64,000 nt of DNA, from the NCBI RefSeq assembly GCF_026341775.1, contig NZ_JAPEOB010000001.1, positions 4,278,001-4,342,000 of the forward strand. Direction: 5' to 3'. Source of the stretch: Streptomyces sp. NBC_00654. Lineage in GTDB: Bacteria; Actinomycetota; Actinomycetes; Streptomycetales; Streptomycetaceae. Positions 1 through 64,000 of this stretch are shown in pieces. Every line of letters begins with the position of its first letter. The first letter of the stretch is position 1. The notes beneath the pieces were generated by a model. It ran no database searches. It was given only the letters and a program-made list of their open reading frames with translations, and was not told the origin of the DNA. The translations under genes and the position numbers were made by a program.

Positions 1-1012
1 GGAGCATGGCCGCCTGCAGGCCGGTGGCGAACTCGCGTTCCTCGTCGAACAGCATCGCCCGCTGGAGCGACTGGGCCACGATCGCGGCGAGCCCCAGGCA
101 CAGAAGCCGCTCGTCCGGATTGAAGACCGTGCGCTCCCGGTAGAACAGGGCGAGCCCGCCGATCGGGCGGGCCTGCGCCACCAGCGGCAGATAGGCGGCG
201 GCACGGAACTCCAGCTGTCCGATGTGCGGCTCCAGCACGGGATACCGCCGGGCCAGGGAGGCCAGCGAGGTGATGAAGCGGGGCTGCCCGCTGAGAATGG
301 TGTCCGCCAGCGGCAGCTCGTGGTTGAGATCGCCGGAGCCGAGCTCGTCGAGTACCTCCAAGGACTCGCCGGCCAGCGCGATGATGTTGAGCGAGGAATT
401 CTCCACCAGCCCGAGCGCCAGTCCGTCGGCGCCGACCCTGGCCAGTCCGCCCGGTCCTGTCAGCGCAGCTGTCACATCGTCCACGGTCACGGCACGCGAC
501 ATAGCGCTCGTTGTGCGTTCAACGATATTGGTCTGGCGCTGGCGCTGTTTCTCCAGGTCCAGTACGAAGGCCGAATGGGCGACCTCCGCCGTCGCGTCCC
601 GCACGATTCCGACCATCCGATGGGCCTGTCCGTCCGCCGACCGCAGGATCCGGGCCTGGAGATGCGTCCACTGGCTGCTTCCTTCGTCGAGCGGGACCCG
701 GAAGTGGATACTGCAGGAGGTGCTCCCGCTGCTGATCGCCTCGTCGATCGTGTCGTTCACACGGTCCCGTTCCGCCGGTTCGAGCCGGTCCATCACCATG
801 CGCGCGTCCGCGTCGAACGCGGCGGGATCGACGCCGAGAACCATCAGCCCCGCATCGTCGATGTCCAGCGTCCGGGAATCCAGATCCCACTCGAAGCTGC
901 CGGTCCGGTTCAGGGCCAGGCGCTCCGCCGGCCCGAGTCCGCCGTTGTGCCGCCGGTCGATCCGGCTGAGCGGCCGGGCGTCGGCGTCTTGTCGCTGCTC
1001 GTGGTCGGTCAT
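1..1012 (-). CDS. PAS-GAF sensor with SpoIIE-type phosphatase domain (N-terminal part only)
   Basis: Reading leftward from the ATG at 1012, the frame stays open for 337 codons to the window edge, so the 3' part of the gene is missing. Residues about 35-145 look like a PAS domain, closing with MVGIVRDATAEV, the usual PAS end. Residues about 165-320 look like a GAF domain (GGLALFYRERTVFNPDE). The last visible residues, EREFATGLQAAML, match the helix that opens SpoIIE/RsbU-type PP2C phosphatase domains. Such proteins dephosphorylate anti-sigma antagonists after sensing a small ligand or redox signal. That role is inferred from the family, because the catalytic metal-binding residues lie outside the window. 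The gene is divergent from the crotonase-family gene, with 263 bp between them. Confidence 0.8.
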   Translation of the reverse strand, partial: MTDHEQRQDADARPLSRIDRRHNGGLGPAERLALNRTGSFEWDLDSRTLDIDDAGLMVLGVDPAAFDADARMVMDRLEPAERDRVNDTIDEAISSGSTSCSIHFRVPLDEGSSQWTHLQARILRSADGQAHRMVGIVRDATAEVAHSAFVLDLEKQRQRQTNIVERTTSAMSRAVTVDDVTAALTGPGGLARVGADGLALGLVENSSLNIIALAGESLEVLDELGSGDLNHELPLADTILSGQPRFITSLASLARRYPVLEPHIGQLEFRAAAYLPLVAQARPIGGLALFYRERTVFNPDERLLCLGLAAIVAQSLQRAMLFDEEREFATGLQAAML

Positions 1013-1275
1013 ACCCCCTCCGGAGGTCGTCCGGCCGGGGCTGCTGGACGGCGCGGCCCTCAGGACTCAATTGTCGAGCCGGTCCGGCGGGACTGCCACA
1101 GCGGATCACCCGGCCGGGCCCCGGTCCCCGCCTCCACCGTGTTCCGCCCATGTCCCGTGGACCCTGCCGCCCCCCTCTCCCACGCCGTCACCGGCCCGTC
1201 GCACAATGGGCAGGGAATGATCGTCCACGAATGGTGGACGGTCCGCCCACAGGCCCACCGACCGGGAGCGCACAC

Positions 1276-2358
1276 ATGAACGATGACGGCCCCGTCCTGC
1301 TGCACACCCAGGGCCACGCCCTGTACATCACGCTGAACCGGCCACGAGCGCTCAACGCGCTGAACCACACCATGGTCCGGTTCATCGACGCGGCGCTCGC
1401 CGGTGCCGAGTGTGCGGACGAGATCACCTCGGTGGTGATCGGCGGGGCGGGGGAGCGCGGTCTGTGCGCGGGCGGTGACATCCGCACCCTTCACGACGAC
1501 GCACGCGCCGGGGGCCGGTCCTCCTTGGAGTTCTGGCGCGACGAGTACCGGCTCAACGCCCGCATCGCCCGATTCCGCAAGCCGTACGTCGCGCTCATGG
1601 ACGGCATCGTGATGGGCGGAGGCGTGGGTGTATCGGCTCATGGCAGCATCCGTGTCGTCACGGAACGCTCACGGGTCGCCATGCCGGAGACCGGCATCGG
1701 ATTCGTGCCCGATGTCGGGGGCACGCACCTCCTGGCCGCCGCTCCCGGGGAACTGGGCACACATCTGGCGCTGACCGGCCGGAGTGTCGGCGCCGCCGAC
1801 GCACTGCTCTGCGGCCTCGCCGACCACTTCGTACGGTCGGAGCACCTGCCGGAACTCACCGCGGCCCTCGCCACGAGCGCCACGCCCGACGAGGTCGCAC
1901 GGACGGTGCGCCGGCACACGTCCGAAGCGCCCGGTGGCGAACTCGCGTCCGCGCGCCACTGGATCGATGCCTGCTACGCCGCGGAAACGGTCGAGGACAT
2001 CCTTGAACGGCTGCACGGCAGCGGCGTGCCGGAGGCGCGGGACACCGCCGCGACCCTCCTGACGAAGTCGCCCACCGCGCTCAAGGTCACCCTCGCCGCG
2101 GTACGCCGGGCGCGCGCGCTCGACAGCCTGGAAGCCGCACTCGACCAGGAGTTCCGGGTCTCCAGCCGGGCTTTCGAGCAGCCCGACTTCGTGGAGGGGG
2201 TACGCGCCCAGATCATCGACAAGGACCGGAATCCGCAGTGGAAGCCGGCCGGCCTCGCCGAGGTCTCCGACCGCGACGTCGCCCGCTTCTTCGCGCCGCT
2301 CGGCCCGGACGAGCAGGAACTCGGACTCGCTGTGGACGCGGGTACGGACAGGGCCTGA
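1276..2358 (+). CDS. 3-hydroxyisobutyryl-CoA hydrolase / enoyl-CoA hydratase family
   Basis: 360-aa crotonase-fold protein. The start is the ATG at 1276 behind GGGAG; an open frame extends upstream but has no ribosome site. The oxyanion-hole segments are visible: GLCAGGDIR near residues 63-70 and GGG at 114-116. The pattern MPETGIGFVPDVGG supplies Glu138 and Asp146, the pair used by 3-hydroxyisobutyryl-CoA hydrolases (HIBCH). Length also fits that subfamily rather than the ~260-aa plain enoyl-CoA hydratases. The expected reaction is thioester hydrolysis of 3-hydroxyisobutyryl-CoA in valine degradation, in the cytosol. No other valine-catabolism gene is adjacent, so the substrate rests on motif and length alone. 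Confidence 0.85.
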   Translation: MNDDGPVLLHTQGHALYITLNRPRALNALNHTMVRFIDAALAGAECADEITSVVIGGAGERGLCAGGDIRTLHDDARAGGRSSLEFWRDEYRLNARIARFRKPYVALMDGIVMGGGVGVSAHGSIRVVTERSRVAMPETGIGFVPDVGGTHLLAAAPGELGTHLALTGRSVGAADALLCGLADHFVRSEHLPELTAALATSATPDEVARTVRRHTSEAPGGELASARHWIDACYAAETVEDILERLHGSGVPEARDTAATLLTKSPTALKVTLAAVRRARALDSLEAALDQEFRVSSRAFEQPDFVEGVRAQIIDKDRNPQWKPAGLAEVSDRDVARFFAPLGPDEQELGLAVDAGTDRA

Positions 2359-2420
2359 CGCGCCGGTCGGCGGTCCCTGACGTGTGTGCCGCCGGCCTCG
2401 GCCTGAGGCCGACGCGCCGG

Positions 2421-2651
2421 TCAGTGACCGTTGCCCGACAGGCTCGGCCGCAGGGCCCGTACGAGAGCGAAGAGCCTGTCCTCGTTGCCGGACAGCCCCG
2501 CGCCACTGAGTGCCTGGTCCGCCTCCTCCATCGGAGACGTGAGCAACGGCAGGTAGAGAGGCATGTCGTCCGGGTCGGAGAGAGCGGCCCGGGTGGCTTC
2601 CAGTAACCGGACATACGCCCGGGCCGCGGCGAGTTCGTCTTTGTCCATCAC
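2421..2651 (-). CDS. small hypothetical protein, 75-76 aa
   Basis: I do not recognise the family. The protein is acidic and mostly helical, with no membrane segment or metal motif. It contains DPDDMPLYLPLLTSPMEEAD and ends LVRALRPSLSGNGH. Two starts are possible: GTG at 2651 or ATG at 2648, with AGGAG five or eight bases upstream respectively. It is convergent with the crotonase-family gene (62-bp gap containing a short hairpin around 2398-2412). Codon use matches neighbouring genes and the ribosome site is good, which supports it being real. Confidence 0.6.
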   Translation of the reverse strand: MMDKDELAAARAYVRLLEATRAALSDPDDMPLYLPLLTSPMEEADQALSGAGLSGNEDRLFALVRALRPSLSGNGH

Positions 2652-2744
2652 AGCATCTCCTGGTCAGAGGTGTCGGACCGGCAAGCATCCCCCATGGGTC
2701 TGACAACGTCCCGCGGACGGCTCCCGCTCCCCGGTCGGCCGGTG

Positions 2745-3266
2745 TCAGGCGTCTCGCGGGCCCGGAGGGCCGGCGGGCGGCTCCACTTCCAGGAACCTGC
2801 GTCGCCGGGGCCCGCGGTAGAGCAGCGCCGTCCAGCCGAGCCGTCGCAGCGCGCCGGCGCACCGGGGCAGCGCGTCCTCCTCCTCGTGAGCGGCCCCGCT
2901 TCCGGGTGGACCGGCCCACTCCACCCGTACCGTGCCCGGGGATTCGCCCTCCAGTACGCGATACCCGGCCGCCGTGCGCCGGCCGGAGGCGTCAAGGGCG
3001 GAGGGGACCGCTCCGGAGGCCTCCAGGGCCAGCGCGACGGCCCGGACCGGCCGATGGAGCTCCCATGCCGCGGGCACCCCCTCCGGGTCGGCCTGCCCGG
3101 TGTTGGTCAGCCTCCGGATCTGGAGCAGCCCCTCGAAGGCGGTCCGCACCGAAGCGGCCCGCACCTCCGCCGCCCGCCGGGAACCGCCGGTCCCGTCGTC
3201 CGCCCCCGAGAGCGGCGGACCGTCCCCGGTGGCCGGTTCGAACCCGGTCTCCTCCTCGGCGCTCAT
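2745..3266 (-). CDS. hypothetical protein, 173 aa
   Basis: Unrecognised. The start at 3266 is preceded by GAAGGGGAA at suitable spacing; the frame is open further upstream but without a ribosome site. The N-terminal 35 residues are acidic and Gly-rich. The central part is a mixed alpha/beta stretch (AFEGLLQIRRLTNTG), and the C-terminus is basic (GPRRRRFLEVEPP). No signal peptide, membrane helix or catalytic motif is visible. It lies 93 bp from the small leftward gene ahead of it, so the two may be co-transcribed. Confidence 0.6.
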   Translation of the reverse strand: MSAEEETGFEPATGDGPPLSGADDGTGGSRRAAEVRAASVRTAFEGLLQIRRLTNTGQADPEGVPAAWELHRPVRAVALALEASGAVPSALDASGRRTAAGYRVLEGESPGTVRVEWAGPPGSGAAHEEEDALPRCAGALRRLGWTALLYRGPRRRRFLEVEPPAGPPGPRDA

Positions 3267-3619
3267 CCAATTCCCCTTCTCCGGTACCGCACTGCGCTCC
3301 AGTGTGCGCCGGGCCACTGACAACGCCGAAGCCCGACGGGCCCGCAGCACGCGAGAGCGAGGGACCCGCGGCGGCGCCGCGAGTGCGCCCGCCGGGGTGC
3401 GACCAGGGCGCTGCCCCTGCCCATGGGGGTCAGCAGGGGAGCAGCAGGGATACGACCAGCCGACGCGCGAGCGGACGGCGGCTCCCACCGTGGCCGGCGG
3501 CCGGGCCGGCGGGTTCCGGGGCAGTCGCGCGGCCGCAACTGATCATGGGCGCGGCGCGTCCGGGTGATATCTCGCTAAACTCGGCCCCCTCGCACTTCAG
3601 AACAGAGGAACCGCACCCC
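3267..3619. other. 353-bp divergent intergenic region
   Basis: Separates the 173-aa hypothetical gene (leftward) from the pentapeptide gene (rightward) and must hold both promoters. A TAAACT at 3576-3581 fits an actinomycete -10 box for the rightward gene, but I find no convincing -35. Small frames here look like chance products of high GC. Nothing else stands out. Confidence 0.4.
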
Positions 3620-4459
3620 GTGTCCGACAACGATCCGAGCGTCGCACCCGACAGCGAACGTGCCGCTCTGCGCGCGGACTGCGCGAACTGTTTCGGGCTG
3701 TGCTGCGTCGCGCTGACCCTGACCGCATCGGCGGACTTCGCGATCAGCAAGGACGCCGGGGAGCCCTGCCCCAATCTTCAGGAAGACTTCCGCTGCGGCA
3801 TCCACACCGCGCTGCGGCCGAAGGGCTTCTCCGGCTGCACGGTGTACGACTGTTTCGGCGCGGGCCAGAAGGTCTCCCAGGAGACGTACGGCGGCCAGGA
3901 CTGGCGGTCGGCCCCGGACACCGCTCAGCAGATGTTCCAGGTGTTCCCGGTGGTGCGCCAGTTGCAGGAACTGCTCTGGTACCTCACCGAGGCGCTCTCC
4001 CTGCCCGCCGCCGGGCCCCTGCACGCCGAGATCGGGCGTGCCCTGGAAGCGACGGAACGTCATACCCGCCGCCCCGCCGCGGAGCTGGCCGGACTGGACG
4101 TGGCGGCCCACCGGGACGGCGTCGCCGATCTGCTCCGGCGTGTCAGCACACGTGTGCGGGCCACCGCGCCCCGCCGCAAGAAGCGTGGCCACCGGGGCGC
4201 CGACCTCATGGGCGCCCGGCTCAAGGGCGCCGACCTCCGGGGTGCCGACCTGCGCGGGGCCTACCTCATCGCGGCCGATCTCTCCGGCGCGGACCTGCGC
4301 CTCGCCGATGTCATCGGCGCCGACTTCCGGGACGCGGACCTCTCCGGTGCCGACCTCACCGACAGCCTGTTCCTCACCCAGACCCAGCTCAACGCGGCCA
4401 GGGGCAACGCGGCGACCGGCCTCCCGGGCCGTCTGACCCGCCCCACGCACTGGAGCTGA
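3620..4459 (+). CDS. pentapeptide-repeat protein with cysteine-rich N-terminal domain
   Basis: 279 aa from the GTG at 3620, with AGAGGAA nine bases upstream. Residues about 193-255 are consecutive A(D/N)LxG units (GADLRGADLRGAYLIAADL), the signature of the right-handed quadrilateral pentapeptide-repeat helix. The N-terminal ~85 residues carry eight cysteines (21, 24, 28, 29, 50, 59, 73, 78) in a pattern resembling YkgJ-type CxxCxxxCC metal-binding proteins, including RCGIHTALRPKGFSGC. There is no signal peptide. The repeat fold often serves as a protein or DNA mimic; the cysteine domain probably binds zinc or an iron-sulfur cluster. Both statements come from family knowledge. The gene stands alone, upstream of the radical SAM gene. 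Confidence 0.85.
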   Translation: MSDNDPSVAPDSERAALRADCANCFGLCCVALTLTASADFAISKDAGEPCPNLQEDFRCGIHTALRPKGFSGCTVYDCFGAGQKVSQETYGGQDWRSAPDTAQQMFQVFPVVRQLQELLWYLTEALSLPAAGPLHAEIGRALEATERHTRRPAAELAGLDVAAHRDGVADLLRRVSTRVRATAPRRKKRGHRGADLMGARLKGADLRGADLRGAYLIAADLSGADLRLADVIGADFRDADLSGADLTDSLFLTQTQLNAARGNAATGLPGRLTRPTHWS

Positions 4460-4720
4460 CCCTGGGGCGGGACCCCGCTGTCAGACACCCCCACCGGACT
4501 CCAGCTCCGACTTGAGGCGTGCCGGCGTGGAGCCGGACGGACCGTGGTGCCGGAGTCCCGGGGCGCCACACCTTACCCGCGGGTAGTTCCGTCCGGTCCA
4601 CGGGCGGCGCCGCGCGGTGGCACACGAGCGGGGGTGCGAACGGTCGGCGGCCCTGGTTCGTTGGAGAGTGTGGCGTACGCGCGACAGCGCCCAGTGGACC
4701 GCACCCGAGGAGCCCCGCAC

Positions 4721-6115
4721 ATGCCCAGCCCTACCGAAACCGGCGGCACCGGCACCGATACGACCCGTACCGGTCCCACCGGCTCCGGCCGTACACGTCT
4801 GGTGGAACAGCTCATGGAACGGTTCCCCCACGTGCCGCGGGAAGCGGTCATCAAGGAGGACCTGCTCCGCGGCGGCGTCGCCTTCGACGAGTCCGCGCTC
4901 AGCGACAACGAGCACGGCGACGTCAAGCCGAAGTCGTACTTCATCTTCTCCTTCGACCACGGCACGCTGCCCGAGCTCGGCGCGGCCGCGCTGCGCCGTC
5001 CCCCCGAGGAGATCGTGCTCACCGGCGGTCCGTACGGGCTGCGGCGCACCGTGGTGTCCGTGCGGGTCAACCCGGCTTCCCCGTACCGCGTGGCGGCCGG
5101 CCAGGACGGAGTGCTGGGGCTCTATCTGGACGGCAGGCGCATCTCCGATGTCGGTCTGCCCCCGATGCCCGACTACTACCGCCACACCCTGGAGAACGGT
5201 AAGTCCGTGATGGAGGTGGCCCCCACCATCCAGTGGGGCTACCTGATCTACCTCACCGTCTTCCGGGTCTGCCAGTACTTCGGCGCCAAGGAGGAGTGCC
5301 AGTACTGCGACATCAACCACAACTGGCGCCAGCACAAGGCGGCGGGACGCCCCTATACCGGGGTGAAGGACGTGGAGGAGGTCCTGGAGGCCCTCGCCAT
5401 CATCGACCGGTACGACACGGCGAAGACCTCCACCGCCTACACGCTCACCGGCGGTGCGATCACCTCGCACCTCGGCGGACGCGACGAGGCCGACTTCTAC
5501 GGGCAGTACGCCAAGGCCATCGAGGAGCGCTTTCCCGGCCGGTGGATCGGCAAGGTCGTCGCCCAGGCCCTGCCCAAGGCCGATGTGCAGCGCTTCCACG
5601 ACTACGGAGTGCGGATCTACCACCCCAACTACGAGGTGTGGGACCGCCGTCTGTTCGAGCTGTACTGCCCCGGAAAGGAGCGTTACGTCGGGCGCGACGA
5701 ATGGCACCGCCGCATCCTCGACTCCGCCGAGGTCTTCGGCCCGCGCAACGTCATCCCGAACTTCGTCGCCGGTGTGGAGATGGCCGCGCCCTCCGGCTTC
5801 GCGACGGTCGACGAGGCCATCGACTCCACGACCGAGGGACTGCGTTTCTTCATGTCGCACGGCATCACACCGCGCTTCACCACGTGGTGCCCCGAGCCCA
5901 CCACCCCGCTCGGCAGAACCAACCCGGACGGGGCGCCGCTCGAATACCACATCAGGCTGCTGGACGCCTACCGCTCGACCATGGAGGAGTACGGTCTGTC
6001 CTCACCGCCCGGATACGGTCCCGCCGGGGCCGGTCGCGCGGTGTTCTCGGTGAGCTCCTTCATGGACAGCCTGGCCCCGGACCAGGCGGCGCCGGAGGAC
6101 GGTGCGGCCGGCTGA
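4721..6115 (+). CDS. radical SAM protein with CX8CX2C cluster motif
   Basis: 464 aa from the ATG at 4721, eight bases after CGAGGAG. The three cysteines that should hold the 4Fe-4S cluster are 184, 193 and 196 in CQYFGAKEECQYCDI. The spacing is therefore CX8CX2C, not the canonical CX3CX2C. A radical-SAM TIM barrel follows, with YTLTGGAI as the likely SAM-contacting GGE-like strand. The first ~175 residues are an unusual N-terminal domain (KSYFIFSFDHGTLPE). No auxiliary-cluster domain is obvious, and the C-terminus has few cysteines. Substrate is unknown: no peptide precursor or other pathway gene is adjacent. The opposing gene downstream is an F420-reductase-like protein, separated by a strong hairpin. 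Confidence 0.82.
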   Translation: MPSPTETGGTGTDTTRTGPTGSGRTRLVEQLMERFPHVPREAVIKEDLLRGGVAFDESALSDNEHGDVKPKSYFIFSFDHGTLPELGAAALRRPPEEIVLTGGPYGLRRTVVSVRVNPASPYRVAAGQDGVLGLYLDGRRISDVGLPPMPDYYRHTLENGKSVMEVAPTIQWGYLIYLTVFRVCQYFGAKEECQYCDINHNWRQHKAAGRPYTGVKDVEEVLEALAIIDRYDTAKTSTAYTLTGGAITSHLGGRDEADFYGQYAKAIEERFPGRWIGKVVAQALPKADVQRFHDYGVRIYHPNYEVWDRRLFELYCPGKERYVGRDEWHRRILDSAEVFGPRNVIPNFVAGVEMAAPSGFATVDEAIDSTTEGLRFFMSHGITPRFTTWCPEPTTPLGRTNPDGAPLEYHIRLLDAYRSTMEEYGLSSPPGYGPAGAGRAVFSVSSFMDSLAPDQAAPEDGAAG

Positions 6116-6123
6116 CCCCGGCG

Positions 6124-6183
6124 CCGTGCCCGCCCCGGTACCGCCCCTGTCACAGGGCCGGACGCCGCCGGGGCGCGGCACGG
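6124..6183. terminator. bidirectional hairpin between convergent genes
   Basis: Arms at 6124-6138 and 6168-6183 pair over two 7-bp blocks (CCGTGCC with GGCACGG, GCCCCGG with CCGGGGC) around a small bulge, followed by TTT on the + strand. It lies exactly between the ends of the radical SAM gene and the F420-reductase-like gene. Confidence 0.5.
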
Positions 6184-6201
6184 TTTCCCGCCGTGACGGG
6201 G

Positions 6202-6861
6202 TCAGGCACGCCACTGCGAGGTGCGCTCCGGCGAGGCCTCGGCCAGTTCCTTCACGATGACGTCGGCATCGCCCCGGCTCCCGTAGACGGGCGTTCCGGG
6301 CTGCTGCCGCCACGAGTCGTCCAGACCGCCCGCGTCCACGGTGTCGAAGCCGAGCTCGTCGATGAGGTCGCGCACGGCTTGCTTCGCCGCGGTGTCGTCT
6401 CCGGCGACCGGCAGTGCCTGACGGCCGGTGCTGCCCTGCGGGCGGCCCCGGTCCAGGATGTCCTGGGCGTACGTCCCGTTGAAGGCCTTGATCACCGGGT
6501 GCCCGATCTGCTGCTCGGTCCAGCGGCTTTCGGGCAGACCGTCCTCGATGGCCGCGATCCTGCCGTCGCGTTCCTGCGGGTAGTAGTTGCCGGTGTCGAT
6601 GACCACGGCACCCGGCGCCGCGCCGTCGAGGACGCCGGAGGGCAGCACGGGCACTGCCTTGAGCGGAATGGTCACCACGACGATCCGGGCGTCCTTCGCC
6701 GCCTCGGTCACGTCGACCGGGGTGGCGCCGGTCTCCGCGGCGAGCGCCGTGAGCGTCTGCGGGCCACGGGAATTGGCGACGGACACCTCATGTCCGAGCG
6801 CGGTGAGCCGCCGGGTCAGGTTGCCGCCGATGTTGCCCGCTCCGATGATGCCGATCTTCAT
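6202..6861 (-). CDS. NADPH-dependent F420 reductase-like Rossmann protein
   Basis: 219 aa from the ATG at 6861. The N-terminus MKIGIIGAGNIGGNLTRRL is the GxGxxG dinucleotide fold, and VANSRGP is the NADP-selecting turn typical of the F420H2:NADP oxidoreductase (Fno) family. Later motifs (VVVTIPLKAV, NYYPQERDG, HPVIKAFNGTYAQ) follow the same family order, and length fits (~210-230 aa). Family members either exchange hydride between F420 and NADP or act as uncharacterised NADP-binding reductases. A role in F420 metabolism is inference; no F420 biosynthesis gene is nearby. Weak upstream ribosome site. Transcribed alone, divergent from the lysozyme gene. Confidence 0.82.
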   Translation of the reverse strand: MKIGIIGAGNIGGNLTRRLTALGHEVSVANSRGPQTLTALAAETGATPVDVTEAAKDARIVVVTIPLKAVPVLPSGVLDGAAPGAVVIDTGNYYPQERDGRIAAIEDGLPESRWTEQQIGHPVIKAFNGTYAQDILDRGRPQGSTGRQALPVAGDDTAAKQAVRDLIDELGFDTVDAGGLDDSWRQQPGTPVYGSRGDADVIVKELAEASPERTSQWRA

Positions 6862-7051
6862 GGTCCGACCTTCCGCTGCCGACTGCCTGATGAGAAGTGG
6901 TCTCGTCGCATCACCAACTGCACACCGGCGTGCGCTATTCCGTGTCCGGCCGAACGGATTCCCCGCCGATGGCGAGGGTGGAACAGGATCTCGGCGGGCA
7001 CATACCAGGACAAGAACCGGAACCACAGAGCCCCACTTGGAGGCAGTGCCC

Positions 7052-7603
7052 ATGCTGCACGGAGTCGACATCAGCGCGTATCAGCCGTCCTACGACACCG
7101 ACGGCCTCGACTTCGTGTTCATCAAGGCCACCGAGGGCCGTTCGTATGTCAATCCGGCTCTGGGCGCACAGGTCAAGCGGGCGCGGGACGCCGAATGCGT
7201 CGTCGGCTTCTACCACTTCCTGTGGCCGGGGAACGTGGCGGACCAGGCGGCGTACTTCCTGAGCAAAGCACCGGAGAAGGCCGGCGATCTGCTCGCTGTC
7301 GACTGGGAGGAAACCGGGGAGGGCACCCGGGCCAGCAACGCGGAGAAGGACCGCTTCATCCGTGAGGTGAAGCGCCTGCGGCCCGGTCAACGCGTCCTTC
7401 TGTACTGCAACCGTTCCTTCTGGCTGAATCACGACACGACCTCGTACGCGGGCGACGGGCTGTGGATCGCCGACTACGTCACGGCAGGCAAGCCCCGTAT
7501 CGAGGCGTCGTGGCGCATCCACCAGTACACCGACCACCCGCTGGACAAGGACGTGGCCGACTTCTCCTCCCTGCGGGCGATGCGCGACTGGGCGGCCGGG
7601 TAG
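7052..7603 (+). CDS. GH25 lysozyme (N-acetylmuramidase) without signal peptide
   Basis: 183 aa from the ATG at 7052, eight bases after GGAGG. The sequence opens directly with the catalytic barrel, MLHGVDISAYQ, giving Asp6. The DxE acid pair is Asp84-Glu86 in AVDWEE. Strand motifs FVFIKATEG and GFYHFLW are classic GH25. The family cleaves the beta-1,4 bond between MurNAc and GlcNAc in peptidoglycan. There is no signal peptide, membrane helix or cell-wall-binding repeat, unlike secreted Streptomyces GH25 enzymes, so delivery to the wall is unexplained. It could be phage-derived or exported by a non-classical route; no holin-like gene is adjacent. Confidence 0.88.
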   Translation: MLHGVDISAYQPSYDTDGLDFVFIKATEGRSYVNPALGAQVKRARDAECVVGFYHFLWPGNVADQAAYFLSKAPEKAGDLLAVDWEETGEGTRASNAEKDRFIREVKRLRPGQRVLLYCNRSFWLNHDTTSYAGDGLWIADYVTAGKPRIEASWRIHQYTDHPLDKDVADFSSLRAMRDWAAG

Positions 7604-7655
7604 CCGAAAAGCCGCCGCGCCGAGCACGTACGTTCACACAGGGGAAGGCAGGCCC

Positions 7656-7687
7656 CGATCGCTCGGGAAGCGAACCCCGGGCGATCG
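7656..7687. terminator. 12-bp stem-loop after the lysozyme gene
   Basis: Arms 7656-7667 and 7676-7687 pair over 12 positions with one G-T pair and an 8-nt loop, followed by AAAT. It sits 53 bp beyond the lysozyme stop and just ahead of the truncated dehydrogenase gene. Confidence 0.45.
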
Positions 7688-7699
7688 AAATAGTCTATC

Positions 7700-7714
7700 C
7701 TGAGGCCTTTGTTC
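7700..7714 (+). repeat. 15-bp motif shared with 29788-29802
   Basis: CTGAGGCCTTTGTTC occurs here and again, identical, at 29788-29802. A TAGTC lies a short way upstream of both copies (at 7691 and 29771). Here it lies directly before the point where the dehydrogenase has lost its normal N-terminus. Confidence 0.5.
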
Positions 7715-7727
7715 ACCATGCCTCAGC

Positions 7728-8684
7728 ATGCCCGCGTCGGCCGGCCACCAGGTCCTGGTGCGGATGGAGACGTCCGGGCTCTGCCACACCGACATCCACG
7801 TGGCCCGGGGGGACTGGCCCGTCAAGCCGAGCCCGCCGTTCGTACCGGGTCACGAGGGCATCGGGATCGTGGAGGCGGCCGGAGACCAGGTGGGCCATCT
7901 CGCGGTGGGGGACCGGGTGGCGATTCCCTGGCTCGGTGAGGCGTGCGGGCACTGCGACCACTGTGTCTCCGGCTGGGAGACACTCTGCCTCCAGCAGCGG
8001 AACAGCGGCTACTCGGTCGACGGCAGCCATACCGAGTACGCACTCGCGCACGGCACTTATGTGGTTCCCGTCCCCGACGGCATCGATCCGCTCGACGCCG
8101 CGCCCCTGACCTGTGCCGGCGTCACCACCTACAAGGCGGTCGAGCTGTCCGGAGCCCGCCCCGGCACCCGCGCCCTGATCTCCGGGATCGGCGGACTCGG
8201 GCACCTGGCCCTCCAGTACGCGCGGATCTTCGGCGCCGAGACCATCGCGGTCGATGTCACCGACGAGAAGCTGGCGCTCGCCCGGGAACTGGGCGCCGAC
8301 CATGTCATCGACGCCCGCGTCCAGGACGTGGCCGAGGAGACCCGCAGGCTCGGCGGCGCGGACGCGGCGATCTCCCTGGCCGTGAGCAATGAATCGTTCG
8401 GGGCGGCGTACGGTGCGCTGCGCCGCGGCGGCACCCTGGTGCTGGTGGCGCTTCCGGCCGCGGGGAAACTCGAACTCCCCGTATTCGACACGGTGCTGAA
8501 CGGCACGAAGGTCGTCGGCTCCATCGTCGGCACCCGCGAGGACCTCGCCGAGGTGTTCCAGCTCCATCGCCTCGGCCGTACGAGAGTTGTCCGGGAAACC
8601 CGCGGCCTCGACGACATCAACACCTCGATCGACGAGGTCCTGAGCGGCAAGGTCTCCGGACGCCTCGTCTTCGACCTGCGCTGA
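7728..8684 (+). CDS. zinc-dependent alcohol dehydrogenase (AdhP-like), 5'-truncated
   Basis: 318 aa, medium-chain zinc alcohol dehydrogenase. Catalytic-zinc ligands Cys19 and His42/Glu43 (PGHEG) are present, as are structural-zinc cysteines 73, 76, 79 and 87 ([15 protein letters not shown]) and the NAD fold [15 protein letters not shown]. Family members (~340 aa) begin with about 25 further residues forming the first beta strands. Here the frame reaches a stop at 7701 only nine codons before the first ATG, with no recognisable N-terminal sequence, so the gene appears cut at its 5' end. Whether the shorter protein folds is unknown. No clear ribosome site precedes the ATG, which also suggests loss of the original start. 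Confidence 0.75.
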
Positions 8685-8856
8685 GGATTCACCGGGCGGG
8701 CCCGCCCCGAGCCGGCCCGCCCTGACCGATGGGCCATTTGAGTGTCCTTGGCGGGCGCTCGCGCAGCGCCCGGAGAGATGTCCCACCGCACCGATCTCCG
8801 CGGGTCCATTCTGGTCGCCGAGTCCGCAACGGGCCGTCGACCGAAGGAGCGTCGCA

Positions 8857-10554
8857 GTGACGACGAGGGACACCTCACAACCGGTGGAAGCCGATGCCGC
8901 CTACCAGAATGAATTGCCGGTACGGCGCGAGGAACCGGGAAACGTCGTCATCAAGTGGCTGACCAGCACCGACCACAAGACGATCGGCACGCTCTATCTG
9001 GTCACGTCGTTCGCCTTCTTCTGCATCGGCGGAGTGATGGCGCTCTTCATGCGCGCCGAACTGGCCCGTCCCGGCACGCAGATCATTTCCAATGAGCAGT
9101 TCAACCAGGCGTTCACGATGCACGGCACCGTCATGCTGCTGATGTTCGCGACGCCGCTGTTCGCCGGATTCGCGAACTGGATCATGCCGCTCCAGATCGG
9201 TGCGCCCGACGTGGCGTTCCCGCGGCTGAACATGTTCGCGTACTGGCTGTACCTCTTCGGCTCGGCCATCGCGGTGGCCGGCTTCCTCACCCCGCAGGGT
9301 GCCGCCGACTTCGGCTGGTTCGCCTACTCCCCGCTCACCGACGCCGTCCGCTCGCCGGGCATCGGCGCCGATATGTGGATCATGGGTCTGGCCTTCTCCG
9401 GCTTCGGCACGATCCTCGGTACGGTCAACTTCATCACCACCATCATCTGCCTGCGCGCACCCGGCATGACGATGTTCCGCATGCCGATCTTCGTCTGGAA
9501 CGTCCTCCTGACCGGTGTGCTTGTCCTGCTGGCCTTCCCGGTCCTCGCCGCCGCACTGCTGGCGCTGGAGGCGGACCGCAAATTCGGTGCGCATGTCTTC
9601 GACGCGGCCAATGGCGGCGCACTGCTCTGGCAACACCTCTTCTGGTTCTTCGGCCACCCAGAGGTGTACATCATCGCCCTGCCGTTCTTCGGCATCGTCA
9701 GCGAGATCATTCCGGTGTTCAGCCGTAAACCGATCTTCGGATACATCGGTCTGATTTCCGCGACGATCGCCATCGCGGGGCTTTCCGCGACCGTGTGGGC
9801 CCACCATATGTTCGTCACCGGCGCTGTATTGCTGCCGTTCTTCTCCTTCATGACCTTCCTGATCGCGGTGCCGACCGGTGTGAAGTTCTTCAACTGGATC
9901 GGCACGATGTGGAAGGGTTCGCTGTCCCTTGAGACACCGATGCTCTGGTCCGTCGGGTTTCTCGTGACGTTCCTCTTCGGCGGTCTGACCGGCGTCATCC
10001 TGGCCTCGCCGCCGATGGACTTCCATGTCTCCGACTCGTATTTCGTCGTCGCGCACTTCCACTATGTGGTGTTCGGTACCGTGGTCTTCGCGATGTTCGC
10101 CGGATTCCACTTCTGGTGGCCGAAGTTCACCGGCAAGATGCTGGACGAACAGCTCGGCAGGATCACGTTCTGGACGCTGTTCGTGGGCTTCCACGGCACA
10201 TTCCTGGTGCAGCACTGGCTCGGTGCCGAGGGCATGCCGCGTCGTTACGCGGACTACCTCGCCGCCGACGGCTTCACCGCGCTGAACACGATCTCGACGA
10301 TCTCCTCGTTCCTGCTCGGCCTGTCGATGCTGCCGTTCTTCTACAACGTCTGGAAGACGGCCAAGTACGGCAGGAAGATCGAGGTCGACGACCCGTGGGG
10401 TTACGGCCGTTCGCTGGAGTGGGCGACCTCCTGCCCGCCGCCGCGGCACAACTTCCTCACCCTGCCGCGGATCCGTTCCGAATCCCCGGCGTTCGACCTG
10501 CACCACCCCGTCGTACGCGCCCTGGACGAGGCCGCCAACAGCCCCGCCGTCTGA
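8857..10554 (+). CDS. ctaD: cytochrome c oxidase (aa3-type) subunit I, orphan paralogue
   Basis: 565 aa from the GTG at 8857 behind AAGGAG. Heme and copper ligands are all present: His89 and His402 (low-spin heme), His400 (heme a3) in [10 protein letters not shown], and CuB ligands His267, His316 and His317. Tyr271 and Glu269 lie in [14 protein letters not shown]. Twelve membrane helices are expected. The N-terminus ([18 protein letters not shown]) is typical of actinobacterial CtaD. In Streptomyces the main ctaD sits with ctaC, ctaF and qcrCAB; none of these genes is nearby, so this is probably a second copy that borrows other subunits. It is followed after 77 bp by a small membrane protein on the same strand. 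Confidence 0.95.
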
Positions 10555-10631
10555 GTGAGGGCGGCTCCGGGGGACAAGCAGGTGTGAGGGCGGCAGCCCA
10601 GGACCAGGACGGCCCGACGACAGGAGGACCG

Positions 10632-10973
10632 GTGAAACCACACGAGGACAGTGCCCGCGGCCTGGCCCAGCTGGAGGGCTATCTGCTGTGGAACGCCGAG
10701 ATCGAGGAGGCCCGCAGACAGGCCCGCCGCCTCACCGGACAACTGCCCTGGCTCACCACGGCTCAGCGCGAGGACGTGGAGCGCGTCTACCTCATGGAAC
10801 GGATGGCCGGCTGCCGGGAGTCGCTCACCCGGATCACCGGCCGGGCCGCCGAGCTGCGCGGCGAGTACACCGAGCGCTACGTGCGGCTCCGGGCGCGCTG
10901 CGTGGCGGCTTCCGTGGTGGCGGTGAGCGCCGTGGGCGGCGCCTGCACCGCACTCACCGTCCTCACCCGGTGA
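10632..10973 (+). CDS. small membrane protein next to orphan ctaD
   Basis: 113 aa from the GTG at 10632, with AGGAGG four bases upstream. Residues 1-85 are charged and strongly helical (NAEIEEARRQARRLTGQLPW), probably coiled-coil. Residues ~90-110 form one hydrophobic helix (ASVVAVSAVGGACTALTVL), giving a tail-anchored topology. I do not recognise the family. Tandem placement after ctaD suggests co-transcription and possibly an accessory role for the oxidase, but that is inference only. Confidence 0.65.
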   Translation: MKPHEDSARGLAQLEGYLLWNAEIEEARRQARRLTGQLPWLTTAQREDVERVYLMERMAGCRESLTRITGRAAELRGEYTERYVRLRARCVAASVVAVSAVGGACTALTVLTR

Positions 10974-11048
10974 ACCGGCGCGCGCCTGTCACCATCCCCG
11001 CCACAGCTCGGGGAACGGTCGTCCGGGCGAACGGCCGGCCGGGGCGGC

Positions 11049-12665
11049 TCATCCGGCGGCGCCGAAGTTCTGGGTCCACACCGGCCCGCTCCCGGTGCTC
11101 CGCATCCCCACACCGATCTCCTCGAACGAACAGTTGAGGATGTTGGCCCGGTGCCCGGGGCTGTTCATCCATGAACTCATCACCTCCGCCGGGGTGCGCT
11201 GGCCCTTCGCGATGTTCTCCCCGTACGTGCTCCAGCGATAGCCGGCCGCGGTGAGGCGATCGCCCGGATCGGTGCCGTCGGGCGAGGTGTGCGCGAAGTA
11301 GTCCCGGGACGCCATATCGGCGGAATGCCGCTGCGCCGCCGTGGACATCAGGCCGTTTCCGCGTACCGGACCGCATCCTTCCTTCGCACGCTCGGCGTTG
11401 ACGAGATCGGTGACCTGCTGCGACACGGAGGGCGGGGCGGGCGGCGCCGGAGTGGCAGGCCGGGGAGAGGGCGCCGGGGTGCCCGCTGCGGGCCGTGCAC
11501 TGCTGCTCGCCGTGGCCCCGGCGGTGGGAGAAGGCGTCCGCGACGGTGAAGCGGTGGGCGAGGACGGCACCACGGACGCCGGCCGCGGCGGCGTCGCCGC
11601 GGGCGCCGAGGAGCGGGTGGAGGCATCGGGCGCACCGGCCGTGACCGCCGCCTCGTCCCGGTCGGAGTCCCCGTCGTCCGCGTAGAGATGTACGGCGCCG
11701 CCACCGGTGCCCAGGGCCGCGACCGCGACCAGCGCGGCCACGACCGTATTGCGCCGTCGCCGCCGGAGGCCACGCCGGCGCTCCGCACGTCCGGGCCGGT
11801 GCGGACGGACGGCGGCGGTGGTGGCGGACCCGGCCGCGTGACGGGCGGCGGCGGGTCGTCCGGCGGCTGTGTTGAGCAGGTCCGGGGCGGCTTCCGGGAG
11901 GGACGGCGCCAGAGGTACCAGGGCCAGTCCGACGAGCAGGCCCTCCGCGGGGACGAGCTGAGAACCGTGACCCGAGCAGACGGTGCAGCCACGGGCATGA
12001 CGGGCCAGACGCTTGCGCCAGAGGGCCGACGGCACCCCGTCCCATCCGGCGACGATCTCCTCCAGCAGGACGCAACGGGGGCGGGAGCCCAGCGCGCCCA
12101 CCACCACCCTGGCCGCCTCCAGCTGGGCCTTCATCCGCTGGACCCGGACCGCAGTGTGCTGCGGGGTCAGTTCCAGAGCGTCGGCGACCTCGGCCCGGGA
12201 CACCTGACCCGCGGTCTCCAGCCACCACAGTGACAGCAGAGCCCGGTCCTCCTCGTCCAGCCACCGCGTCGCCTCCGCCACCTGGCGGCGCTGTCCGGTC
12301 AGACCGAGCCGGAGAATAGTCACATCGACGAAATCGGCACCCGGGTCAGGCCTGTCGTGAGCGTCGTCCAGATGGTCGGCGGGCATGGCCCCGGACCGCT
12401 GCTCCCGCCAGTGCTCGCGTATCTCGTTCATGGCTATGGCCACCAGCCAGGAGCGGAAACGCCCGGGATCACGCAGCCCGGGAAGACCCCGCAGCATGCG
12501 CAGCACCGTCTCCTGCACGACGTCATCGACGTCCGCGTGCCCGTTCAGCGCACGGCCCACGATGTTGTAGAGCAACGGCAGATACGACGCGACGAGCCGG
12601 TCCTGCGCCTGCTGGTCGCCGCTCCGCGCCGCGGTGATCAACGCCGTGCCGTGTTCCTCGCCCAT
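11049..12665 (-). CDS. ECF-type sigma factor fused to zinc motif, membrane helix and extracellular CAP domain
   Basis: 538 aa from the ATG at 12665. Order of parts: sigma region 2 at ~15-90 (DVDDVVQETVLRMLRG); sigma region 4 at ~125-190; an H-x3-C-x2-C zinc-type motif at His223, Cys227 and Cys230 (RHARGCTVCSG), as in ZAS-family anti-sigma factors; an Arg-rich stop-transfer (RRRGLRRRRR) and one membrane helix at ~307-327; a Ser/Thr/Pro-rich linker to ~412; and a CAP/SCP (PR-1-like) domain at ~415-538 with YFAHTSPDG and GENIA. The charge bias places the sigma part in the cytosol and the CAP domain outside. A sigma factor tied to the membrane by its own putative inhibitory domain implies signal-dependent release, perhaps proteolysis; this is inference. 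Confidence 0.85.
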   Translation of the reverse strand: MGEEHGTALITAARSGDQQAQDRLVASYLPLLYNIVGRALNGHADVDDVVQETVLRMLRGLPGLRDPGRFRSWLVAIAMNEIREHWREQRSGAMPADHLDDAHDRPDPGADFVDVTILRLGLTGQRRQVAEATRWLDEEDRALLSLWWLETAGQVSRAEVADALELTPQHTAVRVQRMKAQLEAARVVVGALGSRPRCVLLEEIVAGWDGVPSALWRKRLARHARGCTVCSGHGSQLVPAEGLLVGLALVPLAPSLPEAAPDLLNTAAGRPAAARHAAGSATTAAVRPHRPGRAERRRGLRRRRRNTVVAALVAVAALGTGGGAVHLYADDGDSDRDEAAVTAGAPDASTRSSAPAATPPRPASVVPSSPTASPSRTPSPTAGATASSSARPAAGTPAPSPRPATPAPPAPPSVSQQVTDLVNAERAKEGCGPVRGNGLMSTAAQRHSADMASRDYFAHTSPDGTDPGDRLTAAGYRWSTYGENIAKGQRTPAEVMSSWMNSPGHRANILNCSFEEIGVGMRSTGSGPVWTQNFGAAG

Positions 12666-12848
12666 GCTGTGCTCACTCTTCCGGGGTCCTGTTCCGTCTC
12701 TTCCCACACCCGGGAGACGCGGTGCGGGCGGGACAATAACAAGAATCCGCCGGACCACCCCAAGTTTCTGCCCTCGGGGTGGTGGCCGCACCGGCCGTCG
12801 CGATGAAGCCGTTCGTGAGCACGGCCGGTGGCGTACGGTCAGGGGCCG

Positions 12849-13043
12849 TCAGCGGCGGGGCGGCCCGTCCTGGTCGCGGTCGGTGCCGAGCTGCTGCTTG
12901 AGCTTGTCCTGCGCGGTGTCGACCTGGCCGCTGTACTTGCCCTTGGTCCGGCCGTCGACCATGTCACCGGTCTTGTCGACGGCCTTGCCCGCCTGAGCCT
13001 CGTGCCCCTTGAGCATCTTCTTGAGCTTGTCCAGTGCGGACAT
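12849..13043 (-). CDS. MT0933-type antitoxin-like small protein
   Basis: 64 aa from the ATG at 13043, eight bases after GGAGG. The sequence MSALDKLKKMLKGHEAQAG with GKYSGQVDTAQDKL is characteristic of the short, charged MT0933/CsbD-like family that databases label antitoxin of a toxin-antitoxin system. It should be mostly disordered or helical. No RelE-, PIN- or HicA-like toxin is next to it, so the toxin-antitoxin label is not supported by context here; a stress-protein role is equally possible. It lies upstream of the sigma/CAP gene on the same strand, 183 bp away. Confidence 0.75.
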   Translation of the reverse strand: MSALDKLKKMLKGHEAQAGKAVDKTGDMVDGRTKGKYSGQVDTAQDKLKQQLGTDRDQDGPPRR

Positions 13044-13206
13044 GGCTGAGCCTCCTCGCGTCTGCCCCCCACCCATCCAGGGTCACCGCACGGCGCCCGG
13101 CCCGCATCCGGGGGCGTATGCCGGGCTGTGGCGCCGTCGCGGGGGCCGGAAGGTTGAAGACCGGCTGCGTGGGCAGATACCGGTTGACCAGTAGGAGGTG
13201 GTGGCA

Positions 13207-13302
13207 ATGGGCCGCATCAGGATCGTCCGTCGTCCGCCGCCCCCGTCCGGGCCGCCCCCGCTCGATCTGCGGACCCCGTCCGGGCGGCCCCTGCCGTACT
13301 GA
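13207..13302 (+). CDS. 31-aa proline-rich small ORF
   Basis: ATG at 13207 lies eight bases after a perfect AGGAGG (13193-13198). The peptide begins MGRIRIVRRPPPPSGPPP and ends RTPSGRPLPY before TGA at 13302. It is basic and proline-rich with no membrane segment. The strong ribosome site in an otherwise empty 303-bp interval between two leftward genes is the main support. No homologue is recalled, so it may be a chance frame. Confidence 0.4.
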   Translation: MGRIRIVRRPPPPSGPPPLDLRTPSGRPLPY

Positions 13303-13346
13303 GCGGATCCGGCGCGACCGGCGGGTCGCCAGGGGCCGGCGGGACC

Positions 13347-14441
13347 TCACGCGGTGAAGGGTGGTCCGCCGTCCGGGCCGCGGCTCCCGCTGCCGCCGTC
13401 GCGCCGCTGAGGCGGAGCTCCCGACAGCGGTGCGAACTGCTCCACCAGCGTCTGCAGCTCCTCGACGGCATGCTCCGTCCGGCGGCGGATATTGGTGTGT
13501 TCGGCCACGATCGCGGCCAGCAACAGCGCGGTGAGCGCCACACAGCCGTTGAAAAGCGACAGGTTCACCATGATCTCCACCAGGCTGTGGTTGTCGAACG
13601 GTCCCACGCCATCGGTTCCGGCGACGATCGCCAGCACGGACACCAGCAAGGCGCAGGGCGCGCTGCCGGGCAGTTGAAAGCGCAGCGCCGCCCAGATGAG
13701 CACCGGAAACACCAGATAGATCATCGACAGCGAGCTTCTCGTCGCCAGCAGGCCGACCGACAGCGTCGCGACTGCCAGCACCGAAGCCTCCACCCAGCGG
13801 TCGGTCATCCGCGGCAGCCTCGCCCTCCGCAGGACCAGCACGAGCGGGGTGACCACCAGCACCCCCATGGCATCGCCCGCCCACCAGGACGACCAGACCA
13901 GCCAGAAGCTGCTCGTCGGCAGTTTGCCGCTGAGTAGCAGTTGCACGCTGCCCACCGTCGCACTGATGAGCATTCCCACGAACGCGCCGAGAAGAACGAG
14001 CATCATGCCGTCCCGCAGACGTGCCAGATCGACCCGGAAGTCCGCTCTGCGCAGCATGAGATACGCGCACAGCGGTGCGACCGTATTGCCCGCCACGATG
14101 CCGAGACCGGAGAACGTGACGGAGCCTCCGGTCGCGGTGATCGTCAGGAGCGCCCCGAGGGCGATGCCCGGCCAGATCCTCGTTCCCAGAATCAGCAACG
14201 CGCCCAGAGCGACGCCCGTGGGCGGCCAGAGCGGAGTGACGATGGACCCGTGGACCACCACTTCCCTGAGCAGGCCGAGCCGTCCCGACCCGTAGTAGAC
14301 GGCGGCGACGCCCAGTATCTGCGCGACGGCCACGGCCCGATGTCTGGCTTCCTTGCTGCGGATCACACCTGTCATCAGACACCGACCGCATGGGGAGGCG
14401 GCTGTGACACGCTCGGCGGGCGCGCGACGCGCCTGTGTCAC
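13347..14441 (-). CDS. MASE1-domain integral membrane sensor protein
   Basis: 364 aa from the GTG at 14441. That start overlaps the TGA of the upstream phosphatase gene in a 4-bp GTGA, which selects it over an internal ATG at 14375. About eight to ten hydrophobic helices fill residues ~35-315, with LWPPTGVALGALLILGTRIW as the MASE1 signature (PPxGxALxxLLxxG.R.WP). A short coiled-coil tail follows (RRRTEHAVEELQTLVEQFAPL) and then a disordered end. MASE1 domains usually carry a C-terminal GGDEF, kinase or PP2C output; here there is none, and the coupled gene supplies a phosphatase. The pair probably works as a split receptor. Ligand unknown. Confidence 0.82.
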   Translation of the reverse strand: MTQARRAPAERVTAASPCGRCLMTGVIRSKEARHRAVAVAQILGVAAVYYGSGRLGLLREVVVHGSIVTPLWPPTGVALGALLILGTRIWPGIALGALLTITATGGSVTFSGLGIVAGNTVAPLCAYLMLRRADFRVDLARLRDGMMLVLLGAFVGMLISATVGSVQLLLSGKLPTSSFWLVWSSWWAGDAMGVLVVTPLVLVLRRARLPRMTDRWVEASVLAVATLSVGLLATRSSLSMIYLVFPVLIWAALRFQLPGSAPCALLVSVLAIVAGTDGVGPFDNHSLVEIMVNLSLFNGCVALTALLLAAIVAEHTNIRRRTEHAVEELQTLVEQFAPLSGAPPQRRDGGSGSRGPDGGPPFTA

Positions 14442-15268
14442 CGCGGCCGGCGGGCGGCCTCATGACGCAGGACGAGCACCGCCGCGTCGTCCTCGTGGCC
14501 GGTGAACTCCGCCGCCCCCAGCACCTCGTCGGCCAGTTCCTCGGCGCTCGCCCCGGAATGGGCGCCGACCAGCCGGCGCACCCGGTCCAGGCCGTCCTCG
14601 ATCAGCAACGACGGGCCCTCGACCACGCCGTCGGTGAGGAGCACGAGGGTTCCGGCGGTGTCGAGCGTGCGCCGGGTGACGGGATAGTGCTCCCCGGCCG
14701 CGATGCCCAGAGGCAGGCCGCCGGGGTCCTCGGTGATGCCGGACAGCCCGTCCACGGTCCCCCATACGCACGCCACATGACCGGCCCGCGCACTGTGCAG
14801 CTCCCAGGTGCGCGGGTCGAGCCGGAGAAACGTACAGGTCGCGAACAGTGCGGAGTCCACGGACAGCAGCAGATCGTTCGTACGCGCCATGACGTCGCCG
14901 GGATCGGAGGCCGTGGCCGCGATCGCGCGCATGGCGATGCGTATCTGCCCCATGAAGGCCGCCGCCTCGACGTCGTGGCCCTGGACATCGCCGATCGCGA
15001 AGCCGAGGGCCCCGTCGGGCAGCGGGAATCCGTCGTACCAGTCACCCCCGATGTCCAGCCCGTGGCGGGCGGGGGCGTAGCGGGCGGCGCTCTGCAGTCC
15101 CGGCAGCGTCGGCAGCGACGCGGGCAGCATCTCGCGCTGGAGGGCCTGCGCCAGCTCGACGCGCGCCTGGTGCAGTTCCACTTCCTGCCGAGCGCGGGCG
15201 GTGAGACTCTGCAGGGTGTTGAGCAGTTCCTCGGCGCTTCCTGAGCGGGGAGTCCGACGCGGGTTCAT
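14438..15268 (-). CDS. SpoIIE/RsbU-type PP2C serine phosphatase
   Basis: 276 aa from the ATG at 15268, seven bases after GGAG. Residues ~35-60 contain ALQREMLPASLPTLPG, the opening helix of the family. Metal-binding motifs follow: DIGGDWYDGF, GDVQGHDVEAAAFM, LVLLTDGVVEG and GHEDDAAVLVL. The enzyme dephosphorylates serine on anti-sigma antagonists in partner-switching pathways; the exact target is unknown. The N-terminus has only a short coiled coil and no sensory domain. The stop overlaps the start of the MASE1 gene, so the two are translated together and the membrane protein probably supplies the sensor. Confidence 0.88.
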   Translation of the reverse strand: MNPRRTPRSGSAEELLNTLQSLTARARQEVELHQARVELAQALQREMLPASLPTLPGLQSAARYAPARHGLDIGGDWYDGFPLPDGALGFAIGDVQGHDVEAAAFMGQIRIAMRAIAATASDPGDVMARTNDLLLSVDSALFATCTFLRLDPRTWELHSARAGHVACVWGTVDGLSGITEDPGGLPLGIAAGEHYPVTRRTLDTAGTLVLLTDGVVEGPSLLIEDGLDRVRRLVGAHSGASAEELADEVLGAAEFTGHEDDAAVLVLRHEAARRPR

Positions 15269-15460
15269 GGGCCGCTCCGCGGTGCGTTAGTTCCTGCATC
15301 ATATTTCGGGCACCTGCGCGGGGCGACTTCGGACGGTGGCCGGGGAGGACGGGCCGTCGCGGGGGCGGTCCGGTACCGGCTCGCGGAAGCCGAGCACCGC
15401 CGGATGCCGGATGGTCCGACGCACCGCGCCGTTGTCAGTGCCCGGTGGGATGCTGCCCGC

Positions 15461-15730
15461 ATGGACGAGCTCATGAGGCAGCGCCGGGTGTACGGCACCG
15501 ACCACGACGACCCGCACCCCGGACCGAAGGCCGGCCACGAGTACCGCGAGCTGGTGGGCGGTCCGCTGGACGGACTGCTCCTGGACGTCACGGGCTGGAG
15601 CGACGCGGCGCTGCGCGACGGTGCGGGGCTGATCACGGAGATCGGTGCCTACGGTCCGGGCGGGCGGGCGGAGTACGGGCCGCGCGACGGCGATCCGGAC
15701 CGGTGGGACTGGCGGGGCGATGTGCGTTAG
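15461..15730 (+). CDS. hypothetical protein, 89 aa, ending at the inverted-repeat element
   Basis: From ATG 15461, preceded by GGTGGGA at long spacing. The compact soluble sequence includes PGPKAGHEYRELVGGPLDGL and LDVTGW, which look like a conserved beta-sheet protein, but I do not recognise the family. It ends DRWDWRGDVR. The last two bases of its TAG stop are the first two bases of the repeat element at 15729, so the C-terminus may have been set by that insertion. Divergent from the phosphatase gene (192-bp gap). Confidence 0.6.
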   Translation: MDELMRQRRVYGTDHDDPHPGPKAGHEYRELVGGPLDGLLLDVTGWSDAALRDGAGLITEIGAYGPGGRAEYGPRDGDPDRWDWRGDVR

Positions 15731-15939
15731 GGCGTGTGTCGAAAGTAGCGCCGTCCGCCCGAAGGGCGGTGCTCACGGCGTCCGGTGCGTGCGATCGCAC
15801 GGCGGAGGAGTGTTCTCGTACTGGACGTACGTGGACACTCCGACAACGCGGACAACGCGGACAACGCGGATAACGCGGATAACGCGGCGAGCGTGCGTGC
15901 CGGGCATCGCGGGCCAGGCGGGACTTTCACACACGCCCT
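15729..15939. mobile_element. MITE-like element, ~211 bp
   Basis: The left end AGGGCGTGTGTCGAAAGT and the right end read on the other strand, AGGGCGTGTGTGAAAGT, are terminal inverted repeats differing by one base insertion. Inside are a CCGCCC/GGGCGG hairpin with a 3-nt loop (15755-15769), a 12-bp perfect palindrome GTGCGATCGCAC (15789-15800) and a 9-bp tandem array. No coding frame fits codon use here. Size, inverted ends and lack of a transposase fit a miniature inverted-repeat element moved in trans. No clear target duplication is visible. Confidence 0.6.
15842..15886. repeat. five tandem copies of a 9-bp unit GAYAACGCG
   Basis: Three copies of GACAACGCG are followed by two of GATAACGCG without spacers, inside the inverted-repeat element. 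The clean array and the shared C-to-T change in the last two copies point to recent slippage expansion. Translated frames (DNA repeats on one strand, LSA repeats on the other) are by-products. Confidence 0.85.
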
Positions 15940-16266
15940 GGACGCGCCGACCGTGCGGACGACGGCGGGACACCCCGGGCAGGGGCGTGCTCTTCTCGCC
16001 GGGGGAGCCGTAGCCACTGGGGGCGCCCGTAGATCCAGATGCGGGCGTCCGGTTCCGGCGCGAGGATCGGATTACGGGCGGTGGTCCGGCCGCGCCCTGG
16101 CCCTCTCGGGTCAGTTCTCCCTTCCGGGTGCTTCCGGTCCGCCTCCCGGCCGCATCCGTGAACACGTACCGGTCCTTCGTACCGGGTCGTCCAACCAGGC
16201 GGAGCGAACGCCGCCCTGTCGAGCTGGAGTGTTTTGCCGCGCGCCTGTTCGATAGGTTGGCGCGTC
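15940..16266. other. 327-bp intergenic region
   Basis: Lies between the inverted-repeat element and the mannosyltransferase-like gene. A leftward frame here contains DARIWIYGRPQWLRLP, which looks protein-like, but it has no ribosome site and ends inside the repeat element, so at most it is a remnant. No promoter was identified with confidence. Confidence 0.35.
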
Positions 16267-17727
16267 ATGAGGGCATTGAGCGCTGTTGGGTACCGTCGGC
16301 TGGGCGCAATCGGATCCGTGGCGGCCGCCGTGGGGGGCTGGGGAGCGGGATCACTCCCGGCCCGTGACCCGTGGGGGCTCTGGCCGGCCTACGGGCCCGG
16401 AGTGACCGCGGCGGCAGCCGTGCTCGCCTACGCCGGGCTGACGCTGCTCGTCGTCGCCTGGTGGCAGTACGGCAGGGCCGGGGCCGGTGTGCGCGACACA
16501 CTCGTCACCCTCGTCTGGTGGGCGGCCCCGCTCGTGCTGACACCGCCCCTCTACAGCGCCGATGTGTACAGCTACATCGCCCAGGGCGCGATGGTCATCG
16601 AGGGGCACGACGTCTACAGCGTCGGACCGTCGGTCCTCGACCCCGGCGGGCTCGGCGGTGACGCCGCCGCGAGCGTCGGGAGGAACTGGACCGACACGCC
16701 CGCACCGTACGGCCCGTTCTTCCTGATCCTCGCGCGACTCGTGACCTGGGCGACGGGCGGGACGATCGTTCCCGCCGTGCTGGGCATGCGGCTCATCGCC
16801 CTGGGCGGGCTGGTCCTGATCGTGTGGGCGCTGAGGCGTCTCGCGCGCGAGTACGGCAGGAGCGAGAGCGGCGCCCTGTGGCTCGGCGCACTCAATCCGC
16901 TGCTGCTCATCCATGTGGTCGGCGGGATACACAACGACGGGCTGATGATCGGGCTCATGCTCGCGGGCACGGTGCTCGCCACCCGCGGACGGTGGGTGGT
17001 GGGGAGCGCGCTCGTCGGGCTCGCCATGATGGTCAAGTCCCCGGCGGCGCTGGCGCTGCTGTTCATCGGCGTACTCGTGGGCAGGGCGGCGACCGGGCCC
17101 CTGGTACGACGCGTGGCCAAGGGACTGCTGGCGCCCGGTCTGGTCGCGGGGGCGGTCGCCGTGGCGGCGGCACTGCTCGGCGGCACGGGCTTCGGCTGGC
17201 TCGGGAGCCAGGGGGTCGCGGGTTCCATACACACGGCACTGTCGGTCACCAGCGACCTCGGCCTCGTACTCGGCGAACTGCTGCACCTGCTCATCGGATC
17301 CGATGTCGAGCCGGTCAAGAGCGCGGTGCAGACCCTGGGCCTGGCGGCGGCGCTCGGCCTCATCCTGCACTTCGCCTGGCGGGCGGTGAACGGGCGCCTC
17401 ACGGCGGTGCACGCGCTGGGGCTGTCCCTGGTGGCCCTGGTCGTACTCTCGCCGATGGTGCAGCCCTGGTACCTCCTGTGGGGCGTGACGGTGATCGCCG
17501 CCACCGAATGGCGCGGCCGCACAGCGCGGGTACTGGCCGTGCTGTCGGCGGCGCTCGTGTACGAGACCCATCCCTCGGGGAGCACACCGGCGTACGGATT
17601 CGTCCTGGTGGGTGTCGTCTGCGTGGTGGCCGCACGTCTCGTGCGCCGCGAACGGGCCGTATGGGACGCGCCCCGCATGCCGGACATCCGTACCGAGGGC
17701 GACCTCCGGCCACGCGTTCGCCTCTGA
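16267..17727 (+). CDS. polyprenol-phosphomannose-dependent alpha-1,6-mannosyltransferase, MptB-like (GT-C)
   Basis: 486 aa from the ATG at 16267 (weak upstream AGG). About twelve hydrophobic helices are visible. The first large loop has PPLYSADVYSYIAQG, the acidic GT-C catalytic-loop signature of the MptA/MptB family. PAPYGPFFLILARLV and HNDGLMIGLMLAG are further family motifs, and PMVQPWYLLWG is the late conserved loop. In mycobacteria and corynebacteria these enzymes extend the alpha-1,6-mannan backbone of lipomannan at the outer membrane face, using polyprenyl-phosphomannose; in Streptomyces the acceptor is not established. Monocistronic in appearance; downstream lies the ABC-F leader. Confidence 0.8.
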   Translation: MRALSAVGYRRLGAIGSVAAAVGGWGAGSLPARDPWGLWPAYGPGVTAAAAVLAYAGLTLLVVAWWQYGRAGAGVRDTLVTLVWWAAPLVLTPPLYSADVYSYIAQGAMVIEGHDVYSVGPSVLDPGGLGGDAAASVGRNWTDTPAPYGPFFLILARLVTWATGGTIVPAVLGMRLIALGGLVLIVWALRRLAREYGRSESGALWLGALNPLLLIHVVGGIHNDGLMIGLMLAGTVLATRGRWVVGSALVGLAMMVKSPAALALLFIGVLVGRAATGPLVRRVAKGLLAPGLVAGAVAVAAALLGGTGFGWLGSQGVAGSIHTALSVTSDLGLVLGELLHLLIGSDVEPVKSAVQTLGLAAALGLILHFAWRAVNGRLTAVHALGLSLVALVVLSPMVQPWYLLWGVTVIAATEWRGRTARVLAVLSAALVYETHPSGSTPAYGFVLVGVVCVVAARLVRRERAVWDAPRMPDIRTEGDLRPRVRL

Positions 17728-17763
17728 GCCGGCCTGTGAGCGGCCCGGCGTCGGACCAAAGGT

Positions 17764-17794
17764 TTGGCACCGGCGCGGGCCGTGGGGGTACACT
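17764..17794 (+). promoter_or_regulatory. candidate promoter for the first ABC-F gene
   Basis: TTGGCA at 17764-17769 and TACACT at 17789-17794 resemble a vegetative actinomycete promoter, but the 19-bp spacer is long. Transcription from here would give a ~255-nt leader before the ABC-F ATG. Confidence 0.3.
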
Positions 17795-18056
17795 GCGGGG
17801 GTCCTATTGTCTCCGATAGAGGTGGACGTTGCGCATCTGAGGTTCGCGATCATCACGCGGTACGGCACCGTCCGTACACCTGTCACGCCGCTGCTGGCAT
17901 TCCTGCCGCCCGTGACCCCGCGTGGATGCGACCTCGGTGCATGAGCCGTCCCTGACTTCTCGGAAGGCCGCACTCCCCTCTTACCCGGCTTGGTCGCCGT
18001 GTGGTGCTCGCATACGAAGCCCCCTGTACACCGCGCTTGCGACTGCGAGGACCTCC
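17795..18056 (+). promoter_or_regulatory. long 5' leader of ABC-F gene with short upstream ORF
   Basis: This ~260-bp stretch before the ABC-F start contains a 9-codon upstream frame at 17926-17955 (MRPRCMSRP, ATG to TGA) that has no strong ribosome site. The ABC-F frame itself is open back through here, but only the ATG at 18057 has a ribosome site. Long leaders with short ORFs precede many antibiotic-resistance ABC-F genes, where ribosome stalling relieves attenuation; applying that here is inference. Confidence 0.35.
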
Positions 18057-19718
18057 ATGGCCAACCCCACCCTGCCCAGCGCCTCCGTGACCTGTTCGGG
18101 CCTGTCCTTCAACTGGCCGGACGGCACCCCCCTCTTCGACGGCTTCTCCGTCAGCATCGGCCGGGGACGCACCGGCCTCGTCGGTGCCAACGGCACAGGG
18201 AAGTCCACTCTGCTGCGCCTCCTGGCAGGCCTGCTGCGTCCCTCCCAGGGGTCGGTGACGGTCGGCGGAACACTCGCCTACCTGCCGCAGAACATCACGC
18301 TCGGCACGACACTCCGCGTCGACCAGGCCCTGGGTATCGCCGAGCGGCGGGCCGCGCTGAGCGCCATCGAGGGGGGAGACGTGGACGAGGCGCACTTCGC
18401 GGTCATCGGCGACGACTGGGACGTGGAGGAGCGGGCACGGGCGACCCTGGACTCACTCGGCCTCGACGGCGTCGAACTGGACCGGACCGTGGGCGAGATG
18501 TCCGGCGGCGAGACCGTACTCCTGCGCCTGGCCGCGCTTCTGCTGGAGCGCCCCGACGTTCTGCTGCTCGACGAACCGACCAACAACCTCGACCTGTTCG
18601 CACGGCGCCGGCTGTACGAGGCGGTCGACTCCTGGCGCTCCGGTGTGCTGGTCGTCGTCAGCCACGACCGTGAGCTGCTGGAGCGCGTGGACCGCATCGC
18701 CGAACTGCGATCGGGATCCGTGAGCTGGTACGGGGGCGGCTGGTCGGCGTACGAACAGGCCCTGGCCACCCAGCAGGAAGCCGCCGAGCGCATGCTGAGG
18801 GCCGCCGACGCGGACGTGCGGCGGCAGAAACGCGAACTGGAGGAGTCCCACATCAAACTGGCCCGCCGCGAGCGGCAGGGCCGGAAGGTGGAGGCAGAGC
18901 GGCGGCTGCCGAAGATCCTCGCCGGTGCGCGCAAACGGGCCGCGCAGGAGTCGGCGGGCAAGCTCCGCGGACTGCACGAGGACCGCCTCCACGAGGCACG
19001 CGAGCGGAGGGAGGAGGCCGCGGACGCGATCCACGACGACGCCGAGATCAGGGTGAGCCTGCCCCGTACGGCCGTGCCCGCCGGCCGCACCGTACTGACC
19101 CTGGAACAGCTCCGCCCGCGGTACGGCAAGCTGCTGGACGGCAACCTCCAGGTGCACGGTCCCGAACGCATCGCCCTGGTCGGGCGCAACGGGGCCGGGA
19201 AGACGACGCTGCTGCGCACCCTCACCGGAGAGCTGGCACCCCTGGCCGGCGAGGCCAGGACGTTCGTGCCGCTGCGGTTCCTTCCGCAGCGCCTGGACGT
19301 GCTGGACGAGGAGCTGAGCATCGCGGCGAACGTGGCGCGCATGGCTCCCGGTGTCGACGACAACCACATCCGCTCCCAGCTCGCACGGTTCCTGTTCAGG
19401 GGAGCCCGCGCCGAACAGCCGGCGGGCACCCTCTCGGGCGGGGAGCGCTTCCGGGCCGCGCTCGCGGCGACGATGCTCGCCGCACCCGCCCCCCAACTGG
19501 TAGTGATGGATGAGCCGACCAACAACCTCGACATGGCCAGCGTGCGGCAGCTGACGAGCGCGCTCGACCACTACGAGGGCGCACTCCTGATCGCGGGCCA
19601 CGACCTGCGTTTCCTCGAATCCATCGGCATCACCCGCTGGCTGCTGGTCGAGGAGGAACTGCGGGAGACGAGCGCCGAAGAGGTCCGCGGCCTGCTCGGA
19701 GCGCCGGACGCGGAATGA
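18057..19718 (+). CDS. ABC-F family ribosome-protection-type ATPase (first of two)
   Basis: 553 aa from the ATG at 18057, six bases after CGAGGA. Two ABC domains with no membrane segments: Walker A GANGTGKST near residue 43 with signature MSGGET and LLLDEPTNNLD; second Walker A GRNGAGKTT near 380 with TLSGGE and VMDEPTNNLD. Between them lies a long charged linker (~245-330, AERMLRAADADVRRQKREL), the P-site tRNA-interacting part in ABC-F proteins. Such proteins act on stalled or antibiotic-bound ribosomes in the cytosol rather than transport. The second ABC-F gene follows after 64 bp. Drug specificity cannot be read from sequence; a housekeeping role remains possible. Confidence 0.9.
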   Translation: MANPTLPSASVTCSGLSFNWPDGTPLFDGFSVSIGRGRTGLVGANGTGKSTLLRLLAGLLRPSQGSVTVGGTLAYLPQNITLGTTLRVDQALGIAERRAALSAIEGGDVDEAHFAVIGDDWDVEERARATLDSLGLDGVELDRTVGEMSGGETVLLRLAALLLERPDVLLLDEPTNNLDLFARRRLYEAVDSWRSGVLVVVSHDRELLERVDRIAELRSGSVSWYGGGWSAYEQALATQQEAAERMLRAADADVRRQKRELEESHIKLARRERQGRKVEAERRLPKILAGARKRAAQESAGKLRGLHEDRLHEARERREEAADAIHDDAEIRVSLPRTAVPAGRTVLTLEQLRPRYGKLLDGNLQVHGPERIALVGRNGAGKTTLLRTLTGELAPLAGEARTFVPLRFLPQRLDVLDEELSIAANVARMAPGVDDNHIRSQLARFLFRGARAEQPAGTLSGGERFRAALAATMLAAPAPQLVVMDEPTNNLDMASVRQLTSALDHYEGALLIAGHDLRFLESIGITRWLLVEEELRETSAEEVRGLLGAPDAE

Positions 19719-19782
19719 CGGCTCCCGCCGCGGCGTCACCTCACACGTTCACCACCGACCGGAAGGGAACACTCTCCTGAAG

Positions 19783-21504
19783 ATGTCCGGCACACCTGGG
19801 GACCGCGCCGACGAGCAGGACGTCCTGTCCGGCGACCACCACTCCGCACACCTCCTGGCCGAGAACGTGCACTGCGTGCTCGGGGACCGCCAGGTGCTGC
19901 GCGACGTCTCGCTGAAGGTCTCCCGCGGCGAGCGGGTGGGCCTGATCGGCGAGAACGGCCGGGGCAAGTCGACGCTGCTGCGCGCACTCGCCGGTGAACT
20001 GCCGCTGCGGCGCGGTCGGGTCGTGCGCGCGGTCGCGGGCCAGGTGGGATTCCTGCCGCAGGAGCCCGGCTTCCCGGCCGACGCGGTCATCGAGGACGTA
20101 CTCGTCCGGGCCACCGCCGAATTCGGCGAACTGGCCGAACGGATGCGCGCCGCCGAGGAGCGGATGGCCTCCTGCGAAGGTGACCCGGGCGAGGTGCTCA
20201 GCGAGTACGGCAGCCTCCAGGACGAGTTCGCCCGGCGCGGCGGATGGGAACTCGACGCCCGTATCGGTGAGGTGCTGGACGTCTTCGGTCTCGGCGGACT
20301 GGACCGGACACGCCCCACCGCGACGCTGTCGGGCGGCGAGCGGTCGCGTCTGGGACTCGCCGCCCTGGTCCTCAGGGAACCCGCCGGACTGCTGCTGGAC
20401 GAGCCGACCAACCACCTCGACGACCGCGCGGTGGACTGGCTCGTCCAGTGGCTGGGCCGGTACCGGGGGCCGTGCCTCATCGCCTCGCACGACCGGGTCC
20501 TGCTCGACACCGCGGTCACGGCCATCGTCGATCTGGACGGCCCCCACGGCTCCACCGTGCGCTACGGCGGCGGATACCGCGACTACCTCGACGACCGCGC
20601 GGCGGCGCACGCACGCTGGTGGCAGCAGTACCGCGACTGGCACCAGGAGCTGGCCGAGGCACGGCGGAGACTCGACCGGGCCGCCCGGTCGGGCCGTACC
20701 TTCAGCGGAATCCGGGACGCCGACAAACTGGCCTACAACGCCGCCGGAAGCGCCGCGGAGGCCGCGGCCGCCCGTGCGAACCGCGCGGCCCGGCAGCAAC
20801 TGGGACGGCTGCTGGACGAGGAGGTGCCGCGCCCGCCCGAGCCCCTGGCCTTCCGGCCTCCCGCGACCGGGGAGGTGCCCGAAGGAGTGCTGATCAGGGC
20901 CGAAGGACTGGTCGTCGGCGATGTGCTGCGCGGTGTGGACCTGGAACTCTCCCCGGGCACGCGGTACGTGATCACCGGACCGAACGGTGCGGGTAAGTCC
21001 ACCCTTCTGTCCGTACTGGCGGGCCGGCCGACGCCCGACGCAGGGAGGGTCGTACGCGAACCGGGGGTGCGCGTCGGCCACTTGCCGCAGGAGAGCCACT
21101 TCACCCAGGAGCGGCGCGGCCTGCTGGACACCTTCGCCGCCCACCGGTCGGCCTACGTCGACGACGCCGCGGCGGAACTGACCAGGTTCGGCCTGTTCGC
21201 GGCCACGGACTTCGGCACTCCGGTCAACCGGCTGTCCGTGGGCCAGCTGCGGCGCCTCGAACTCGCGCTGCTGTTCGCGCAACGCCCGCACCTGCTGCTG
21301 CTCGACGAGCCCGGCAACCACCTCAGCCTGGCTCTGGTCGAGCAGTTGCGGGAAGCGGTGGAGCGGTTCACCGGCCCTGTCGTCATGGTCACCCATGACC
21401 GCACGGTGCGCGAACGCCATCGGGACAGCGTGCTGGAACTGGTGGACGGGCGGCTGGCCCGCCCGGTGCGGCCCGCCGGACGGAGCGTACGCCGGGGTAC
21501 GTGA
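19783..21504 (+). CDS. ABC-F family ATPase, macrolide-resistance-like (second of two)
   Basis: 573 aa from the ATG at 19783; ribosome site weak. First ABC domain: GENGRGKST, TLSGGERSRLG, LLLDEPTNHLDD. Second: GPNGAGKST, but the signature reads RLSVGQLRRLELALL and Walker B LLDEPGNHLSL. The LSVGQ variant and the NHLSL ending resemble the antibiotic-producer group that includes TlrC, CarA and OleB. The interdomain linker (~260-340, ARRRLDRAARSGRTFSGIRD) matches the same group. The family protects the peptidyl-transferase/exit-tunnel region of ribosomes. Its gene follows the first ABC-F gene in the same direction, suggesting shared expression. No antibiotic gene cluster is next to it. Pro-to-Gly change in DEPGN is noted. 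Confidence 0.88.
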   Translation: MSGTPGDRADEQDVLSGDHHSAHLLAENVHCVLGDRQVLRDVSLKVSRGERVGLIGENGRGKSTLLRALAGELPLRRGRVVRAVAGQVGFLPQEPGFPADAVIEDVLVRATAEFGELAERMRAAEERMASCEGDPGEVLSEYGSLQDEFARRGGWELDARIGEVLDVFGLGGLDRTRPTATLSGGERSRLGLAALVLREPAGLLLDEPTNHLDDRAVDWLVQWLGRYRGPCLIASHDRVLLDTAVTAIVDLDGPHGSTVRYGGGYRDYLDDRAAAHARWWQQYRDWHQELAEARRRLDRAARSGRTFSGIRDADKLAYNAAGSAAEAAAARANRAARQQLGRLLDEEVPRPPEPLAFRPPATGEVPEGVLIRAEGLVVGDVLRGVDLELSPGTRYVITGPNGAGKSTLLSVLAGRPTPDAGRVVREPGVRVGHLPQESHFTQERRGLLDTFAAHRSAYVDDAAAELTRFGLFAATDFGTPVNRLSVGQLRRLELALLFAQRPHLLLLDEPGNHLSLALVEQLREAVERFTGPVVMVTHDRTVRERHRDSVLELVDGRLARPVRPAGRSVRRGT

Positions 21505-21588
21505 GGTTCGTGCGGGTCGGCCACGGGACGACCGGGGGCAACCGCTTCTCCCGCCGGACTCTGGCCCGGCCCGGGGGCCGCTGCCACC

Positions 21589-22371
21589 ATGGACCGTATG
21601 ACCCAACTCCAGCTGGCAGTAACCGCTTTGGCAAGCGCGGCGGGCGTGTACACCGTCCTGGCCGTCCTCTGGACGCTACGCGCCAGGGCCGACCGGGCAG
21701 CCGCCGCTCAGCTGGGCGATATGGACATCGACCCCTGTCACGCGGCGGCCACCGCGGGCGACACGCATGACGCCGTCGAGCACGCGGCCGCGGCGCTGCT
21801 GCTCCAGGGCCGGTTGCGGATCGACGGCGACGGGCGGCTGGATGCGACCGGCGACGGTGATACGGGCCATCCGCTCTGCGACGCCCTGCTGGACGCCGTA
21901 CGCTGCCGCGCCCCCGTCACCCTGCGCCGGCTTCGCTGGGACACCGGACTGCGCGTGCGGTGCGAGGCGTTCCTCCGTGAACAGGATGCCGCGGTGCCCC
22001 GCTGGGCAGGCCGCCGGAAGGACGGCCTGGGCGTCACCGCGTGTGCCACCGCGTTCGCGCTGTCCTTCTTCTACGCCGTCCAGCTGGCGTTCTGGCACGA
22101 GCCGGTGGCCTCCGACCTGGCCGACATACTCTTCGCCCTGTTCCTCACCGTGATCACCGGCCTGATGATCGCCGTCCCCCTCGTCTGGCTCGCGCTGAGC
22201 GCCTGGCCGCAGCGCCATGACCCCTTCCGCGCCCATTGCGCCGCGCTCCCGCAACCGGTGATGACCACCCTCGACGAGGAACGCCGCAGACGGCTGGGCG
22301 AGAGCCGTGTACACGTCGAGCCGTGGGAACGCGAGGACATCACGTGGGTGGACAGCGGGGGAGCGTTCTGA
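21589..22371 (+). CDS. membrane protein of unknown function, 260 aa
   Basis: ATG at 21589, with a second in-frame ATG at 21598; neither has a strong ribosome site. One N-terminal helix (~10-30) is followed by a soluble part (~45-145, AVEHAAAALLLQGRLRIDG) and then two closely spaced helices (~150-175 and ~185-205). The soluble part begins like Streptomyces TIGR04222-type membrane proteins (a helical pair then a winged-helix-like segment), but without the long Gly-rich tail. Function unknown. The C-terminus is charged and cytosolic by the charge rule. Confidence 0.7.
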   Translation: MDRMTQLQLAVTALASAAGVYTVLAVLWTLRARADRAAAAQLGDMDIDPCHAAATAGDTHDAVEHAAAALLLQGRLRIDGDGRLDATGDGDTGHPLCDALLDAVRCRAPVTLRRLRWDTGLRVRCEAFLREQDAAVPRWAGRRKDGLGVTACATAFALSFFYAVQLAFWHEPVASDLADILFALFLTVITGLMIAVPLVWLALSAWPQRHDPFRAHCAALPQPVMTTLDEERRRRLGESRVHVEPWEREDITWVDSGGAF

Positions 22372-22504
22372 AGCCCGTCCCGTACATCTCGCGCCCGCCG
22401 GGGCCTACGGGACAGCCTCTGGCGGGTCCCCACAGCTCCGGAAGCGGAATCGGCCGGGGGCGGGCACGGTGGAAGGGCCGGTGACCGCGAGATTCGGAGG
22501 CACC

Positions 22505-24034
22505 ATGGACCAGCAGGACACCGCGCCGGGACTCCACTGCCTGGTGACCGGTGCGACCGGCTACATCGGAGGGCGGCTCGTCCCCGAGCTGCTCGACGCC
22601 GGGCATCGCGTACGGTGCCTCGCGCGGACTCCCGAGAAGCTGCGCGACCACCCCTGGACGGGCCGGACCGACGTCGTCCGCGGTGACGTCCTCGACCCGG
22701 AATCGCTCCGTACCGCCATGCGGGGGGTGGACGTCGCCTACTACCTGGTGCACGCGCTCGGCAGCGGCCGGGACTTCGAGGCCACGGACCGTGAAGCGGC
22801 CCGGAACTTCGCCGAACAGGCACGTGCCGCCGGGGTGTCCCGCCTCGTCTATCTGGGCGGCCTCACCCCCGTCGGCGTACCGCGGGACGAGCTGTCGCCG
22901 CACCTGCGCTCGCGAGCGGAGGTCGGCGACATCCTGCTGGGGTCCGGAGTGCCGGCCACGGTGCTGCGCGCGGCCGTGATCATCGGCTCGGGCTCGGCCT
23001 CCTTCGAGATGCTGCGCTACCTCACGGAACGCCTGCCCGTCATGGTCACCCCGAGCTGGGTGTCGACCAGGATCCAGCCGATCGCCGTCCGTGACGTACT
23101 GAGGTACCTGGTGGGCAGCGCCGCCATGTCCGCCGAGGTGAACCGCACCTTCGACATCGGCGGCCCCGACATCGTGACGTACCGGGAGATGATGGAGGAG
23201 TACGCCGCCGTCGCCCGGCTGCGGCCCCGGCTGATCCTGCCCGTCCCGATGCTGACGCCACGCCTGTCCAGCCACTGGATCGGACTCGTCACACCGGTGC
23301 CCCGCTCGATCGCCCGGCCGCTCGCGGAGTCGCTGAAGTACGAGGTCGTCTGCGCCGAACACGACATCCGGCGGTATGTGCCCGACGCCCCGGGGCAGCC
23401 CTTCACCTTCCGGCGGGCGCTCACCCTCGCGCTGCAGCGGGTGCGTGAGGCGAACGTGACCACGCGGTGGTCCTCGGCCTCGGTACCCGGCGCACCGAGC
23501 GACCCGCTGCCCACCGATCCGGACTGGGCCGGCGGCAGCCTGTACACCGATGAACGGGACACGGGCATCGACGCGTCCCCCGAGGCGCTGTGGCGTGTCA
23601 TCGAAGGCATCGGAGGCGACAACGGCTGGTACTCGTTCCCGCTGGCCTGGGCCGTCCGCGGGTGGCTCGACCGTGTCGTGGGCGGTGTCGGCCTGCGGCG
23701 CGGACGCAGGGACGCCGGACGGCTCAGAGTGGGCGACGCGCTGGACTTCTGGCGCGTCGAGGAGATCGAGCCCGGGCATCTGCTCCGGCTGCGCGCCGAG
23801 ATGCGGCTGCCCGGACTGGCCTGGCTGGAGCTGTACGCGGAGGAGGACGGGGAGGGCGGTGCCCGGTACAGACAGCGCGCGCTGTTCCATCCCCGGGGGC
23901 TGCTGGGCCACGCCTACTGGTGGAGCGTCTTTCCCTTCCACTCCGTCGTGTTCGGTGGCATGGCGCGGAACATCACGCGAGCCGCACTGAAGCCGACACG
24001 GTCGGAACGGGCCGAGGCGGCCGCGGCCCTCTGA
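22505..24034 (+). CDS. SDR (NAD(P)-binding) protein fused to DUF2867
   Basis: 509 aa from the ATG at 22505, four bases after GGAGG. The N-terminal ~300 residues are an atypical short-chain dehydrogenase / NmrA-like Rossmann domain: LVTGATGYIGGRLVPELLDAG, then DVAYYLVHALGSG and RLVYLGGLTP. The C-terminal ~160 residues (WRVIEGIGGDNGWYSFPLAW to NITRAAL) are DUF2867, a START-like beta-sheet domain. This fusion is common in actinomycetes and is thought to bind hydrophobic ligands or modify lipids; no reaction is established. The catalytic YxxxK tetrad of classical SDRs is not evident. Stands alone between a membrane protein and the M55 peptidase. Confidence 0.88.
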   Translation: MDQQDTAPGLHCLVTGATGYIGGRLVPELLDAGHRVRCLARTPEKLRDHPWTGRTDVVRGDVLDPESLRTAMRGVDVAYYLVHALGSGRDFEATDREAARNFAEQARAAGVSRLVYLGGLTPVGVPRDELSPHLRSRAEVGDILLGSGVPATVLRAAVIIGSGSASFEMLRYLTERLPVMVTPSWVSTRIQPIAVRDVLRYLVGSAAMSAEVNRTFDIGGPDIVTYREMMEEYAAVARLRPRLILPVPMLTPRLSSHWIGLVTPVPRSIARPLAESLKYEVVCAEHDIRRYVPDAPGQPFTFRRALTLALQRVREANVTTRWSSASVPGAPSDPLPTDPDWAGGSLYTDERDTGIDASPEALWRVIEGIGGDNGWYSFPLAWAVRGWLDRVVGGVGLRRGRRDAGRLRVGDALDFWRVEEIEPGHLLRLRAEMRLPGLAWLELYAEEDGEGGARYRQRALFHPRGLLGHAYWWSVFPFHSVVFGGMARNITRAALKPTRSERAEAAAAL

Positions 24035-24162
24035 AGCGGTGTGACCTCGGGCCAGGGGTCCTCCGGCCTGTTGGGTGACTGATACACGTACCGTACGGTC
24101 ACGCCCTTGCTACGTTCTCCGGTGGAGAGTCGGCAGGTGAGCGAGCCCGAGGAGAACGTGCT

Positions 24163-24993
24163 GTGCGGATCTACATCAGCGTGGACATGGAAGGCATCAC
24201 CGGACTGGTCGATGTCGAGGACGTCCAGCCCGGAGGCCGGGACTACGAGCGCGGGCGGCTGATGATGGCGGAGGACGTCAACGCCGCTGTCCGGGGCGCC
24301 CTCGCGGCCGGAGCCACCGACATCACCGTCAACGACGCGCACGGCCCCATGCGAAACCTGCTGCCCGAGACGCTCCACCCCGCGGTCCGCCTGATCCGGG
24401 GGAAGCCCAAGAACATGGGCATGCTCGAAGGGCTCGGCCCCGAGCACGACGCGGTGATCTGCGTCGGCTACCACGCGCGGGCCGGAGCGCTCGGAGTGCT
24501 CAGCCACAGCTTCCTGGGACACGAGATCGAGGACATGTGGCTGGACGGGGCGCCCGTGGGCGAGATCGGCCTGGCCCAGGCCGCGGCGGCGGCCATCGGC
24601 GTTCCCGTACTCGTCCTCACCGGGGACGACAGCGCCTGCGAGGAGATGGCGACGTGGGACGGCACCGTGACCACCGTGGCCGTGAAGTACGCGAAGGACC
24701 GCTTCGCCGCGGAGCTGCGCCCGGCGGCCGAGGCGCGGGCGGCCATCGAGGAAGCGGTCGCCACCCGTCTCGCCACGCCGCCGACCCGCCCGGCGACGGT
24801 GGACAGCCGGGCGACCCTCACCGTCCGCTGGCAGTCGGCCTCGATCGCCTCCATGCTCCAGGGCATCCCCGGGGTGACGGCGACGGACTCGCGGACCGTC
24901 CAGGCGCAGGGGTCGCTGCCCGTCCTGTACCGGCTCTTCGGGGTGTGGGTCCGCCTCGCGTCCTCGCTGACCAGCCAGGCGCCCTACTGCTGA
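24163..24993 (+). CDS. M55-family D-aminopeptidase (DppA-like)
   Basis: 276 aa from the GTG at 24163, six bases after AGGAGAA. Dinuclear zinc ligands appear at the same positions as in Bacillus DppA: Asp8 and Glu10 (SVDMEGI), His60 (NDAHGP), His104 (GYHARAG) and Glu134 (GEIG), with the catalytic-region His115 (LSHSF). The family releases N-terminal D-amino acids from peptides such as D-Ala-D-Ala and forms decameric rings in the cytosol, consistent with cell-wall peptide recycling. The usual partner genes (dipeptide permease) are absent. Its last 10 bases overlap the end of the opposing nitrobindin-like gene. Confidence 0.92.
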
Positions 24994-25571
24994 CCGGCAC
25001 GCCGCCTCTCGTCGAGGGGCACGGCGGCCGGCTTACGGCGCCGGAGACATGCCGACAGATGGTGCTGCAGCGACTGGCCGACCGCCGCGAGGTCATGGAC
25101 GAACGTCAGCGTGCCGTCGTCGGCCAGCACATAACGCCGACGGGTGGCGTTCACCTCCTTGGCCGTGGGGGTGAGGGCCACCTCGTGGGTGGTGAGATCC
25201 ACCGTGCCGTCGGCTGCGCGGCCGGCCGAGATCTCCGCGATGCCGGTGGGCTGGGTGATCAGTGCCTCCACCCGGCCGTCGGGCTGGAGTCGCCACCAGC
25301 CGCTCTCCCGGGCCGACGGGCGCAGCGGCGCGTCGTCGGCGTCGAGCAGCCACGCACGGGCCTCGTAGTGCAGGAAGGGCCGGCCGTCGTGGCTGAAGGT
25401 GACCTCCTGCGCATAGGTGAAGTCCCCGGCGAGCGTGGGGTACTCGCCCTGCCCCCGGCCGTGCCAGCTGCCCAGGAGACCGAGCACGGGCGCGAGCAGT
25501 GCGTGTGGCGCGGGGGCCTCGTCCGGTCGACGGCTGTCGGGGAACGGGTACTCCGGTACGGGGTCGAACAC
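24984..25571 (-). CDS. nitrobindin-like heme-binding beta-barrel (FABP/THAP4-like)
   Basis: 195 aa from the GTG at 25571, nine bases after AGGAG. The motif [13 protein letters not shown] (residues ~33-45) is the GxWxGxGxGxYP signature of nitrobindins, and [10 protein letters not shown] near residue 170 carries the proximal heme histidine, probably His171. Nitrobindins are 10-stranded barrels that bind ferric heme and isomerise peroxynitrite to nitrate. The first ~25 residues are a Pro-rich extension. Length is slightly above the ~165-aa typical form because of both tails. Convergent with the M55 gene with a 10-bp overlap of coding ends. Confidence 0.88.
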
Positions 25572-25826
25572 GGTGGTGTGCTCCTGAGGTCGAGGCCGGT
25601 GTCAGGCGGAAGCCTAAGCGCTGTCCGGCGATCCCCGGCCGGCTCACGACGGCGGTCGCGGCGACGCCACCGGCGGACTCCCGCGCGCTGGATTCACACC
25701 TGCCGGGGCCGGCGGTTCGTTCGACGACGTGGCGAAACCGACGGTCCATGTCGTCGACCGGACCCCGGACGGGATGCCGCTGTTCCTGAAGGTCCCCGGC
25801 CTCGGACCGGTGCCCACCCGTCCTTC

Positions 25827-25854
25827 GCCCTCACCGCCCGGCGGCGGTGAGGGC
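25827..25854 (-). terminator. 12-bp perfect stem, 4-nt loop terminator
   Basis: GCCCTCACCGCC at 25827-25838 pairs exactly with 25843-25854 around the loop CGGC. It begins six bases after the stop of the beta-propeller gene, so it should end the three-gene leftward operon that starts at 29574. Confidence 0.7.
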
Positions 25855-25859
25855 ACGGG

Positions 25860-26912
25860 TCAGCGCAGTGCCGCCGGGGACGACCCGCCGGCCACGGCCA
25901 CCCGGGGCTTCCCGGTGCCGTCCGCGGGAACGGCCCAGATGTCACTCGACCGGGCGGTCGCGCCCGGCAGCGCGTAGGCCACCGTGTCGTCGTCCAGCCA
26001 GGCCGCCTGGTCATCGACGCTGCGGGTCTCGGCGAGCGGTGTCTCGCGCATGGTCCGCAGGTCGAGGACGTACAGCCGCCAGGGTGCCGCCGGGTCGTCG
26101 GACACCTTCTTCTTGAAGGCGACCCGGGTGTTGTCGGGCGACAGAGAGGGGCACTCGGCGTTCTGCCGCAGCGCCTTCGCCGACCAGTCCTTCATGTTGC
26201 CCTCGACGAGATAGGTGCGGCCCTTGGTGGAGACGGTCGCGTAGAAGCGGTTGTCGTCGCGGGCGAACGTCACTCCCCAGTAGTTGACGTCGGGGGAGTG
26301 GTAGCGGGCCCCGTCGATGGTGAGGGGGATCTCCTCGATGGACTTGATGAGATAGCCGGTACGCAGGTCGAGGACGGCCGTCCGGGTGGAGAAGGCGGTG
26401 GTGGCGTAGGAGTCACCGGTGGCGAACACCGTCCAGGAGAGCATCGTTCCGGAGGCCGAGACACGCGCCCGGGTGGGAACACCCGGCACGGTGACGCGCC
26501 GCGTCTCGCGCAGTCGCCGGTCGAGGACGACGGCGTACGTCTTGGGCAGCACCCCGGGTTCGGCGCGCAGACAGAGCGCGTTGTCCCCGGCGGCGTAGAA
26601 CCGGTCGCAGGCGGGGCCGCCGGTGGTGCGGGCCCCGGTGGTGCTGCGGACCCGGGTGGTGGTGCGGGTATCGGGGCCCGCGGCGAGCGGCTGGTGCGCC
26701 ACGCGTCCCGTGGCCGAGTCCCGGAAGTACAGCGCGGGCCCTTCGAGCGCGAACGAGGCGTCGGCCTCCACCTGTTGACCCTCCGTCCGGTTCTCGGCGT
26801 GCAGCGCGTACCCGAGGGAGCCGCCCCCCAGGAGCAGCACCGCGGCCGCCACGACCGCGACACGGGAACGGGGGCCGAGCGGCCCGGCGGGTGTCGGGAA
26901 CCTGAGTCTCAT
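25860..26912 (-). CDS. membrane-anchored TolB-like beta-propeller protein
   Basis: 350 aa. Start ATG 26912 overlaps the TGA of the MFS gene as ATGA, so translation is coupled. One N-terminal helix (~18-38, VAVVAAAVLLLGGGSLGYAL) follows a short basic stretch, placing the rest outside the membrane. Repeated blade segments are visible (TAVLDLRTGYLIKSIEE, RLYVLDLRTMRETPLAE, DIWAVPADGTGKPRVAVAGG). Two cysteines (in ACDRFY and ALCLR) could form a disulfide. Such propellers bind partners or sugars; specific role unknown. It is the last gene of an operon with a surface phosphoesterase and an MFS exporter. Confidence 0.8.
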   Translation of the reverse strand: MRLRFPTPAGPLGPRSRVAVVAAAVLLLGGGSLGYALHAENRTEGQQVEADASFALEGPALYFRDSATGRVAHQPLAAGPDTRTTTRVRSTTGARTTGGPACDRFYAAGDNALCLRAEPGVLPKTYAVVLDRRLRETRRVTVPGVPTRARVSASGTMLSWTVFATGDSYATTAFSTRTAVLDLRTGYLIKSIEEIPLTIDGARYHSPDVNYWGVTFARDDNRFYATVSTKGRTYLVEGNMKDWSAKALRQNAECPSLSPDNTRVAFKKKVSDDPAAPWRLYVLDLRTMRETPLAETRSVDDQAAWLDDDTVAYALPGATARSSDIWAVPADGTGKPRVAVAGGSSPAALR

Positions 26913-28231
26913 GCGGTCCGCCTCTCGGGGATCTGGGCTTCCGGCCCCTCGGGGGCCGGGGAGCCGGACGGGTTGCGCGGCAGCAGTGCCCAGCCGCCCG
27001 CGAGCGCGGCGACCAGGACCGAGAGCGCCGCCCACAGCGCGGGGCGCGGCCCCCACAGGGTCCACGCGGCGCCGAAGCCGGCCGCGGCGACCATCCGGGC
27101 GAGCGCCTGGCCGGTCTGGAGCAGGGCGAGTCCGCCCGCCCTGCCGTCCGCGGGCAGTGAGGGCCCGGCGAGGGCCATCAGCACCCCGTCGGTGGTGGCG
27201 TAGAAGACGCCGAGCAGCACGAGGACCGGGACGAGGAGAAGCGGCGCCGGGCCACCGGCGGGGGCGAGGAGTGTGGCGTACACGCCGAGCAGCGCGAGAT
27301 GTCCGAACAGGAACGGCAGACGCCGGCCGACCCGGTCCGCGATTCGGCCCGCCGGCACCGCGAGCAGCAGGTAGCACGCCGCCGCGCCCAGCGGCAGCAA
27401 CGGGAACCAGCCGATGGGAAGGTCCAGGCCGCGCTGGAGCAGGAGATAGACGAAGGCGTCGCCCACCGTGGCGGCGCCGAGCAGGGCGGCCGCTCCGAGG
27501 ATCCGCCGGAACGTGGCATCGCGGAGTGCGGCGAACGCGTTCCACTTGCGGGGGGCCGCCTTCGGAGCCGCCTTCGGTGCCGGTTCGAAGGACGGTGCCG
27601 TGGACGGCCCGGGAACGTACAGGACGAGCAGCAGCACCCCGAGCAGGCCGACGCAGAAGCTGACGACGAACACCGCGTCGTAGGCGCCGGCGGTCGCCCA
27701 GAGCAGGGCGAACGCGGCGAGCGGACCGAGCAGGGCCCCCGTGGTGTCCATCGCCCGGTGCACGCCGAAGGACCGGCCGAGCGTTTCGGGCCGGCTGCTC
27801 AGGGTGATGAGCGCGTCGCGGGGCGCCGTACGGATGGCCTTGCCGACCCGGTCGGTGGCGAGGGCGGCCGCGATTCCGGCGGTCGCGCCGCCGGCGAGCA
27901 GCAGGCCGAGCCGTGAGCAGGCGGAGAGGGCGTAGCCGAGCCCGGCGACGCGCTTGTGCCGGTGGCCGCGGTCGGCGGCATGCCCGCCGAGCAGCCGGAC
28001 GATGGAGGCGGCGCCGTTGAACAAGCCGTCCAGGAAGCCGAATTGAAGAGGTGAGAGACCAAGCCCGAGGACGAGGTAGAGCGGCAGCACCGCGGTGACC
28101 ATCTCGGAGGAGATGTCCGTGACGAGGCTGACCGTGCCGAGTGCCAGGACGGTGCCGGGGACACGCCGGCCCGCCCCGCCGGAGCGGGGCGGTGCCGGTG
28201 TGTCCCGGCGGCCTGTGGTCGCCAGGTACAT
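26909..28231 (-). CDS. MFS transporter
   Basis: 440 aa. Start ATG 28231 shares one base with the TGA of the upstream gene, and no separate ribosome site is evident. Twelve helices are predicted; the loop-2 motif (GGHAADRGHRHKRVAG) and the loop-8 counterpart (GRIADRVGRRLPFLFG) are MFS motif A forms. A Pro/Ala-rich central loop (PAPKAAPKAAPRK) separates the two halves. Substrate unknown. Its place between a surface metallophosphoesterase and an anchored propeller suggests export or uptake of a phosphorylated or nucleotide-linked metabolite, which is only an inference from context. Confidence 0.88.
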   Translation of the reverse strand: MYLATTGRRDTPAPPRSGGAGRRVPGTVLALGTVSLVTDISSEMVTAVLPLYLVLGLGLSPLQFGFLDGLFNGAASIVRLLGGHAADRGHRHKRVAGLGYALSACSRLGLLLAGGATAGIAAALATDRVGKAIRTAPRDALITLSSRPETLGRSFGVHRAMDTTGALLGPLAAFALLWATAGAYDAVFVVSFCVGLLGVLLLVLYVPGPSTAPSFEPAPKAAPKAAPRKWNAFAALRDATFRRILGAAALLGAATVGDAFVYLLLQRGLDLPIGWFPLLPLGAAACYLLLAVPAGRIADRVGRRLPFLFGHLALLGVYATLLAPAGGPAPLLLVPVLVLLGVFYATTDGVLMALAGPSLPADGRAGGLALLQTGQALARMVAAAGFGAAWTLWGPRPALWAALSVLVAALAGGWALLPRNPSGSPAPEGPEAQIPERRTA

Positions 28232-29574
28232 CAGTGGCAGGTGTACTTCGGGCTGGTGTCCTTGTTCTTCCCGTCGGTGCCGACGTAGTTCCAGCTGTAG
28301 CCGGAGTCGGTGAAGTCCAGCTTCAGGACACCGTACTCACCGCTGATCCGCTTCTGGCTGTTGGGCTGGACGTTCTCGATGGGGTAGGGCTCGGCGCCGC
28401 CCATCCCGCCGATGATCTCGGTGAGCCCGTCGGCCGTCGCCTTCCCGTCGGGGTTCTGCGGGGCGAACCGCTCGTAGTGGTGGTCGTGCCCGTTGAGCAC
28501 GAGGTCGGCCTTCGCCCCGTACAGGATCTTCCACACCGGCCTGCTCACCGGGTCGTTGCCGTGACCGCCGGAGGAGTAGAGCGGGTGGTGGAAGAAGGTG
28601 GCGATGCACGCCTTGCTGTTCTTGGCGAGGTCGGCCTTGAGCCAGTCGATCTGGGCGCTCTGGTCGAAGGAGTTGGAGTCGAGGGCGATGAAGTGCCAGT
28701 TGCCCTCGTCGAAGCTGTAGTAGCTCTTGCCCTGGGGGTACGCGATCGCCCCGAAGTACGTCTTGTAGCCGACGAGGGGTCCGGCCGGGTCATAGGTCTC
28801 GTGGTTGCCGGGTACCGGGCGTGTCTTGTTCTTGAAGGCGCCCCAGGTCTTGTCGTAGTAGGCGCGGTAGTCGGAGATCCGGGCGTCGTCGTACTGGTTG
28901 TCGCCCATCGTCAGGTAGAACTTCGGATTGATCTGCTGTGCCAGCGCGGCGGTCCTGGGGTGGGCGCAGTCGCTGTCGGAGGCGGTGCACTGGGCGGCGA
29001 TGTCACCGGCGGCGACCACGGTGAACGCACCGGTTTCCGGGGGCGTTCCCTCGGAGGTGCCGTACACCTCGACCTCGTACAGCGAGTAGCCGTAGGCGGT
29101 GCCGCGCGCCGTGCCCTGGACGCGCACGTAGCGGCCCTTGCCGGACACGGTGGGCCAGTCGTCGGTGCCGCCGTTCCCGGCCGTCTCCTCGGCCAGCCGG
29201 GTCCAGGTGGTGCCGTCGCCGGAGACCTCGATCCGGTACGCCTTGGCGTATGCGTCCTCCCAGGTCAGAGCCACCCGCGTGATGTCGGCGGCCGCCCCGA
29301 GATCGACACTGATCCACTGCGGATCCTTGCCCTCGGCGCTGGCCCAGCGGGTGGCGGGGTCGCCGTCGAACGCGTTCTGCGGGCCGAGCGCGGAATCCTC
29401 GCTGGAGGACGCGGTGGCCGGCTTCCCGCGGGAGAGGAGGGGATCCGCGGCGGCGCCGGCCCGGTCGGGGTAGGCGAGCAACAGGCTGATGACGAGGAGC
29501 AGTACGGCGGCGATGACCATGCCCACCGTATGGCGTCGTGTCGGATGGGGCAGGACTGAGCGGTTCGGGTACAT
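28231..29574 (-). CDS. surface metallophosphoesterase with discoidin (F5/8 type C) domain
   Basis: 447 aa from the ATG at 29574, eight bases after AGGAG. An N-terminal hydrophobic segment (~16-36, VGMVIAAVLLLVISLLLAYP) with a following AGAAADP acts as signal peptide or anchor. Residues ~45-170 form an F5/8 type C-like beta-sandwich (NAFDGDPATRWASAEG, WISVDLGAAADITRV), usually carbohydrate- or lipid-binding. Residues ~180-440 hold the calcineurin-like site: AGDIAAQC, TMGDNQYDD, PGNHETY, FFHHPLYS and GHDHHYERF, with all metal ligands present. The enzyme probably hydrolyses phosphoesters at the cell surface. First gene of the leftward operon; candidate promoter at 29751-29778. Confidence 0.92.
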   Translation of the reverse strand: MYPNRSVLPHPTRRHTVGMVIAAVLLLVISLLLAYPDRAGAAADPLLSRGKPATASSSEDSALGPQNAFDGDPATRWASAEGKDPQWISVDLGAAADITRVALTWEDAYAKAYRIEVSGDGTTWTRLAEETAGNGGTDDWPTVSGKGRYVRVQGTARGTAYGYSLYEVEVYGTSEGTPPETGAFTVVAAGDIAAQCTASDSDCAHPRTAALAQQINPKFYLTMGDNQYDDARISDYRAYYDKTWGAFKNKTRPVPGNHETYDPAGPLVGYKTYFGAIAYPQGKSYYSFDEGNWHFIALDSNSFDQSAQIDWLKADLAKNSKACIATFFHHPLYSSGGHGNDPVSRPVWKILYGAKADLVLNGHDHHYERFAPQNPDGKATADGLTEIIGGMGGAEPYPIENVQPNSQKRISGEYGVLKLDFTDSGYSWNYVGTDGKNKDTSPKYTCH

Positions 29575-29750
29575 CCCTGGACTCCTGGCCTTGGGGGTGG
29601 CGAGAGCTGGGCATTGGTACGTGATGTCGCGTCCCGGCCCGTGCGCGCGGGCGGGCAGCGACGTCGTGGCGGCCGGGCCAGAGCTCTCACTGAGCGCGTC
29701 ATGCCCATGGGGCGGGCACCGCGCCGAGCCGCCGCCCGGAATGCTAGCTG

Positions 29751-29778
29751 ACAGTAAACTTTCCTACCAGTAGTCCAA
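29751..29778 (-). promoter_or_regulatory. candidate promoter of the metallophosphoesterase operon
   Basis: On the minus strand, TTGGAC (29778-29773) and TACTGT (29756-29751) are separated by 16 bp, a good vegetative-type promoter. It lies ~180 bp upstream of the ATG at 29574. The spacer carries GTAGGAAAG, half of a palindrome found before some Streptomyces sugar genes, but the other half is not conserved. The rest of the 403-bp intergenic region (29575-29977) shows no gene. Confidence 0.45.
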
Positions 29779-29787
29779 CTCTCTTTA

Positions 29788-29802
29788 CTGAGGCCTTTGT
29801 TC
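29788..29802 (+). repeat. 15-bp motif shared with 7700-7714
   Basis: Second copy of CTGAGGCCTTTGTTC. It lies 10 bp upstream (on the minus strand) of the -35 of the metallophosphoesterase promoter candidate and ~175 bp ahead of the DUF4240 gene. Confidence 0.5.
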
Positions 29803-29977
29803 GGTACGCCGGAGCACCCCCGTGCGGCCGCTGGAAGTACCGCTCGTTCGGGACGTTTCCCGGATGCGTCCTTCCCGGGCCGAGATGCGCAGGCAGCGGG
29901 GCCGTGGTCGGTGCGGGTGTCCTGCTCTCCTACGATCGGACGGAAGTTGCCGGTGGAGCGAAGGCGGGTGAGCGGGA

Positions 29978-30433
29978 TTGGGGCAAGGTCCTGACTGGTT
30001 CTGGGAAGTCCTGGATGTGACAAGGCCACGCCTGTCCGCCCTGGAGACATGGCTGATGGCACAGCCACGACAGATTCTTGAGGAGTTCGCGCTGGCATAC
30101 CTGGATGCGGCGGACTCGCTGATCGACTTCTCGGAAGGCGTACACATCGACGGATCGGTCTGGTCCGAGGACAGCACCGAGGATCTGTGCCTGTGGGTGG
30201 TCGGCCAGGGCCACAGGTTCTGGCACTCGGTGGTGACCGGTGAGTGGGAACTGGCAGAGGCCGCGCAGGCGTATCTGGGACGCCCATCGCCGCTCAGCGG
30301 CGAGGTGACTCAGTGGGATCAGGTGGTCTCGGCCCCGGAACACCGGGGTTACCAGTCCCCGGACGCCATCGTCCACGGCGTCTGCCGAACGCGTTTCGCA
30401 GAGGACCTGCACGAACGGCTTTCGGATGGATGA
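29978..30433 (+). CDS. DUF4240 domain protein
   Basis: 151 aa, starting at a TTG (29978) with AGCGGGA just upstream; no in-frame ATG or GTG is better placed. The sequence follows the DUF4240 pattern: GPDWFWEVLD, then QILEEFALAYLDAADSLIDF, SEDSTEDLCLWVVGQGHRFW and EHRGYQSPDAIVHG. These are small soluble proteins of unknown role, common in actinomycetes, often near immunity-like genes. No toxin is adjacent. Composition is lower in GC than neighbours in its first half, a mild sign of transfer. Confidence 0.75.
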   Translation: MGQGPDWFWEVLDVTRPRLSALETWLMAQPRQILEEFALAYLDAADSLIDFSEGVHIDGSVWSEDSTEDLCLWVVGQGHRFWHSVVTGEWELAEAAQAYLGRPSPLSGEVTQWDQVVSAPEHRGYQSPDAIVHGVCRTRFAEDLHERLSDG

Positions 30434-30589
30434 CCTGCCGGCCAGCCGCTTTCCGGGCGACGCGGCGAGGCTCCTGGTGGATCAGCGGTTGTCGGGTCCA
30501 GCCGCCCACCGGGAGCCCACGTGGGGGGATGTGGAAAGAGGGTGAACGGCCGCGAGCGCCTCACCCGCGAATCCACGCCGGCGGCCGGA

Positions 30590-31660
30590 TCAGTCGGGAC
30601 ATCCGCTCTCGAAGGCGTGGTGTCCGTCGGACAGGCGCGTGACGGAGAGCGGTTCGAGGCCGGCGGCAGTGTGCAGTCGCCAGATGTCGTCGGCGGTCCG
30701 GAACCCGCGGACCTCCTTTCCGCCGAGCACCATCTGGTAGAGGGCGTGAGCCCCGTCCGACTCCCGGTCGAGCAGGGGCTCCAGCACGATCAGCCTGGGC
30801 CGCGGTCCTGTGCGGGCAAGGGTCTGCGCGGTGCGGGTCATGGCCCGCCGTACCGCGGTGAGGATGCGTGTTCCCTGCTCGGGCGACCAGTCGTGCAGCA
30901 CGTTCTTGAGCAGGTAGAGCCCGCCGCCCTCGGGCACTTCCTCGAAGATGTCCGCCGGCTGGAAGCGGATCCGGTCGGCGAGCGAACGGTCCGGGGCCTC
31001 CGCCATGCGGGCCGCCGCCCGGGCACAGACGCCCGGCCGGTCGACACAGGTCCCTTCGAGGCCCGGGTCGCGGGCCAGGAGCGACATGAGCAGCGTGCCG
31101 TTCCCGCCGCCGACGTCGATCAGCCGTCCCGGCGCGGAGAAGGAGAACTGTTCGGCGAACGCCGCGGCCGTCGGTCGCGCCAGCTCCGCCATCGCGGCGT
31201 CGAAGACCTGCTCCCTCTCCGGTGTCCGGCCGAGGTATTCGTACAGCGGTACGTCGAAGACCTCCTCGAACCCGGAGCGCCCGGTCATGACCGTGCCGAG
31301 CAGCCCGGCGAAGGCGTCGTCGTAGGTCTCGGCCAGCAGGATGCAGTGGTGACGCAGGGAACGGGGATGGTCGCTGCGCAGGGCGGCGTGGCTCTCCGCG
31401 AGCCGGAACCGCCCGTCCTCCTCGCGCACGAAGACTCCCCGCATGGTCAGGGCCTGGAGGAGGCGAAGCATCACCTCCGGGTCGCTGCCGGTCCGTTCCG
31501 CGACGTCGTCGGACGTCATGGAGGCGCCGTCGAGGATGTCCGCGATCCCCAGTCTGGCCGCCACGGCCAGTGCGCGCGAGAAGCACCCTCCTGCGGCGAT
31601 CTCCAGGAGCCCCCCGCCTGTCTGTGCGTCTTCCCCCTGACGGCGTGCGTCCGTGTCCAC
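30590..31660 (-). CDS. SAM-dependent O-methyltransferase (plant-type, family 2)
   Basis: 356 aa from the GTG at 31660, seven bases after AAGGAGG; a longer open frame upstream lacks this. N-terminal winged-helix dimerisation domain (~15-95, ARLGIADILDGASMTSDDVA). SAM-binding motif I is IDVGGGNGTLL at ~181-191. LLKNVLHDWSPEQ holds His256, the catalytic base position in this family. The family methylates hydroxyl groups on aromatic polyketides, phenazines and similar natural products. It is divergent from a cytochrome P450 317 bp away, a common tailoring pair in Streptomyces. No core biosynthetic gene lies within the window beside them. Confidence 0.9.
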   Translation of the reverse strand: MDTDARRQGEDAQTGGGLLEIAAGGCFSRALAVAARLGIADILDGASMTSDDVAERTGSDPEVMLRLLQALTMRGVFVREEDGRFRLAESHAALRSDHPRSLRHHCILLAETYDDAFAGLLGTVMTGRSGFEEVFDVPLYEYLGRTPEREQVFDAAMAELARPTAAAFAEQFSFSAPGRLIDVGGGNGTLLMSLLARDPGLEGTCVDRPGVCARAAARMAEAPDRSLADRIRFQPADIFEEVPEGGGLYLLKNVLHDWSPEQGTRILTAVRRAMTRTAQTLARTGPRPRLIVLEPLLDRESDGAHALYQMVLGGKEVRGFRTADDIWRLHTAAGLEPLSVTRLSDGHHAFESGCPD

Positions 31661-31977
31661 GGCCGGCCCTCCTTCCGCTCTTCCTCCCGCCCGGCGGCCT
31701 CGGCCGTGCGGTACACGGAACAACGACGCGGAGGGACGACCAGAACGGCTCCTGCCCCCGTATGTCCGGCGCACACAGGAGCGCCGTGTACCCCATATGC
31801 GTGAACCTGCACGGTCAGGGACGGTACGGGCCACCCGGGGCGGCAGGCTGGCAGTCAGGTTCTGCTCCGGCCGTCGGCACGTCGGCCGGGCACGCCGCGC
31901 CCGCACGAGGCGGCGCCGAAGCGCCGGCCCGTACGCGACCGCCTCGCCGTGCACGGGCCGAAGAGGTGAGGAACAAC
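31661..31977. other. 317-bp divergent promoter region of methyltransferase and P450
   Basis: Must hold promoters for both the leftward methyltransferase and the rightward P450. I found no convincing -10/-35 pair or inverted repeat. Open frames crossing it lack ribosome sites. Confidence 0.35.
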
Positions 31978-33204
31978 GTGACAGCCACCGCCGGATCGTC
32001 CCCAGCCCTCCCGACCCCGAGCTACCCGATGGAACGCACCTGCCCCTACGCCATGCCCGCCGGATACGGGCCGCTGCGCGAGCACCGTCCGCTGTCCCGG
32101 GTGTCCCTGTACGACGGACGAAGTGTCTGGCTCGTCTCCGGGAGCGACGTGGGCCGGGCACTGATCCTCGACCCGCGGATCTCCTGCGACACGGCGCATC
32201 CCTCCTTCCCCAGCCTGACCGAGAGCATGGCCTCGCGGCAGATGCCCGGCCTCCCGCTGATCGGCGTGGACGACCCCCTCCATGCCCGCCAGCGCAGGTG
32301 GATCTCGTCCGCCTTCGGCATCCGCCGGATCGCTGCCCTGCGTCCGGCCATCGAGCGGACCGCCGCACGGCTGGTCGACGCCATGCTCGCCGCGGGCGAC
32401 CGGGCGGATCTGGTCCGCGCCTACGCGATGCCCCTGGCCTCCGACACGACGTTCGCCCTGCTGGGGATGCCGCACCGGGACCGCCCGCACGTCGACGCGC
32501 TGATCACACGACTCCTCTCGCCGGTCGACGAGGAGGACGGCCGCACCCCGGAAGAGTTGCTCGCCCAGCTCCTGGACTACCTCAAGCGTCTGCTCACGGA
32601 CCGGCAACGCGCCCCCGGCGACGACCTCATCGACGACCTCGTCGCCGCCCACCGCCCCCTGACCCCGCAGGACCTCGACACACTGGCGATGACGTGCGTC
32701 GTTCTGATGTCCGGAGGGAACGAAACCACCTCCACCACCCTCTCCACCGCCGTCCTCGCCCTGCTCGACCACCCCGCCCAGCTCGACCGGCTGCGCCGGG
32801 ACCCCTCGCTGATGCCCGGCGCTGTCGAGGAACTGCTGCGGATCAGCTCCGTCACGGACGCGCTCCCCCGTGTGGCGGTCGAGGACATCGACATCGCCGG
32901 GCACACCATCGAGGCAGGCGACGGCGTCCTCTTCTCGACCATGCTGATGAACCGGGACCCGGACGTCTGGGACAGCCCCGACACGTTCGACGTCCACCGC
33001 AGGACCGGCCGCCACGTCGCCTTCGGCTTCGGCATCCACCAATGCGTCGGCCAGAACCTGGCCCGTGCCGAAATGGACATTGCCCTCACCACCCTCCTGC
33101 ACCGCATCCCGACGATCCGCCTGGACGTCCCCTCGCATCAGGTCCGCAGCGTCGCGGTCCACGTCCAGCTCGGCGGCGTGGCCGAACTGCCGGTCACCTG
33201 GTGA
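31978..33204 (+). CDS. cytochrome P450 (bacterial class I)
   Basis: 408 aa from the GTG at 31978, behind GGTGAGGA. The heme-binding loop FGFGIHQCVGQNLAR gives Cys356 as the thiolate ligand. The ExxR of helix K is Glu285-Arg288 (EELLRIS). Helix I reads LMSGGNETTST near 243-253: the usual acidic-Thr pair is kept as E-T-T, while the common AGH is SGGN. Length and motifs match soluble actinomycete P450s of secondary metabolism (CYP105/107-like). It needs a ferredoxin partner, which is not adjacent. Probably a tailoring enzyme working with the divergent O-methyltransferase; substrate unknown. Confidence 0.92.
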   Translation: MTATAGSSPALPTPSYPMERTCPYAMPAGYGPLREHRPLSRVSLYDGRSVWLVSGSDVGRALILDPRISCDTAHPSFPSLTESMASRQMPGLPLIGVDDPLHARQRRWISSAFGIRRIAALRPAIERTAARLVDAMLAAGDRADLVRAYAMPLASDTTFALLGMPHRDRPHVDALITRLLSPVDEEDGRTPEELLAQLLDYLKRLLTDRQRAPGDDLIDDLVAAHRPLTPQDLDTLAMTCVVLMSGGNETTSTTLSTAVLALLDHPAQLDRLRRDPSLMPGAVEELLRISSVTDALPRVAVEDIDIAGHTIEAGDGVLFSTMLMNRDPDVWDSPDTFDVHRRTGRHVAFGFGIHQCVGQNLARAEMDIALTTLLHRIPTIRLDVPSHQVRSVAVHVQLGGVAELPVTW

Positions 33205-33339
33205 GGCCGGCCGGCGAGCACCTCCGGGGACCGCCGGCGCCCGGCCATCGCCCTCGTTGCCCGGCACTCCCACCAGGACAACTCTCTTTCAGAGCCCGGT
33301 TCGCGGCGTGCAGGTCACCCGGCGACCGGTCCACCATGT

Positions 33340-33675
33340 TCTGCTGAATTCCATCCCGGGTTCGCCCCCGCCTCCGAGGCTGTCGACGAGGTCCTCTACA
33401 AGGGGGCGCACTCCGCCCCGAAGAGCGGCTTCGAAGGTTCGGCCGAAGACGGCACCTCGCCGGCCGACTGGCTCAAGGTCCGGGACATCACCGCTGTCGA
33501 CATCGTCGGCATCGCCACCGACCACTGCGTCAAGGCCACCGCGCTGGACGCCGTACGGGCCGGATTCGCCGCACACGTCCTGCTCGACTACACCGCGGGC
33601 GTCGCCGCAGACACCACACACCGCGCCCTGGGCGAACTCCGCGAGGCCGGTGTCTCACTTCGGCCGGTCCGGTGA
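33340..33675 (+). pseudogene. pncA: nicotinamidase (pncA-like) remnant, C-terminal half
   Basis: From 33340 the frame reads SAEFHPGFAPASEAVDEV and continues for 111 residues to TGA at 33675. It keeps VDIVGIATDHCVKATALDAV, which holds the catalytic cysteine region of isochorismatase-fold nicotinamidases, and the normal ending ALGELREAGVSL. The first ~80 residues, including the catalytic Asp of the N-terminal VVDxQxDF motif, are missing: upstream sequence does not resemble the family in any frame, and there is no start codon. So the gene is broken by a 5' deletion. Confidence 0.75.
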
Positions 33676-33733
33676 CATCGAGCAGGTCGACATCGGGAAG
33701 GACGGCGATGACGATCCGGCGGGTGCTGGGCAT
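33656..33733 (-). pseudogene. GlxA/DJ-1-type AraC-family regulator remnant, first 26 codons
   Basis: From ATG 33733 leftward the frame begins MPSTRRIVIAVLPDVDLLDV and continues TGPAEV, the first strand and turn of DJ-1/PfpI-like GlxA regulators. After codon 26 it runs into the antisense of the pncA remnant and becomes meaningless (RHRPRGVRPGRG). The remaining ~290 residues, including the HTH, are absent. The break falls at the 3' end of pncA, so one deletion probably joined two formerly convergent genes. Confidence 0.65.
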
Positions 33734-33950
33734 GCATCCAGCGTCACCCCCGACTAGCCAGCGGCCGCAATGACGGCTTCCTGTCACATCCGGACATGCG
33801 CGGGAACCCCTTCCGGGCAGCGGCGGGCTTCCGTTCCGAGAGGCGTGGTCGCCACCGAAATCAAGAGCCGGCTCCCCTTCCCCTTCCGGCAGCCGCCGGG
33901 ATACCTCTTGGTCGCAGGACCCGTACACACCGCGAGGAGTGAAGGAAGCC

Positions 33951-34871
33951 ATGGATCACGCCCACATTGCCCACCCAGCAGCAGCCGGAGCGGCGGAGGA
34001 GACGGGAGGCTGGTACGTGGACGATCGCTGCACGAACTGCGATGTCGCCAGGCAGTACGCACCGGACCTGATCCGTGAGGTCGACGGACGGTCCGAGATC
34101 TACCGCCAGCCACAGGGCGAGGAAGAGGCCGGCCGCTTACTCGCCGCCGCGTTCGCCTGCCACACCCGTTCCATCCGGCACACCTCCCAGCGGCTCGACC
34201 CCGCGCTGGACCCCTTCCCGTTGCCCCTCGATGACACCGTCCTCCTGTGCGGGCAGAACTCGACGCACACCGCGGGGGCCAACTCCTACCTCGTCCGGCG
34301 CTCTTCCGGTACGGCGATGCTCGTGGACACGCCTCGCTGGAGCCCGGCGCTGGCCGCCCGGTACGACACCATCGCCGATGTGACCGACGTCCTGCTGACC
34401 CATCGGGACCACGCCGCGCACGGCCGTCGGTACGCGGACCACTTCGGCGCCCGGCTGTGGATCCACGAGGGCGACCTCGACGCCGCGCCGGACGCCGACC
34501 GGATCATCCGGGGCACCGGCACCGTCGAGATCGCCGAGGGGATGCTCGCCCACCCGCTGCCCGGTCACACCGAGGGCAGCGTGCTCTATGTCGCGGACGA
34601 GACGTACTGCTTCAGCGGCGACAGCTTCTACTGGTCCCGTACGACAGGTGACATCGAAGTGGCGGAGAGCGTCACCTGGTACTCCATCCGGGAGCTGGCC
34701 GCCTCGCTGGCGCGAACCGCGGACGGCCTCCGCTTCGAGTGGCTGCTGCCGGGGCACGGAGACCGCAAGCGGCTCCCGGCCGCGGACATGGCGGAGCGCA
34801 TGCGCCGGCTGACGGCACGTACTCAGGAACTGACCCCCCGGCCCGTGGACTTCACCGCACTGCGCTGGTGA
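33951..34871 (+). CDS. ferredoxin-like / metallo-beta-lactamase-fold fusion protein
   Basis: 306 aa from the ATG at 33951, five bases after AAGGA. The first ~80 residues resemble a single-cluster ferredoxin domain (DDRCTNCDVARQYAPDLI, then AFACHTRSI) with cysteines 27, 30 and 70; the position of a further cluster cysteine is Ala33, so a normal 4Fe-4S site may be incomplete. The rest is MBL fold: VLLTHRDHAAHG in place of the usual HxHxDH, HPLPGHTEGSVLY, and LLPGHGD. The H-R-D form is typical of ferredoxin-MBL proteins of plants and cyanobacteria. Likely a redox-linked hydrolase or oxidoreductase; substrate unknown. It follows the gene-remnant region. Confidence 0.8.
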   Translation: MDHAHIAHPAAAGAAEETGGWYVDDRCTNCDVARQYAPDLIREVDGRSEIYRQPQGEEEAGRLLAAAFACHTRSIRHTSQRLDPALDPFPLPLDDTVLLCGQNSTHTAGANSYLVRRSSGTAMLVDTPRWSPALAARYDTIADVTDVLLTHRDHAAHGRRYADHFGARLWIHEGDLDAAPDADRIIRGTGTVEIAEGMLAHPLPGHTEGSVLYVADETYCFSGDSFYWSRTTGDIEVAESVTWYSIRELAASLARTADGLRFEWLLPGHGDRKRLPAADMAERMRRLTARTQELTPRPVDFTALRW

Positions 34872-34994
34872 CCGGCAGCGGCCCGGCAGCGGCTACCCGG
34901 TCGGTGCGCCGTGGTCCGACACGCACGTCACGGACGGCCGCGCGAGCGTCCCGGGCGGCATCCGCCGGGGACGCCGCTGCATAGAGTGGAGGGT

Positions 34995-35270
34995 GTGACG
35001 TGGAGCGAGGAGGAGTACGCCGCGTACCTGCGCGATGAACGGAGGCGCTACGCCTGGGTGATGAGGCGGTACGGGAACCTGTCCCCGGCCGAGTCCCGGG
35101 CGGCCGCCGAGGAGCGGTACGCGTACGAGCCGGCCGACGCCCCGTTCCGGGGGCTGGTCTTCCACGACGAGGCGTGGCACTGGGCGATGCTGGCCCTCCA
35201 CGGGGAGCGGTACTGGACGGACCGGCCCGAGTCGGCCGACGCTCCGCCGGAGTACGACGCCCTCGGCTGA
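34995..35270 (+). CDS. hypothetical protein, 91 aa
   Basis: Probable start GTG at 34995 (VTWSEEEYAAYLRDERRRY); a GTG at 34986 in the same frame is also possible and the GGAGG is very close to either. Soluble, charged, rich in Tyr and Trp (WHWAMLALHGERYW). I do not recognise the family. Codon bias fits a real gene. It stands between the MBL-fold gene and the convergent cyanase gene, with 225 bp of non-coding sequence after it. Confidence 0.6.
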   Translation: MTWSEEEYAAYLRDERRRYAWVMRRYGNLSPAESRAAAEERYAYEPADAPFRGLVFHDEAWHWAMLALHGERYWTDRPESADAPPEYDALG

Positions 35271-35495
35271 GCACGAGCGGGTACGCAGACGGCGGCGCGG
35301 GCCCGTGCAGTGCCGGTGGAAACCGCGGCGGTGTCCGGGCTCGACAGGGGGGCAGGCAGGCGGGGCCCGTTGGAGGCGGGCGCCGCCCGGCTGCTGCGCG
35401 CGACCGGCGCGGCCTCACCGCCGGCTGATCCGGAGGTGCCGTCCGTGGGCGCGGGCGGCGGCGGGACGGAGAAGCGGCCGCCGCCCGCCCCGCGG

Positions 35496-35966
35496 TCAGA
35501 ACGGCCTGGTCGGCAGGTACTTGCCGTTCAGAGTGATCACCGCGCGCTCGCCGCCTTCGGGGTCGGCGACCTTCTTCACGTCGAGCGTGAAGTTGATCGC
35601 GCTGATGATGCCGTCGCCGAACTGTTCATGGACGAGGGCCTTGAGGGTGGTGCCGTACACCTGGAGCATCTCGTAGAAGCGGTAGATGGTCGGGTCGGTG
35701 GGAATGCCGCCGGGGAGGGAACCGCGGGTCGGAATGGTCTGCAGCAGCGTCACCGCGTCCGCGTCCAGGTCCAGCAGCTCGCCGACCGCCTGCGCGGACT
35801 GCTCCGGCAGGGCGTGCTGCCCCAGTACGGCGGCGGTGGTGAACGCCGGCGACAGACCGGCCGCGTCCGCGATCTGCTGCCAGGTGAGGTCCTTGCGGGT
35901 CTTGGCTGCGACCGCGGCGGCGGCCAGAGCCTGACGGGGGGCCGGGTCGAACTGGGCGTGCGTCAT
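35496..35966 (-). CDS. cynS: cyanate hydratase (cyanase)
   Basis: 156 aa from the ATG at 35966, eight bases after AAGGA, the same length as E. coli CynS. Catalytic residues fall at the same numbers: Arg96 and Glu99 in IYRFYEML, Ser122 in GIISAINF. The N-terminal half is the helical homodecamer domain ([21 protein letters not shown]). The enzyme converts cyanate and bicarbonate to ammonia and carbon dioxide. It lies 64 bp downstream of a carbonic anhydrase on the same strand, and a LysR gene is divergent from the pair, reproducing the cynR/cynTS arrangement. Expression is expected to be cyanate-induced. Confidence 0.97.
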
Positions 35967-36030
35967 GGGGAATTCCTTCTGTGTGAGCCGGTCGCCGGGT
36001 GGCGGCCGGTGGTGGTTCCCGCGGAACGGG

Positions 36031-36648
36031 TCAGGCCGCGACTGTCGTGTCGTCGACCGTTTCGACGGTGCAGGTGGCGATGTCGAAGACCCAGCCCCGC
36101 AGGGTGACCGTGCCCTCGGCCAGGGCCCGGGTCACCGAGGGGTGGGTGGCCAGATTCCGCAGCTGGGTAGCTACGTTCGCCCGTACCAGAGCGGCGACTC
36201 CGGCCCGGTCCGGGGCGCCGGACGCGGTGCGGGCCGCGGGGACCGCGGCGGCACGGGCCAGGGCGGCGTCCGCGTGGCGCAGCCAGCCGGCGATGGCCGG
36301 GGCGCCACTCAGGTCGTGGCCCTCGGCCAGGGCGGTCATCGCCCCGCAGGCGGAATGCCCGCACACGACGATGTCGCTCACGCCCAGAACGGCGACGGCG
36401 TATTCGATACTCGCGGTGACGCCGTCGGCTCCCGGGCCGTACGCGGGGACCAGATTGCCGGCGGTGCGGATCACGAACAGCTCACCCGGCTCGCTCTGCG
36501 TGATCATCTCCGGGACGACCCGGGCATCGGAACAGCTGATGAACAGCGTCTTCGGCCGGTGTGTGGTGGCGAGACGCGAGAAGAGCCCCGCCCTGGCCGG
36601 ATAGACGTCCCTGCGGAACCGGGTATGGCCATCACGAAGATCGTGCAC
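36031..36648 (-). CDS. cynT: beta-carbonic anhydrase of the cyanate locus
   Basis: 205 aa if started at GTG 36648, five bases after AGGGAG; a GTG two codons earlier (36654) would sit on top of the ribosome site. Zinc ligands are Cys39, His98 and Cys101 ([21 protein letters not shown]), with the Asp41-Arg43 dyad intact. The N-terminus [18 protein letters not shown] matches the CynT/SulP-associated clade. It supplies bicarbonate for cyanase and retains CO2 released by it. First gene of the cynT-cynS operon; the regulator cynR is divergent with 122 bp between the starts. Confidence 0.93.
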
Positions 36649-36707
36649 GGACACTCCCTCTCATGAGTTCTGCCCTGCGGGCTGACAGAGACAACCGTGC
36701 ACGACCA

Positions 36708-36763
36708 GCATCTATAGCGTCCAATATCTGCTGTCCATGAGATCTATCGACTGCATCTATAGT
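36708..36763. promoter_or_regulatory. cyn intergenic control region with ATCTAT repeats
   Basis: GCATCTATAG occurs twice, at 36708-36717 and 36753-36762, 45 bp apart, and a third ATCTAT lies at 36742-36747. TATAGT at 36758-36763 is a good -10 for cynR and ends seven bases before its ATG, implying a leaderless transcript. The repeats lie where a LysR regulator would bind to control both directions. Confidence 0.5.
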
Positions 36764-36770
36764 GGGATTC

Positions 36771-37679
36771 ATGGGTCCTGAACTACGCCATGTCCGCTAT
36801 CTGCTCGCCGTGGCCGAGCACGGCACGTTCACGCGCGCGGCAGAGGCACTGCACATCTCCCAGCCGACCTTGTCCCAGCAGATCAAGCAGTTGGAACGAG
36901 CCGTCGGTGCCCTGCTGCTCGACCGCGGCGGACGCGGCGTCCGGCTGACGGACGCCGGTGAGGCATACGTGTACTACGCCCGGCGCGCCCTCACGGAGCT
37001 GGCCGCCGCCGACCGCGCCGTACTCGATGTGGCGGACCTGTCCCGGGGCCATCTGCGGCTGGCGATGACGCCCACCTTCACGGCCTACCTCGTCGGCCCT
37101 CTCGCACAGGAACTCCACACCCGTCATCCCGGAGTCACCCTGCAGGTGCACGAGATGCCCCAGGACCGGATCGAGACGAGCCTGCTGGCCGACGAGATCG
37201 ACCTCGGCGTCGCCTTCGCGGCGGCCCACCTTCCCGGAGTCACCGCGACGGCGCTGTTCACCGAGACACTCAGCCTCGTCACCACGGCGGCCGGGCCCGG
37301 CCCCGGGGAGCGACAGCCCATGCCGGTGGCCGATCTGGCACAGCAGAGTCTCGCCCTGCTCAGCCCGGACTTCGCCACCCGCCGTCACATCGACCGCTAC
37401 TTCGCCGAGCATCACATCAGCCCGCCCGTGACCGTCGAGGCCAACACCATCCAGGCCCTCAGCGACATCGTCCGACGCACGCCGGACCTGGCCACGGTGC
37501 TGCCCGAGGCCATCACCCACGACCATCCGCACTTGACGCCCGTCCGCCTCGATCCGCCGCTGCCCACCCGTACGGTCACCTTGCTGCACAGGGAGAGCGC
37601 CTACCGGAGCGCCGTCGCACGAGCCTTCGTCCGACTGGCGCGCGATGTCGTCCGTGAACGCGGGTACGCCCCAGCGTGA
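36771..37679 (+). CDS. cynR: LysR-family regulator of cyanate operon
   Basis: 302 aa from the ATG at 36771, seven bases after the -10 TATAGT; an upstream GTG at 36762 falls inside that box and is unlikely. The N-terminal winged HTH (~1-60) contains GTFTRAAEALHISQPTLSQQI, typical of LysR. The remaining ~220 residues are the periplasmic-binding-protein-like effector domain (LRLAMTPTFTAYLVGPLAQE). Position divergent from cynT-cynS, with repeats between, supports a CynR role: activation by cyanate and autoregulation, as in E. coli. Confidence 0.92.
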   Translation: MGPELRHVRYLLAVAEHGTFTRAAEALHISQPTLSQQIKQLERAVGALLLDRGGRGVRLTDAGEAYVYYARRALTELAAADRAVLDVADLSRGHLRLAMTPTFTAYLVGPLAQELHTRHPGVTLQVHEMPQDRIETSLLADEIDLGVAFAAAHLPGVTATALFTETLSLVTTAAGPGPGERQPMPVADLAQQSLALLSPDFATRRHIDRYFAEHHISPPVTVEANTIQALSDIVRRTPDLATVLPEAITHDHPHLTPVRLDPPLPTRTVTLLHRESAYRSAVARAFVRLARDVVRERGYAPA

Positions 37680-37724
37680 GGGCTCCGCCCGTACTCGCGG
37701 TGGTCCGCCGAGCACGCCCCGCCC

Positions 37725-37750
37725 GTCCGCGCGGGGGTACCCGCGCGGAC
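37725..37750. terminator. 11-bp perfect stem between convergent genes
   Basis: GTCCGCGCGGG (37725-37735) pairs exactly with 37740-37750 around a GGTA loop. It sits between the ends of cynR and the leftward HTH/zinc-ribbon gene and can terminate both. Confidence 0.65.
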
Positions 37751-37754
37751 CCCG

Positions 37755-39065
37755 TCACCGATCGTCGGATGCGGGAGGCGTGCGCAGGACTACGGGCGGG
37801 ACGGGGCGGCTGCCCGGGATGTTGATGCGGATCCGGGTGGTGAGCGTGGTCCCGCTCGGAGCCGGCGCGGGCGGGGGCGTCCGGTCAGGCGTCCGGTCCG
37901 GGCCCTGGCAGTCGGGACACGGACAGTACTGGTACGGGCGGCCCGGACCCGCGGGCGGGCGGAACCAGTCCGGCGGTCGGGGCGGGCCCGCCGGCGGCGG
38001 GTCGTCGAGCGTTGCCATCGCGTCCGCGTTCTGCGGCGGAGCGGGCTCCGGATCGGCCGGACGGGGCCAGGCCTGCTGAGGCACCCGGCGGGGAAGCGGG
38101 TCACGGGGAGGCGCGGCGGGGATCCGCAGGACCAGTGTGGGGGTGTCCGGAGCGTGAGGCGCGGAGGGTTCGGAGGCCCGCGCGGGCGCGCAGTCGGCAC
38201 AGAGCGCGGCGGTCCACCCGCGTGCGTCGTTGTAGCCGAAGGACGGCCGGCGGCACCGGGGACAGGCGAGCTCTCCGCGGCGCTGCGCCTGGTCGACGAG
38301 GAGTTCACGGGTCATTCGGGCCGACTTCTGTCCGGCGCCGTTGCTCTGGTGGGGGATGTTCACCAGAAGCTTGAGGCCGGGCTTCTTGCGCGCCGAGGAC
38401 TCCAGGTCGCTCATGAGCAGTTGGAGGTCCCGCGGTGTGATGCGGTCGTGCGTGACCAGACGGTCCTTCCGCCGGTGGCGGGCACGTGTGCTGCTGCGGT
38501 CCGCGTCCGCACGGTCCCAGGCCTTCCCCCACTCCGCGAGGTCGGCCTTGCGGACGCCGCAGGCCTCGGCGAACGCGAGGACGAAGTCACGGCCGGGCGT
38601 CGAACGGCCCTTGAGGACCCGGCCCGCCGTACTGCGCGGCAGCCGTCCCACACTGCCGAGGCGGGGGTCCAGACTCCGCAGCGGAGGGCTTCCGTCGTCC
38701 TGGTAGAGGTCGACGATGGCGGAGTGCAGGTCGGCGAAGTCCTTGACCACGCTGATGTGCGCCCCGCCGCGGTGTCCGGTGAGCACGCCCTGGGCACGGA
38801 CCTCGTCGCGGCGGGCGTGCTTCCACAGGCGCTCGGCCTCTTTCGTGCCGCGGCCGCAGGCCCGAGCGTAGGAGGTGACCACGTTCGGGTTCTGCGGCAC
38901 GCTGCGTCCGGAGGCGGCGCGCGCGAGGGTGTCGGCGCTGAAGTCCGTACGAGCGGCGAGCTGGTGGTAGGTCAGCCCGGCCTCGTCACGGCCCGCACGC
39001 AGCCAGGTCGCCAGCGCGAACAGCGACTTGCCGCACTGGGCGATCGGGTTCTCGCGGCGCCCCAT
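37755..39065 (-). CDS. HTH protein with zinc ribbon and proline-rich tail
   Basis: 436 aa from the ATG at 39065, ten bases after GGAGG. Two XRE-like helical segments are visible: ~15-72 (LTYHQLAARTDFSADTLARA) and ~105-185 (STAGRVLKGRSTPGRDFVLA). At 268-292 a zinc ribbon is formed by CPRC and CADC. Residues ~295-420 are Pro-rich and disordered, with another small Cys cluster (CPCPDC). I do not recognise a named family. It probably binds DNA. It follows a 76-aa membrane protein by six bases, so the two form an operon. The pairing resembles accessory-element gene pairs, but no integrase is nearby. Confidence 0.75.
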   Translation of the reverse strand: MGRRENPIAQCGKSLFALATWLRAGRDEAGLTYHQLAARTDFSADTLARAASGRSVPQNPNVVTSYARACGRGTKEAERLWKHARRDEVRAQGVLTGHRGGAHISVVKDFADLHSAIVDLYQDDGSPPLRSLDPRLGSVGRLPRSTAGRVLKGRSTPGRDFVLAFAEACGVRKADLAEWGKAWDRADADRSSTRARHRRKDRLVTHDRITPRDLQLLMSDLESSARKKPGLKLLVNIPHQSNGAGQKSARMTRELLVDQAQRRGELACPRCRRPSFGYNDARGWTAALCADCAPARASEPSAPHAPDTPTLVLRIPAAPPRDPLPRRVPQQAWPRPADPEPAPPQNADAMATLDDPPPAGPPRPPDWFRPPAGPGRPYQYCPCPDCQGPDRTPDRTPPPAPAPSGTTLTTRIRINIPGSRPVPPVVLRTPPASDDR

Positions 39066-39071
39066 GGACGG

Positions 39072-39302
39072 TCAGGCCTCCGCCGGTCCCGGCTCGGTCG
39101 CCCCGATCCGCAGCCGGCGCAGCAGCCGGACGCCCAGGGCCGCCGCCTCGACGATCAGCACGGTCGCGCTGATGGCCGGGAGCCCGGCGACGGCGAGAAC
39201 GGTGGCGGCGACGACGATGACGATCAGGACCACGACTTCGGGGACGGTGAGAGGACGGGGCGGCACGGCGTCGGACGTGCCGCAGAGAAGGGTGCTGTTC
39301 AT
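39072..39302 (-). CDS. small membrane protein, 76 aa, coupled to HTH gene
   Basis: From ATG 39302, six bases after GGAGAA. One or two hydrophobic helices (~22-55, VVVLIVIVVAATVLAVAG then ISATVLIVEAAALG) are followed by a basic tail (RLLRRLRIG). No known motif. The stop is six bases before the start of the HTH/zinc-ribbon gene. A membrane tether or sensor for that protein is possible but unproven. Confidence 0.65.
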   Translation of the reverse strand: MNSTLLCGTSDAVPPRPLTVPEVVVLIVIVVAATVLAVAGLPAISATVLIVEAAALGVRLLRRLRIGATEPGPAEA

Positions 39303-39598
39303 GATGGTTCTCCAGACGAACGTGTACTGCGGGCGAACAGATGGGTTGCGCAAGGCGGTTGCCGCCGCCTGTGTACGTAGTGATGTTGCAGCATTCCCGG
39401 CGGCCGGACTAACCCCTTCGGCGCCGATTCCGCGTCCGCGTCCCTGCTCCGGTCCGGCCCGGCCTCCGGCATTCACAGGACTACCTGCCTGGTCGGGGCA
39501 GTGATGACGGACGCGATTCCGCAGATCCGTCCCACCTTTGCGCAGTCCCTTTTGGGGAGATACGCGGATAGCCGCGGTGGCGTCCCGCCCTCTGTTGC

Positions 39599-39622
39599 CC
39601 CTTCCGGCCATGGCCGGAAGGG
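39599..39622. repeat. 24-bp perfect palindrome in a 715-bp gene-free interval
   Basis: The sequence around CTTCCGGCCATGGCCGGAAG is perfectly self-complementary over 24 bp, with no loop. It lies in the gap 39303-40017, where no frame has both a ribosome site and plausible codon use. A loopless palindrome of this length suits a dimeric protein-binding site better than a terminator. The gap is somewhat lower in GC than flanking genes, and its left part must carry the promoter of the 76-aa gene. Confidence 0.55.
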
Positions 39623-39817
39623 TTCCGCCCCAGCTCACGGGCCCGCCAGGGTCCTGATTTCCGCGTCCCTGTCCCCGTGTTGACCTGACGGCGCGGATAC
39701 CCGATCTTTGACGGTGCGCCCGCAGTGGGCATGTTTCCGCTGCGGGGCTCTCCGATGTACTGCGGGCAATCCAGTTCCGGAGACGGGGCGGACTCGTTGC
39801 CGCGAGTCCCTCCTCAC

Positions 39818-39847
39818 GTCCCGGCACCGTGATGACGGTGCCGGGAC
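39818..39847 (-). terminator. 13-bp stem, 4-nt loop terminator of the two-component operon
   Basis: GTCCCGGCACCGT at 39818-39830 pairs perfectly with 39835-39847 around GATG. It lies 170 bp past the end of the GerMN lipoprotein gene, last gene of the leftward operon. Confidence 0.6.
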
Positions 39848-40017
39848 CCGCCCCGCGGAGGTCCGTCCGCCCGGGCGCACACCGACCGGTGGACCACCGG
39901 CGGGGCCCGGCCGGCCCCGCCGCCCGCATCGGGGGAGACGTACGGGGACCGTTGCCCGGTGACGGCGCTCCGTGGACCCCGGTGCACCCGGGGGGACGGC
40001 TGAGGAGGCGTCCCGCC

Positions 40018-40515
40018 TCAGCCGTTGAGGAACTCCCCACACCGGAAGGGGCCCAGCGCGGCGCCTTCGGACGGCCGCAGGGTGACTTCCACGTCGTCGG
40101 CCCTGACCTTCGGTTCCAGCACGGACTGGGCGCGCGCCAGCGTGCACACCAACTGCCCCGTGCCCTGGTCGTGCCCCGTCGCCGCATAGGGCTCCTCCAG
40201 GCGCACCGTGACGCGGGTTCCCGATCCGCTCACCGAATAGCCGCCGAGGTCCTGGACGAGAGAGGTGAGTCCGTCGCGCTGTTCGGAGGGCGACGGCCCC
40301 GCCGACAGCAGCTTCATCACCGTGCCGAGGTTCTCGATCTCCCTGTCGAGCAGCGGAACTCCGCGCAGTCCGCCGTCGGACGCGAAATAGAGCCGCGCCC
40401 CGCGCGTCGGACCGGACGCCGGCTCGCCCGCGTCGATCACTCCGGTCGGCTGGACGCCGCAGCCCATGAGGGCGACCCCCAGCGTGACGACCACGGCACC
40501 CTGCCGCCCCTTCAC
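40018..40515 (-). CDS. GerMN-domain lipoprotein in two-component operon
   Basis: 165 aa from the GTG at 40515, which overlaps the kinase TGA as GTGA; AGAGGAAA lies six bases upstream. A lipobox ends at Cys19 (VALMGCG), so the protein is a membrane-tethered lipoprotein. Residues ~40-110 (LYFASDGGLRGVPLLDREIE, LLSAGPSPSEQRDGLTSLV) match the GerMN fold found in sporulation proteins and in LpqB, which accompanies the MtrAB two-component system. The C-terminal part has two further cysteines (LVCTLA, PFRCGEF). A likely role is modulating the neighbouring sensor kinase, by analogy with LpqB-MtrB; this is inference. Confidence 0.85.
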   Translation of the reverse strand: MKGRQGAVVVTLGVALMGCGVQPTGVIDAGEPASGPTRGARLYFASDGGLRGVPLLDREIENLGTVMKLLSAGPSPSEQRDGLTSLVQDLGGYSVSGSGTRVTVRLEEPYAATGHDQGTGQLVCTLARAQSVLEPKVRADDVEVTLRPSEGAALGPFRCGEFLNG

Positions 40516-42020
40516 TCCGTTTCCTCTCCGGTACGCCGCAGAGGCAGCCGCAGTGTGAACACGGCGCCGCCCCGCGGTCCCTCGGCCACATCGATCGTGC
40601 CGCCGTGCAGCCGCGCGTTCTCCAGCGCGATCGCCGTACCGAGGCCGCTGCCCTGTCCGCCGTCCTCCGACGCGCCTCGCGTACGGGCCGTGTCCGCCTT
40701 GTAGAAACGGTCGAAGACCTGCTCCCGGGCCCCCGGCGGCAGCCCGGGTCCATGGTCCGCGACCTCCAGCGTCACCCACTCCCCGTCCGGCCCGCGGGCC
40801 GTCCCGAGGGTCACGGTGACCGGCGGAGCGCCGTGCCGCAACGCGTTGCCCACCAGATTGGCCACGATCACGTCGATACGGCGCCGGTCGACCACCGCGC
40901 GGATGTCCTCGTCGAGGTGCGTCCGCACCCGGTCCGTCCAGCCGCGCAGCGCCAGCGACGCCCGTACGGTGTCGGCGAGGCCGGTCTCGGCCGCGTTCAG
41001 CCGGACCGCCTTGGCGTCGAAGCGGGAGATCTCCATCAGGTCGTCGACCAGCCGGGACAGCCGTGCCGTCTCCGCGCCGACGGTACGGGCCGCCCGCGCC
41101 GCGTCCGGCGGCAGCTGGTCGGCGTCCTCCTCCAGGACGGTCGCCACCATCGTCATCGCGGCGAGGGGCGTGCGCAGTTCGTGCGACACGTCCGCCACGA
41201 AGCGGCGTGCCTTCGCCTCCTGCGCGCGCAGTTCCGCGTCGGAGGCCTGGAGCGCGTCGGCGGTCTCGTTGAACGTCGTCGCCAGGTCGGCGAGCTCGTC
41301 GTGACCGGTGACCGCGACCCGGCTGCCGAGATCCCCGGCCGCGAGTTCGCGGGTGGCCCGGCCCAGCTTCCGTACCGGACGCAGGACCGTCCGCGCGGCC
41401 AGCAGCGCGAGGACGGCGGCCAGCAGCACCACCGGCACGATGCCCGCCCGCACGGAGCCGAGCAGGGCCGCGGTGTCGTCGCGCTCGGCCCGCAGATCGG
41501 CGATCATGAAGACCTCCAGGCCGGAGGCGCGGCGGTCCCCGTCGGCGTACATCACGGGCGTGCCGACGGCCAGATAGGGCTCGCCCCGCCACATCACCCG
41601 CTGGAACCGCGCCCCCTTCCCGGTGCGCACGGTGTCGCGCAGCCCGGTGGTGATCCGGTCCTCCGTCTCGGCGAGCGAGTCGGAGACCCCGGTGAGTTCC
41701 TGGTAGCGGGCGACCACGATGTTCCCTCCGACCCCCTCCGACACCTTCGCCGCGAACCCGGACAGCGACTGCTGGTCGGGGGGGATGTCGAACTGGGCCG
41801 CCACCGTGCCGACCCGCTCCCGGAAGTCGTTCACCGCCGTGTTCTGGGCGCGTTGGAGGACGGCGGTGCGGGCGTCCCGGTAGGCGAGGGCGGTCGCGGT
41901 CACCGCGCTGATCAGGGCGACGAGGACGAAGGCGATGACGAGCCGGACGCGCAGCCCGCCGACGAGCCGTCGCGAGCGCCCCTGCGGGGCGCCGCCGCTG
42001 CCTCTTCCCGGACGGTTCAC
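40512..42020 (-). CDS. membrane sensor histidine kinase
   Basis: 502 aa from the GTG at 42020, which overlaps the response-regulator TGA as GTGA. One helix at ~26-47, an extracellular sensor part (~50-185), a second helix at ~192-212, then a HAMP domain (~212-265). The phosphorylated His280 lies in FVADVSHELRTPL; the ATP-binding part has NLVGNALRHG (N box), DHGPGLPPG and GSGLGTAI. It should autophosphorylate and pass phosphate to Asp55 of the adjacent regulator. The sensor part has no cysteines or known ligand motif. The operon (regulator, kinase, GerMN lipoprotein) resembles mtrAB-lpqB in layout and faces a MacB-type export operon. Confidence 0.93.
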   Translation of the reverse strand: MNRPGRGSGGAPQGRSRRLVGGLRVRLVIAFVLVALISAVTATALAYRDARTAVLQRAQNTAVNDFRERVGTVAAQFDIPPDQQSLSGFAAKVSEGVGGNIVVARYQELTGVSDSLAETEDRITTGLRDTVRTGKGARFQRVMWRGEPYLAVGTPVMYADGDRRASGLEVFMIADLRAERDDTAALLGSVRAGIVPVVLLAAVLALLAARTVLRPVRKLGRATRELAAGDLGSRVAVTGHDELADLATTFNETADALQASDAELRAQEAKARRFVADVSHELRTPLAAMTMVATVLEEDADQLPPDAARAARTVGAETARLSRLVDDLMEISRFDAKAVRLNAAETGLADTVRASLALRGWTDRVRTHLDEDIRAVVDRRRIDVIVANLVGNALRHGAPPVTVTLGTARGPDGEWVTLEVADHGPGLPPGAREQVFDRFYKADTARTRGASEDGGQGSGLGTAIALENARLHGGTIDVAEGPRGGAVFTLRLPLRRTGEETE

Positions 42021-42745
42021 AGCGGCCCGAAGCGGTAGCCGAAGCCCCGCACGGTCTGGACGTACCGCGGCTTCGCCGGCACGTCCTCCAGCTTGGCCCG
42101 CAGCCGGCCGACCGCCGCGTCCACCAGCCGGGAGTCGCCCAGGAAGTTGTGCTCCCAGACGGATTCGAGGAGCTGTTCGCGGCTGAGCACCCTGCCGGGG
42201 GAGGCCGACAGCTCCAGCAGCAGCCGCAGCTCGGTGGGCGGCAGCGGAACCGGGGTGCCGTTCTTGGTGACGGTCAGCCCGGCGCGGTCGATGTGCAGGC
42301 CCCCGAGGACGGGACCGCCGTCCGCCGGCCCTGAAGCGGACGTGGGGACGGACGCCGCATGGGACGGCGACGGCTCCGCGCGGCGCAGGGCGGCCCGGAT
42401 GCGCGCCTCCAGGACGGGCGCGGTGACCGGCTTGACGACATAGTCGTCGGCGCCGGCCTCCAGGCCGGTCACGATGTCGGAGTCGTCGCCGCGCGCGGTC
42501 AGCATGATGACCGGCAGGGTCGCCGAGCGGGCGCGGATGCGGCGGCACACCTCGAAGCCGTCCATACCGGGCAGCATCAGGTCCAGTACGGCCAGTTCGA
42601 CCCGTGCGCCCCCCTCCCCGGCGAGCAGGGCGAGGGCCTGCTCACCGGTGGCGGCGGTGTCCACGCCGTACCCGTGCCGGCGCAGCACGAGTTCCATCCC
42701 GTCCCTCACGGACGCGTCGTCCTCGATCAGAAGCACATGCGGCAT
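42017..42745 (-). CDS. OmpR-family response regulator
   Basis: 242 aa from the ATG at 42745. Receiver domain: acidic pocket at IEDD (8-10), phosphoacceptor Asp55 in LAVLDLMLPG, and Lys105 in DDYVVKP. After a Ser/Pro-rich linker (~125-145) comes a winged-helix output domain with LPPTELRLLLEL and the ending RLRAKLEDVPAKPRYVQTVR. There is no clear ribosome site; CATAAT ends seven bases before the ATG on the minus strand, suggesting a leaderless transcript. It probably controls the divergent lipoprotein-adaptor-ABC operon that begins 134 bp away, as in many actinomycete envelope-stress systems. Confidence 0.93.
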   Translation of the reverse strand: MPHVLLIEDDASVRDGMELVLRRHGYGVDTAATGEQALALLAGEGGARVELAVLDLMLPGMDGFEVCRRIRARSATLPVIMLTARGDDSDIVTGLEAGADDYVVKPVTAPVLEARIRAALRRAEPSPSHAASVPTSASGPADGGPVLGGLHIDRAGLTVTKNGTPVPLPPTELRLLLELSASPGRVLSREQLLESVWEHNFLGDSRLVDAAVGRLRAKLEDVPAKPRYVQTVRGFGYRFGPL

Positions 42746-42879
42746 GGGGCCGATTATGGGCACGGCGGAACCGATCCGCCTACTCCGTACAGCAGCGGAC
42801 GCGCAGGTCGGAGGCATTGTTACGTTCCCATCACCTCGTCATGGACGGGCCATCATCTGCGGCCGTGAACGTGAGGCCC

Positions 42880-43533
42880 ATGAGTTTCCCCATGACGAAC
42901 CCCCGGACCACCACCCGGCTGCGCCTGGCCACCCTCGTGGCCCTGCCCGTCCTCGCCTTCTCCGTCGCCTGCGGCGGCGGTGACGACAGCGCCGGCGGCG
43001 CGAAGAAGGACGAAGCGATCGCCGACGTACCGGACGCGCCGGCCGCGAGCGCCGCGGAGGGCGACAAGAAGCCGAGCACCCCGCCCGCGGGCAAGAGCGC
43101 GTTCTACGACGCCCAGATGACGTACGTCCAGTGCATGCGCGCCAAGGGCGGATACCCGGACTTCCCCGACCCCAAGCTCAGCGGCCACCTCGACTGGACG
43201 AAGGTCAACGAGATCGGTTCCCAGCCCGGCCGCAACAAGGGCATCAAGGGCGGCAAGAACGGCGCCTGCGTCCCCGAACTGCAGGCCGCCTTGACAGCGA
43301 CGCCCGAGATCGACCAGCAAAAGGCGTACGAGTCGATGCTCGCGCACGCCAAATGCATGCGGGACAACGGCATCTCCAAGTTCACCAACCCGACGATGAG
43401 CGCCGGGAACGCCCAGCCGGGCGGTCAGCCGAACCCGATGTCCCGGGCCTATGAGGAGGACTCGCCCGCGTACAAGCAGGCCCGCAAGGCGTGCGAGTCG
43501 AAGCTGCTCGAAGGCCTGGACGGTATGCAGTGA
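42880..43533 (+). CDS. lipoprotein with paired Cys-Met-Arg motifs
   Basis: 217 aa from the ATG at 42880; a second ATG at 42892 is possible. The signal peptide ends with SVACGGG, making the cysteine a lipid-anchoring site. The mature part has two similar segments, YVQCMRAKGGYPDFPDP and HAKCMRDNGISKFTNP, each with one cysteine, plus a third cysteine near the end (ARKACES). This is a recurrent actinomycete lipoprotein found upstream of peptidoglycan-binding adaptors and MacB exporters. Its function is not known; sensing or delivering substrate to the exporter is an inference. Its stop overlaps the adaptor start as GTGA. Confidence 0.85.
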   Translation: MSFPMTNPRTTTRLRLATLVALPVLAFSVACGGGDDSAGGAKKDEAIADVPDAPAASAAEGDKKPSTPPAGKSAFYDAQMTYVQCMRAKGGYPDFPDPKLSGHLDWTKVNEIGSQPGRNKGIKGGKNGACVPELQAALTATPEIDQQKAYESMLAHAKCMRDNGISKFTNPTMSAGNAQPGGQPNPMSRAYEEDSPAYKQARKACESKLLEGLDGMQ

Positions 43534-44606
43534 GGCGCCGCACCGCTTTCCTCACGCTCGGCGCGGCGGCCGTCGCGGCCGCCGTCACCGGGGGAATCCT
43601 GCTCCCCGGTGACGGCGGCGGCACGGGCGCCTCCGGGCGCGACGGCGGCCTGCCGCCCGCCACCGCCACCGTCGTACGCACCGACCTCGTGCAGTCCAAG
43701 ACGGTCGACGGCAAGCTCGACTTCGCCCAGCGCCGCCCGGTCGGATCCGCCGTGGAGGGCACCGTCACGGTGGCCGCTTCCGAAGGGCGGACGGTGACCA
43801 GGGGGCAGACGCTGTACGAGCTGAACGACAAGCCCGTCACCCTTCTCTACGGGCCGGTCCCGATGTTCCGCGAGATGAAGGCGGGCGACCGGGGCAGCGA
43901 TGTGCTCCAGCTGGAACGCAATCTGCGTGACCTGGGGTTCGGAGCGAAGCTGTACGTCGACCCGTGGTACGACAAGGACACCGAGGCCGCCGTGAAGGAG
44001 TGGCAGAAGACCCTGAACCGCGACACCACCGGCAGGGTCGGCATGGGCGACGTCGTGTTCCAGCCCGACCGGGTCAAGGTGGCCGACGCGGACGCCGCGC
44101 TCGCCGACCGGGTCGGGCCGAGCGACACCGTCCTGACGGTCGCCTCCACCAAGCCCGTCGTACGGGCGCAACTGGATCAGACCGACGGCGCGCTCACCTC
44201 CAGCGGCACCAAGGTCGAGGTCACCCTGCCGAGCGGGAGGACCGTGGCCGGCAAGGTCGTCGGGACGGTGCGCCCCGAGGACGCCGCCGGCGGGGGCGAG
44301 GCCGCGGCGGAGGGCATCACCGTCGAGGTGGCCCTCGACGGCGGAGCGGGAGCCGTCTCCGGTGAGGACGCCGAGGCGCCGGCGAGCGTGAAGTTCGTCA
44401 GCGAGGCACGCCGGGGAGTCCTCGCGGTCCCCGTCGAGGCGGTCGTCGCCCTGCGCGGCGAAAAGGGCGGCTACGGCCTCCAGATCGTCCGGGGCACCAC
44501 CTCGAAGATGGTGCGGGTGGAAGCGGGCATGACCGCCGACGGGCGGATCGAGGTCAGCGGCCCGGAGGTCCGCGAGGGACTCAAGGTCGGAGTGGCGAAG
44601 TCATGA
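43530..44606 (+). CDS. periplasmic adaptor with peptidoglycan-binding domain
   Basis: 358 aa from the GTG at 43530, overlapping the lipoprotein stop. An N-terminal helix (~5-28, AFLTLGAAAVAAAVTGGILL) anchors it. Residues ~50-90 look like a biotinyl-lipoyl hairpin domain (GTVTVAASEGRTVTRGQTLY). Residues ~115-165 are a PG_binding_1 domain (GSDVLQLERNLRDLGFG, TEAAVKEWQKTLN). The C-terminal beta-barrel (LAVPVEAVVAL, VRVEAGMTADGRIEVSG) is the membrane-fusion-protein end. It links the ABC exporter to the cell wall. It ends in an ATGA overlap with the ATPase gene. Confidence 0.9.
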   Translation: MRRRTAFLTLGAAAVAAAVTGGILLPGDGGGTGASGRDGGLPPATATVVRTDLVQSKTVDGKLDFAQRRPVGSAVEGTVTVAASEGRTVTRGQTLYELNDKPVTLLYGPVPMFREMKAGDRGSDVLQLERNLRDLGFGAKLYVDPWYDKDTEAAVKEWQKTLNRDTTGRVGMGDVVFQPDRVKVADADAALADRVGPSDTVLTVASTKPVVRAQLDQTDGALTSSGTKVEVTLPSGRTVAGKVVGTVRPEDAAGGGEAAAEGITVEVALDGGAGAVSGEDAEAPASVKFVSEARRGVLAVPVEAVVALRGEKGGYGLQIVRGTTSKMVRVEAGMTADGRIEVSGPEVREGLKVGVAKS

Positions 44607-45316
44607 CGCCTGCCCCCGTGATCGAACTGCGGGACGCCACCAAGTCCTACCCCGGTGGCGTCCACGCCCTGCGCCGGGTGAACCTCACGGTCGAGGAGGG
44701 CGAACTCGTCGCCGTCGTCGGCCCGTCCGGCTCCGGCAAGTCCACGATGCTCAACGTCATGGGCACCCTCGACAAACCCACCACGGGCACCGTCCGGGTC
44801 GCCGGGTACGACGTGTCCGGACTCTCCGACTCCCGGCTCTCCGCACTGCGCGCCCGCCACATCGGCTTCGTGTTCCAGCACTTCCACCTGGCGGCGGGCC
44901 GCGACGCGGTGGACAACGTCGCGGACGGACTGCTGTACGCGGGCGTACCGCTCAAGGAACGGCGTACGCGGGCGCGGGAGGCACTCGCCAAGGTGCGGCT
45001 CGACCACCGCTACGCGCACACGCCCAACGAGCTGTCCGGCGGCGAGAAGCAGCGCGTGGCCATCGCCCGCGCCCTGGTGGGCGACCCCCGGCTGCTGCTG
45101 GCGGACGAACCGACCGGGGCACTGGACACCGCGTCCGGCGAGATCGTCATGGAGCTTCTGCACGAGCTGAACGCGTCCGGCACGACCATCTGTGTGATCA
45201 CCCACGACAACGAGATCGCGGACTCGCTTCCGCGCCGGGTCCGCTTCAAGGACGGCGAGATCGTCTCGGACTCGCGTCCCGCCTCCCTTACCGGAACGGA
45301 AGAGGCGGTTTCATGA
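44603..45316 (+). CDS. MacB/LolD-type ABC transporter ATPase
   Basis: 237 aa; the ATG at 44603 overlaps the adaptor stop as ATGA. Walker A GPSGSGKST (~41-49), Q-loop VFQHFHL, signature LSGGEKQRVAIARAL, Walker B LLLADEPTGALD and switch His (VITHD) are all intact. Sequence and gene order (adaptor, ATPase, FtsX-like permease) match MacB/LolCDE-type machines that use mechanotransmission rather than transport across the membrane. Partner permease directly follows. Cargo unknown: antimicrobial peptides, lipoproteins or cell-wall-active compounds are usual for the family. Confidence 0.95.
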   Translation: MTPAPVIELRDATKSYPGGVHALRRVNLTVEEGELVAVVGPSGSGKSTMLNVMGTLDKPTTGTVRVAGYDVSGLSDSRLSALRARHIGFVFQHFHLAAGRDAVDNVADGLLYAGVPLKERRTRAREALAKVRLDHRYAHTPNELSGGEKQRVAIARALVGDPRLLLADEPTGALDTASGEIVMELLHELNASGTTICVITHDNEIADSLPRRVRFKDGEIVSDSRPASLTGTEEAVS

Positions 45317-46506
45317 AGAACGCTCTCAAGCCCTCGCGCCTCTCCCCGCGCGACGTCCTCCGCGTCGGTGCGGTCGGCCTCCGCGCCCGCCGCGCCCGTG
45401 TGGTGCTCTCGGCGCTCGGCATCGCCATCGGCATCGCGACCATGGTCGCGGTCGTCGGCCTGTCCGAGTCGAGCCGTTCGGACCTGATGGCCCAGCTCGA
45501 CCGTCTCGGCACCAACCTCCTCACCGCCGAAGCGGGCGAGGACGCCATGGGGGGAGAGGTCGAACTCCCCAGGAACGCGGTGGCGATGGTCGAGCGCATC
45601 GGCCCGGTGCGGCACGCCACGGCCACCGCCGAGGTCGACGCGCGCATCCGCCGCAGTGACCTGGTCCCCGAGGAACGCACCGCCGGAGTCACCGCCCAGG
45701 CGGCCCGCATCGACCTGCTGTCCACGCTCGGCGGCGAGGTCGGCAAGGGTGCCTGGCTGGATACTGTCGGCGAACGCCTCCCGATGACGGTCCTCGGGGC
45801 GGTGGCCGCGGAGCGCCTGGGTATCACCCGAACCGGCGAGACGATCATGATGAACGACATCCGGGTGGTCGTCGTCGGCATCCTCGAACCGATCGAACTG
45901 GTCCCCACCCTGGACCGGGTGGCCCTGGTCGGATTCCCCGCGGCCGAGCGCTACTTCGGCTTCGACGGACTCCCCACGACCATCTTCGAACGCTCTACTG
46001 ACGCCTCGGTGGAGGACGTACGGGCGGTCCTGGCCCGCACCATCAGTCCCGGCAACGAGTCGGCCATCAGGGTCTCCCGGCCCTCGGACGCGCTGGCCGC
46101 CAAGGCCGCCACGGACGAGGGCCTGACCAACCTGATGCTCGGCCTCGGCGCGGTGGCCCTGCTGGTCGGTGGTGTGGGCGTGGCCAACACCATGGTCATC
46201 TCCGTTCTGGAGCGCCGTCAGGAGATCGGCCTGCGCCGGTCGCTGGGAGCGACCCGCAACGCGATCCGGCTCCAGTTCCTGACCGAGTCGCTGCTGCTGT
46301 CGGCGCTGGGCGGGGCGGCCGGCGCGCTGCTGGGAGCCGCGGCGACGTACGGCTTCGCGAAGGTCCAGGGGTGGACCGCGGTGGTTCCGCCCTGGTCCCT
46401 CGCGGGCGGGCTGGCCGCCACGCTCCTGATCGGTGTGGTCGCGGGCCTCTATCCGGCGATCCGCGCCTCCCGCCTGCACCCGACAGTGGCTCTGAACGCG
46501 ACGTGA
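45313..46506 (+). CDS. MacB/FtsX-type ABC permease
   Basis: 397 aa; the ATG at 45313 overlaps the ATPase stop as ATGA. Four helices in the MacB order: one at ~33-52 (LSALGIAIGIATMVAVVGL), then a large extracellular domain (~55-265), then three at ~275-300, ~325-350 and ~360-385. The coupling segment ERRQEIGLRRSLGATRNAI contacts the ATPase. The outer domain has the MacB-PCD pattern. The operon ends here, followed by a 13-bp tandem repeat and a perfect 11-bp hairpin. Confidence 0.94.
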   Translation: MKNALKPSRLSPRDVLRVGAVGLRARRARVVLSALGIAIGIATMVAVVGLSESSRSDLMAQLDRLGTNLLTAEAGEDAMGGEVELPRNAVAMVERIGPVRHATATAEVDARIRRSDLVPEERTAGVTAQAARIDLLSTLGGEVGKGAWLDTVGERLPMTVLGAVAAERLGITRTGETIMMNDIRVVVVGILEPIELVPTLDRVALVGFPAAERYFGFDGLPTTIFERSTDASVEDVRAVLARTISPGNESAIRVSRPSDALAAKAATDEGLTNLMLGLGAVALLVGGVGVANTMVISVLERRQEIGLRRSLGATRNAIRLQFLTESLLLSALGGAAGALLGAAATYGFAKVQGWTAVVPPWSLAGGLAATLLIGVVAGLYPAIRASRLHPTVALNAT

Positions 46507-46541
46507 GGAGGACCGACGCCGCGCGGCCGGTGTCGGACGGC

Positions 46542-46580
46542 GGACGCACACGGGGGACGCACACGGGGGACGCACACGGC
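46542..46580. repeat. three tandem copies of a 13-bp unit
   Basis: GGACGCACACGGG is repeated three times without gaps; the last copy differs in its final base. It lies in the short space between the permease stop and the terminator, so it is non-coding. Replication slippage is the simple explanation. Confidence 0.8.
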
Positions 46581-46597
46581 AGGGGCTGGGCCGGCCG

Positions 46598-46623
46598 CCG
46601 GACCCGGGGCCGCCCGGGTCCGG
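46598..46623. terminator. 11-bp perfect stem between convergent operons
   Basis: CCGGACCCGGG (46598-46608) pairs exactly with 46613-46623 around GCCG. It separates the rightward ABC operon from the leftward methyltransferase gene and can stop both. Confidence 0.65.
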
Positions 46624-46624
46624 G

Positions 46625-47440
46625 TCAGGGCTTGCGGGCGAGACCGCCGTGCTCGCCGATGGGTTCCGCGGCGGCGGAAGCGGGCTCCGGACGCCAGAGG
46701 GGAACGGAGACGACGCCGGGCTCCAGCAGTTCCAGACCGTCGAAGAACGCCGCGATCCTGTCGACGGGACGCAGGAAGTACGGCACGGCACCGGTCTCGT
46801 TGTAGGCGTCCTGGGCCGCCTCGTAGGCGGCGTCGGTGCCCCGTGAACCGTCGTTGATGGAGAGATAACTGCCCGGCGGCAGTCCGTTCATCAACCGGGT
46901 GACGATGGAGCGGGCCTGCTCGTAGTCCGCGACGTGGCCGAGGATGTTGCTGAGGATCAGAGCGGTGGGCAGGCTGAGGTCCAGGGTCTGGGCGGCGGCC
47001 GCGAGGATGCGGTCGGGGTCGGCCAGGTCGGCGTCGACGTACGCCGTCGCCCCCTCGGGGGTGGAGGTGAGCAGAGCGCGGGCATGCGCGAGGACCATCG
47101 GGTCGTGGTCGACGTAGACGATCCGGCTCTCGGGGGCGAGCCGCTGGGCGACCTCGTGGGTGTTGTCCACCGTCGGCAGGCCGGTCCCGACGTCCAGGAA
47201 CTGCCGGATGCCCGCCTCCCGGACCAGGTACGTGATGTTGCGGCGCAGGAAGGCGCGGCTGCTGCGGGCGACGGTGACGATGCCGGGGAAGACGGAGCTG
47301 TACGCGTCGCCGGCTTCCTCGTCGACGGGGTAGTGGTCCTTCCCGCCCAGCCAGTAGTTCCAGATGCGGGCCGAGTGCGGCACCGATGTGTCGATCTTCT
47401 GATGCACCGCCGGTCCGGGCGTCATCTCATGGTCAGTCAT
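46625..47440 (-). CDS. DUF574-type SAM-dependent methyltransferase
   Basis: 271 aa from the ATG at 47440 (weak ribosome site; 13 further upstream codons are open). Motif I QFLDVGTGLPTVDNTHEVAQ and the preceding SARIWNYWLGGKDHYPVD are the hallmark of the large Streptomyces DUF574/Methyltransf_19 family. VYVDHDPMVLAHARALL is the acidic SAM-ribose loop. These proteins are very abundant in streptomycetes; substrates are mostly unknown, and structural data suggest SAM binding. The gene stands alone, ending at the hairpin shared with the ABC operon. Confidence 0.92.
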   Translation of the reverse strand: MTDHEMTPGPAVHQKIDTSVPHSARIWNYWLGGKDHYPVDEEAGDAYSSVFPGIVTVARSSRAFLRRNITYLVREAGIRQFLDVGTGLPTVDNTHEVAQRLAPESRIVYVDHDPMVLAHARALLTSTPEGATAYVDADLADPDRILAAAAQTLDLSLPTALILSNILGHVADYEQARSIVTRLMNGLPPGSYLSINDGSRGTDAAYEAAQDAYNETGAVPYFLRPVDRIAAFFDGLELLEPGVVSVPLWRPEPASAAAEPIGEHGGLARKP

Positions 47441-47978
47441 GGGTACCGTCCGTCTTTCCACCGCTGCGGGAGTGTCCAACGTCCAACCTACGTTCCGTCA
47501 GTTCCGGCCCGTACACCGGCTCGACCCGCCCTGGCCCCTGCGGATCGCGTCCTCGGATGGCCCGTTCGGCCGGTCGGCACCCCTGCCCGCGGACCGCGGC
47601 CGGCCGGTCTCCCCGTCCTTCTTCCTTCGCCGGGACCCACCCCGAAACCGGCACCGCGACGCGGCGGGACGCCGTCCGCCGGTACTTCGGTGCCGATCGT
47701 GGTGGCGGGCAACTGTCCGGAATTGATTTGCTGTCGCGCGGGAACGGCGAGATTACGGCTGCCCGACGCCGGTCCGCATGTACACCGGGAACGCCTGTGA
47801 AATCGCGGGGTGTTCTCGATCCGACGGGATACGCCGCGCACCGGCCGAAGCGGTCCTGATTCCGCCGGCGGTGTTTATCCTTTTGCTGCGGATGCCACAG
47901 ATGCCCCGTGGAGTGAAGATAGCGGCTCAATAGGTCACCCGGAAGCCACGACCGGTTCCGTGAATCATCGGCCCTGGG
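47441..47978. other. gene-free divergent interval
   Basis: About 540 bp between the methyltransferase start and the promoter before the ATP-grasp-like gene. Its right part (47865-47960) is less GC-rich than flanking DNA. No frame has a ribosome site with good codon use, and I see no repeats. Confidence 0.4.
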
Positions 47979-48006
47979 TTGTCCTTCCCGCATACTGCCC
48001 TATGCT
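47979..48006 (+). promoter_or_regulatory. candidate promoter of the ATP-grasp-like gene
   Basis: TTGTCC (47979-47984), a 16-bp spacer and TATGCT (48001-48006) form a good vegetative-type promoter ~120 bp upstream of the chosen start. GGTGAGGGA follows in the leader. Confidence 0.5.
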
Positions 48007-48130
48007 TTCCTCGCCGGTGGATGGGTGAGGGATAGAGATACCTGCCGCTGATGGCGCGGCCTCTCGACCGGCACGTGTGCCTGCGCTCTCGAAAATCAAA
48101 AGGGTAAATCCGCACTCATTCGGGAATCGA

Positions 48131-49852
48131 GTGACTGAAATGCAGCAATTGACGTATGAGCAGGTGTCCGATGCCGGCAGCGACTCCAGTGGCATGCCTG
48201 GGGAGTGGGTGGTCAAAACGTCGAACGGCGAAGGGTTCCGTTGGCAGGGGTTCTACACCGGGCCGCTCGAACTGACGCCCAGACAGTCCGCCGATATGGC
48301 AAGAGATCTTCTCGGGATGGAGCCCGATGCCATCGGAGCCGCCGCTGCCGAGGAACTGGAACCGTACGTCTCCGACGGAACCGCCGTGCAGGCGGTGATC
48401 CTGCACTCCGCCACCCCGATCCTGCGGAGCCTCCAGGCCGACCTGGCGGACGCGAGGTCGGGACAGCCGGCGGACGATGTCGCGACCTATGTGGAGGCGC
48501 GTTCGGTCAGCCTGGCCTCGCCCGGGGACGTGGTGGTCGGACGGTCCCGCCCCTGGCGGACGGCCGCGACGCTGGCGGGGGTCGAGGCCGTCGAGGTGCC
48601 CGGCATCGAGTACTACTACCTCTCGCAGGCGCTGCTGCTCCTGGCGCACCGGACCGATGGCCGGGCCCCCGCCTGGCAGCGGCTCATCGAGGTCGTGCGC
48701 CGCAACCCTCGCATCCTCATCCGGCTCTACGCACTGGACCGCGACACCCAGGCGCTGCTGCTCTACCTCAAGCGGAAGGCCGGCGTCGAGAAGCTCCTCG
48801 TCGATGCCAACAGCCCCGAAGTGGCCGACTACTGGAATACCAAGGCCCCCCTGCACCCCTCGGTCGACGACGCGCTGACGGTGTCCGGATCCTTCCGGGA
48901 CCCGGCCGACCTGCTGGCGGCGGAGACGGCACTGTCCCCGATGGCCGTACGCCTGGGAGTGCGGTTCCCCATGGTGCCGGGCTACTCGGTGTACCCCGAC
49001 GCCTCGGACGGGACGGTGGTGGTCCGGCGGTTCACCGAAGCCGCGGCTCTGCTCCATGACCGCTACGGCTTCACCCAGGGCTGCCTGAAACCCTCCGAGG
49101 GCGGCGCGGGCGCCAGGATCTCCCCGGCCATCAGCATCGACAGCCCCGAAGAGGTGGCCCGCGTCGCCGAGCAGCTCCGGCACACGAAGGAACCCTGGGT
49201 GCTCGAAGCGTTCATGCACTACACCCAGGTCCCGATCGGCGGCTGGACCGTACCTCTGGCCCCGTCCGCGCACGTGCGCAACGGACACGTCGCCGAGGGG
49301 GTGACCCTCCAGCTGACCGGCGGGACGTCCTGGCAGGGCAATGTGCTCATGGACGCCGAGAGCTGGGCCGAGGCGGGTCTGTCGGCGGACACCTACCCCG
49401 CCATGCTCGACATGGTGGAGGAACTGCGCTCGGCCTTCGCGGAACGCGGGCTGAGAATGGTCACGGCCGGCATCGATTTCGCCATCGGCCATCTGGGCGG
49501 CGCGTTCGGCGACCGCGAGATCCTCGCGTTCCAGGACCCCAACCTCTCCTCCCACGGTGCCGAGTATCTGAGACTCTTCCTCGACGCCGCCCGCGAGCGG
49601 GGACACGGACGGTACGCGGCGACCAAGGTGGTGCGCCCCGAACCGTCCAGTGACCTCGCGCTGCTGCGCGACCTGCCGGAGCCCGCCATGGCACCGGGCT
49701 GCCACGCCGAGGTGATCAGTGCCGTGCCCGGCCGGTGGGGCATGCTGGCGGCCTCCGCGCCGTCGCCCGTCAAGGCTCTGGAAACCGTTCTGTCGTACGA
49801 GGCCTCGCTCTCCGCCACCGGCCGCATCCGCCCGGCGGCGGCCCGCCGCTGA
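48131..49852 (+). CDS. ATP-grasp-like ligase of unknown specificity
   Basis: 573 aa from the GTG at 48131 (GGGAATCGA upstream); GTG 48077 and ATG 48140 are alternatives. The C-terminal half looks like ATP-grasp: FTQGCLKPSEGGAGARI as the nucleotide-binding Lys/Gly loop, EEVARVAEQL with LEAFM as the lid and acidic strand, and GIDFAIGHLGG with ILAFQDPNLSSHGAEY as the metal-binding end, where D-P-N replaces the usual E-x-N. The N-terminal half (IEYYYLSQALLLLAHRTDG, LIRLYALDRDTQALLLYLKR) may be a pre-ATP-grasp domain; I do not recognise it. The expected chemistry is ATP-driven carboxylate-amine coupling. It converges on the formyltransferase/oxidase pair, suggesting a shared pathway. Confidence 0.65.
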   Translation: MTEMQQLTYEQVSDAGSDSSGMPGEWVVKTSNGEGFRWQGFYTGPLELTPRQSADMARDLLGMEPDAIGAAAAEELEPYVSDGTAVQAVILHSATPILRSLQADLADARSGQPADDVATYVEARSVSLASPGDVVVGRSRPWRTAATLAGVEAVEVPGIEYYYLSQALLLLAHRTDGRAPAWQRLIEVVRRNPRILIRLYALDRDTQALLLYLKRKAGVEKLLVDANSPEVADYWNTKAPLHPSVDDALTVSGSFRDPADLLAAETALSPMAVRLGVRFPMVPGYSVYPDASDGTVVVRRFTEAAALLHDRYGFTQGCLKPSEGGAGARISPAISIDSPEEVARVAEQLRHTKEPWVLEAFMHYTQVPIGGWTVPLAPSAHVRNGHVAEGVTLQLTGGTSWQGNVLMDAESWAEAGLSADTYPAMLDMVEELRSAFAERGLRMVTAGIDFAIGHLGGAFGDREILAFQDPNLSSHGAEYLRLFLDAARERGHGRYAATKVVRPEPSSDLALLRDLPEPAMAPGCHAEVISAVPGRWGMLAASAPSPVKALETVLSYEASLSATGRIRPAAARR

Positions 49853-50071
49853 CAGCCGCGCCGCACTTGCCCGGACGCACCGTCGCGCCATGAGCCGGCA
49901 GTCCGGCGGCGGAACGGGGCCAGGCAGGTGCGGCGTGTCCGCGGAGCAGCGGGACACGGTGGCGCTCACCGCCGGATGATCAGCCGCACCCGGAAGGGCC
50001 AGGAGCGGGACGGCCGGACACCGGCGGTTCGGCAGGCCGCTTCAGGGGCGGGAACGGGGCGGGCCCCGGTG

Positions 50072-50941
50072 TCACACCGGTGACGAGGTGTGCGGCGGGG
50101 AGCCGTCCGGGGCACGCAGCATCCCGGGGGTCCGGTGACGTCCGGTCGTACGCCGGATCCAGAGGACGAACTCGGGCCACGGCTTGCGGTCCCGGTGCCG
50201 GTAGGTCGTACCGCGGTCCTCCTGCGGCACCGCGCTGATGACCTCCCCCCGCTCCAGGCCCCGCGCGAGTTCGGTCAGACGGAGCGCGGCCGCGTGCACC
50301 GATCGCGCGTACAGCTGCTCGTCACTGTCGCCCGGGTGCGGCGCGGGGGTGACCCGGTCGAGGATCGGCCCGGCGTCCAGCGCGGGGGTGACCAGGTGCA
50401 GCGTGGCGCCGATGTGCTGCCAGTCCTGGTGCAGATAGGCGAAGTAGACCCCGTGGTTCCCCTTGTACTCGGGGAGCCATCCGCCGTGGATGTTCACCAT
50501 GAGCCCGGGTGTCCGCTCGATGATCTGCTTGCCGAGGATGCCGGTGCCGCAGACCACGGTGAGATCCGGTTCGAGCCGTGCGCTGAGCTCCTTGGCCTCC
50601 GCGCTGTTCACCGAGTCCACCACATGAACGGGGGACGGGCTGTGGGGGAGTCCGCGCGACAGCTCCTGGAAGTACGTACGGCGCTGCCGGGCACGGCCGG
50701 TGACCCGCTGACGCCAGCCCTGGTAGACGCGGTAGGCGAGGTCACGGTGACGGCGGTTGCGCTTCAGCCTCCGCTTCTGCGCCGCGCCGGGTTCCACGAT
50801 CGTCGCCACGAGGTCGAGCTCCGAGGCCAGGAGCAGGCGGAGGTAGGCGTGCTGGGGGTCGTCGGACGTGAGCAGCAGGACCCGCAGACGGCTGCCGTCC
50901 GGCGTGGCACGGATGGTCCAGTCCTCGTTGTTGATCTCCAT
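50072..50941 (-). CDS. formyltransferase-fold enzyme
   Basis: 289 aa from the ATG at 50941, seven bases after GGGAG and 13 bp after the oxidase stop. The 10-formyl-tetrahydrofolate-dependent transferase triad is present: Asn150 and His152 in MVNIHGGWLPEYKGN and Asp189 in LDAGPILD, with HIGATLHLV between. The N-terminal ~90 residues are basic and longer than in methionyl-tRNA formyltransferase, and the C-terminal tRNA-binding domain is replaced by a short Arg-rich tail. It is therefore probably a small-molecule N-formyltransferase (amino sugar, amino acid or hydroxylamine). Acceptor unknown. It forms an operon with the DAO-fold oxidase. Confidence 0.85.
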   Translation of the reverse strand: MEINNEDWTIRATPDGSRLRVLLLTSDDPQHAYLRLLLASELDLVATIVEPGAAQKRRLKRNRRHRDLAYRVYQGWRQRVTGRARQRRTYFQELSRGLPHSPSPVHVVDSVNSAEAKELSARLEPDLTVVCGTGILGKQIIERTPGLMVNIHGGWLPEYKGNHGVYFAYLHQDWQHIGATLHLVTPALDAGPILDRVTPAPHPGDSDEQLYARSVHAAALRLTELARGLERGEVISAVPQEDRGTTYRHRDRKPWPEFVLWIRRTTGRHRTPGMLRAPDGSPPHTSSPV

Positions 50942-50954
50942 CTGTGTCTCCCTC

Positions 50955-52823
50955 TCAGGTCGTGACCGTGTCGGCGGCGACGTCTGCACCGAGAGCGCGG
51001 CGTGTACGCAACGGGTGGTAGAGCGTGTGCATGGGGTGATGCCGTCCGCGCAGCGCGTCGAGCACCGCCTCCGCGATGACCGGTGCCTGGGCGAATCCGC
51101 CGGTGTTGTGGCCGCCGGTGACGACGAAGGTGCCGTTGGCGGCCGGAGCCGTACCGAACAGACCCAGGTTGGAGGCCGTCCACGGCCGGACGCAGTACGT
51201 CTGTGTCCCGCGCAGGCCCGCCCTGCCACCGATGCTCTCGTAGGTGCGGGGGAAGAGCCGCCGCACGGTGTCCGCCACCGCGGTGTGCAAGCTTCTCAGC
51301 TTGCGCTCGTCGATGTTGCCGGGGTCCGCGCCGGTCCAGCCGTAGCCGGAGCCGATCATGAGTACCGGTTCACCCGAGGCGTTCCGTCCGACGGTGACAT
51401 TGGCGTCCTCGGTGATGTGGCCCCGCCGGGCGACCTTGAGGGAGTTGGCGAGGGCGGGCTCCAGGTTCGGGATGGTCGCCCAGCAGCCGAGGACGCCGTG
51501 GATCTGGCCCGCGAAAGGGGTGTCCAGCAGAAGGGAACCGCCGTCGACCCCGGGGGAGACCACGTAGTGGTCGCAGGAGAGGACCCCGTCGGCCCCGCTG
51601 ACGCCTGCGACACGGTCACTCGCGTCCCGCAGGAGACGTTCGGCGCGCAGACCGAAGCGCAGGTCGGCTCCGCCGGATGCGAGGGAGTCGAGCAACCGGC
51701 CCATGAAGTCATGCACGTTGACCGTGAAGCCCCGGACGAGAATGCCGCCGGCGAACGCGTCGGGTGCGGCGTCCCGAAGGGCGGGAAACTCTTCGCGGAT
51801 CTGCGGCGAGCCATAGCGGCCGAGGGTTGCTCCGACGGCGTCCTGCCGCAGCGCGGCGGCGTCGAGGTGCTGGGCGTTCTCGTACAGACGGAGGATGTCG
51901 TGGCGCAGCTGGACGTCGTCCAGGAGGTGGGGCCGGGATTTCGGCCAGGACCGCCACAGCTCGCCGCTGCGCCGGTTGAGGCCGAGGATGTCCCGGCTGT
52001 AGCCGTGGGCGAGCCAGGGCGGAACGCTCTTGAAGTCCCGGATCCACCGCTGGTCGGCCTCGGACGCGGCGGTGTCCGGACGGACGTCCCAGCCGAGCCG
52101 CGCGGGCGGACGGTCGAAGACGAGATTGCTCTCCGTGTCGGTGGTGCTCTTGGCGTGGTACTCGTCCATCTCGGTGAGGGTGAACATACGGGCGTTGCCG
52201 CCGCCCCGGGAGGCTCCGTACCTGTGCCAGGGCTTGTTGTCGCGCGGATCCGGGCAGGCATCGACGACGGTGACCTGGAATCCGTTCTCCATCAGATGGT
52301 GGGCGGTCACCAGGTTGGTGACACCGGCACCGACGAGCAGGACCGTCTCCCTTATCCCCTGGTGCCCGGCGACGGGGGCGGGCCGGTGGCCGCGGGACGC
52401 GCGATCGGCCGCGACGAGCTGCTCCTGCAGGAACCGTTCGGCGAGCGCGATCGCCGAGAAGAGCGCGCTCTCTTCGCCGTGGCTCCTGGGGTGGGAGCAC
52501 ACGAGGACGGGGATGCCGAAAGGAAGCTCCCGCCGAGGTTTCGCCGGATGCATGGAGGGCAGCCGAGGAGTCCTACCCGCCCGTTGGGAGGACTCCAGAC
52601 GTACTAAGGCCACACGATCAGCGGGCATCGTGTGGCGCCAATGGCGCAGGGCTTTCACTCCGATCTCACGCTCCGAGACGATCACGCCGGGGCGTGTCCC
52701 GGTGATCGCCGCCGCGAGTGCTCCCTCATCGGCGGTGAGAAGATCCGGCCGGAACTGGATTCCGTTGCTCGATACATTCTGCGCCAACGAGCCCGGCACC
52801 TCAGCTATGACAAGAACGCGCAT
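50955..52823 (-). CDS. DAO-fold FAD oxidase with extra N-terminal domain
   Basis: 622 aa from the ATG at 52823, just after GGAGGGG. Residues ~165-600 are a D-amino-acid-oxidase-type FAD domain: ETVLLVGAGVTNLVTAHHLM for ADP binding, HYVVSPGVDGGSLLL in the middle, and GLRGTQTYCVRPWTASN with FVVTGGHNTGGFAQAPVIAE at the end. Residues 1-150 are unusual: VLVIAEVPGSLAQN, DEGALAAAITGTRPGVIVSE and ESALFSAIALAERFLQEQ resemble the substrate half of D-2-hydroxyacid dehydrogenases, without its NAD domain. Expected chemistry is oxidation of an amine or amino acid to imine. First gene of an operon with the formyltransferase. Confidence 0.82.
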   Translation of the reverse strand: MRVLVIAEVPGSLAQNVSSNGIQFRPDLLTADEGALAAAITGTRPGVIVSEREIGVKALRHWRHTMPADRVALVRLESSQRAGRTPRLPSMHPAKPRRELPFGIPVLVCSHPRSHGEESALFSAIALAERFLQEQLVAADRASRGHRPAPVAGHQGIRETVLLVGAGVTNLVTAHHLMENGFQVTVVDACPDPRDNKPWHRYGASRGGGNARMFTLTEMDEYHAKSTTDTESNLVFDRPPARLGWDVRPDTAASEADQRWIRDFKSVPPWLAHGYSRDILGLNRRSGELWRSWPKSRPHLLDDVQLRHDILRLYENAQHLDAAALRQDAVGATLGRYGSPQIREEFPALRDAAPDAFAGGILVRGFTVNVHDFMGRLLDSLASGGADLRFGLRAERLLRDASDRVAGVSGADGVLSCDHYVVSPGVDGGSLLLDTPFAGQIHGVLGCWATIPNLEPALANSLKVARRGHITEDANVTVGRNASGEPVLMIGSGYGWTGADPGNIDERKLRSLHTAVADTVRRLFPRTYESIGGRAGLRGTQTYCVRPWTASNLGLFGTAPAANGTFVVTGGHNTGGFAQAPVIAEAVLDALRGRHHPMHTLYHPLRTRRALGADVAADTVTT

Positions 52824-53065
52824 TTCCCCTCCACGGTCGGCCTTCGACGTCGTGCTGTCTGGGACTACAGAGAGCGTCCCCTGACCTGGCGAGTCGCAGT
52901 CGGGCTATGCGGGTTTCTTTGAGCACCGATGGTCCTGTGCCCCGGCCGTCGGTGACGATGGCCGGGGCGGGCCGGGCGGCCGTCGTCGCGTCGCCGCCGG
53001 CCGGTGCCCGCGAGGTGCGGTGCTGGTCATCGCGGTGGGGGCGCCGCGCGGCGGGGCCGGCAGGG

Positions 53066-53503
53066 TCAGAGTTCTCTCGTCATGAATATGCGGCTGGATC
53101 CTGCGGGTGCGCAGGCCACTTCACCCAGACGCCGCCACCCGTGCCGCTCGTAGAAGAGAGGGGCCTGGAAGCTGATGGTGTACAGCGCCCCGGTGACGCA
53201 TCCGCGGGCCCGCCCCTCGTCCTCGGCACGGCGCAGCACGGTGCTGCCCAGACCGGTGCCCCGCAGTGCCGGCGGGAGGTACAGCAGGTCGACGAAGAGC
53301 AGGCCGAGAGAGGTCCGCCCGGTCAGGCCGCCGACGACCTGCCCCGTATCGCGCTCGCGGACCAGGACGGCGAGGGGGCGTCGGTCGGCGATGCCCGTGA
53401 CATCGGTATTGAAGCGGTCCAGTGCGTCGGAGACGACCGCCACGTCGTCGGGGCGGGGTGTGTCGGTGAGGTCCAGTTCCAGGGAGCTGTGCGTGCTGTT
53501 CAT
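53066..53503 (-). CDS. GNAT-family N-acetyltransferase
   Basis: 145 aa from the ATG at 53503 (weak ribosome site). The acetyl-CoA loop is LPPALRGTGLGSTVLRRAE (R-x-x-G-x-G pattern), preceded by LLFVDLLYLPP and followed by ALYTISFQAPLFYERHGWRR, all standard GNAT motifs A and B. Substrate unknown. It is divergent from an ArsR-type regulator, and a 13-bp-arm inverted repeat lies between them, so it is probably under that regulator's control. Confidence 0.88.
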   Translation of the reverse strand: MNSTHSSLELDLTDTPRPDDVAVVSDALDRFNTDVTGIADRRPLAVLVRERDTGQVVGGLTGRTSLGLLFVDLLYLPPALRGTGLGSTVLRRAEDEGRARGCVTGALYTISFQAPLFYERHGWRRLGEVACAPAGSSRIFMTREL

Positions 53504-53520
53504 GGGAGTGGAGCGTAGGG

Positions 53521-53554
53521 TCCGTACCGTTCGGCGGGCGTCGAACGGTACGGA
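53521..53554. promoter_or_regulatory. inverted-repeat operator between GNAT and ArsR genes
   Basis: TCCGTACCGTTCG (53521-53533) and CGAACGGTACGGA (53542-53554) are exact inverted copies with an 8-bp spacer. The site lies 18 bp from the GNAT start and 7 bp from the ArsR start, so a bound dimer would cover both promoters or ribosome sites. Confidence 0.65.
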
Positions 53555-53561
53555 GGAGACC

Positions 53562-54317
53562 ATGGCGGGTGCTGGAGCCGACCGGGGCGAGCCGGATGTC
53601 GGCGTCGGCCTCGCCGCCGTGGCCGGACTGCTGTCGGACGGCACCCGTGCCGGCATGTGCGTGGCCCTCCTGGACGGCCGGGCGTGGACCGCGCGGGAGC
53701 TGGCCAGGCATGCGGGCATCGCCCCCTCCACGGCCACCGAGCACCTGAACCTGCTGGTGGACGGCGGCCTGGTGGCCGATGAGCGCAGTGGCCGGCACCG
53801 CTATCTGCGTCTGGCGGGACCGCACGTGACGGCACTGCTCGACAGCCTGGCAGAGATCGCCCCGTACAGCCCTCCGAGTCCCCGCTCACTCGGCGCGACG
53901 GGACGCGCGCGGGCCCTGGCCCGAGCCAGGCTGTGCTACGACCACCTCGCGGGAACCCTCGGCACGGCCGTCACCGACGGGCTCCTCGGCGGCGGCCTGA
54001 TCACCTGGGAACCGCAGCCGGCACTCTCCGCGGCAGGAGCGTCCCGGTTCGACGAGCTCGGCATCACCTGGTCCACCACGTCCCGGCGCCCCCCGGTCCG
54101 GGCCTGCCTCGACTGGACCGAACGCCGCCCGCACCTGGGCGGAGCCGTGGGAGCCGCGCTCTGCTCGCACGCGCTGGCGGCAGGCTGGGTCATCAGGATC
54201 GGCACCGGCCGGGCCCTCGCCGTCACGGAGGCCGGGCGCCGGGTCTTCGTCGAGCAGTTCCATGTCCCGGCGGACCGGCTTCCGTCCGGCGAGAACGGGC
54301 CCCTGCCCCGGCAGTGA
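53562..54317 (+). CDS. ArsR-family winged-helix regulator, extended
   Basis: 251 aa from the ATG at 53562, about five bases after GGAGGAG. The HTH is at ~30-75 (RELARHAGIAPSTATEHLNLLVDGGL), with the wing RSGRHRYLRLAG. Classical ArsR proteins are ~100-120 aa; here a further ~140 residues follow (CLDWTERRPHLGGAVGAALC), a fusion seen in actinomycete ArsR-like regulators that respond to organic ligands. The metal-binding ELCVCDL box is absent. It probably represses itself and the divergent acetyltransferase through the inverted repeat at 53521-53554. Confidence 0.88.
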   Translation: MAGAGADRGEPDVGVGLAAVAGLLSDGTRAGMCVALLDGRAWTARELARHAGIAPSTATEHLNLLVDGGLVADERSGRHRYLRLAGPHVTALLDSLAEIAPYSPPSPRSLGATGRARALARARLCYDHLAGTLGTAVTDGLLGGGLITWEPQPALSAAGASRFDELGITWSTTSRRPPVRACLDWTERRPHLGGAVGAALCSHALAAGWVIRIGTGRALAVTEAGRRVFVEQFHVPADRLPSGENGPLPRQ

Positions 54318-54384
54318 CAGGGCCGCCCGGCCGCTCCTCCTCCGTCGCACGCCCCCTCATCGGACGAGTGCGGTTCGAATACTG

Positions 54385-54400
54385 GGTAGACTGACCTACC
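54385..54400. promoter_or_regulatory. candidate TetR operator
   Basis: GGTAG (54385-54389) and CTACC (54396-54400) form an inverted repeat around six bases, overlapping a TAGACT -10-like box, 22 bp upstream of the TetR start. The position suits autorepression. Confidence 0.4.
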
Positions 54401-54421
54401 TAATATCCGAAGGGGAGTGCG

Positions 54422-55030
54422 ATGAGCGAAACCGGCACCGCGGCGACGCCACCGAAGAGGCGGCGGGGAGCCGCACGCGAGCGGCTGCTGGCCGCCGCGT
54501 CGCGCCGCTTCTACGCGGACGGGGTGGCCGCCACGGGCATCGACACGATCACCGCCGAGGCGGGCGTGGCGAAGATGAGTCTGTACAACAACTTCTCCTC
54601 CAAGGCGGACCTGGTGATGGCCTACCTCGATGCCCGGCACGAGGAGTGGCTGGCCCTCTACCGGCAGCGGCTGGAAGGCGCCCGGGGCGGGCGTGACGGG
54701 GTGCTGGCCGTCTTCGACGCGTACGCGGATCACGCGGCCCACGCCTACGAGCACGGATTCCGGGGGTGCGGACTGCTGAACGCGGCCGCCGAACTGCCCG
54801 CGGGGGACAGGGGCCGGAGTGTGGTGCGCCGGCACAAGGAGGAGGTCGAGTCCCTGCTCGCCGGGCACCTCGACGAGCTGCTGCCCGAGCGGCCCGAGGA
54901 CGCGCGCGCGATGGCGGAACATCTGGCGTACCTGCTGGAGGGCGCGACGGCACGCGCCGGGCTGGACGGTGCGGGCACGCGTCTGGAGCGTGCCCGGACG
55001 ATGGCGGCGGACCTGGTGGACCGGCTGTGA
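54422..55030 (+). CDS. TetR-family repressor
   Basis: 202 aa from the ATG at 54422, six bases after AAGGGGAG. The HTH at ~20-65 (GVAATGIDTITAEAGVAKMS then LYNNFSSKADLV) is typical of the clade that controls efflux genes. The C-terminal ligand domain contains a GFRGCGLLNAAAELP segment found in TetR_C_33-like repressors. The stop overlaps the start of the EamA gene as GTGA, so the repressor and its likely target exporter are one operon. Inducer unknown. Confidence 0.92.
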   Translation: MSETGTAATPPKRRRGAARERLLAAASRRFYADGVAATGIDTITAEAGVAKMSLYNNFSSKADLVMAYLDARHEEWLALYRQRLEGARGGRDGVLAVFDAYADHAAHAYEHGFRGCGLLNAAAELPAGDRGRSVVRRHKEEVESLLAGHLDELLPERPEDARAMAEHLAYLLEGATARAGLDGAGTRLERARTMAADLVDRL

Positions 55031-56088
55031 CGCGCCGCGCCGGACGTCCGGCCGGTTCGGTGGGCGCCGGGTCCCTGTGCGTGCTCGTGGCGTCGGTGCT
55101 GTGGGGGACGACGGGCAGCGCCGCGACCTTCGCCCCGGCGGTGGGCCCCCTCGCGATCGGGGCGGTGGCCATGGGGCTGGGCGGGCTGCTCCAGACACTG
55201 GTGGCAGGCCGCCGTATCGCGGCCGAGGCGCCCCGGCTGCGCGAGGAGCGGAGTGCGGTGCTGCTCGGCGGGATCGGGGTGGCGATCTACCCCCTGGCGT
55301 TCTACAGCTCGATGCGTCTGGCCGGGGTCGCCGTCGGGACGGTGGTGTCGATCGGCTCGGCCCCGCTCGCCTCGGCCCTGATCGAACGGGTCGTGGACAG
55401 GCGCCGTCTGACGCGCCGCTGGATGCTCGGCGCCGGCCTGGGCCTGTCCGGGACGGTGCTGCTGTGCCTGGGCGAAGCGGCTCGGGCCCACTCCGCCCCG
55501 GGGAGAGGTTCCGCGCGGGAGACCCTGCTCGGCGTGGGTCTGGGCCTGCTGGCCGCGTTCAGCTACGCCCTGTACGCCTGGGCCGCACACCGGCTGATCA
55601 GCCGGGGTGTCTCCTCCGGTGCGGCGATGGGCAGCGTCTTCGGGCTGGGCGCCGTGCTGCTGGTGCCCGTGCTGCTGGCCACCGGCGCCCCGCTTCTCGA
55701 CTCCTGGCCGAACGCCGCCGTGGGCCTCTACATGGCCCTGGTGCCCATGTTCATCGGCTACGTACTGTTCGGCTGGGGCCTGAGACACATCACCGCGAGC
55801 ACCGCGACCACGCTCACCCTGCTGGAACCCGCGATCGCCGCCGTACTGGCCGTGCTCGTCGTGGGCGAACGCCTGCCCCCGCTGGGCTGGGTGGGTATTG
55901 CCCTGGTCGTCGCCTGCCTCGCCGTGCTGACCATGCCGTCGAGACCGGCTCCGCGGACACCGGCGGACGGCCCCGGCCCCGATGCCGGGGCCGGGGCCGA
56001 AACCCGGATGCTGGGAACGGCCCGGCACCCGGCCCGGAGCGGCTCGCGACGCCGCAGCGGCACACCGGGCACGACCGAAGCGCGCTGA
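55027..56088 (+). CDS. EamA-family DMT exporter
   Basis: 353 aa from the GTG at 55027, overlapping the TetR stop. Ten helices in two EamA repeats: LCVLVASVLWGTTGSAATFA begins the first and LLGVGLGLLAAFSYALYAWA the second; TLTLLEPAIAAVLAVLVVGE is the conserved end of the second repeat. The last ~50 residues are a Pro/Arg-rich cytosolic tail. The family exports amino acids, nucleosides or small drugs. It is coupled to a TetR repressor, so substrate-induced export is likely. Confidence 0.92.
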   Translation: MTRRAGRPAGSVGAGSLCVLVASVLWGTTGSAATFAPAVGPLAIGAVAMGLGGLLQTLVAGRRIAAEAPRLREERSAVLLGGIGVAIYPLAFYSSMRLAGVAVGTVVSIGSAPLASALIERVVDRRRLTRRWMLGAGLGLSGTVLLCLGEAARAHSAPGRGSARETLLGVGLGLLAAFSYALYAWAAHRLISRGVSSGAAMGSVFGLGAVLLVPVLLATGAPLLDSWPNAAVGLYMALVPMFIGYVLFGWGLRHITASTATTLTLLEPAIAAVLAVLVVGERLPPLGWVGIALVVACLAVLTMPSRPAPRTPADGPGPDAGAGAETRMLGTARHPARSGSRRRSGTPGTTEAR

Positions 56089-56143
56089 CGGGACAGGGCG
56101 GGGTGCGACGGGAGGGGCGGGACGGGGTAGGACAGGGCAGCCG

Positions 56144-57802
56144 TCAGGGGGTCCGCAGACCCACGCGGTCGATCGCACAAGTCCCGGGATTCCTGGTGCT
56201 CTTCGGGTTCTGGCCCACATGGGTCAGCTGGATCCGGTTGACTCCCGCCCGCAGGGGGACCCGGTCGAACTCCGGCTCGGCGTAGGTCATGACCGGGCTG
56301 TACAGATCCAGCGGTGAGCCGACCGCCGTGCCGTTGACCGACAGCCGGTAGATGCCCCGTGAGTCATGGCGCTTCACCCGGAGCCTCAGCGTCCGGGTAC
56401 CGGGCTGCGGAGGCCGGAAGTCGCACATCAGCGCGTCGCCGGGCGCGGCGGGCGTGAACAGCACCCCGTGACCGGCGCCGCACTGGGGATCGGCGAAGGT
56501 CTCGGCGCGGCCGCCCGAGGCGGTGACCACCAGGTCCTCCGCCTCCGCCTGCCATTCCAGGGGGCGCGGCGCCCAGTCGCCGCGCGAGTCGCACAGCACC
56601 ACACGGGTGCGGTCGGTAACGGCCTCCGTGTCGGTGTAGGCGACCATCCGGCCATCGGGTGAGAAGGCCGGATGGGGATGGCCGGGATGGGCGGAGCCCC
56701 AGCCGACCTGGCCGAGGGTGCGCGGAGGGTGTACGCCTGTCAGATCCACCAGGGCCACCGCACCGACCTGGCCGAACGCCGAGCCGTTGCGGCCATTGGT
56801 GTCGGTCACGGCCCAGCGGCCGTCCGCGGTGAGACCGCAGTGGTTGTACGCGCCGTTCGACCCCGAGGGGCCCGGTGCCAGCAGCCGGTCCGGCCGATCG
56901 TCCGGGTGGACCATCCACAGCCCCGACGCCTTGCCGCCGATGGCCACGGCGAGGCAGCCGGTGGCGGCGCGGGAATTCCACACGGGGTGGGTCCCGACCG
57001 GGACGCCCGCCGCTGCTTGGTCCCAGATCATCCTGCCTCTCGGTGCGTGGACCGGATGCACGGCCCAGGCGAGGATGTTGCCGCCGAGCGCGTAGCCGAT
57101 CCATTCGGGATCGTGGGCGCTGTACTGGAAGTGGGTGGCCATCACGTCCCCCGAGAACACCTCCCTGACATTCCCGCCCGTGAGCTCGATCTCCACGGCC
57201 GTGGTCGGTCCGGTGGTGATGGGTGCCGGGTAGTGGCTGCACAGCACCCTGTCGCCCGCCGGATGCAGATTCACGACCACGCTGAGCGCGCGGCCCGGCG
57301 GTGGTGAATAGAGCTTGACGGGGGAGGGGTTGGCCAGGTCGATCAGCCAGATCGCGTTCTCGGCGCAGGTGACGAGGCGTCCGGAATGGATGTTCCACCA
57401 GACGAACGGGTTCCGGTCGCTCGCCGGGGTCGCGAACCGCGCCAGGAACCGTTGCTCACCGGTCCGCAGATGCACCTCCCACAGACTCGTTCCTCCGGTC
57501 TCACGCTGTCCGAGCACGATGCGGTCGGCGTCGACGAAGCCGTTGTGGGTGGGGTAGGTGAAATAGCGTCGCTGGTCGAAGGTGCTGAGGTGGCGCAGGG
57601 CGAACGGCTCCCCGGCCGCGGCGCCGGCGGCGGTCGCGGATCCCGTACCGGCAGCGGCACGTACCGATCCCGTACCGGCGGCGGCGTGCGCGGATCCCGG
57701 TCCCGCGGCCGCGCTCACCGATCCCGTTCCCGCGGAAACTCCCGCGGCCAGCACAGTCAGCCCGGCCAGACGGCCGAATCCTCTTCGGGTGATCTCACTC
57801 AT
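56144..57802 (-). CDS. Tat-exported beta-propeller protein of the LacI locus
   Basis: 552 aa from the ATG at 57802, about six bases after GAGGA. The N-terminus TRRGFGRLAGLTVLAAG has a twin-arginine signal. Residues ~25-60 are four 9-residue Ala/Gly-rich repeats. The rest reads as TolB/PD40-like or oligogalacturonide-lyase-like propeller blades (HNGFVDADRIVLGQRETGG, AFSPDGRMVAYTDTEAVTD), with a C-terminal beta-sandwich (TLRLRVKRHDSRGIYRLSVN). A possible polysaccharide lyase or carbohydrate-binding enzyme outside the cell; no catalytic set is certain. The palindrome at 57864-57877 lies 62 bp upstream, tying it to the divergent LacI regulator. Confidence 0.8.
   Translation of the reverse strand: MSEITRRGFGRLAGLTVLAAGVSAGTGSVSAAAGPGSAHAAAGTGSVRAAAGTGSATAAGAAAGEPFALRHLSTFDQRRYFTYPTHNGFVDADRIVLGQRETGGTSLWEVHLRTGEQRFLARFATPASDRNPFVWWNIHSGRLVTCAENAIWLIDLANPSPVKLYSPPPGRALSVVVNLHPAGDRVLCSHYPAPITTGPTTAVEIELTGGNVREVFSGDVMATHFQYSAHDPEWIGYALGGNILAWAVHPVHAPRGRMIWDQAAAGVPVGTHPVWNSRAATGCLAVAIGGKASGLWMVHPDDRPDRLLAPGPSGSNGAYNHCGLTADGRWAVTDTNGRNGSAFGQVGAVALVDLTGVHPPRTLGQVGWGSAHPGHPHPAFSPDGRMVAYTDTEAVTDRTRVVLCDSRGDWAPRPLEWQAEAEDLVVTASGGRAETFADPQCGAGHGVLFTPAAPGDALMCDFRPPQPGTRTLRLRVKRHDSRGIYRLSVNGTAVGSPLDLYSPVMTYAEPEFDRVPLRAGVNRIQLTHVGQNPKSTRNPGTCAIDRVGLRTP
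57639..57735. repeat. 27-bp tandem repeat inside the Tat-protein gene
   Basis: Units begin with GATCCCG at 57639, 57666, 57693 and 57720. On the coding (minus) strand they give four 9-residue units of the type GTGSVRAAA between the signal peptide and the mature domain. Sequence differs slightly between units, the last being partial. Confidence 0.75.
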
Positions 57803-57863
57803 GGCGTCCTCACGGTGGGTGGGGCGCTCAGCTTCGAACCCGCCGAAGGGGGACGTCAAGGTG

Positions 57864-57877
57864 CTAATACGTATTAG
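57864..57877. promoter_or_regulatory. LacI-type operator, site 1
   Basis: CTAATACGTATTAG is a perfect 14-bp palindrome with a central CG, the usual form of LacI/GalR operators. It lies 62 bp upstream of the Tat-protein start. A near-identical copy lies at 58045-58058. Confidence 0.7.
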
Positions 57878-57996
57878 TTCAGCCCGCCGGCCGATCCGTG
57901 GCCGCGTGCCCGCCGGCCCGGCGAACGCCCACGCCGTGCGCCCGTCGTCACGGGCGTTGCTGTCGGACAACTTCCGGAAAATATGCGTCCGACCTC

Positions 57997-58026
57997 TTGA
58001 CGGGCTGCTCGGGGCGCGCTCAAAGT
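57997..58026 (+). promoter_or_regulatory. candidate promoter of the lacI-type gene
   Basis: TTGACG (57997-58002), an 18-bp spacer and CAAAGT (58021-58026), a weak -10. It would place operator site 2 just downstream of the transcription start. Confidence 0.35.
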
Positions 58027-58044
58027 ACTCGTCAACGCCCAGTA

Positions 58045-58058
58045 CTAATACGCATTAA
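58045..58058. promoter_or_regulatory. LacI-type operator, site 2
   Basis: CTAATACGCATTAA matches site 1 at 12 of 14 positions and keeps a 12-bp palindromic core (TAATACGCATTA) with one mismatch. It ends 19 bp before the regulator's ATG, suiting autorepression. Confidence 0.65.
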
Positions 58059-58077
58059 CGAAGGATCGGAAGCGGAG

Positions 58078-59151
58078 ATGGCGCAGCGGGAAGCTCAGGA
58101 TCGGCGTGGCCGGACATCCCGTCCGAGGCAGGCCGAGGTCGCTCGCCTGGCGGGGGTGTCGCAGGCCACCGTCTCGCTGGTCCTCGGGGGCAACAAGCAG
58201 GGCATCTCCATATCCGAGGAGACCCGGCACAAGGTCCTCGCCGCAGCCGACAGCCTCGGGTACGTCCCCGACCCGGTCGCCCGCCGGCTCGCGGCCGCTC
58301 GCAACAACCTGCTCGGCGTGTTCTCCTTCACCGCCGCCTTCCCGACCGATGTGCAGCACTCCTACTACCCCTTCCTCGTCGGCGTCGAGCAGGAGGCCGC
58401 CTCCCGCGGCTACGATCTCGTCCTCTTCACGGGATCGAGCGGCGCCGGTGCCACCCGGCCGGAGGCGCTGAGCCGGGTCAGGCTCGCCGACGGCTGTCTC
58501 TTCCTCGGCCGGCACGCACCCACCGCCGAACTGCGCCGCCTGGTGGAGGACGGCTTCCCGGTGGTCCACATCGGCCGCCGCGACGAACTGGAGGGGCTCG
58601 CCTGTGTCGGTGCCGACTATGTGAGCGCGAGCGCCGAAGTCGTGGCCCGGCTCGCCGCGGCGGGGCACGAACGGATCGTGCTCGTTCGCGAGGACGACGA
58701 CGCCCACGCCTCGACCGACCGTGAACACGGCTTCCTCAAGGGGCTGGAGGAAGCCGGTCTGCCGGCCGGACCGGCCGCCGTCCTCCGGTGCGCCGACCCG
58801 GAGGCGGAGCTGACGGCGACATGGCTGCGCGCGCGTCTCGCCGAGGGCGTCACCGCGTTCGTCGCCGAGGAGACCGACACGGGCGCCGCCTGGCGGGCGC
58901 TGCGCGGAGCCGTCCATGACGCGGGCCTGTCCTGCCCCCACGACCTCTCGCTGGCCCTGCTCGGCAGCCCGCCCGCCGACCTGGCCCATGAGCCCGAGCC
59001 GGCCGGATTCGACATCCCCCGAGCGCAGTTGGGCGCCGCCGCCATTCGGCTGCTGGCCGCCCTGGTGGCCGGTGATCAGGCGGCGGAACCCCTCGTGGCC
59101 TGCCCCTTCCGCCCCGGCGCGACGGTCGGGCCGCCGCCGGTACGGGCCTGA
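58078..59151 (+). CDS. LacI-family transcriptional regulator
   Basis: 357 aa from the ATG at 58078, behind GGAAGCGGAG. After a basic 15-residue start, the HTH and hinge occupy ~16-65: AEVARLAGVSQATVSLVLGG and YVPDPVARRLAAARNNLLGV. The remaining ~290 residues are the sugar-binding-protein-like effector domain (YYPFLVGVEQEAASRGYDLV). It keeps the hinge-helix PxxxARxL pattern that binds the central CG of LacI operators, in line with the two palindromes upstream. Downstream genes read in the same direction, so it probably controls itself, the catabolic operon and the divergent Tat-exported protein. Ligand unknown. Confidence 0.93.
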   Translation: MAQREAQDRRGRTSRPRQAEVARLAGVSQATVSLVLGGNKQGISISEETRHKVLAAADSLGYVPDPVARRLAAARNNLLGVFSFTAAFPTDVQHSYYPFLVGVEQEAASRGYDLVLFTGSSGAGATRPEALSRVRLADGCLFLGRHAPTAELRRLVEDGFPVVHIGRRDELEGLACVGADYVSASAEVVARLAAAGHERIVLVREDDDAHASTDREHGFLKGLEEAGLPAGPAAVLRCADPEAELTATWLRARLAEGVTAFVAEETDTGAAWRALRGAVHDAGLSCPHDLSLALLGSPPADLAHEPEPAGFDIPRAQLGAAAIRLLAALVAGDQAAEPLVACPFRPGATVGPPPVRA

Positions 59152-59178
59152 CGTCACCCCTGCCCGGACCCCCGGGCG

Positions 59179-59245
59179 GTGGATCCCGCAGCGGATCCAC
59201 GATCCGAACCCCCGATCACGTGCGGCATCCCCTTTCGTGCCGCAC
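59179..59245 (+). other. two hairpins between the regulator and catabolic genes
   Basis: GTGGATCC (59179-59186) pairs with GGATCCAC (59193-59200), and GTGCGGCA (59220-59227) with TGCCGCAC (59238-59245). They may terminate part of the lacI transcripts, or protect the 5' end of the downstream mRNA. No separate promoter or operator copy is visible here. Confidence 0.4.
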
Positions 59246-59271
59246 GAGTTCCACGCACCACAAGGAGTGAA

Positions 59272-60873
59272 GTGAACGTGCAGCAACCCGACATCCTCGT
59301 CGTCGGCGGAGGCCTCGGCGGCGTCGCGGCCGCACTGGCCGCCTGCCGGGCCGGACGCAGCGTCGTCCTCACGGAGGAGACCGACTGGATCGGCGGTCAG
59401 CTCACCTCGCAGGCCGTGCCTCCGGACGAGCACCCCTGGGTCGAACAGTTCGGCACCACGGCCTCGTACCGCGGTCTGCGCGAGGGCATCCGTCAGTACT
59501 ATCGGCAGTGGTACCCGCTGCGCTCCGAGGCCCTCGCCCTGACCGAACTCAACCCCGGTGCGGGGCGCGTCAGCAAGCTCTGCCACGAGCCCCGGGTCGC
59601 CCTCGCCGTCCTGGAGTCCATGCTCGCCCCCCACCGGGCTGCGGGGCGGCTCACCGTTCTGACCGGGCACCGTCCGGTCGCCGCAGAGTCCGACAACGAT
59701 GTCATCCGTGCCGTGACCGTCGAGTCCCTGCCGGACGGCAACCGCCTGACCCTCACGGCCCGCTACGTCGTCGATGCCACCGAGACCGGCGAGCTCCTGC
59801 CGCTCGCCGGCGTCGAGCACGCCAACGGCGCGGAGGCGCAAGGGGAGTTCGGCGAACCCCACGCGCCGGACGAGGCCCAGCCGCTCAACCAGCAGGGCAT
59901 CACCGTCTGCTTCGCCCTCTCCCATCACGCCGGCCAGGACCACACCATCGACCGGCCCGAGGACTACTCGTTCTGGCGCTCCTACCGCCCCGACTTCTGG
60001 CCCGGACCGCTCCTCGGCTTCGAGGCACCCGACCCCCGCACGCTCGAACCCGTGCCCCGCACCTTCGTCCCCAACCCCGCGCTCGCCCCCCTGGACGTCA
60101 CGGCCGACCAGAGCGCCGACGCGGGCGACAAGGAACTGTGGGGCTTCCGCCGCATCCTCGCCCGCACGATGCACCGCCCCGGTTCCTTCGACTCCGACAT
60201 CACCCTCGTCAACTGGCCCCTCAACGACTACTGGCTCAAGCCCTACATCGGCGAGGAGACACAGGCCCTGCGCGAGGCGCGGCAGTTGTCCCTCTCGCTG
60301 CTGTACTGGCTCCAGACCGAGGCTCCCCGGCAGGACGGCGGCACCGGCTTCCCCGGCCTGCGCATCCGCCCCGATGTCACCGGCACCGCCGACGGGCTGG
60401 CCAAAGCCCCGTACATCCGCGAGTCCCGCCGTATCAAGGCCGTCACCACCGTCACCGAACACGACGTCGCCATCGACCTCGTCGGCCCGCGCGGCGGCAC
60501 CCGCTACCGCGACTCGGTCGGCGTCGGCGGCTACCGCATCGACCTCCACCCCTCCACCGGCGGCGACAACTACATCGACATCGGGTCCGTGCCCTTCGAG
60601 ATCCCGCTCGGCGCTCTCGTCCCGCGCCGGCTGCGCAACCTGCTGCCCGCCGGCAAGAACATCGGCACGACCCACATCACCAACGGCTGCTACCGCCTGC
60701 ACCCGGTGGAGTGGAACATCGGCGAGGCCGCCGGCGCCCTGGCCGCACACTGCCTCGCGGACGACGTCGAACCGCACCAGGTCCAGGCGGACGACAAGCA
60801 CTTCGACGAGTTCGCCCGGGTCCTGGACCGCGCGGGGATCCAGCGCCACTGGCCCGACGTCCGCGGCTACTGA
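59272..60873 (+). CDS. FAD-dependent oxidoreductase (FAD_oxidored family)
   Basis: 533 aa from the GTG at 59272 (AAGGAG four bases upstream) or the GTG at 59278 (ten bases). The N-terminus DILVVGGGLGGVAAALAACR binds FAD, then VLTEETDWIGGQLTSQAVPP is the conserved cofactor-contact segment of the PF12831 family. YVVDATETGELLPLAG and LLPAGKNIGTTHITNGCYRL are later family motifs. Related proteins act with sugar- or xenobiotic-degradation enzymes. First structural gene after the LacI regulator, 31 bp before the hydantoinase gene, so probably the entry oxidation step of the catabolic pathway. Substrate unknown. Confidence 0.88.
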   Translation: MNVQQPDILVVGGGLGGVAAALAACRAGRSVVLTEETDWIGGQLTSQAVPPDEHPWVEQFGTTASYRGLREGIRQYYRQWYPLRSEALALTELNPGAGRVSKLCHEPRVALAVLESMLAPHRAAGRLTVLTGHRPVAAESDNDVIRAVTVESLPDGNRLTLTARYVVDATETGELLPLAGVEHANGAEAQGEFGEPHAPDEAQPLNQQGITVCFALSHHAGQDHTIDRPEDYSFWRSYRPDFWPGPLLGFEAPDPRTLEPVPRTFVPNPALAPLDVTADQSADAGDKELWGFRRILARTMHRPGSFDSDITLVNWPLNDYWLKPYIGEETQALREARQLSLSLLYWLQTEAPRQDGGTGFPGLRIRPDVTGTADGLAKAPYIRESRRIKAVTTVTEHDVAIDLVGPRGGTRYRDSVGVGGYRIDLHPSTGGDNYIDIGSVPFEIPLGALVPRRLRNLLPAGKNIGTTHITNGCYRLHPVEWNIGEAAGALAAHCLADDVEPHQVQADDKHFDEFARVLDRAGIQRHWPDVRGY

Positions 60874-60903
60874 AGCGTGTTGCACAAGGAGGTGCTTCCC
60901 ACC

Positions 60904-63033
60904 ATGACCACCCACCGCATCCGAGTCGGCATCGATGTCGGCGGGACCTTCACCGACGCCGTGGCCGTCGACGCCACGACGCTCGAACTGCTGGGACAGG
61001 TGAAGGTCCCCACCAGCCACCACCACGAGGACGGCGTGGCCCACGGCATCGTCACCGCCCTCGACCGGCTGCTGGACCGGACCGGCCGCGCCCCCGAGGA
61101 CATCGCCTTCCTCGCCCACGGCACGACGCAGGCCACCAACGCCCTGCTGGAAGGTGACGTCGCCACCGTCGGCCTGGTCGGCATCGGCTCCGGTGCCGGA
61201 GCCGTCCTCACCCGCCGCCTCGCCGCGCTCGCCCGGCTCGAACTCACCCCGGGCAAGCGCCTACCGCTCACCTACGCCCATGTCGAGGACCCTGAGGACA
61301 CCACCGCCGTCCGCCGCGCCGTCGAAGCCGTCGCCCAGGAGGGCGCGGAAGTCCTGGTCGCCAGCGAGCCGTTCGGAGTCGACCGTCCGGAAGGGGAGGA
61401 AGCCGTCACCGCCGCCGCACGGGCGGCCGGGCTCCCCGCGACAGCCGCCCACCGGATCACCTCGCTCTACGGCCTGCACAAACGGACCCGTACCGCCGTG
61501 ATCAACGCGGCCATCCTGCCCCGCATGCTGGCCACCGCCGATCTCGTCGACGCCTCCATCGTCAAGGCGGGCGTCACCGCGCCCCTGATGGTGATGCGCT
61601 GCGACGGCGGAGTGATGTCCCTGGACGAGATGCGGCGCAGACCACTGCTGACCGTCCTGTCCGGCCCGGCGGCCGGCGTCGCGGGCGCGCTCATGCAGGA
61701 GAGGATCAGCGAAGGCCTGTTCCTGGAGACCGGCGGCACGTCCACCGACATCAGCGTCGTGCGGCGCGGCAAGGTCGCCGTCCGGCACGCCGTCATCCTC
61801 GGCCGCACCTCCTACCTCAACGCCCTGGACGTACGCACCGTCGGCGTCGGCGGCGGCTCCATGGCGCGCGTCGATGGCGGCAGGATCATCGGCGTCGGAC
61901 CGCGCAGCGCGCACATCGCCGGGCTGCCGTACGCCTGCTTCGCCTCCCCCGACGACCTGCGCGACGCCACCGTCACCACCATCCGGCCGCTGGACGACGA
62001 CCCGGCCGACTACGCCGTCATCGAGGCGGCGGGCGGCCGCTACGCCCTCACCATGACCTGCGCCGCCAACGCGCTCGGCCGGGTGCCCGAGGGCGACTTC
62101 GCCCGCTGCGACCCGGCCGTGGCCCGTGCCGCGATCGCCCCGCTCGCCGCACACCTCGGCGTCGACGTACCGACGGCCGCGTCCAGGATCCTGGACGCCG
62201 GCACCGCACAGGTGAAGACCGTCGTCGATGCCATGGTCAAGGACTACCGGCTCGACACGGACGCCGCCGTGCTCGTCGGCGGGGGAGGCGGCGCGGCCTC
62301 CGTCACCCCGCACCTCGCCGCCACCAGCGGCATGGAGGGCCGGATCGCCCGCAACAGCGAGGTCATCAGCCCGATCGGCGTCGCCCTGGCCCTCGTCCGC
62401 GAACAGATCGAGCGGATCATCCCCGGCGCGGGAGAGGAACAGATACTGGCCGTCCGCGCCGAGGCGGAGGCCGCCGTCGTCGCCCAGGGCGCCTCGCCCG
62501 ACGGCGTCGAGGTCGAAGTGACCGTCGACCCGCAGACCAGCACGGTACGGGCCGTGGCCACCGGCGCCACCGAACTGCGCACCCAGGACCGGGCCCACCG
62601 CACCGGCGAGGACGAACGCCTGCGCACCGCCGCCGCCAGCCTCGGAACCGCACCGGCACATGTCGAGGTACTGGCGGGCACCTCGGCGCACACCGTGTAC
62701 GGGACCGAGATACGCCGACGCCTCCGCGCCGTCCGCCGCCCGGTCCGGGTCATCGACAGCGACGGCGTGATCCGACTCCACGCGGCGGACGCCCAGGTGG
62801 AGACGACCACGGTGGGCCGTGCGCCCGAAGTGCTCGCCGCACTCGTACGGGACACCACCTCGTACGGGGACGGCGGCGTCCGCGCCCCCGCCGTACGGCT
62901 GCTCATCGGCTCCCGGATCGCCGACCTCTCCGGCGTACTCGACCCCGAGCCGCTGCTCGCCCTCGCCCGCAGCGAACTCAAGGCGCGAGCCGCCGACGAG
63001 CCGGTCGTGGCAGTACTGGAGGTACGGACATGA
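60904..63033 (+). CDS. hydantoinase/oxoprolinase (HyuA-type) protein
   Basis: 709 aa from the ATG at 60904, eleven bases after AAGGAGG. The N-terminus IRVGIDVGGTFTDAVAVD is the ATP-binding actin-fold motif of hydantoinase A. LAHGTTQATNALLEGDVATV, ETGGTSTDISVVRRGKVAV, TVGVGGGSMARVDGG and VLVGGGGGAASV follow in family order. HyuA normally pairs with a HyuB-type subunit to open 5-oxoproline- or hydantoin-like rings with ATP; no HyuB gene is present here before the window end. The stop overlaps the next gene as ATGA, so a small unknown protein may replace HyuB. Substrate is probably a cyclic amide or ketone, by family inference. Confidence 0.9.
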   Translation: MTTHRIRVGIDVGGTFTDAVAVDATTLELLGQVKVPTSHHHEDGVAHGIVTALDRLLDRTGRAPEDIAFLAHGTTQATNALLEGDVATVGLVGIGSGAGAVLTRRLAALARLELTPGKRLPLTYAHVEDPEDTTAVRRAVEAVAQEGAEVLVASEPFGVDRPEGEEAVTAAARAAGLPATAAHRITSLYGLHKRTRTAVINAAILPRMLATADLVDASIVKAGVTAPLMVMRCDGGVMSLDEMRRRPLLTVLSGPAAGVAGALMQERISEGLFLETGGTSTDISVVRRGKVAVRHAVILGRTSYLNALDVRTVGVGGGSMARVDGGRIIGVGPRSAHIAGLPYACFASPDDLRDATVTTIRPLDDDPADYAVIEAAGGRYALTMTCAANALGRVPEGDFARCDPAVARAAIAPLAAHLGVDVPTAASRILDAGTAQVKTVVDAMVKDYRLDTDAAVLVGGGGGAASVTPHLAATSGMEGRIARNSEVISPIGVALALVREQIERIIPGAGEEQILAVRAEAEAAVVAQGASPDGVEVEVTVDPQTSTVRAVATGATELRTQDRAHRTGEDERLRTAAASLGTAPAHVEVLAGTSAHTVYGTEIRRRLRAVRRPVRVIDSDGVIRLHAADAQVETTTVGRAPEVLAALVRDTTSYGDGGVRAPAVRLLIGSRIADLSGVLDPEPLLALARSELKARAADEPVVAVLEVRT

Positions 63034-63632
63034 ACAACGCGACGGGCAAGGGGCGAAGGACGTCTCCGCACACCGCCGACGACCTCGAACTCGCGGTCGA
63101 TCTGCTCGCCGGCACCCCCACCCACGAAGGCCGCGACCGGGCCCTGCTGCGCCAATGGGCCCGGACGGCCGAGGAGTTCGGGACGCGGCTGCCCGCCGTA
63201 CGGCACCGGGCACGCGTCGTGGAGTCCGACGGCGGGCTGGACCTCGGTCTGCTCGCCCGCTACACCACCCGGCCCGAACCCACGATCGAGGTCTTCACCG
63301 ACTCCTTCGCCCGCGCGGAGGAGATCGTCGAGGCGCGCGGCTGGCGTCACTGGTTCCCCGCCGGTTCCCTCCGCGCCGCCGCCCTCGCCCACGAGGCCGT
63401 CCACGAACAGCTCCACCACGGCCCGGCACGGGCCGCCCTCAAACAGGCGCTCGGCCACACCGTCCTCCGGCTGGGCCGCCACCGGCTGCTCGGCCATGTC
63501 GTGGGCGCCGAGGAGATCGCCGCCCACGCCCACGCCCGGACCGTCTGCGGACTCGGCCGCAGCCCCCTCCTGATCACCGCCGCGCTCGCCGGAGCCGGTA
63601 CCGCTCCCGCCCCGCACGGAAGAGAGAACTGA
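63030..63632 (+). CDS. unknown 200-aa protein coupled to hydantoinase gene
   Basis: ATG 63030 overlaps the hydantoinase stop as ATGA. Helical and His-rich, with AHEAVHEQLHHG (an HExxH-like HEAVH) near residue 117 and GAEEIAAHAHARTV near 160. These could hold a metal, but no known family is evident. There is no signal peptide or membrane helix. It is followed by a permease gene after five bases. Tight coupling to HyuA suggests a subunit or a pathway enzyme. Confidence 0.75.
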   Translation: MNNATGKGRRTSPHTADDLELAVDLLAGTPTHEGRDRALLRQWARTAEEFGTRLPAVRHRARVVESDGGLDLGLLARYTTRPEPTIEVFTDSFARAEEIVEARGWRHWFPAGSLRAAALAHEAVHEQLHHGPARAALKQALGHTVLRLGRHRLLGHVVGAEEIAAHAHARTVCGLGRSPLLITAALAGAGTAPAPHGREN

Positions 63633-63637
63633 CCGTC

Positions 63638-64000
63638 ATGGGTCTCGTCATCCTGCTCATCATGGCGGCCGGAGTCGCCGCGATGCTCACCCGCAGACTC
63701 CCCACCGCCTTCGCCCTGGTGCTGCTCGCCGTCGCCATCGCCCTCGTCTCCGGCGCCCCGCTCACCGGCAAGGAGAGCGTGCTGCAGACCGTCCTCCAGG
63801 ACGGCGCTCCCGCCCTCGCCGCCACCATGATCGCCGTACTGCTCGGCTCCTGGCTCGGCAAGCTCCTCGACGAGACCGGCATCGCCGGAACCCTCGTCCG
63901 GAAGATCATCGAATTCGGCGGCGACCGCCCCACCGTGGTCGCACTCGGAGTGCTGGCGGTCTCCGCCCTCGTCGGCACGGTCACCGGCTCCGCACCCGCC
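63638..64000 (+). CDS. GntP/CitM-like permease (5' part, runs off the window)
   Basis: 121 codons are visible from the ATG at 63638; the frame continues past the edge. Hydrophobic helices occur at once (VILLIMAAGVAAMLTRR, AFALVLLAVAIALVSG, LAATMIAVLLGSWLGKLL). The helix-turn pattern GSWLGKLLDETGIAGTLVRK resembles ion-transporter-superfamily carriers such as GntP and CitMHS, which carry sugar acids or carboxylates with protons. In this operon it is the likely uptake system for the pathway's substrate. Exact family needs the missing part. Confidence 0.75.
   Translation, partial: MGLVILLIMAAGVAAMLTRRLPTAFALVLLAVAIALVSGAPLTGKESVLQTVLQDGAPALAATMIAVLLGSWLGKLLDETGIAGTLVRKIIEFGGDRPTVVALGVLAVSALVGTVTGSAPA

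Follow-up and report, generated by a model that had tools for sequence, protein, structure and literature searches.

A predicted one-piece, membrane-tethered ECF sigma factor with an extracytoplasmic CAP domain in Streptomyces, and a promoter-like site before its own gene

What is the role of a single bacterial protein that begins as a sigma factor and ends as a CAP domain? Actinobacteria have long been known to possess membrane proteins in which a sigma and an anti-sigma part are fused, and to our knowledge little is known of what bacterial CAP domains sense. The gene that raises the question, which we call sigma-CAP, lies in a stretch of 64,000 nucleotides from Streptomyces sp. NBC_00654 (contig NZ_JAPEOB010000001.1, positions 4,278,001 to 4,342,000), which is referred to as the window and to which all coordinates apply. 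It occupies 11049–12665 of the minus strand and encodes 538 amino acids, with the ATG at 12665 and the stop codon at 11051–11049; the frame is open over its whole length, and the plus strand of the same interval is interrupted by stops. A ribosome-site-like GGAAGAG is visible by eye 5´ of the ATG. We consider it probable, from the make-up of the protein, its homologs and the DNA before its gene, that sigma-CAP is a one-piece, membrane-tethered ECF sigma factor, a protease-released surface sensor that regulates its own gene.

The N-terminal part is a sigma70-ECF domain, in which the NCBIfam model TIGR02937 spans residues 20–183 at 68.6 bits (cut-off 42.9). Sigma region 2 (residues 24–90; 12396–12596, minus strand as for all features of the gene) matches Pfam PF04542 with an E value of 8.4e-17 and the ECF structures 6dxo, 1or7 and 6jbq of the PDB, and region 4 with its HTH follows at about residues 119–186 (12108–12311), so that regions 2 and 4 are present without region 3, as in ECF factors. 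The Pfam scan of the protein gave no region-4 model above cut-off, and the evidence for the HTH is limited to TIGR02937 and an AsnC-HTH match below threshold. Residues 196–232 (11970–12080) form a zinc anti-sigma-like stretch, C198-x24-H223-x3-C227-x2-C230, which combines the H-x3-C-x2-C motif of the ZAS type with an upstream ligand. Neither the 120 full-length homologs (query included) nor the 57 members of a wider set show any exception to these four ligands. The Pfam scan found no zf-HC2 match in the window protein, and the same model reaches E ≤ 1 in 3 of the 57 wider members (best 0.089); because it barely matches the family, the zinc site is assigned from its ligands and not from a model. 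The hydrophobic stretch that follows (residues 233–255; 11901–11969; hydropathy 1.63 at 237–255) may be the last helix of the anti-sigma segment.

The hydropathy profile contains one strong hydrophobic helix, at about residues 307–325 (taken here as 306–328; 11682–11750), whose outer half reads AALGTGGGAVHLY. It is preceded by an Arg-rich flank (residues 291–305, 11751–11795, with nine R/K in 291–306) and followed by six D/E in residues 328–345. According to the positive-inside rule the basic flank of a membrane helix stays inside; the Arg before and the Asp/Glu after the helix therefore put the N-terminus in the cytoplasm and the CAP domain on the outer side. Judged by these charges, the helix is a type II signal anchor (N-in/C-out) and no stop-transfer. 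We also considered residues 237–255 as a second transmembrane helix and rejected it, since its hydropathy is weak and it would leave the CAP domain inside, which contradicts the Arg/Asp flank pattern. Beyond the membrane, a Ser/Pro/Ala-rich linker (residues 329–414; 11424–11681) leads to the predicted extracytoplasmic CAP domain (residues 420–534; 11064–11408), which matches PF00188 with an E value of 4e-22 (79.7 bits, cut-off 21.1); the YkwD subfamily model TIGR02909 scores 118.6 bits, below its cut-off of 171. A disulphide between C431 and C512 would suit a domain outside the cell. The initial annotation had listed the two sigma regions, the ZAS-type motif, an Arg-rich stop-transfer with one helix, the Ser/Pro linker and an external CAP domain, and all of these are recovered except the stop-transfer, whose Arg-rich flank and helix stand and whose type does not.

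Sigma-CAP is conserved as a fusion. The homolog search passed 4645 proteins, and among the best 120 of these (query included) all 119 others carry sigma and CAP together, those with a name being from Streptomyces. The whole fusion is present at four loci fetched from named genomes (L003–L006). A CAP-domain search covered 118 genomes of the class, and 50 loci around its matches were read, some of them duplicates; at least 7 of the 10 Streptomyces genomes sampled, that of the strain among them, have the fusion, and the 24 loci read outside Streptomyces include no fused gene. Relatives of the sigma half also occur in Kitasatospora, Embleya, Actinomadura, Actinoallomurus and Yinghuangia, among the best 120 of 662 matches to an N-terminal query. 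An assembly frameshift joining two genes, the danger named in the initial annotation, or a chance read-through, has practically no probability left: an assembly join is ruled out by the fused homologs, the four whole loci and the Streptomyces genomes sampled.

Conservation was compared part by part. Taken as the average frequency of the commonest residue in each column among the 120 nearest full-length homologs, a measure whose values are relative and not absolute, it amounts to 0.89 in sigma region 2, 0.94 in region 4, 0.92 in the zinc segment, 0.91 in residues 233–255 and 0.87 in the CAP domain, with 0.36 in residues 256–288 and 0.62 in the linker. Within the membrane helix, the inner half reaches 0.77 and the outer half 0.91. 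Since this exceeds the need of a mere anchor, the Gly-rich outer half is likely a protease or packing site, and its conservation against the variable linker favours a protease-released sensor. All 120 homologs keep four residues of sigma region 2, D45, D47, D48 and Q51; we take these to be probable core polymerase contacts, and the loss of such contacts that the initial annotation had held out as a counter-argument is not seen. In the CAP domain H447, H459, E483, H505, C431 and C512 are likewise invariant in 120 of 120. In two divergent members (L068, in its CAP part, and P0210) GENIA is replaced by GETIA, and P-G-H by S-G-R or P-G-R. The CAP His is gone from L068, which also lacks the promoter-like site described below; its sensor and target set may have changed together.

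In a tree of 128 columns, 34 fused proteins group together by their CAP domains with modest support (87), next to stand-alone membrane CAPs (support 84–87); three of the latter carry the promoter-like site. Streptomyces also has tandem double-CAP proteins (L062, L063, L072, L078 and L085), in which the first CAP is degenerate and the N-terminal domain appears TerD-like by eye.

A promoter-like site, TGTTAT-N16-CGTCTCC, is located at 12713–12741 of the minus strand, upstream of the sigma-CAP gene. The upstream regions of 12 family genes are otherwise barely alignable, and TGTTAT-N16/17-SRTCYCC stands at about the same position in 11 of these 12, which include the near-copies L004 and L005; L065 has the variant CGTTAT, and the site is absent from L068. 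Its SRTC portion is similar to the -10 boxes of ECF promoters. In the 64-kb window the site occurs once even when up to two mismatches are allowed (chance expectation 0.5), and the match at 12713–12741 is exact. The strict pattern TGTTATN{15,17}NRTCYCC has a single site in the 9.6-Mb genome of the strain, directly upstream of sigma-CAP, with none in the control. A relaxed pattern gives 7 places against 3 in the control, and four of the 7 are identical copies (G000 C1:1021003, C2:455718, C2:1162134 and C2:2417739), perhaps inside a repeated element. We claim no further sigma-CAP targets in this genome from the strict or the relaxed pattern, and the 3 kb read for its stand-alone CAP gene (L045) contain no GTTAT on the strand of that gene. 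The single visible target may reflect the strictness of the pattern rather than a tiny regulon.

Across 101 Streptomyces genomes the strict pattern yields 130 sites in 74 genomes, compared with 11 for the reversed-pattern control. The DNA behind all 130 sites was read, some stretches ending at contig ends. At 75 of them the next gene belongs to this sigma family, with CAP in frame in 53 cases and no CAP detected in 22; at the others it encodes a secreted beta-strand-repeat protein (L132; 17 sites), an alginate-lyase-like protein (16), a stand-alone CAP protein (4, one of which, L139, is a distant CAP) or something else (18, among them L206, a broken sigmaX-like gene of the kind defined below). 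As the control predicts about 11 chance matches, many of the 18 are likely due to chance. The position of 75 of the 130 sites before this very sigma family points to autoregulation. A strict site precedes a sigma-CAP gene in 51 of the 101 genomes and is the sole class of site in 36 of the 51; the other 50 have no strict site before a sigma-CAP gene. Three of the 51 also carry it before a stand-alone CAP gene, and a fourth genome has a CAP site only. The spacer is N16 at 50 of 53 sigma-CAP sites and N17 at 14 of 15 sigmaX sites, and by this length the target genes are not cleanly sorted (lyase, 10 N17 and 6 N16; L132, 10 N17 and 7 N16). Just before the pattern, outside the part that was searched, AAAA is found at 15 of 15 sigmaX sites and TTT at 15 of 16 lyase, 17 of 17 L132 and 3 of 4 CAP sites; these bases are mixed in the residual class, and mostly A/T, less uniformly, in the sigma-CAP class.

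The 22 sigma genes without a detected CAP include sister proteins that are built alike but end in a different outer domain. Fifteen share a uniform outer domain that starts with YG(T/S)VVDAVD ('sigmaX'), and an apparent sixteenth (L142) is interrupted by a contig end. For the sigmaX outer domain, Pfam gave nothing in L155, the one protein scanned over that part, nor in L233 (identical with the gene of L106), and neither the lyase nor the L132 products match it. L124/L234 carries a right-handed beta-helix (Pfam E 1e-11), and five others have an interrupted CAP start or unclear ends. The one-piece sigma protein with beta-helix at L234:279-3020 (plus strand) shows a sortase-like LAQTG close to where the sequence read stops; should this be real, one chain would be tied to both wall and membrane and could act as a tension sensor. 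SigmaX sites occur in 16 genomes, one of which rests on the contig-end fragment L142, and lyase or L132 sites in 18. Over the 101 genomes, 16 have both, 2 have targets only, none has sigmaX only and 83 have neither (Fisher p 1e-16). One of the lyase proteins, L121, has a match to Pfam Alginate_lyase with an E value of 3.5e-8, and 14 of the 16 alginate-lyase-like proteins end in an LAxTG-type, sortase-like signal; the L132 genes carry the same promoter-like site as the sigmaX genes. We put forward, tentatively, a single chassis of sigma domain, zinc brake and helix with swapped outer domains and one promoter language, TGTTAT-N16/17-CGTCTCC, that directs surface protein genes, within which sigma-CAP would be a self-renewing receptor. 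If so, breakage of the outer part would free the sigma factor that makes the replacement and, in some species, also free CAP copies. In principle these sites might be recognised by some other sigma factor, which is less likely given the co-occurrence.

Of 45 sigma-region-2 matches in the genome of the strain, 38 were read, and the only other one-piece protein recognised among them is L039 (Sigma70_r2, zf-HC2, NPCBM). In a 42-row sigma tree the 16 family members (sigma-CAP, sigmaX and beta-helix proteins) form one clade with support 100/100, apart from L039 and 25 other own-genome rows. The clade sits on a long branch (2.03), as does L039, and a clade joining the two is not rejected (AU p 0.43).

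No functional partner is proposed among the neighbouring genes. When eight genes of the window were compared, the neighbours of sigma-CAP proved common to the close ortholog L003 only and not to L004–L006, as would be expected if the brake acts in cis. Three neighbours have Pfam names. Directly upstream of sigma-CAP, at 12864–13043 (minus strand), lies an MT0933-like antitoxin family protein (PF14013), which is kept next to it in L003. At 13347–15268 (minus strand), a MASE1 membrane sensor gene overlaps a SpoIIE-type phosphatase gene by 4 bases, a sensor and an output in two adjacent genes.

These features are consistent with the following scheme. At rest, the zinc segment would cover the sigma domain in cis and the helix would tether it to the membrane. 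The CAP domain would read a cell-wall signal, which might be a wall fragment, a lipid or a partner protein, and the signal would make the stalk accessible to a site-1 protease. Next, the helix would be cut by an intramembrane protease in its conserved, Gly-rich outer half, after which proteolysis in the cytoplasm would free the sigma domain. The initial annotation likewise supposed that the sigma part must leave the membrane to act, and IutY, the truncated SCO4117 and RsgI, described below, offer experimental precedents. The freed sigma domain would act on TGTTAT-N16-SRTCYCC promoters, that is, on its own gene and, in some species, on stand-alone CAP genes. The sister proteins, equipped with different outer domains, would follow this design and target surface polysaccharide genes.

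Several observations weaken this reading: Pfam hardly recognises region 4 and the zinc segment, the strict pattern has one site in the genome, spacer length separates the target classes only in part, two genomes carry lyase or L132 sites and lack a sigmaX site, 50 of the 101 genomes lack a strict site before a sigma-CAP gene, and L068 has neither the site nor the CAP His. Other readings of the same data have to be weighed against this protease-released, self-regulating sensor. The sigma domain could be defunct, in which case the protein would be no more than a CAP surface protein preceded by a sigma relic. The missing Pfam region-4 model and the long branch of the sigma clade would agree with a relic, but both sigma regions are among the most conserved parts of the protein and the promoter-like site stands mostly before this sigma family, so we regard decay as very improbable. 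The sigma factor could also be active while still bound to the membrane, the CAP signal merely loosening the zinc segment so that cleavage is unnecessary. Strong conservation of the outer helix half argues instead for a protease or packing role, and IutY, the sole tested fusion named in a review, is cleaved (PMC8999054); activity at the membrane is therefore unlikely, though less so than a relic.

A more serious competitor is a self-supply circuit, in which the CAP surface protein is the main product and shedding frees a sigma factor whose chief target is its own promoter. The one strict site in the genome of the strain, before sigma-CAP itself, agrees with it, as do the 36 of 51 genomes in which this is the sole class of site and the invariance of the CAP-type residues. 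Against it, variant sites such as the CGTTAT of L065 escape the strict pattern, stand-alone CAP genes carry the site in four genomes, and the sister sigmaX co-occurs with other targets. Self-supply is possible in our view, and we hold it to be a good deal less probable than the protease-released sensor that regulates its own gene. With the gene, its candidate autoregulatory promoter and the co-occurring targets taken together, the preferred chain from signal through cleavage and sigma factor to promoter can be tested with one reporter. A CAP domain coupled to a gene switch would provide a readout for CAP sensing, and the swapped outer domains constitute a natural set of chimaeras.

Sigma-CAP resembles several known systems. 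ECF52, represented by SCO4117 of S. coelicolor, has an ECF sigma factor, a zinc finger, a helix, a Pro-rich stalk and an outer domain in one protein, for which proteolytic release and autoregulation were also proposed (PMC5826349). SCO4117 is called the best understood fused sigma/anti-sigma membrane protein (PMC8999054), and a truncated form of its sigma part activates its own expression, while the question of its promoter signature was still open in 2018 (PMC5826349). The ECF52 layout of sigma domain, zinc finger (by ligands only), membrane helix and Pro-rich extension is found in sigma-CAP, but the outer domain of SCO4117 is a carbohydrate-binding module where sigma-CAP has CAP, and its published motif CSGYN-17-SRHA differs from TGTTAT-N16-SRTCYCC. 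L039 of the same genome, with its NPCBM domain, has the ECF52 make-up by domains and stood for this type in the tree, outside the sigma-CAP clade. Sigma-CAP is not assigned to ECF52, given its different outer domain and a tree compatible with either placement. ECF53 shares a fused zinc anti-sigma and membrane part, and the sigma-CAP family could be part of it. Glycosyl hydrolase and carbohydrate-binding domains occur in some ECF52 and ECF53 proteins, according to a review (PMC10766802). The initial annotation saw in the polypeptide a complete signal pathway; its anatomy holds, and the idea had already been published for the ECF52/ECF53 relatives (PMC8999054, PMC5826349).

Outside these groups, the likeness is one of principle. 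Stand-alone membrane CAPs (YkwD-like) of Streptomyces have the basic flank, single helix, Ser/Pro linker and CAP domain (L084), without the sigma part. RsgI and sigma-I are separate proteins, an anti-sigma factor and a sigma factor. In Clostridium thermocellum, several such membrane sensors with different substrates serve cellulosome genes, and the RsgI helix is cut by RseP (PMC12203970); the sigma factor is of another type than that of sigma-CAP. IutY of Pseudomonas putida (ECF243) likewise joins a sigma factor to a membrane anti-sigma and is freed by intramembrane proteolysis, with cleavage by Prc and RseP (PMC8999054), but it belongs to another sigma group, to iron-siderophore signalling and to a Gram-negative host. 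No published description of a sigma-CAP fusion was found in the open-licence literature, as far as its text was accessible. Sigma-CAP is a variant of the already known one-piece proteins that combine a sigma factor, a zinc brake and a membrane part, and its CAP sensor, its promoter-like site and the plug-in family with matched targets look new within the open-licence literature searched.
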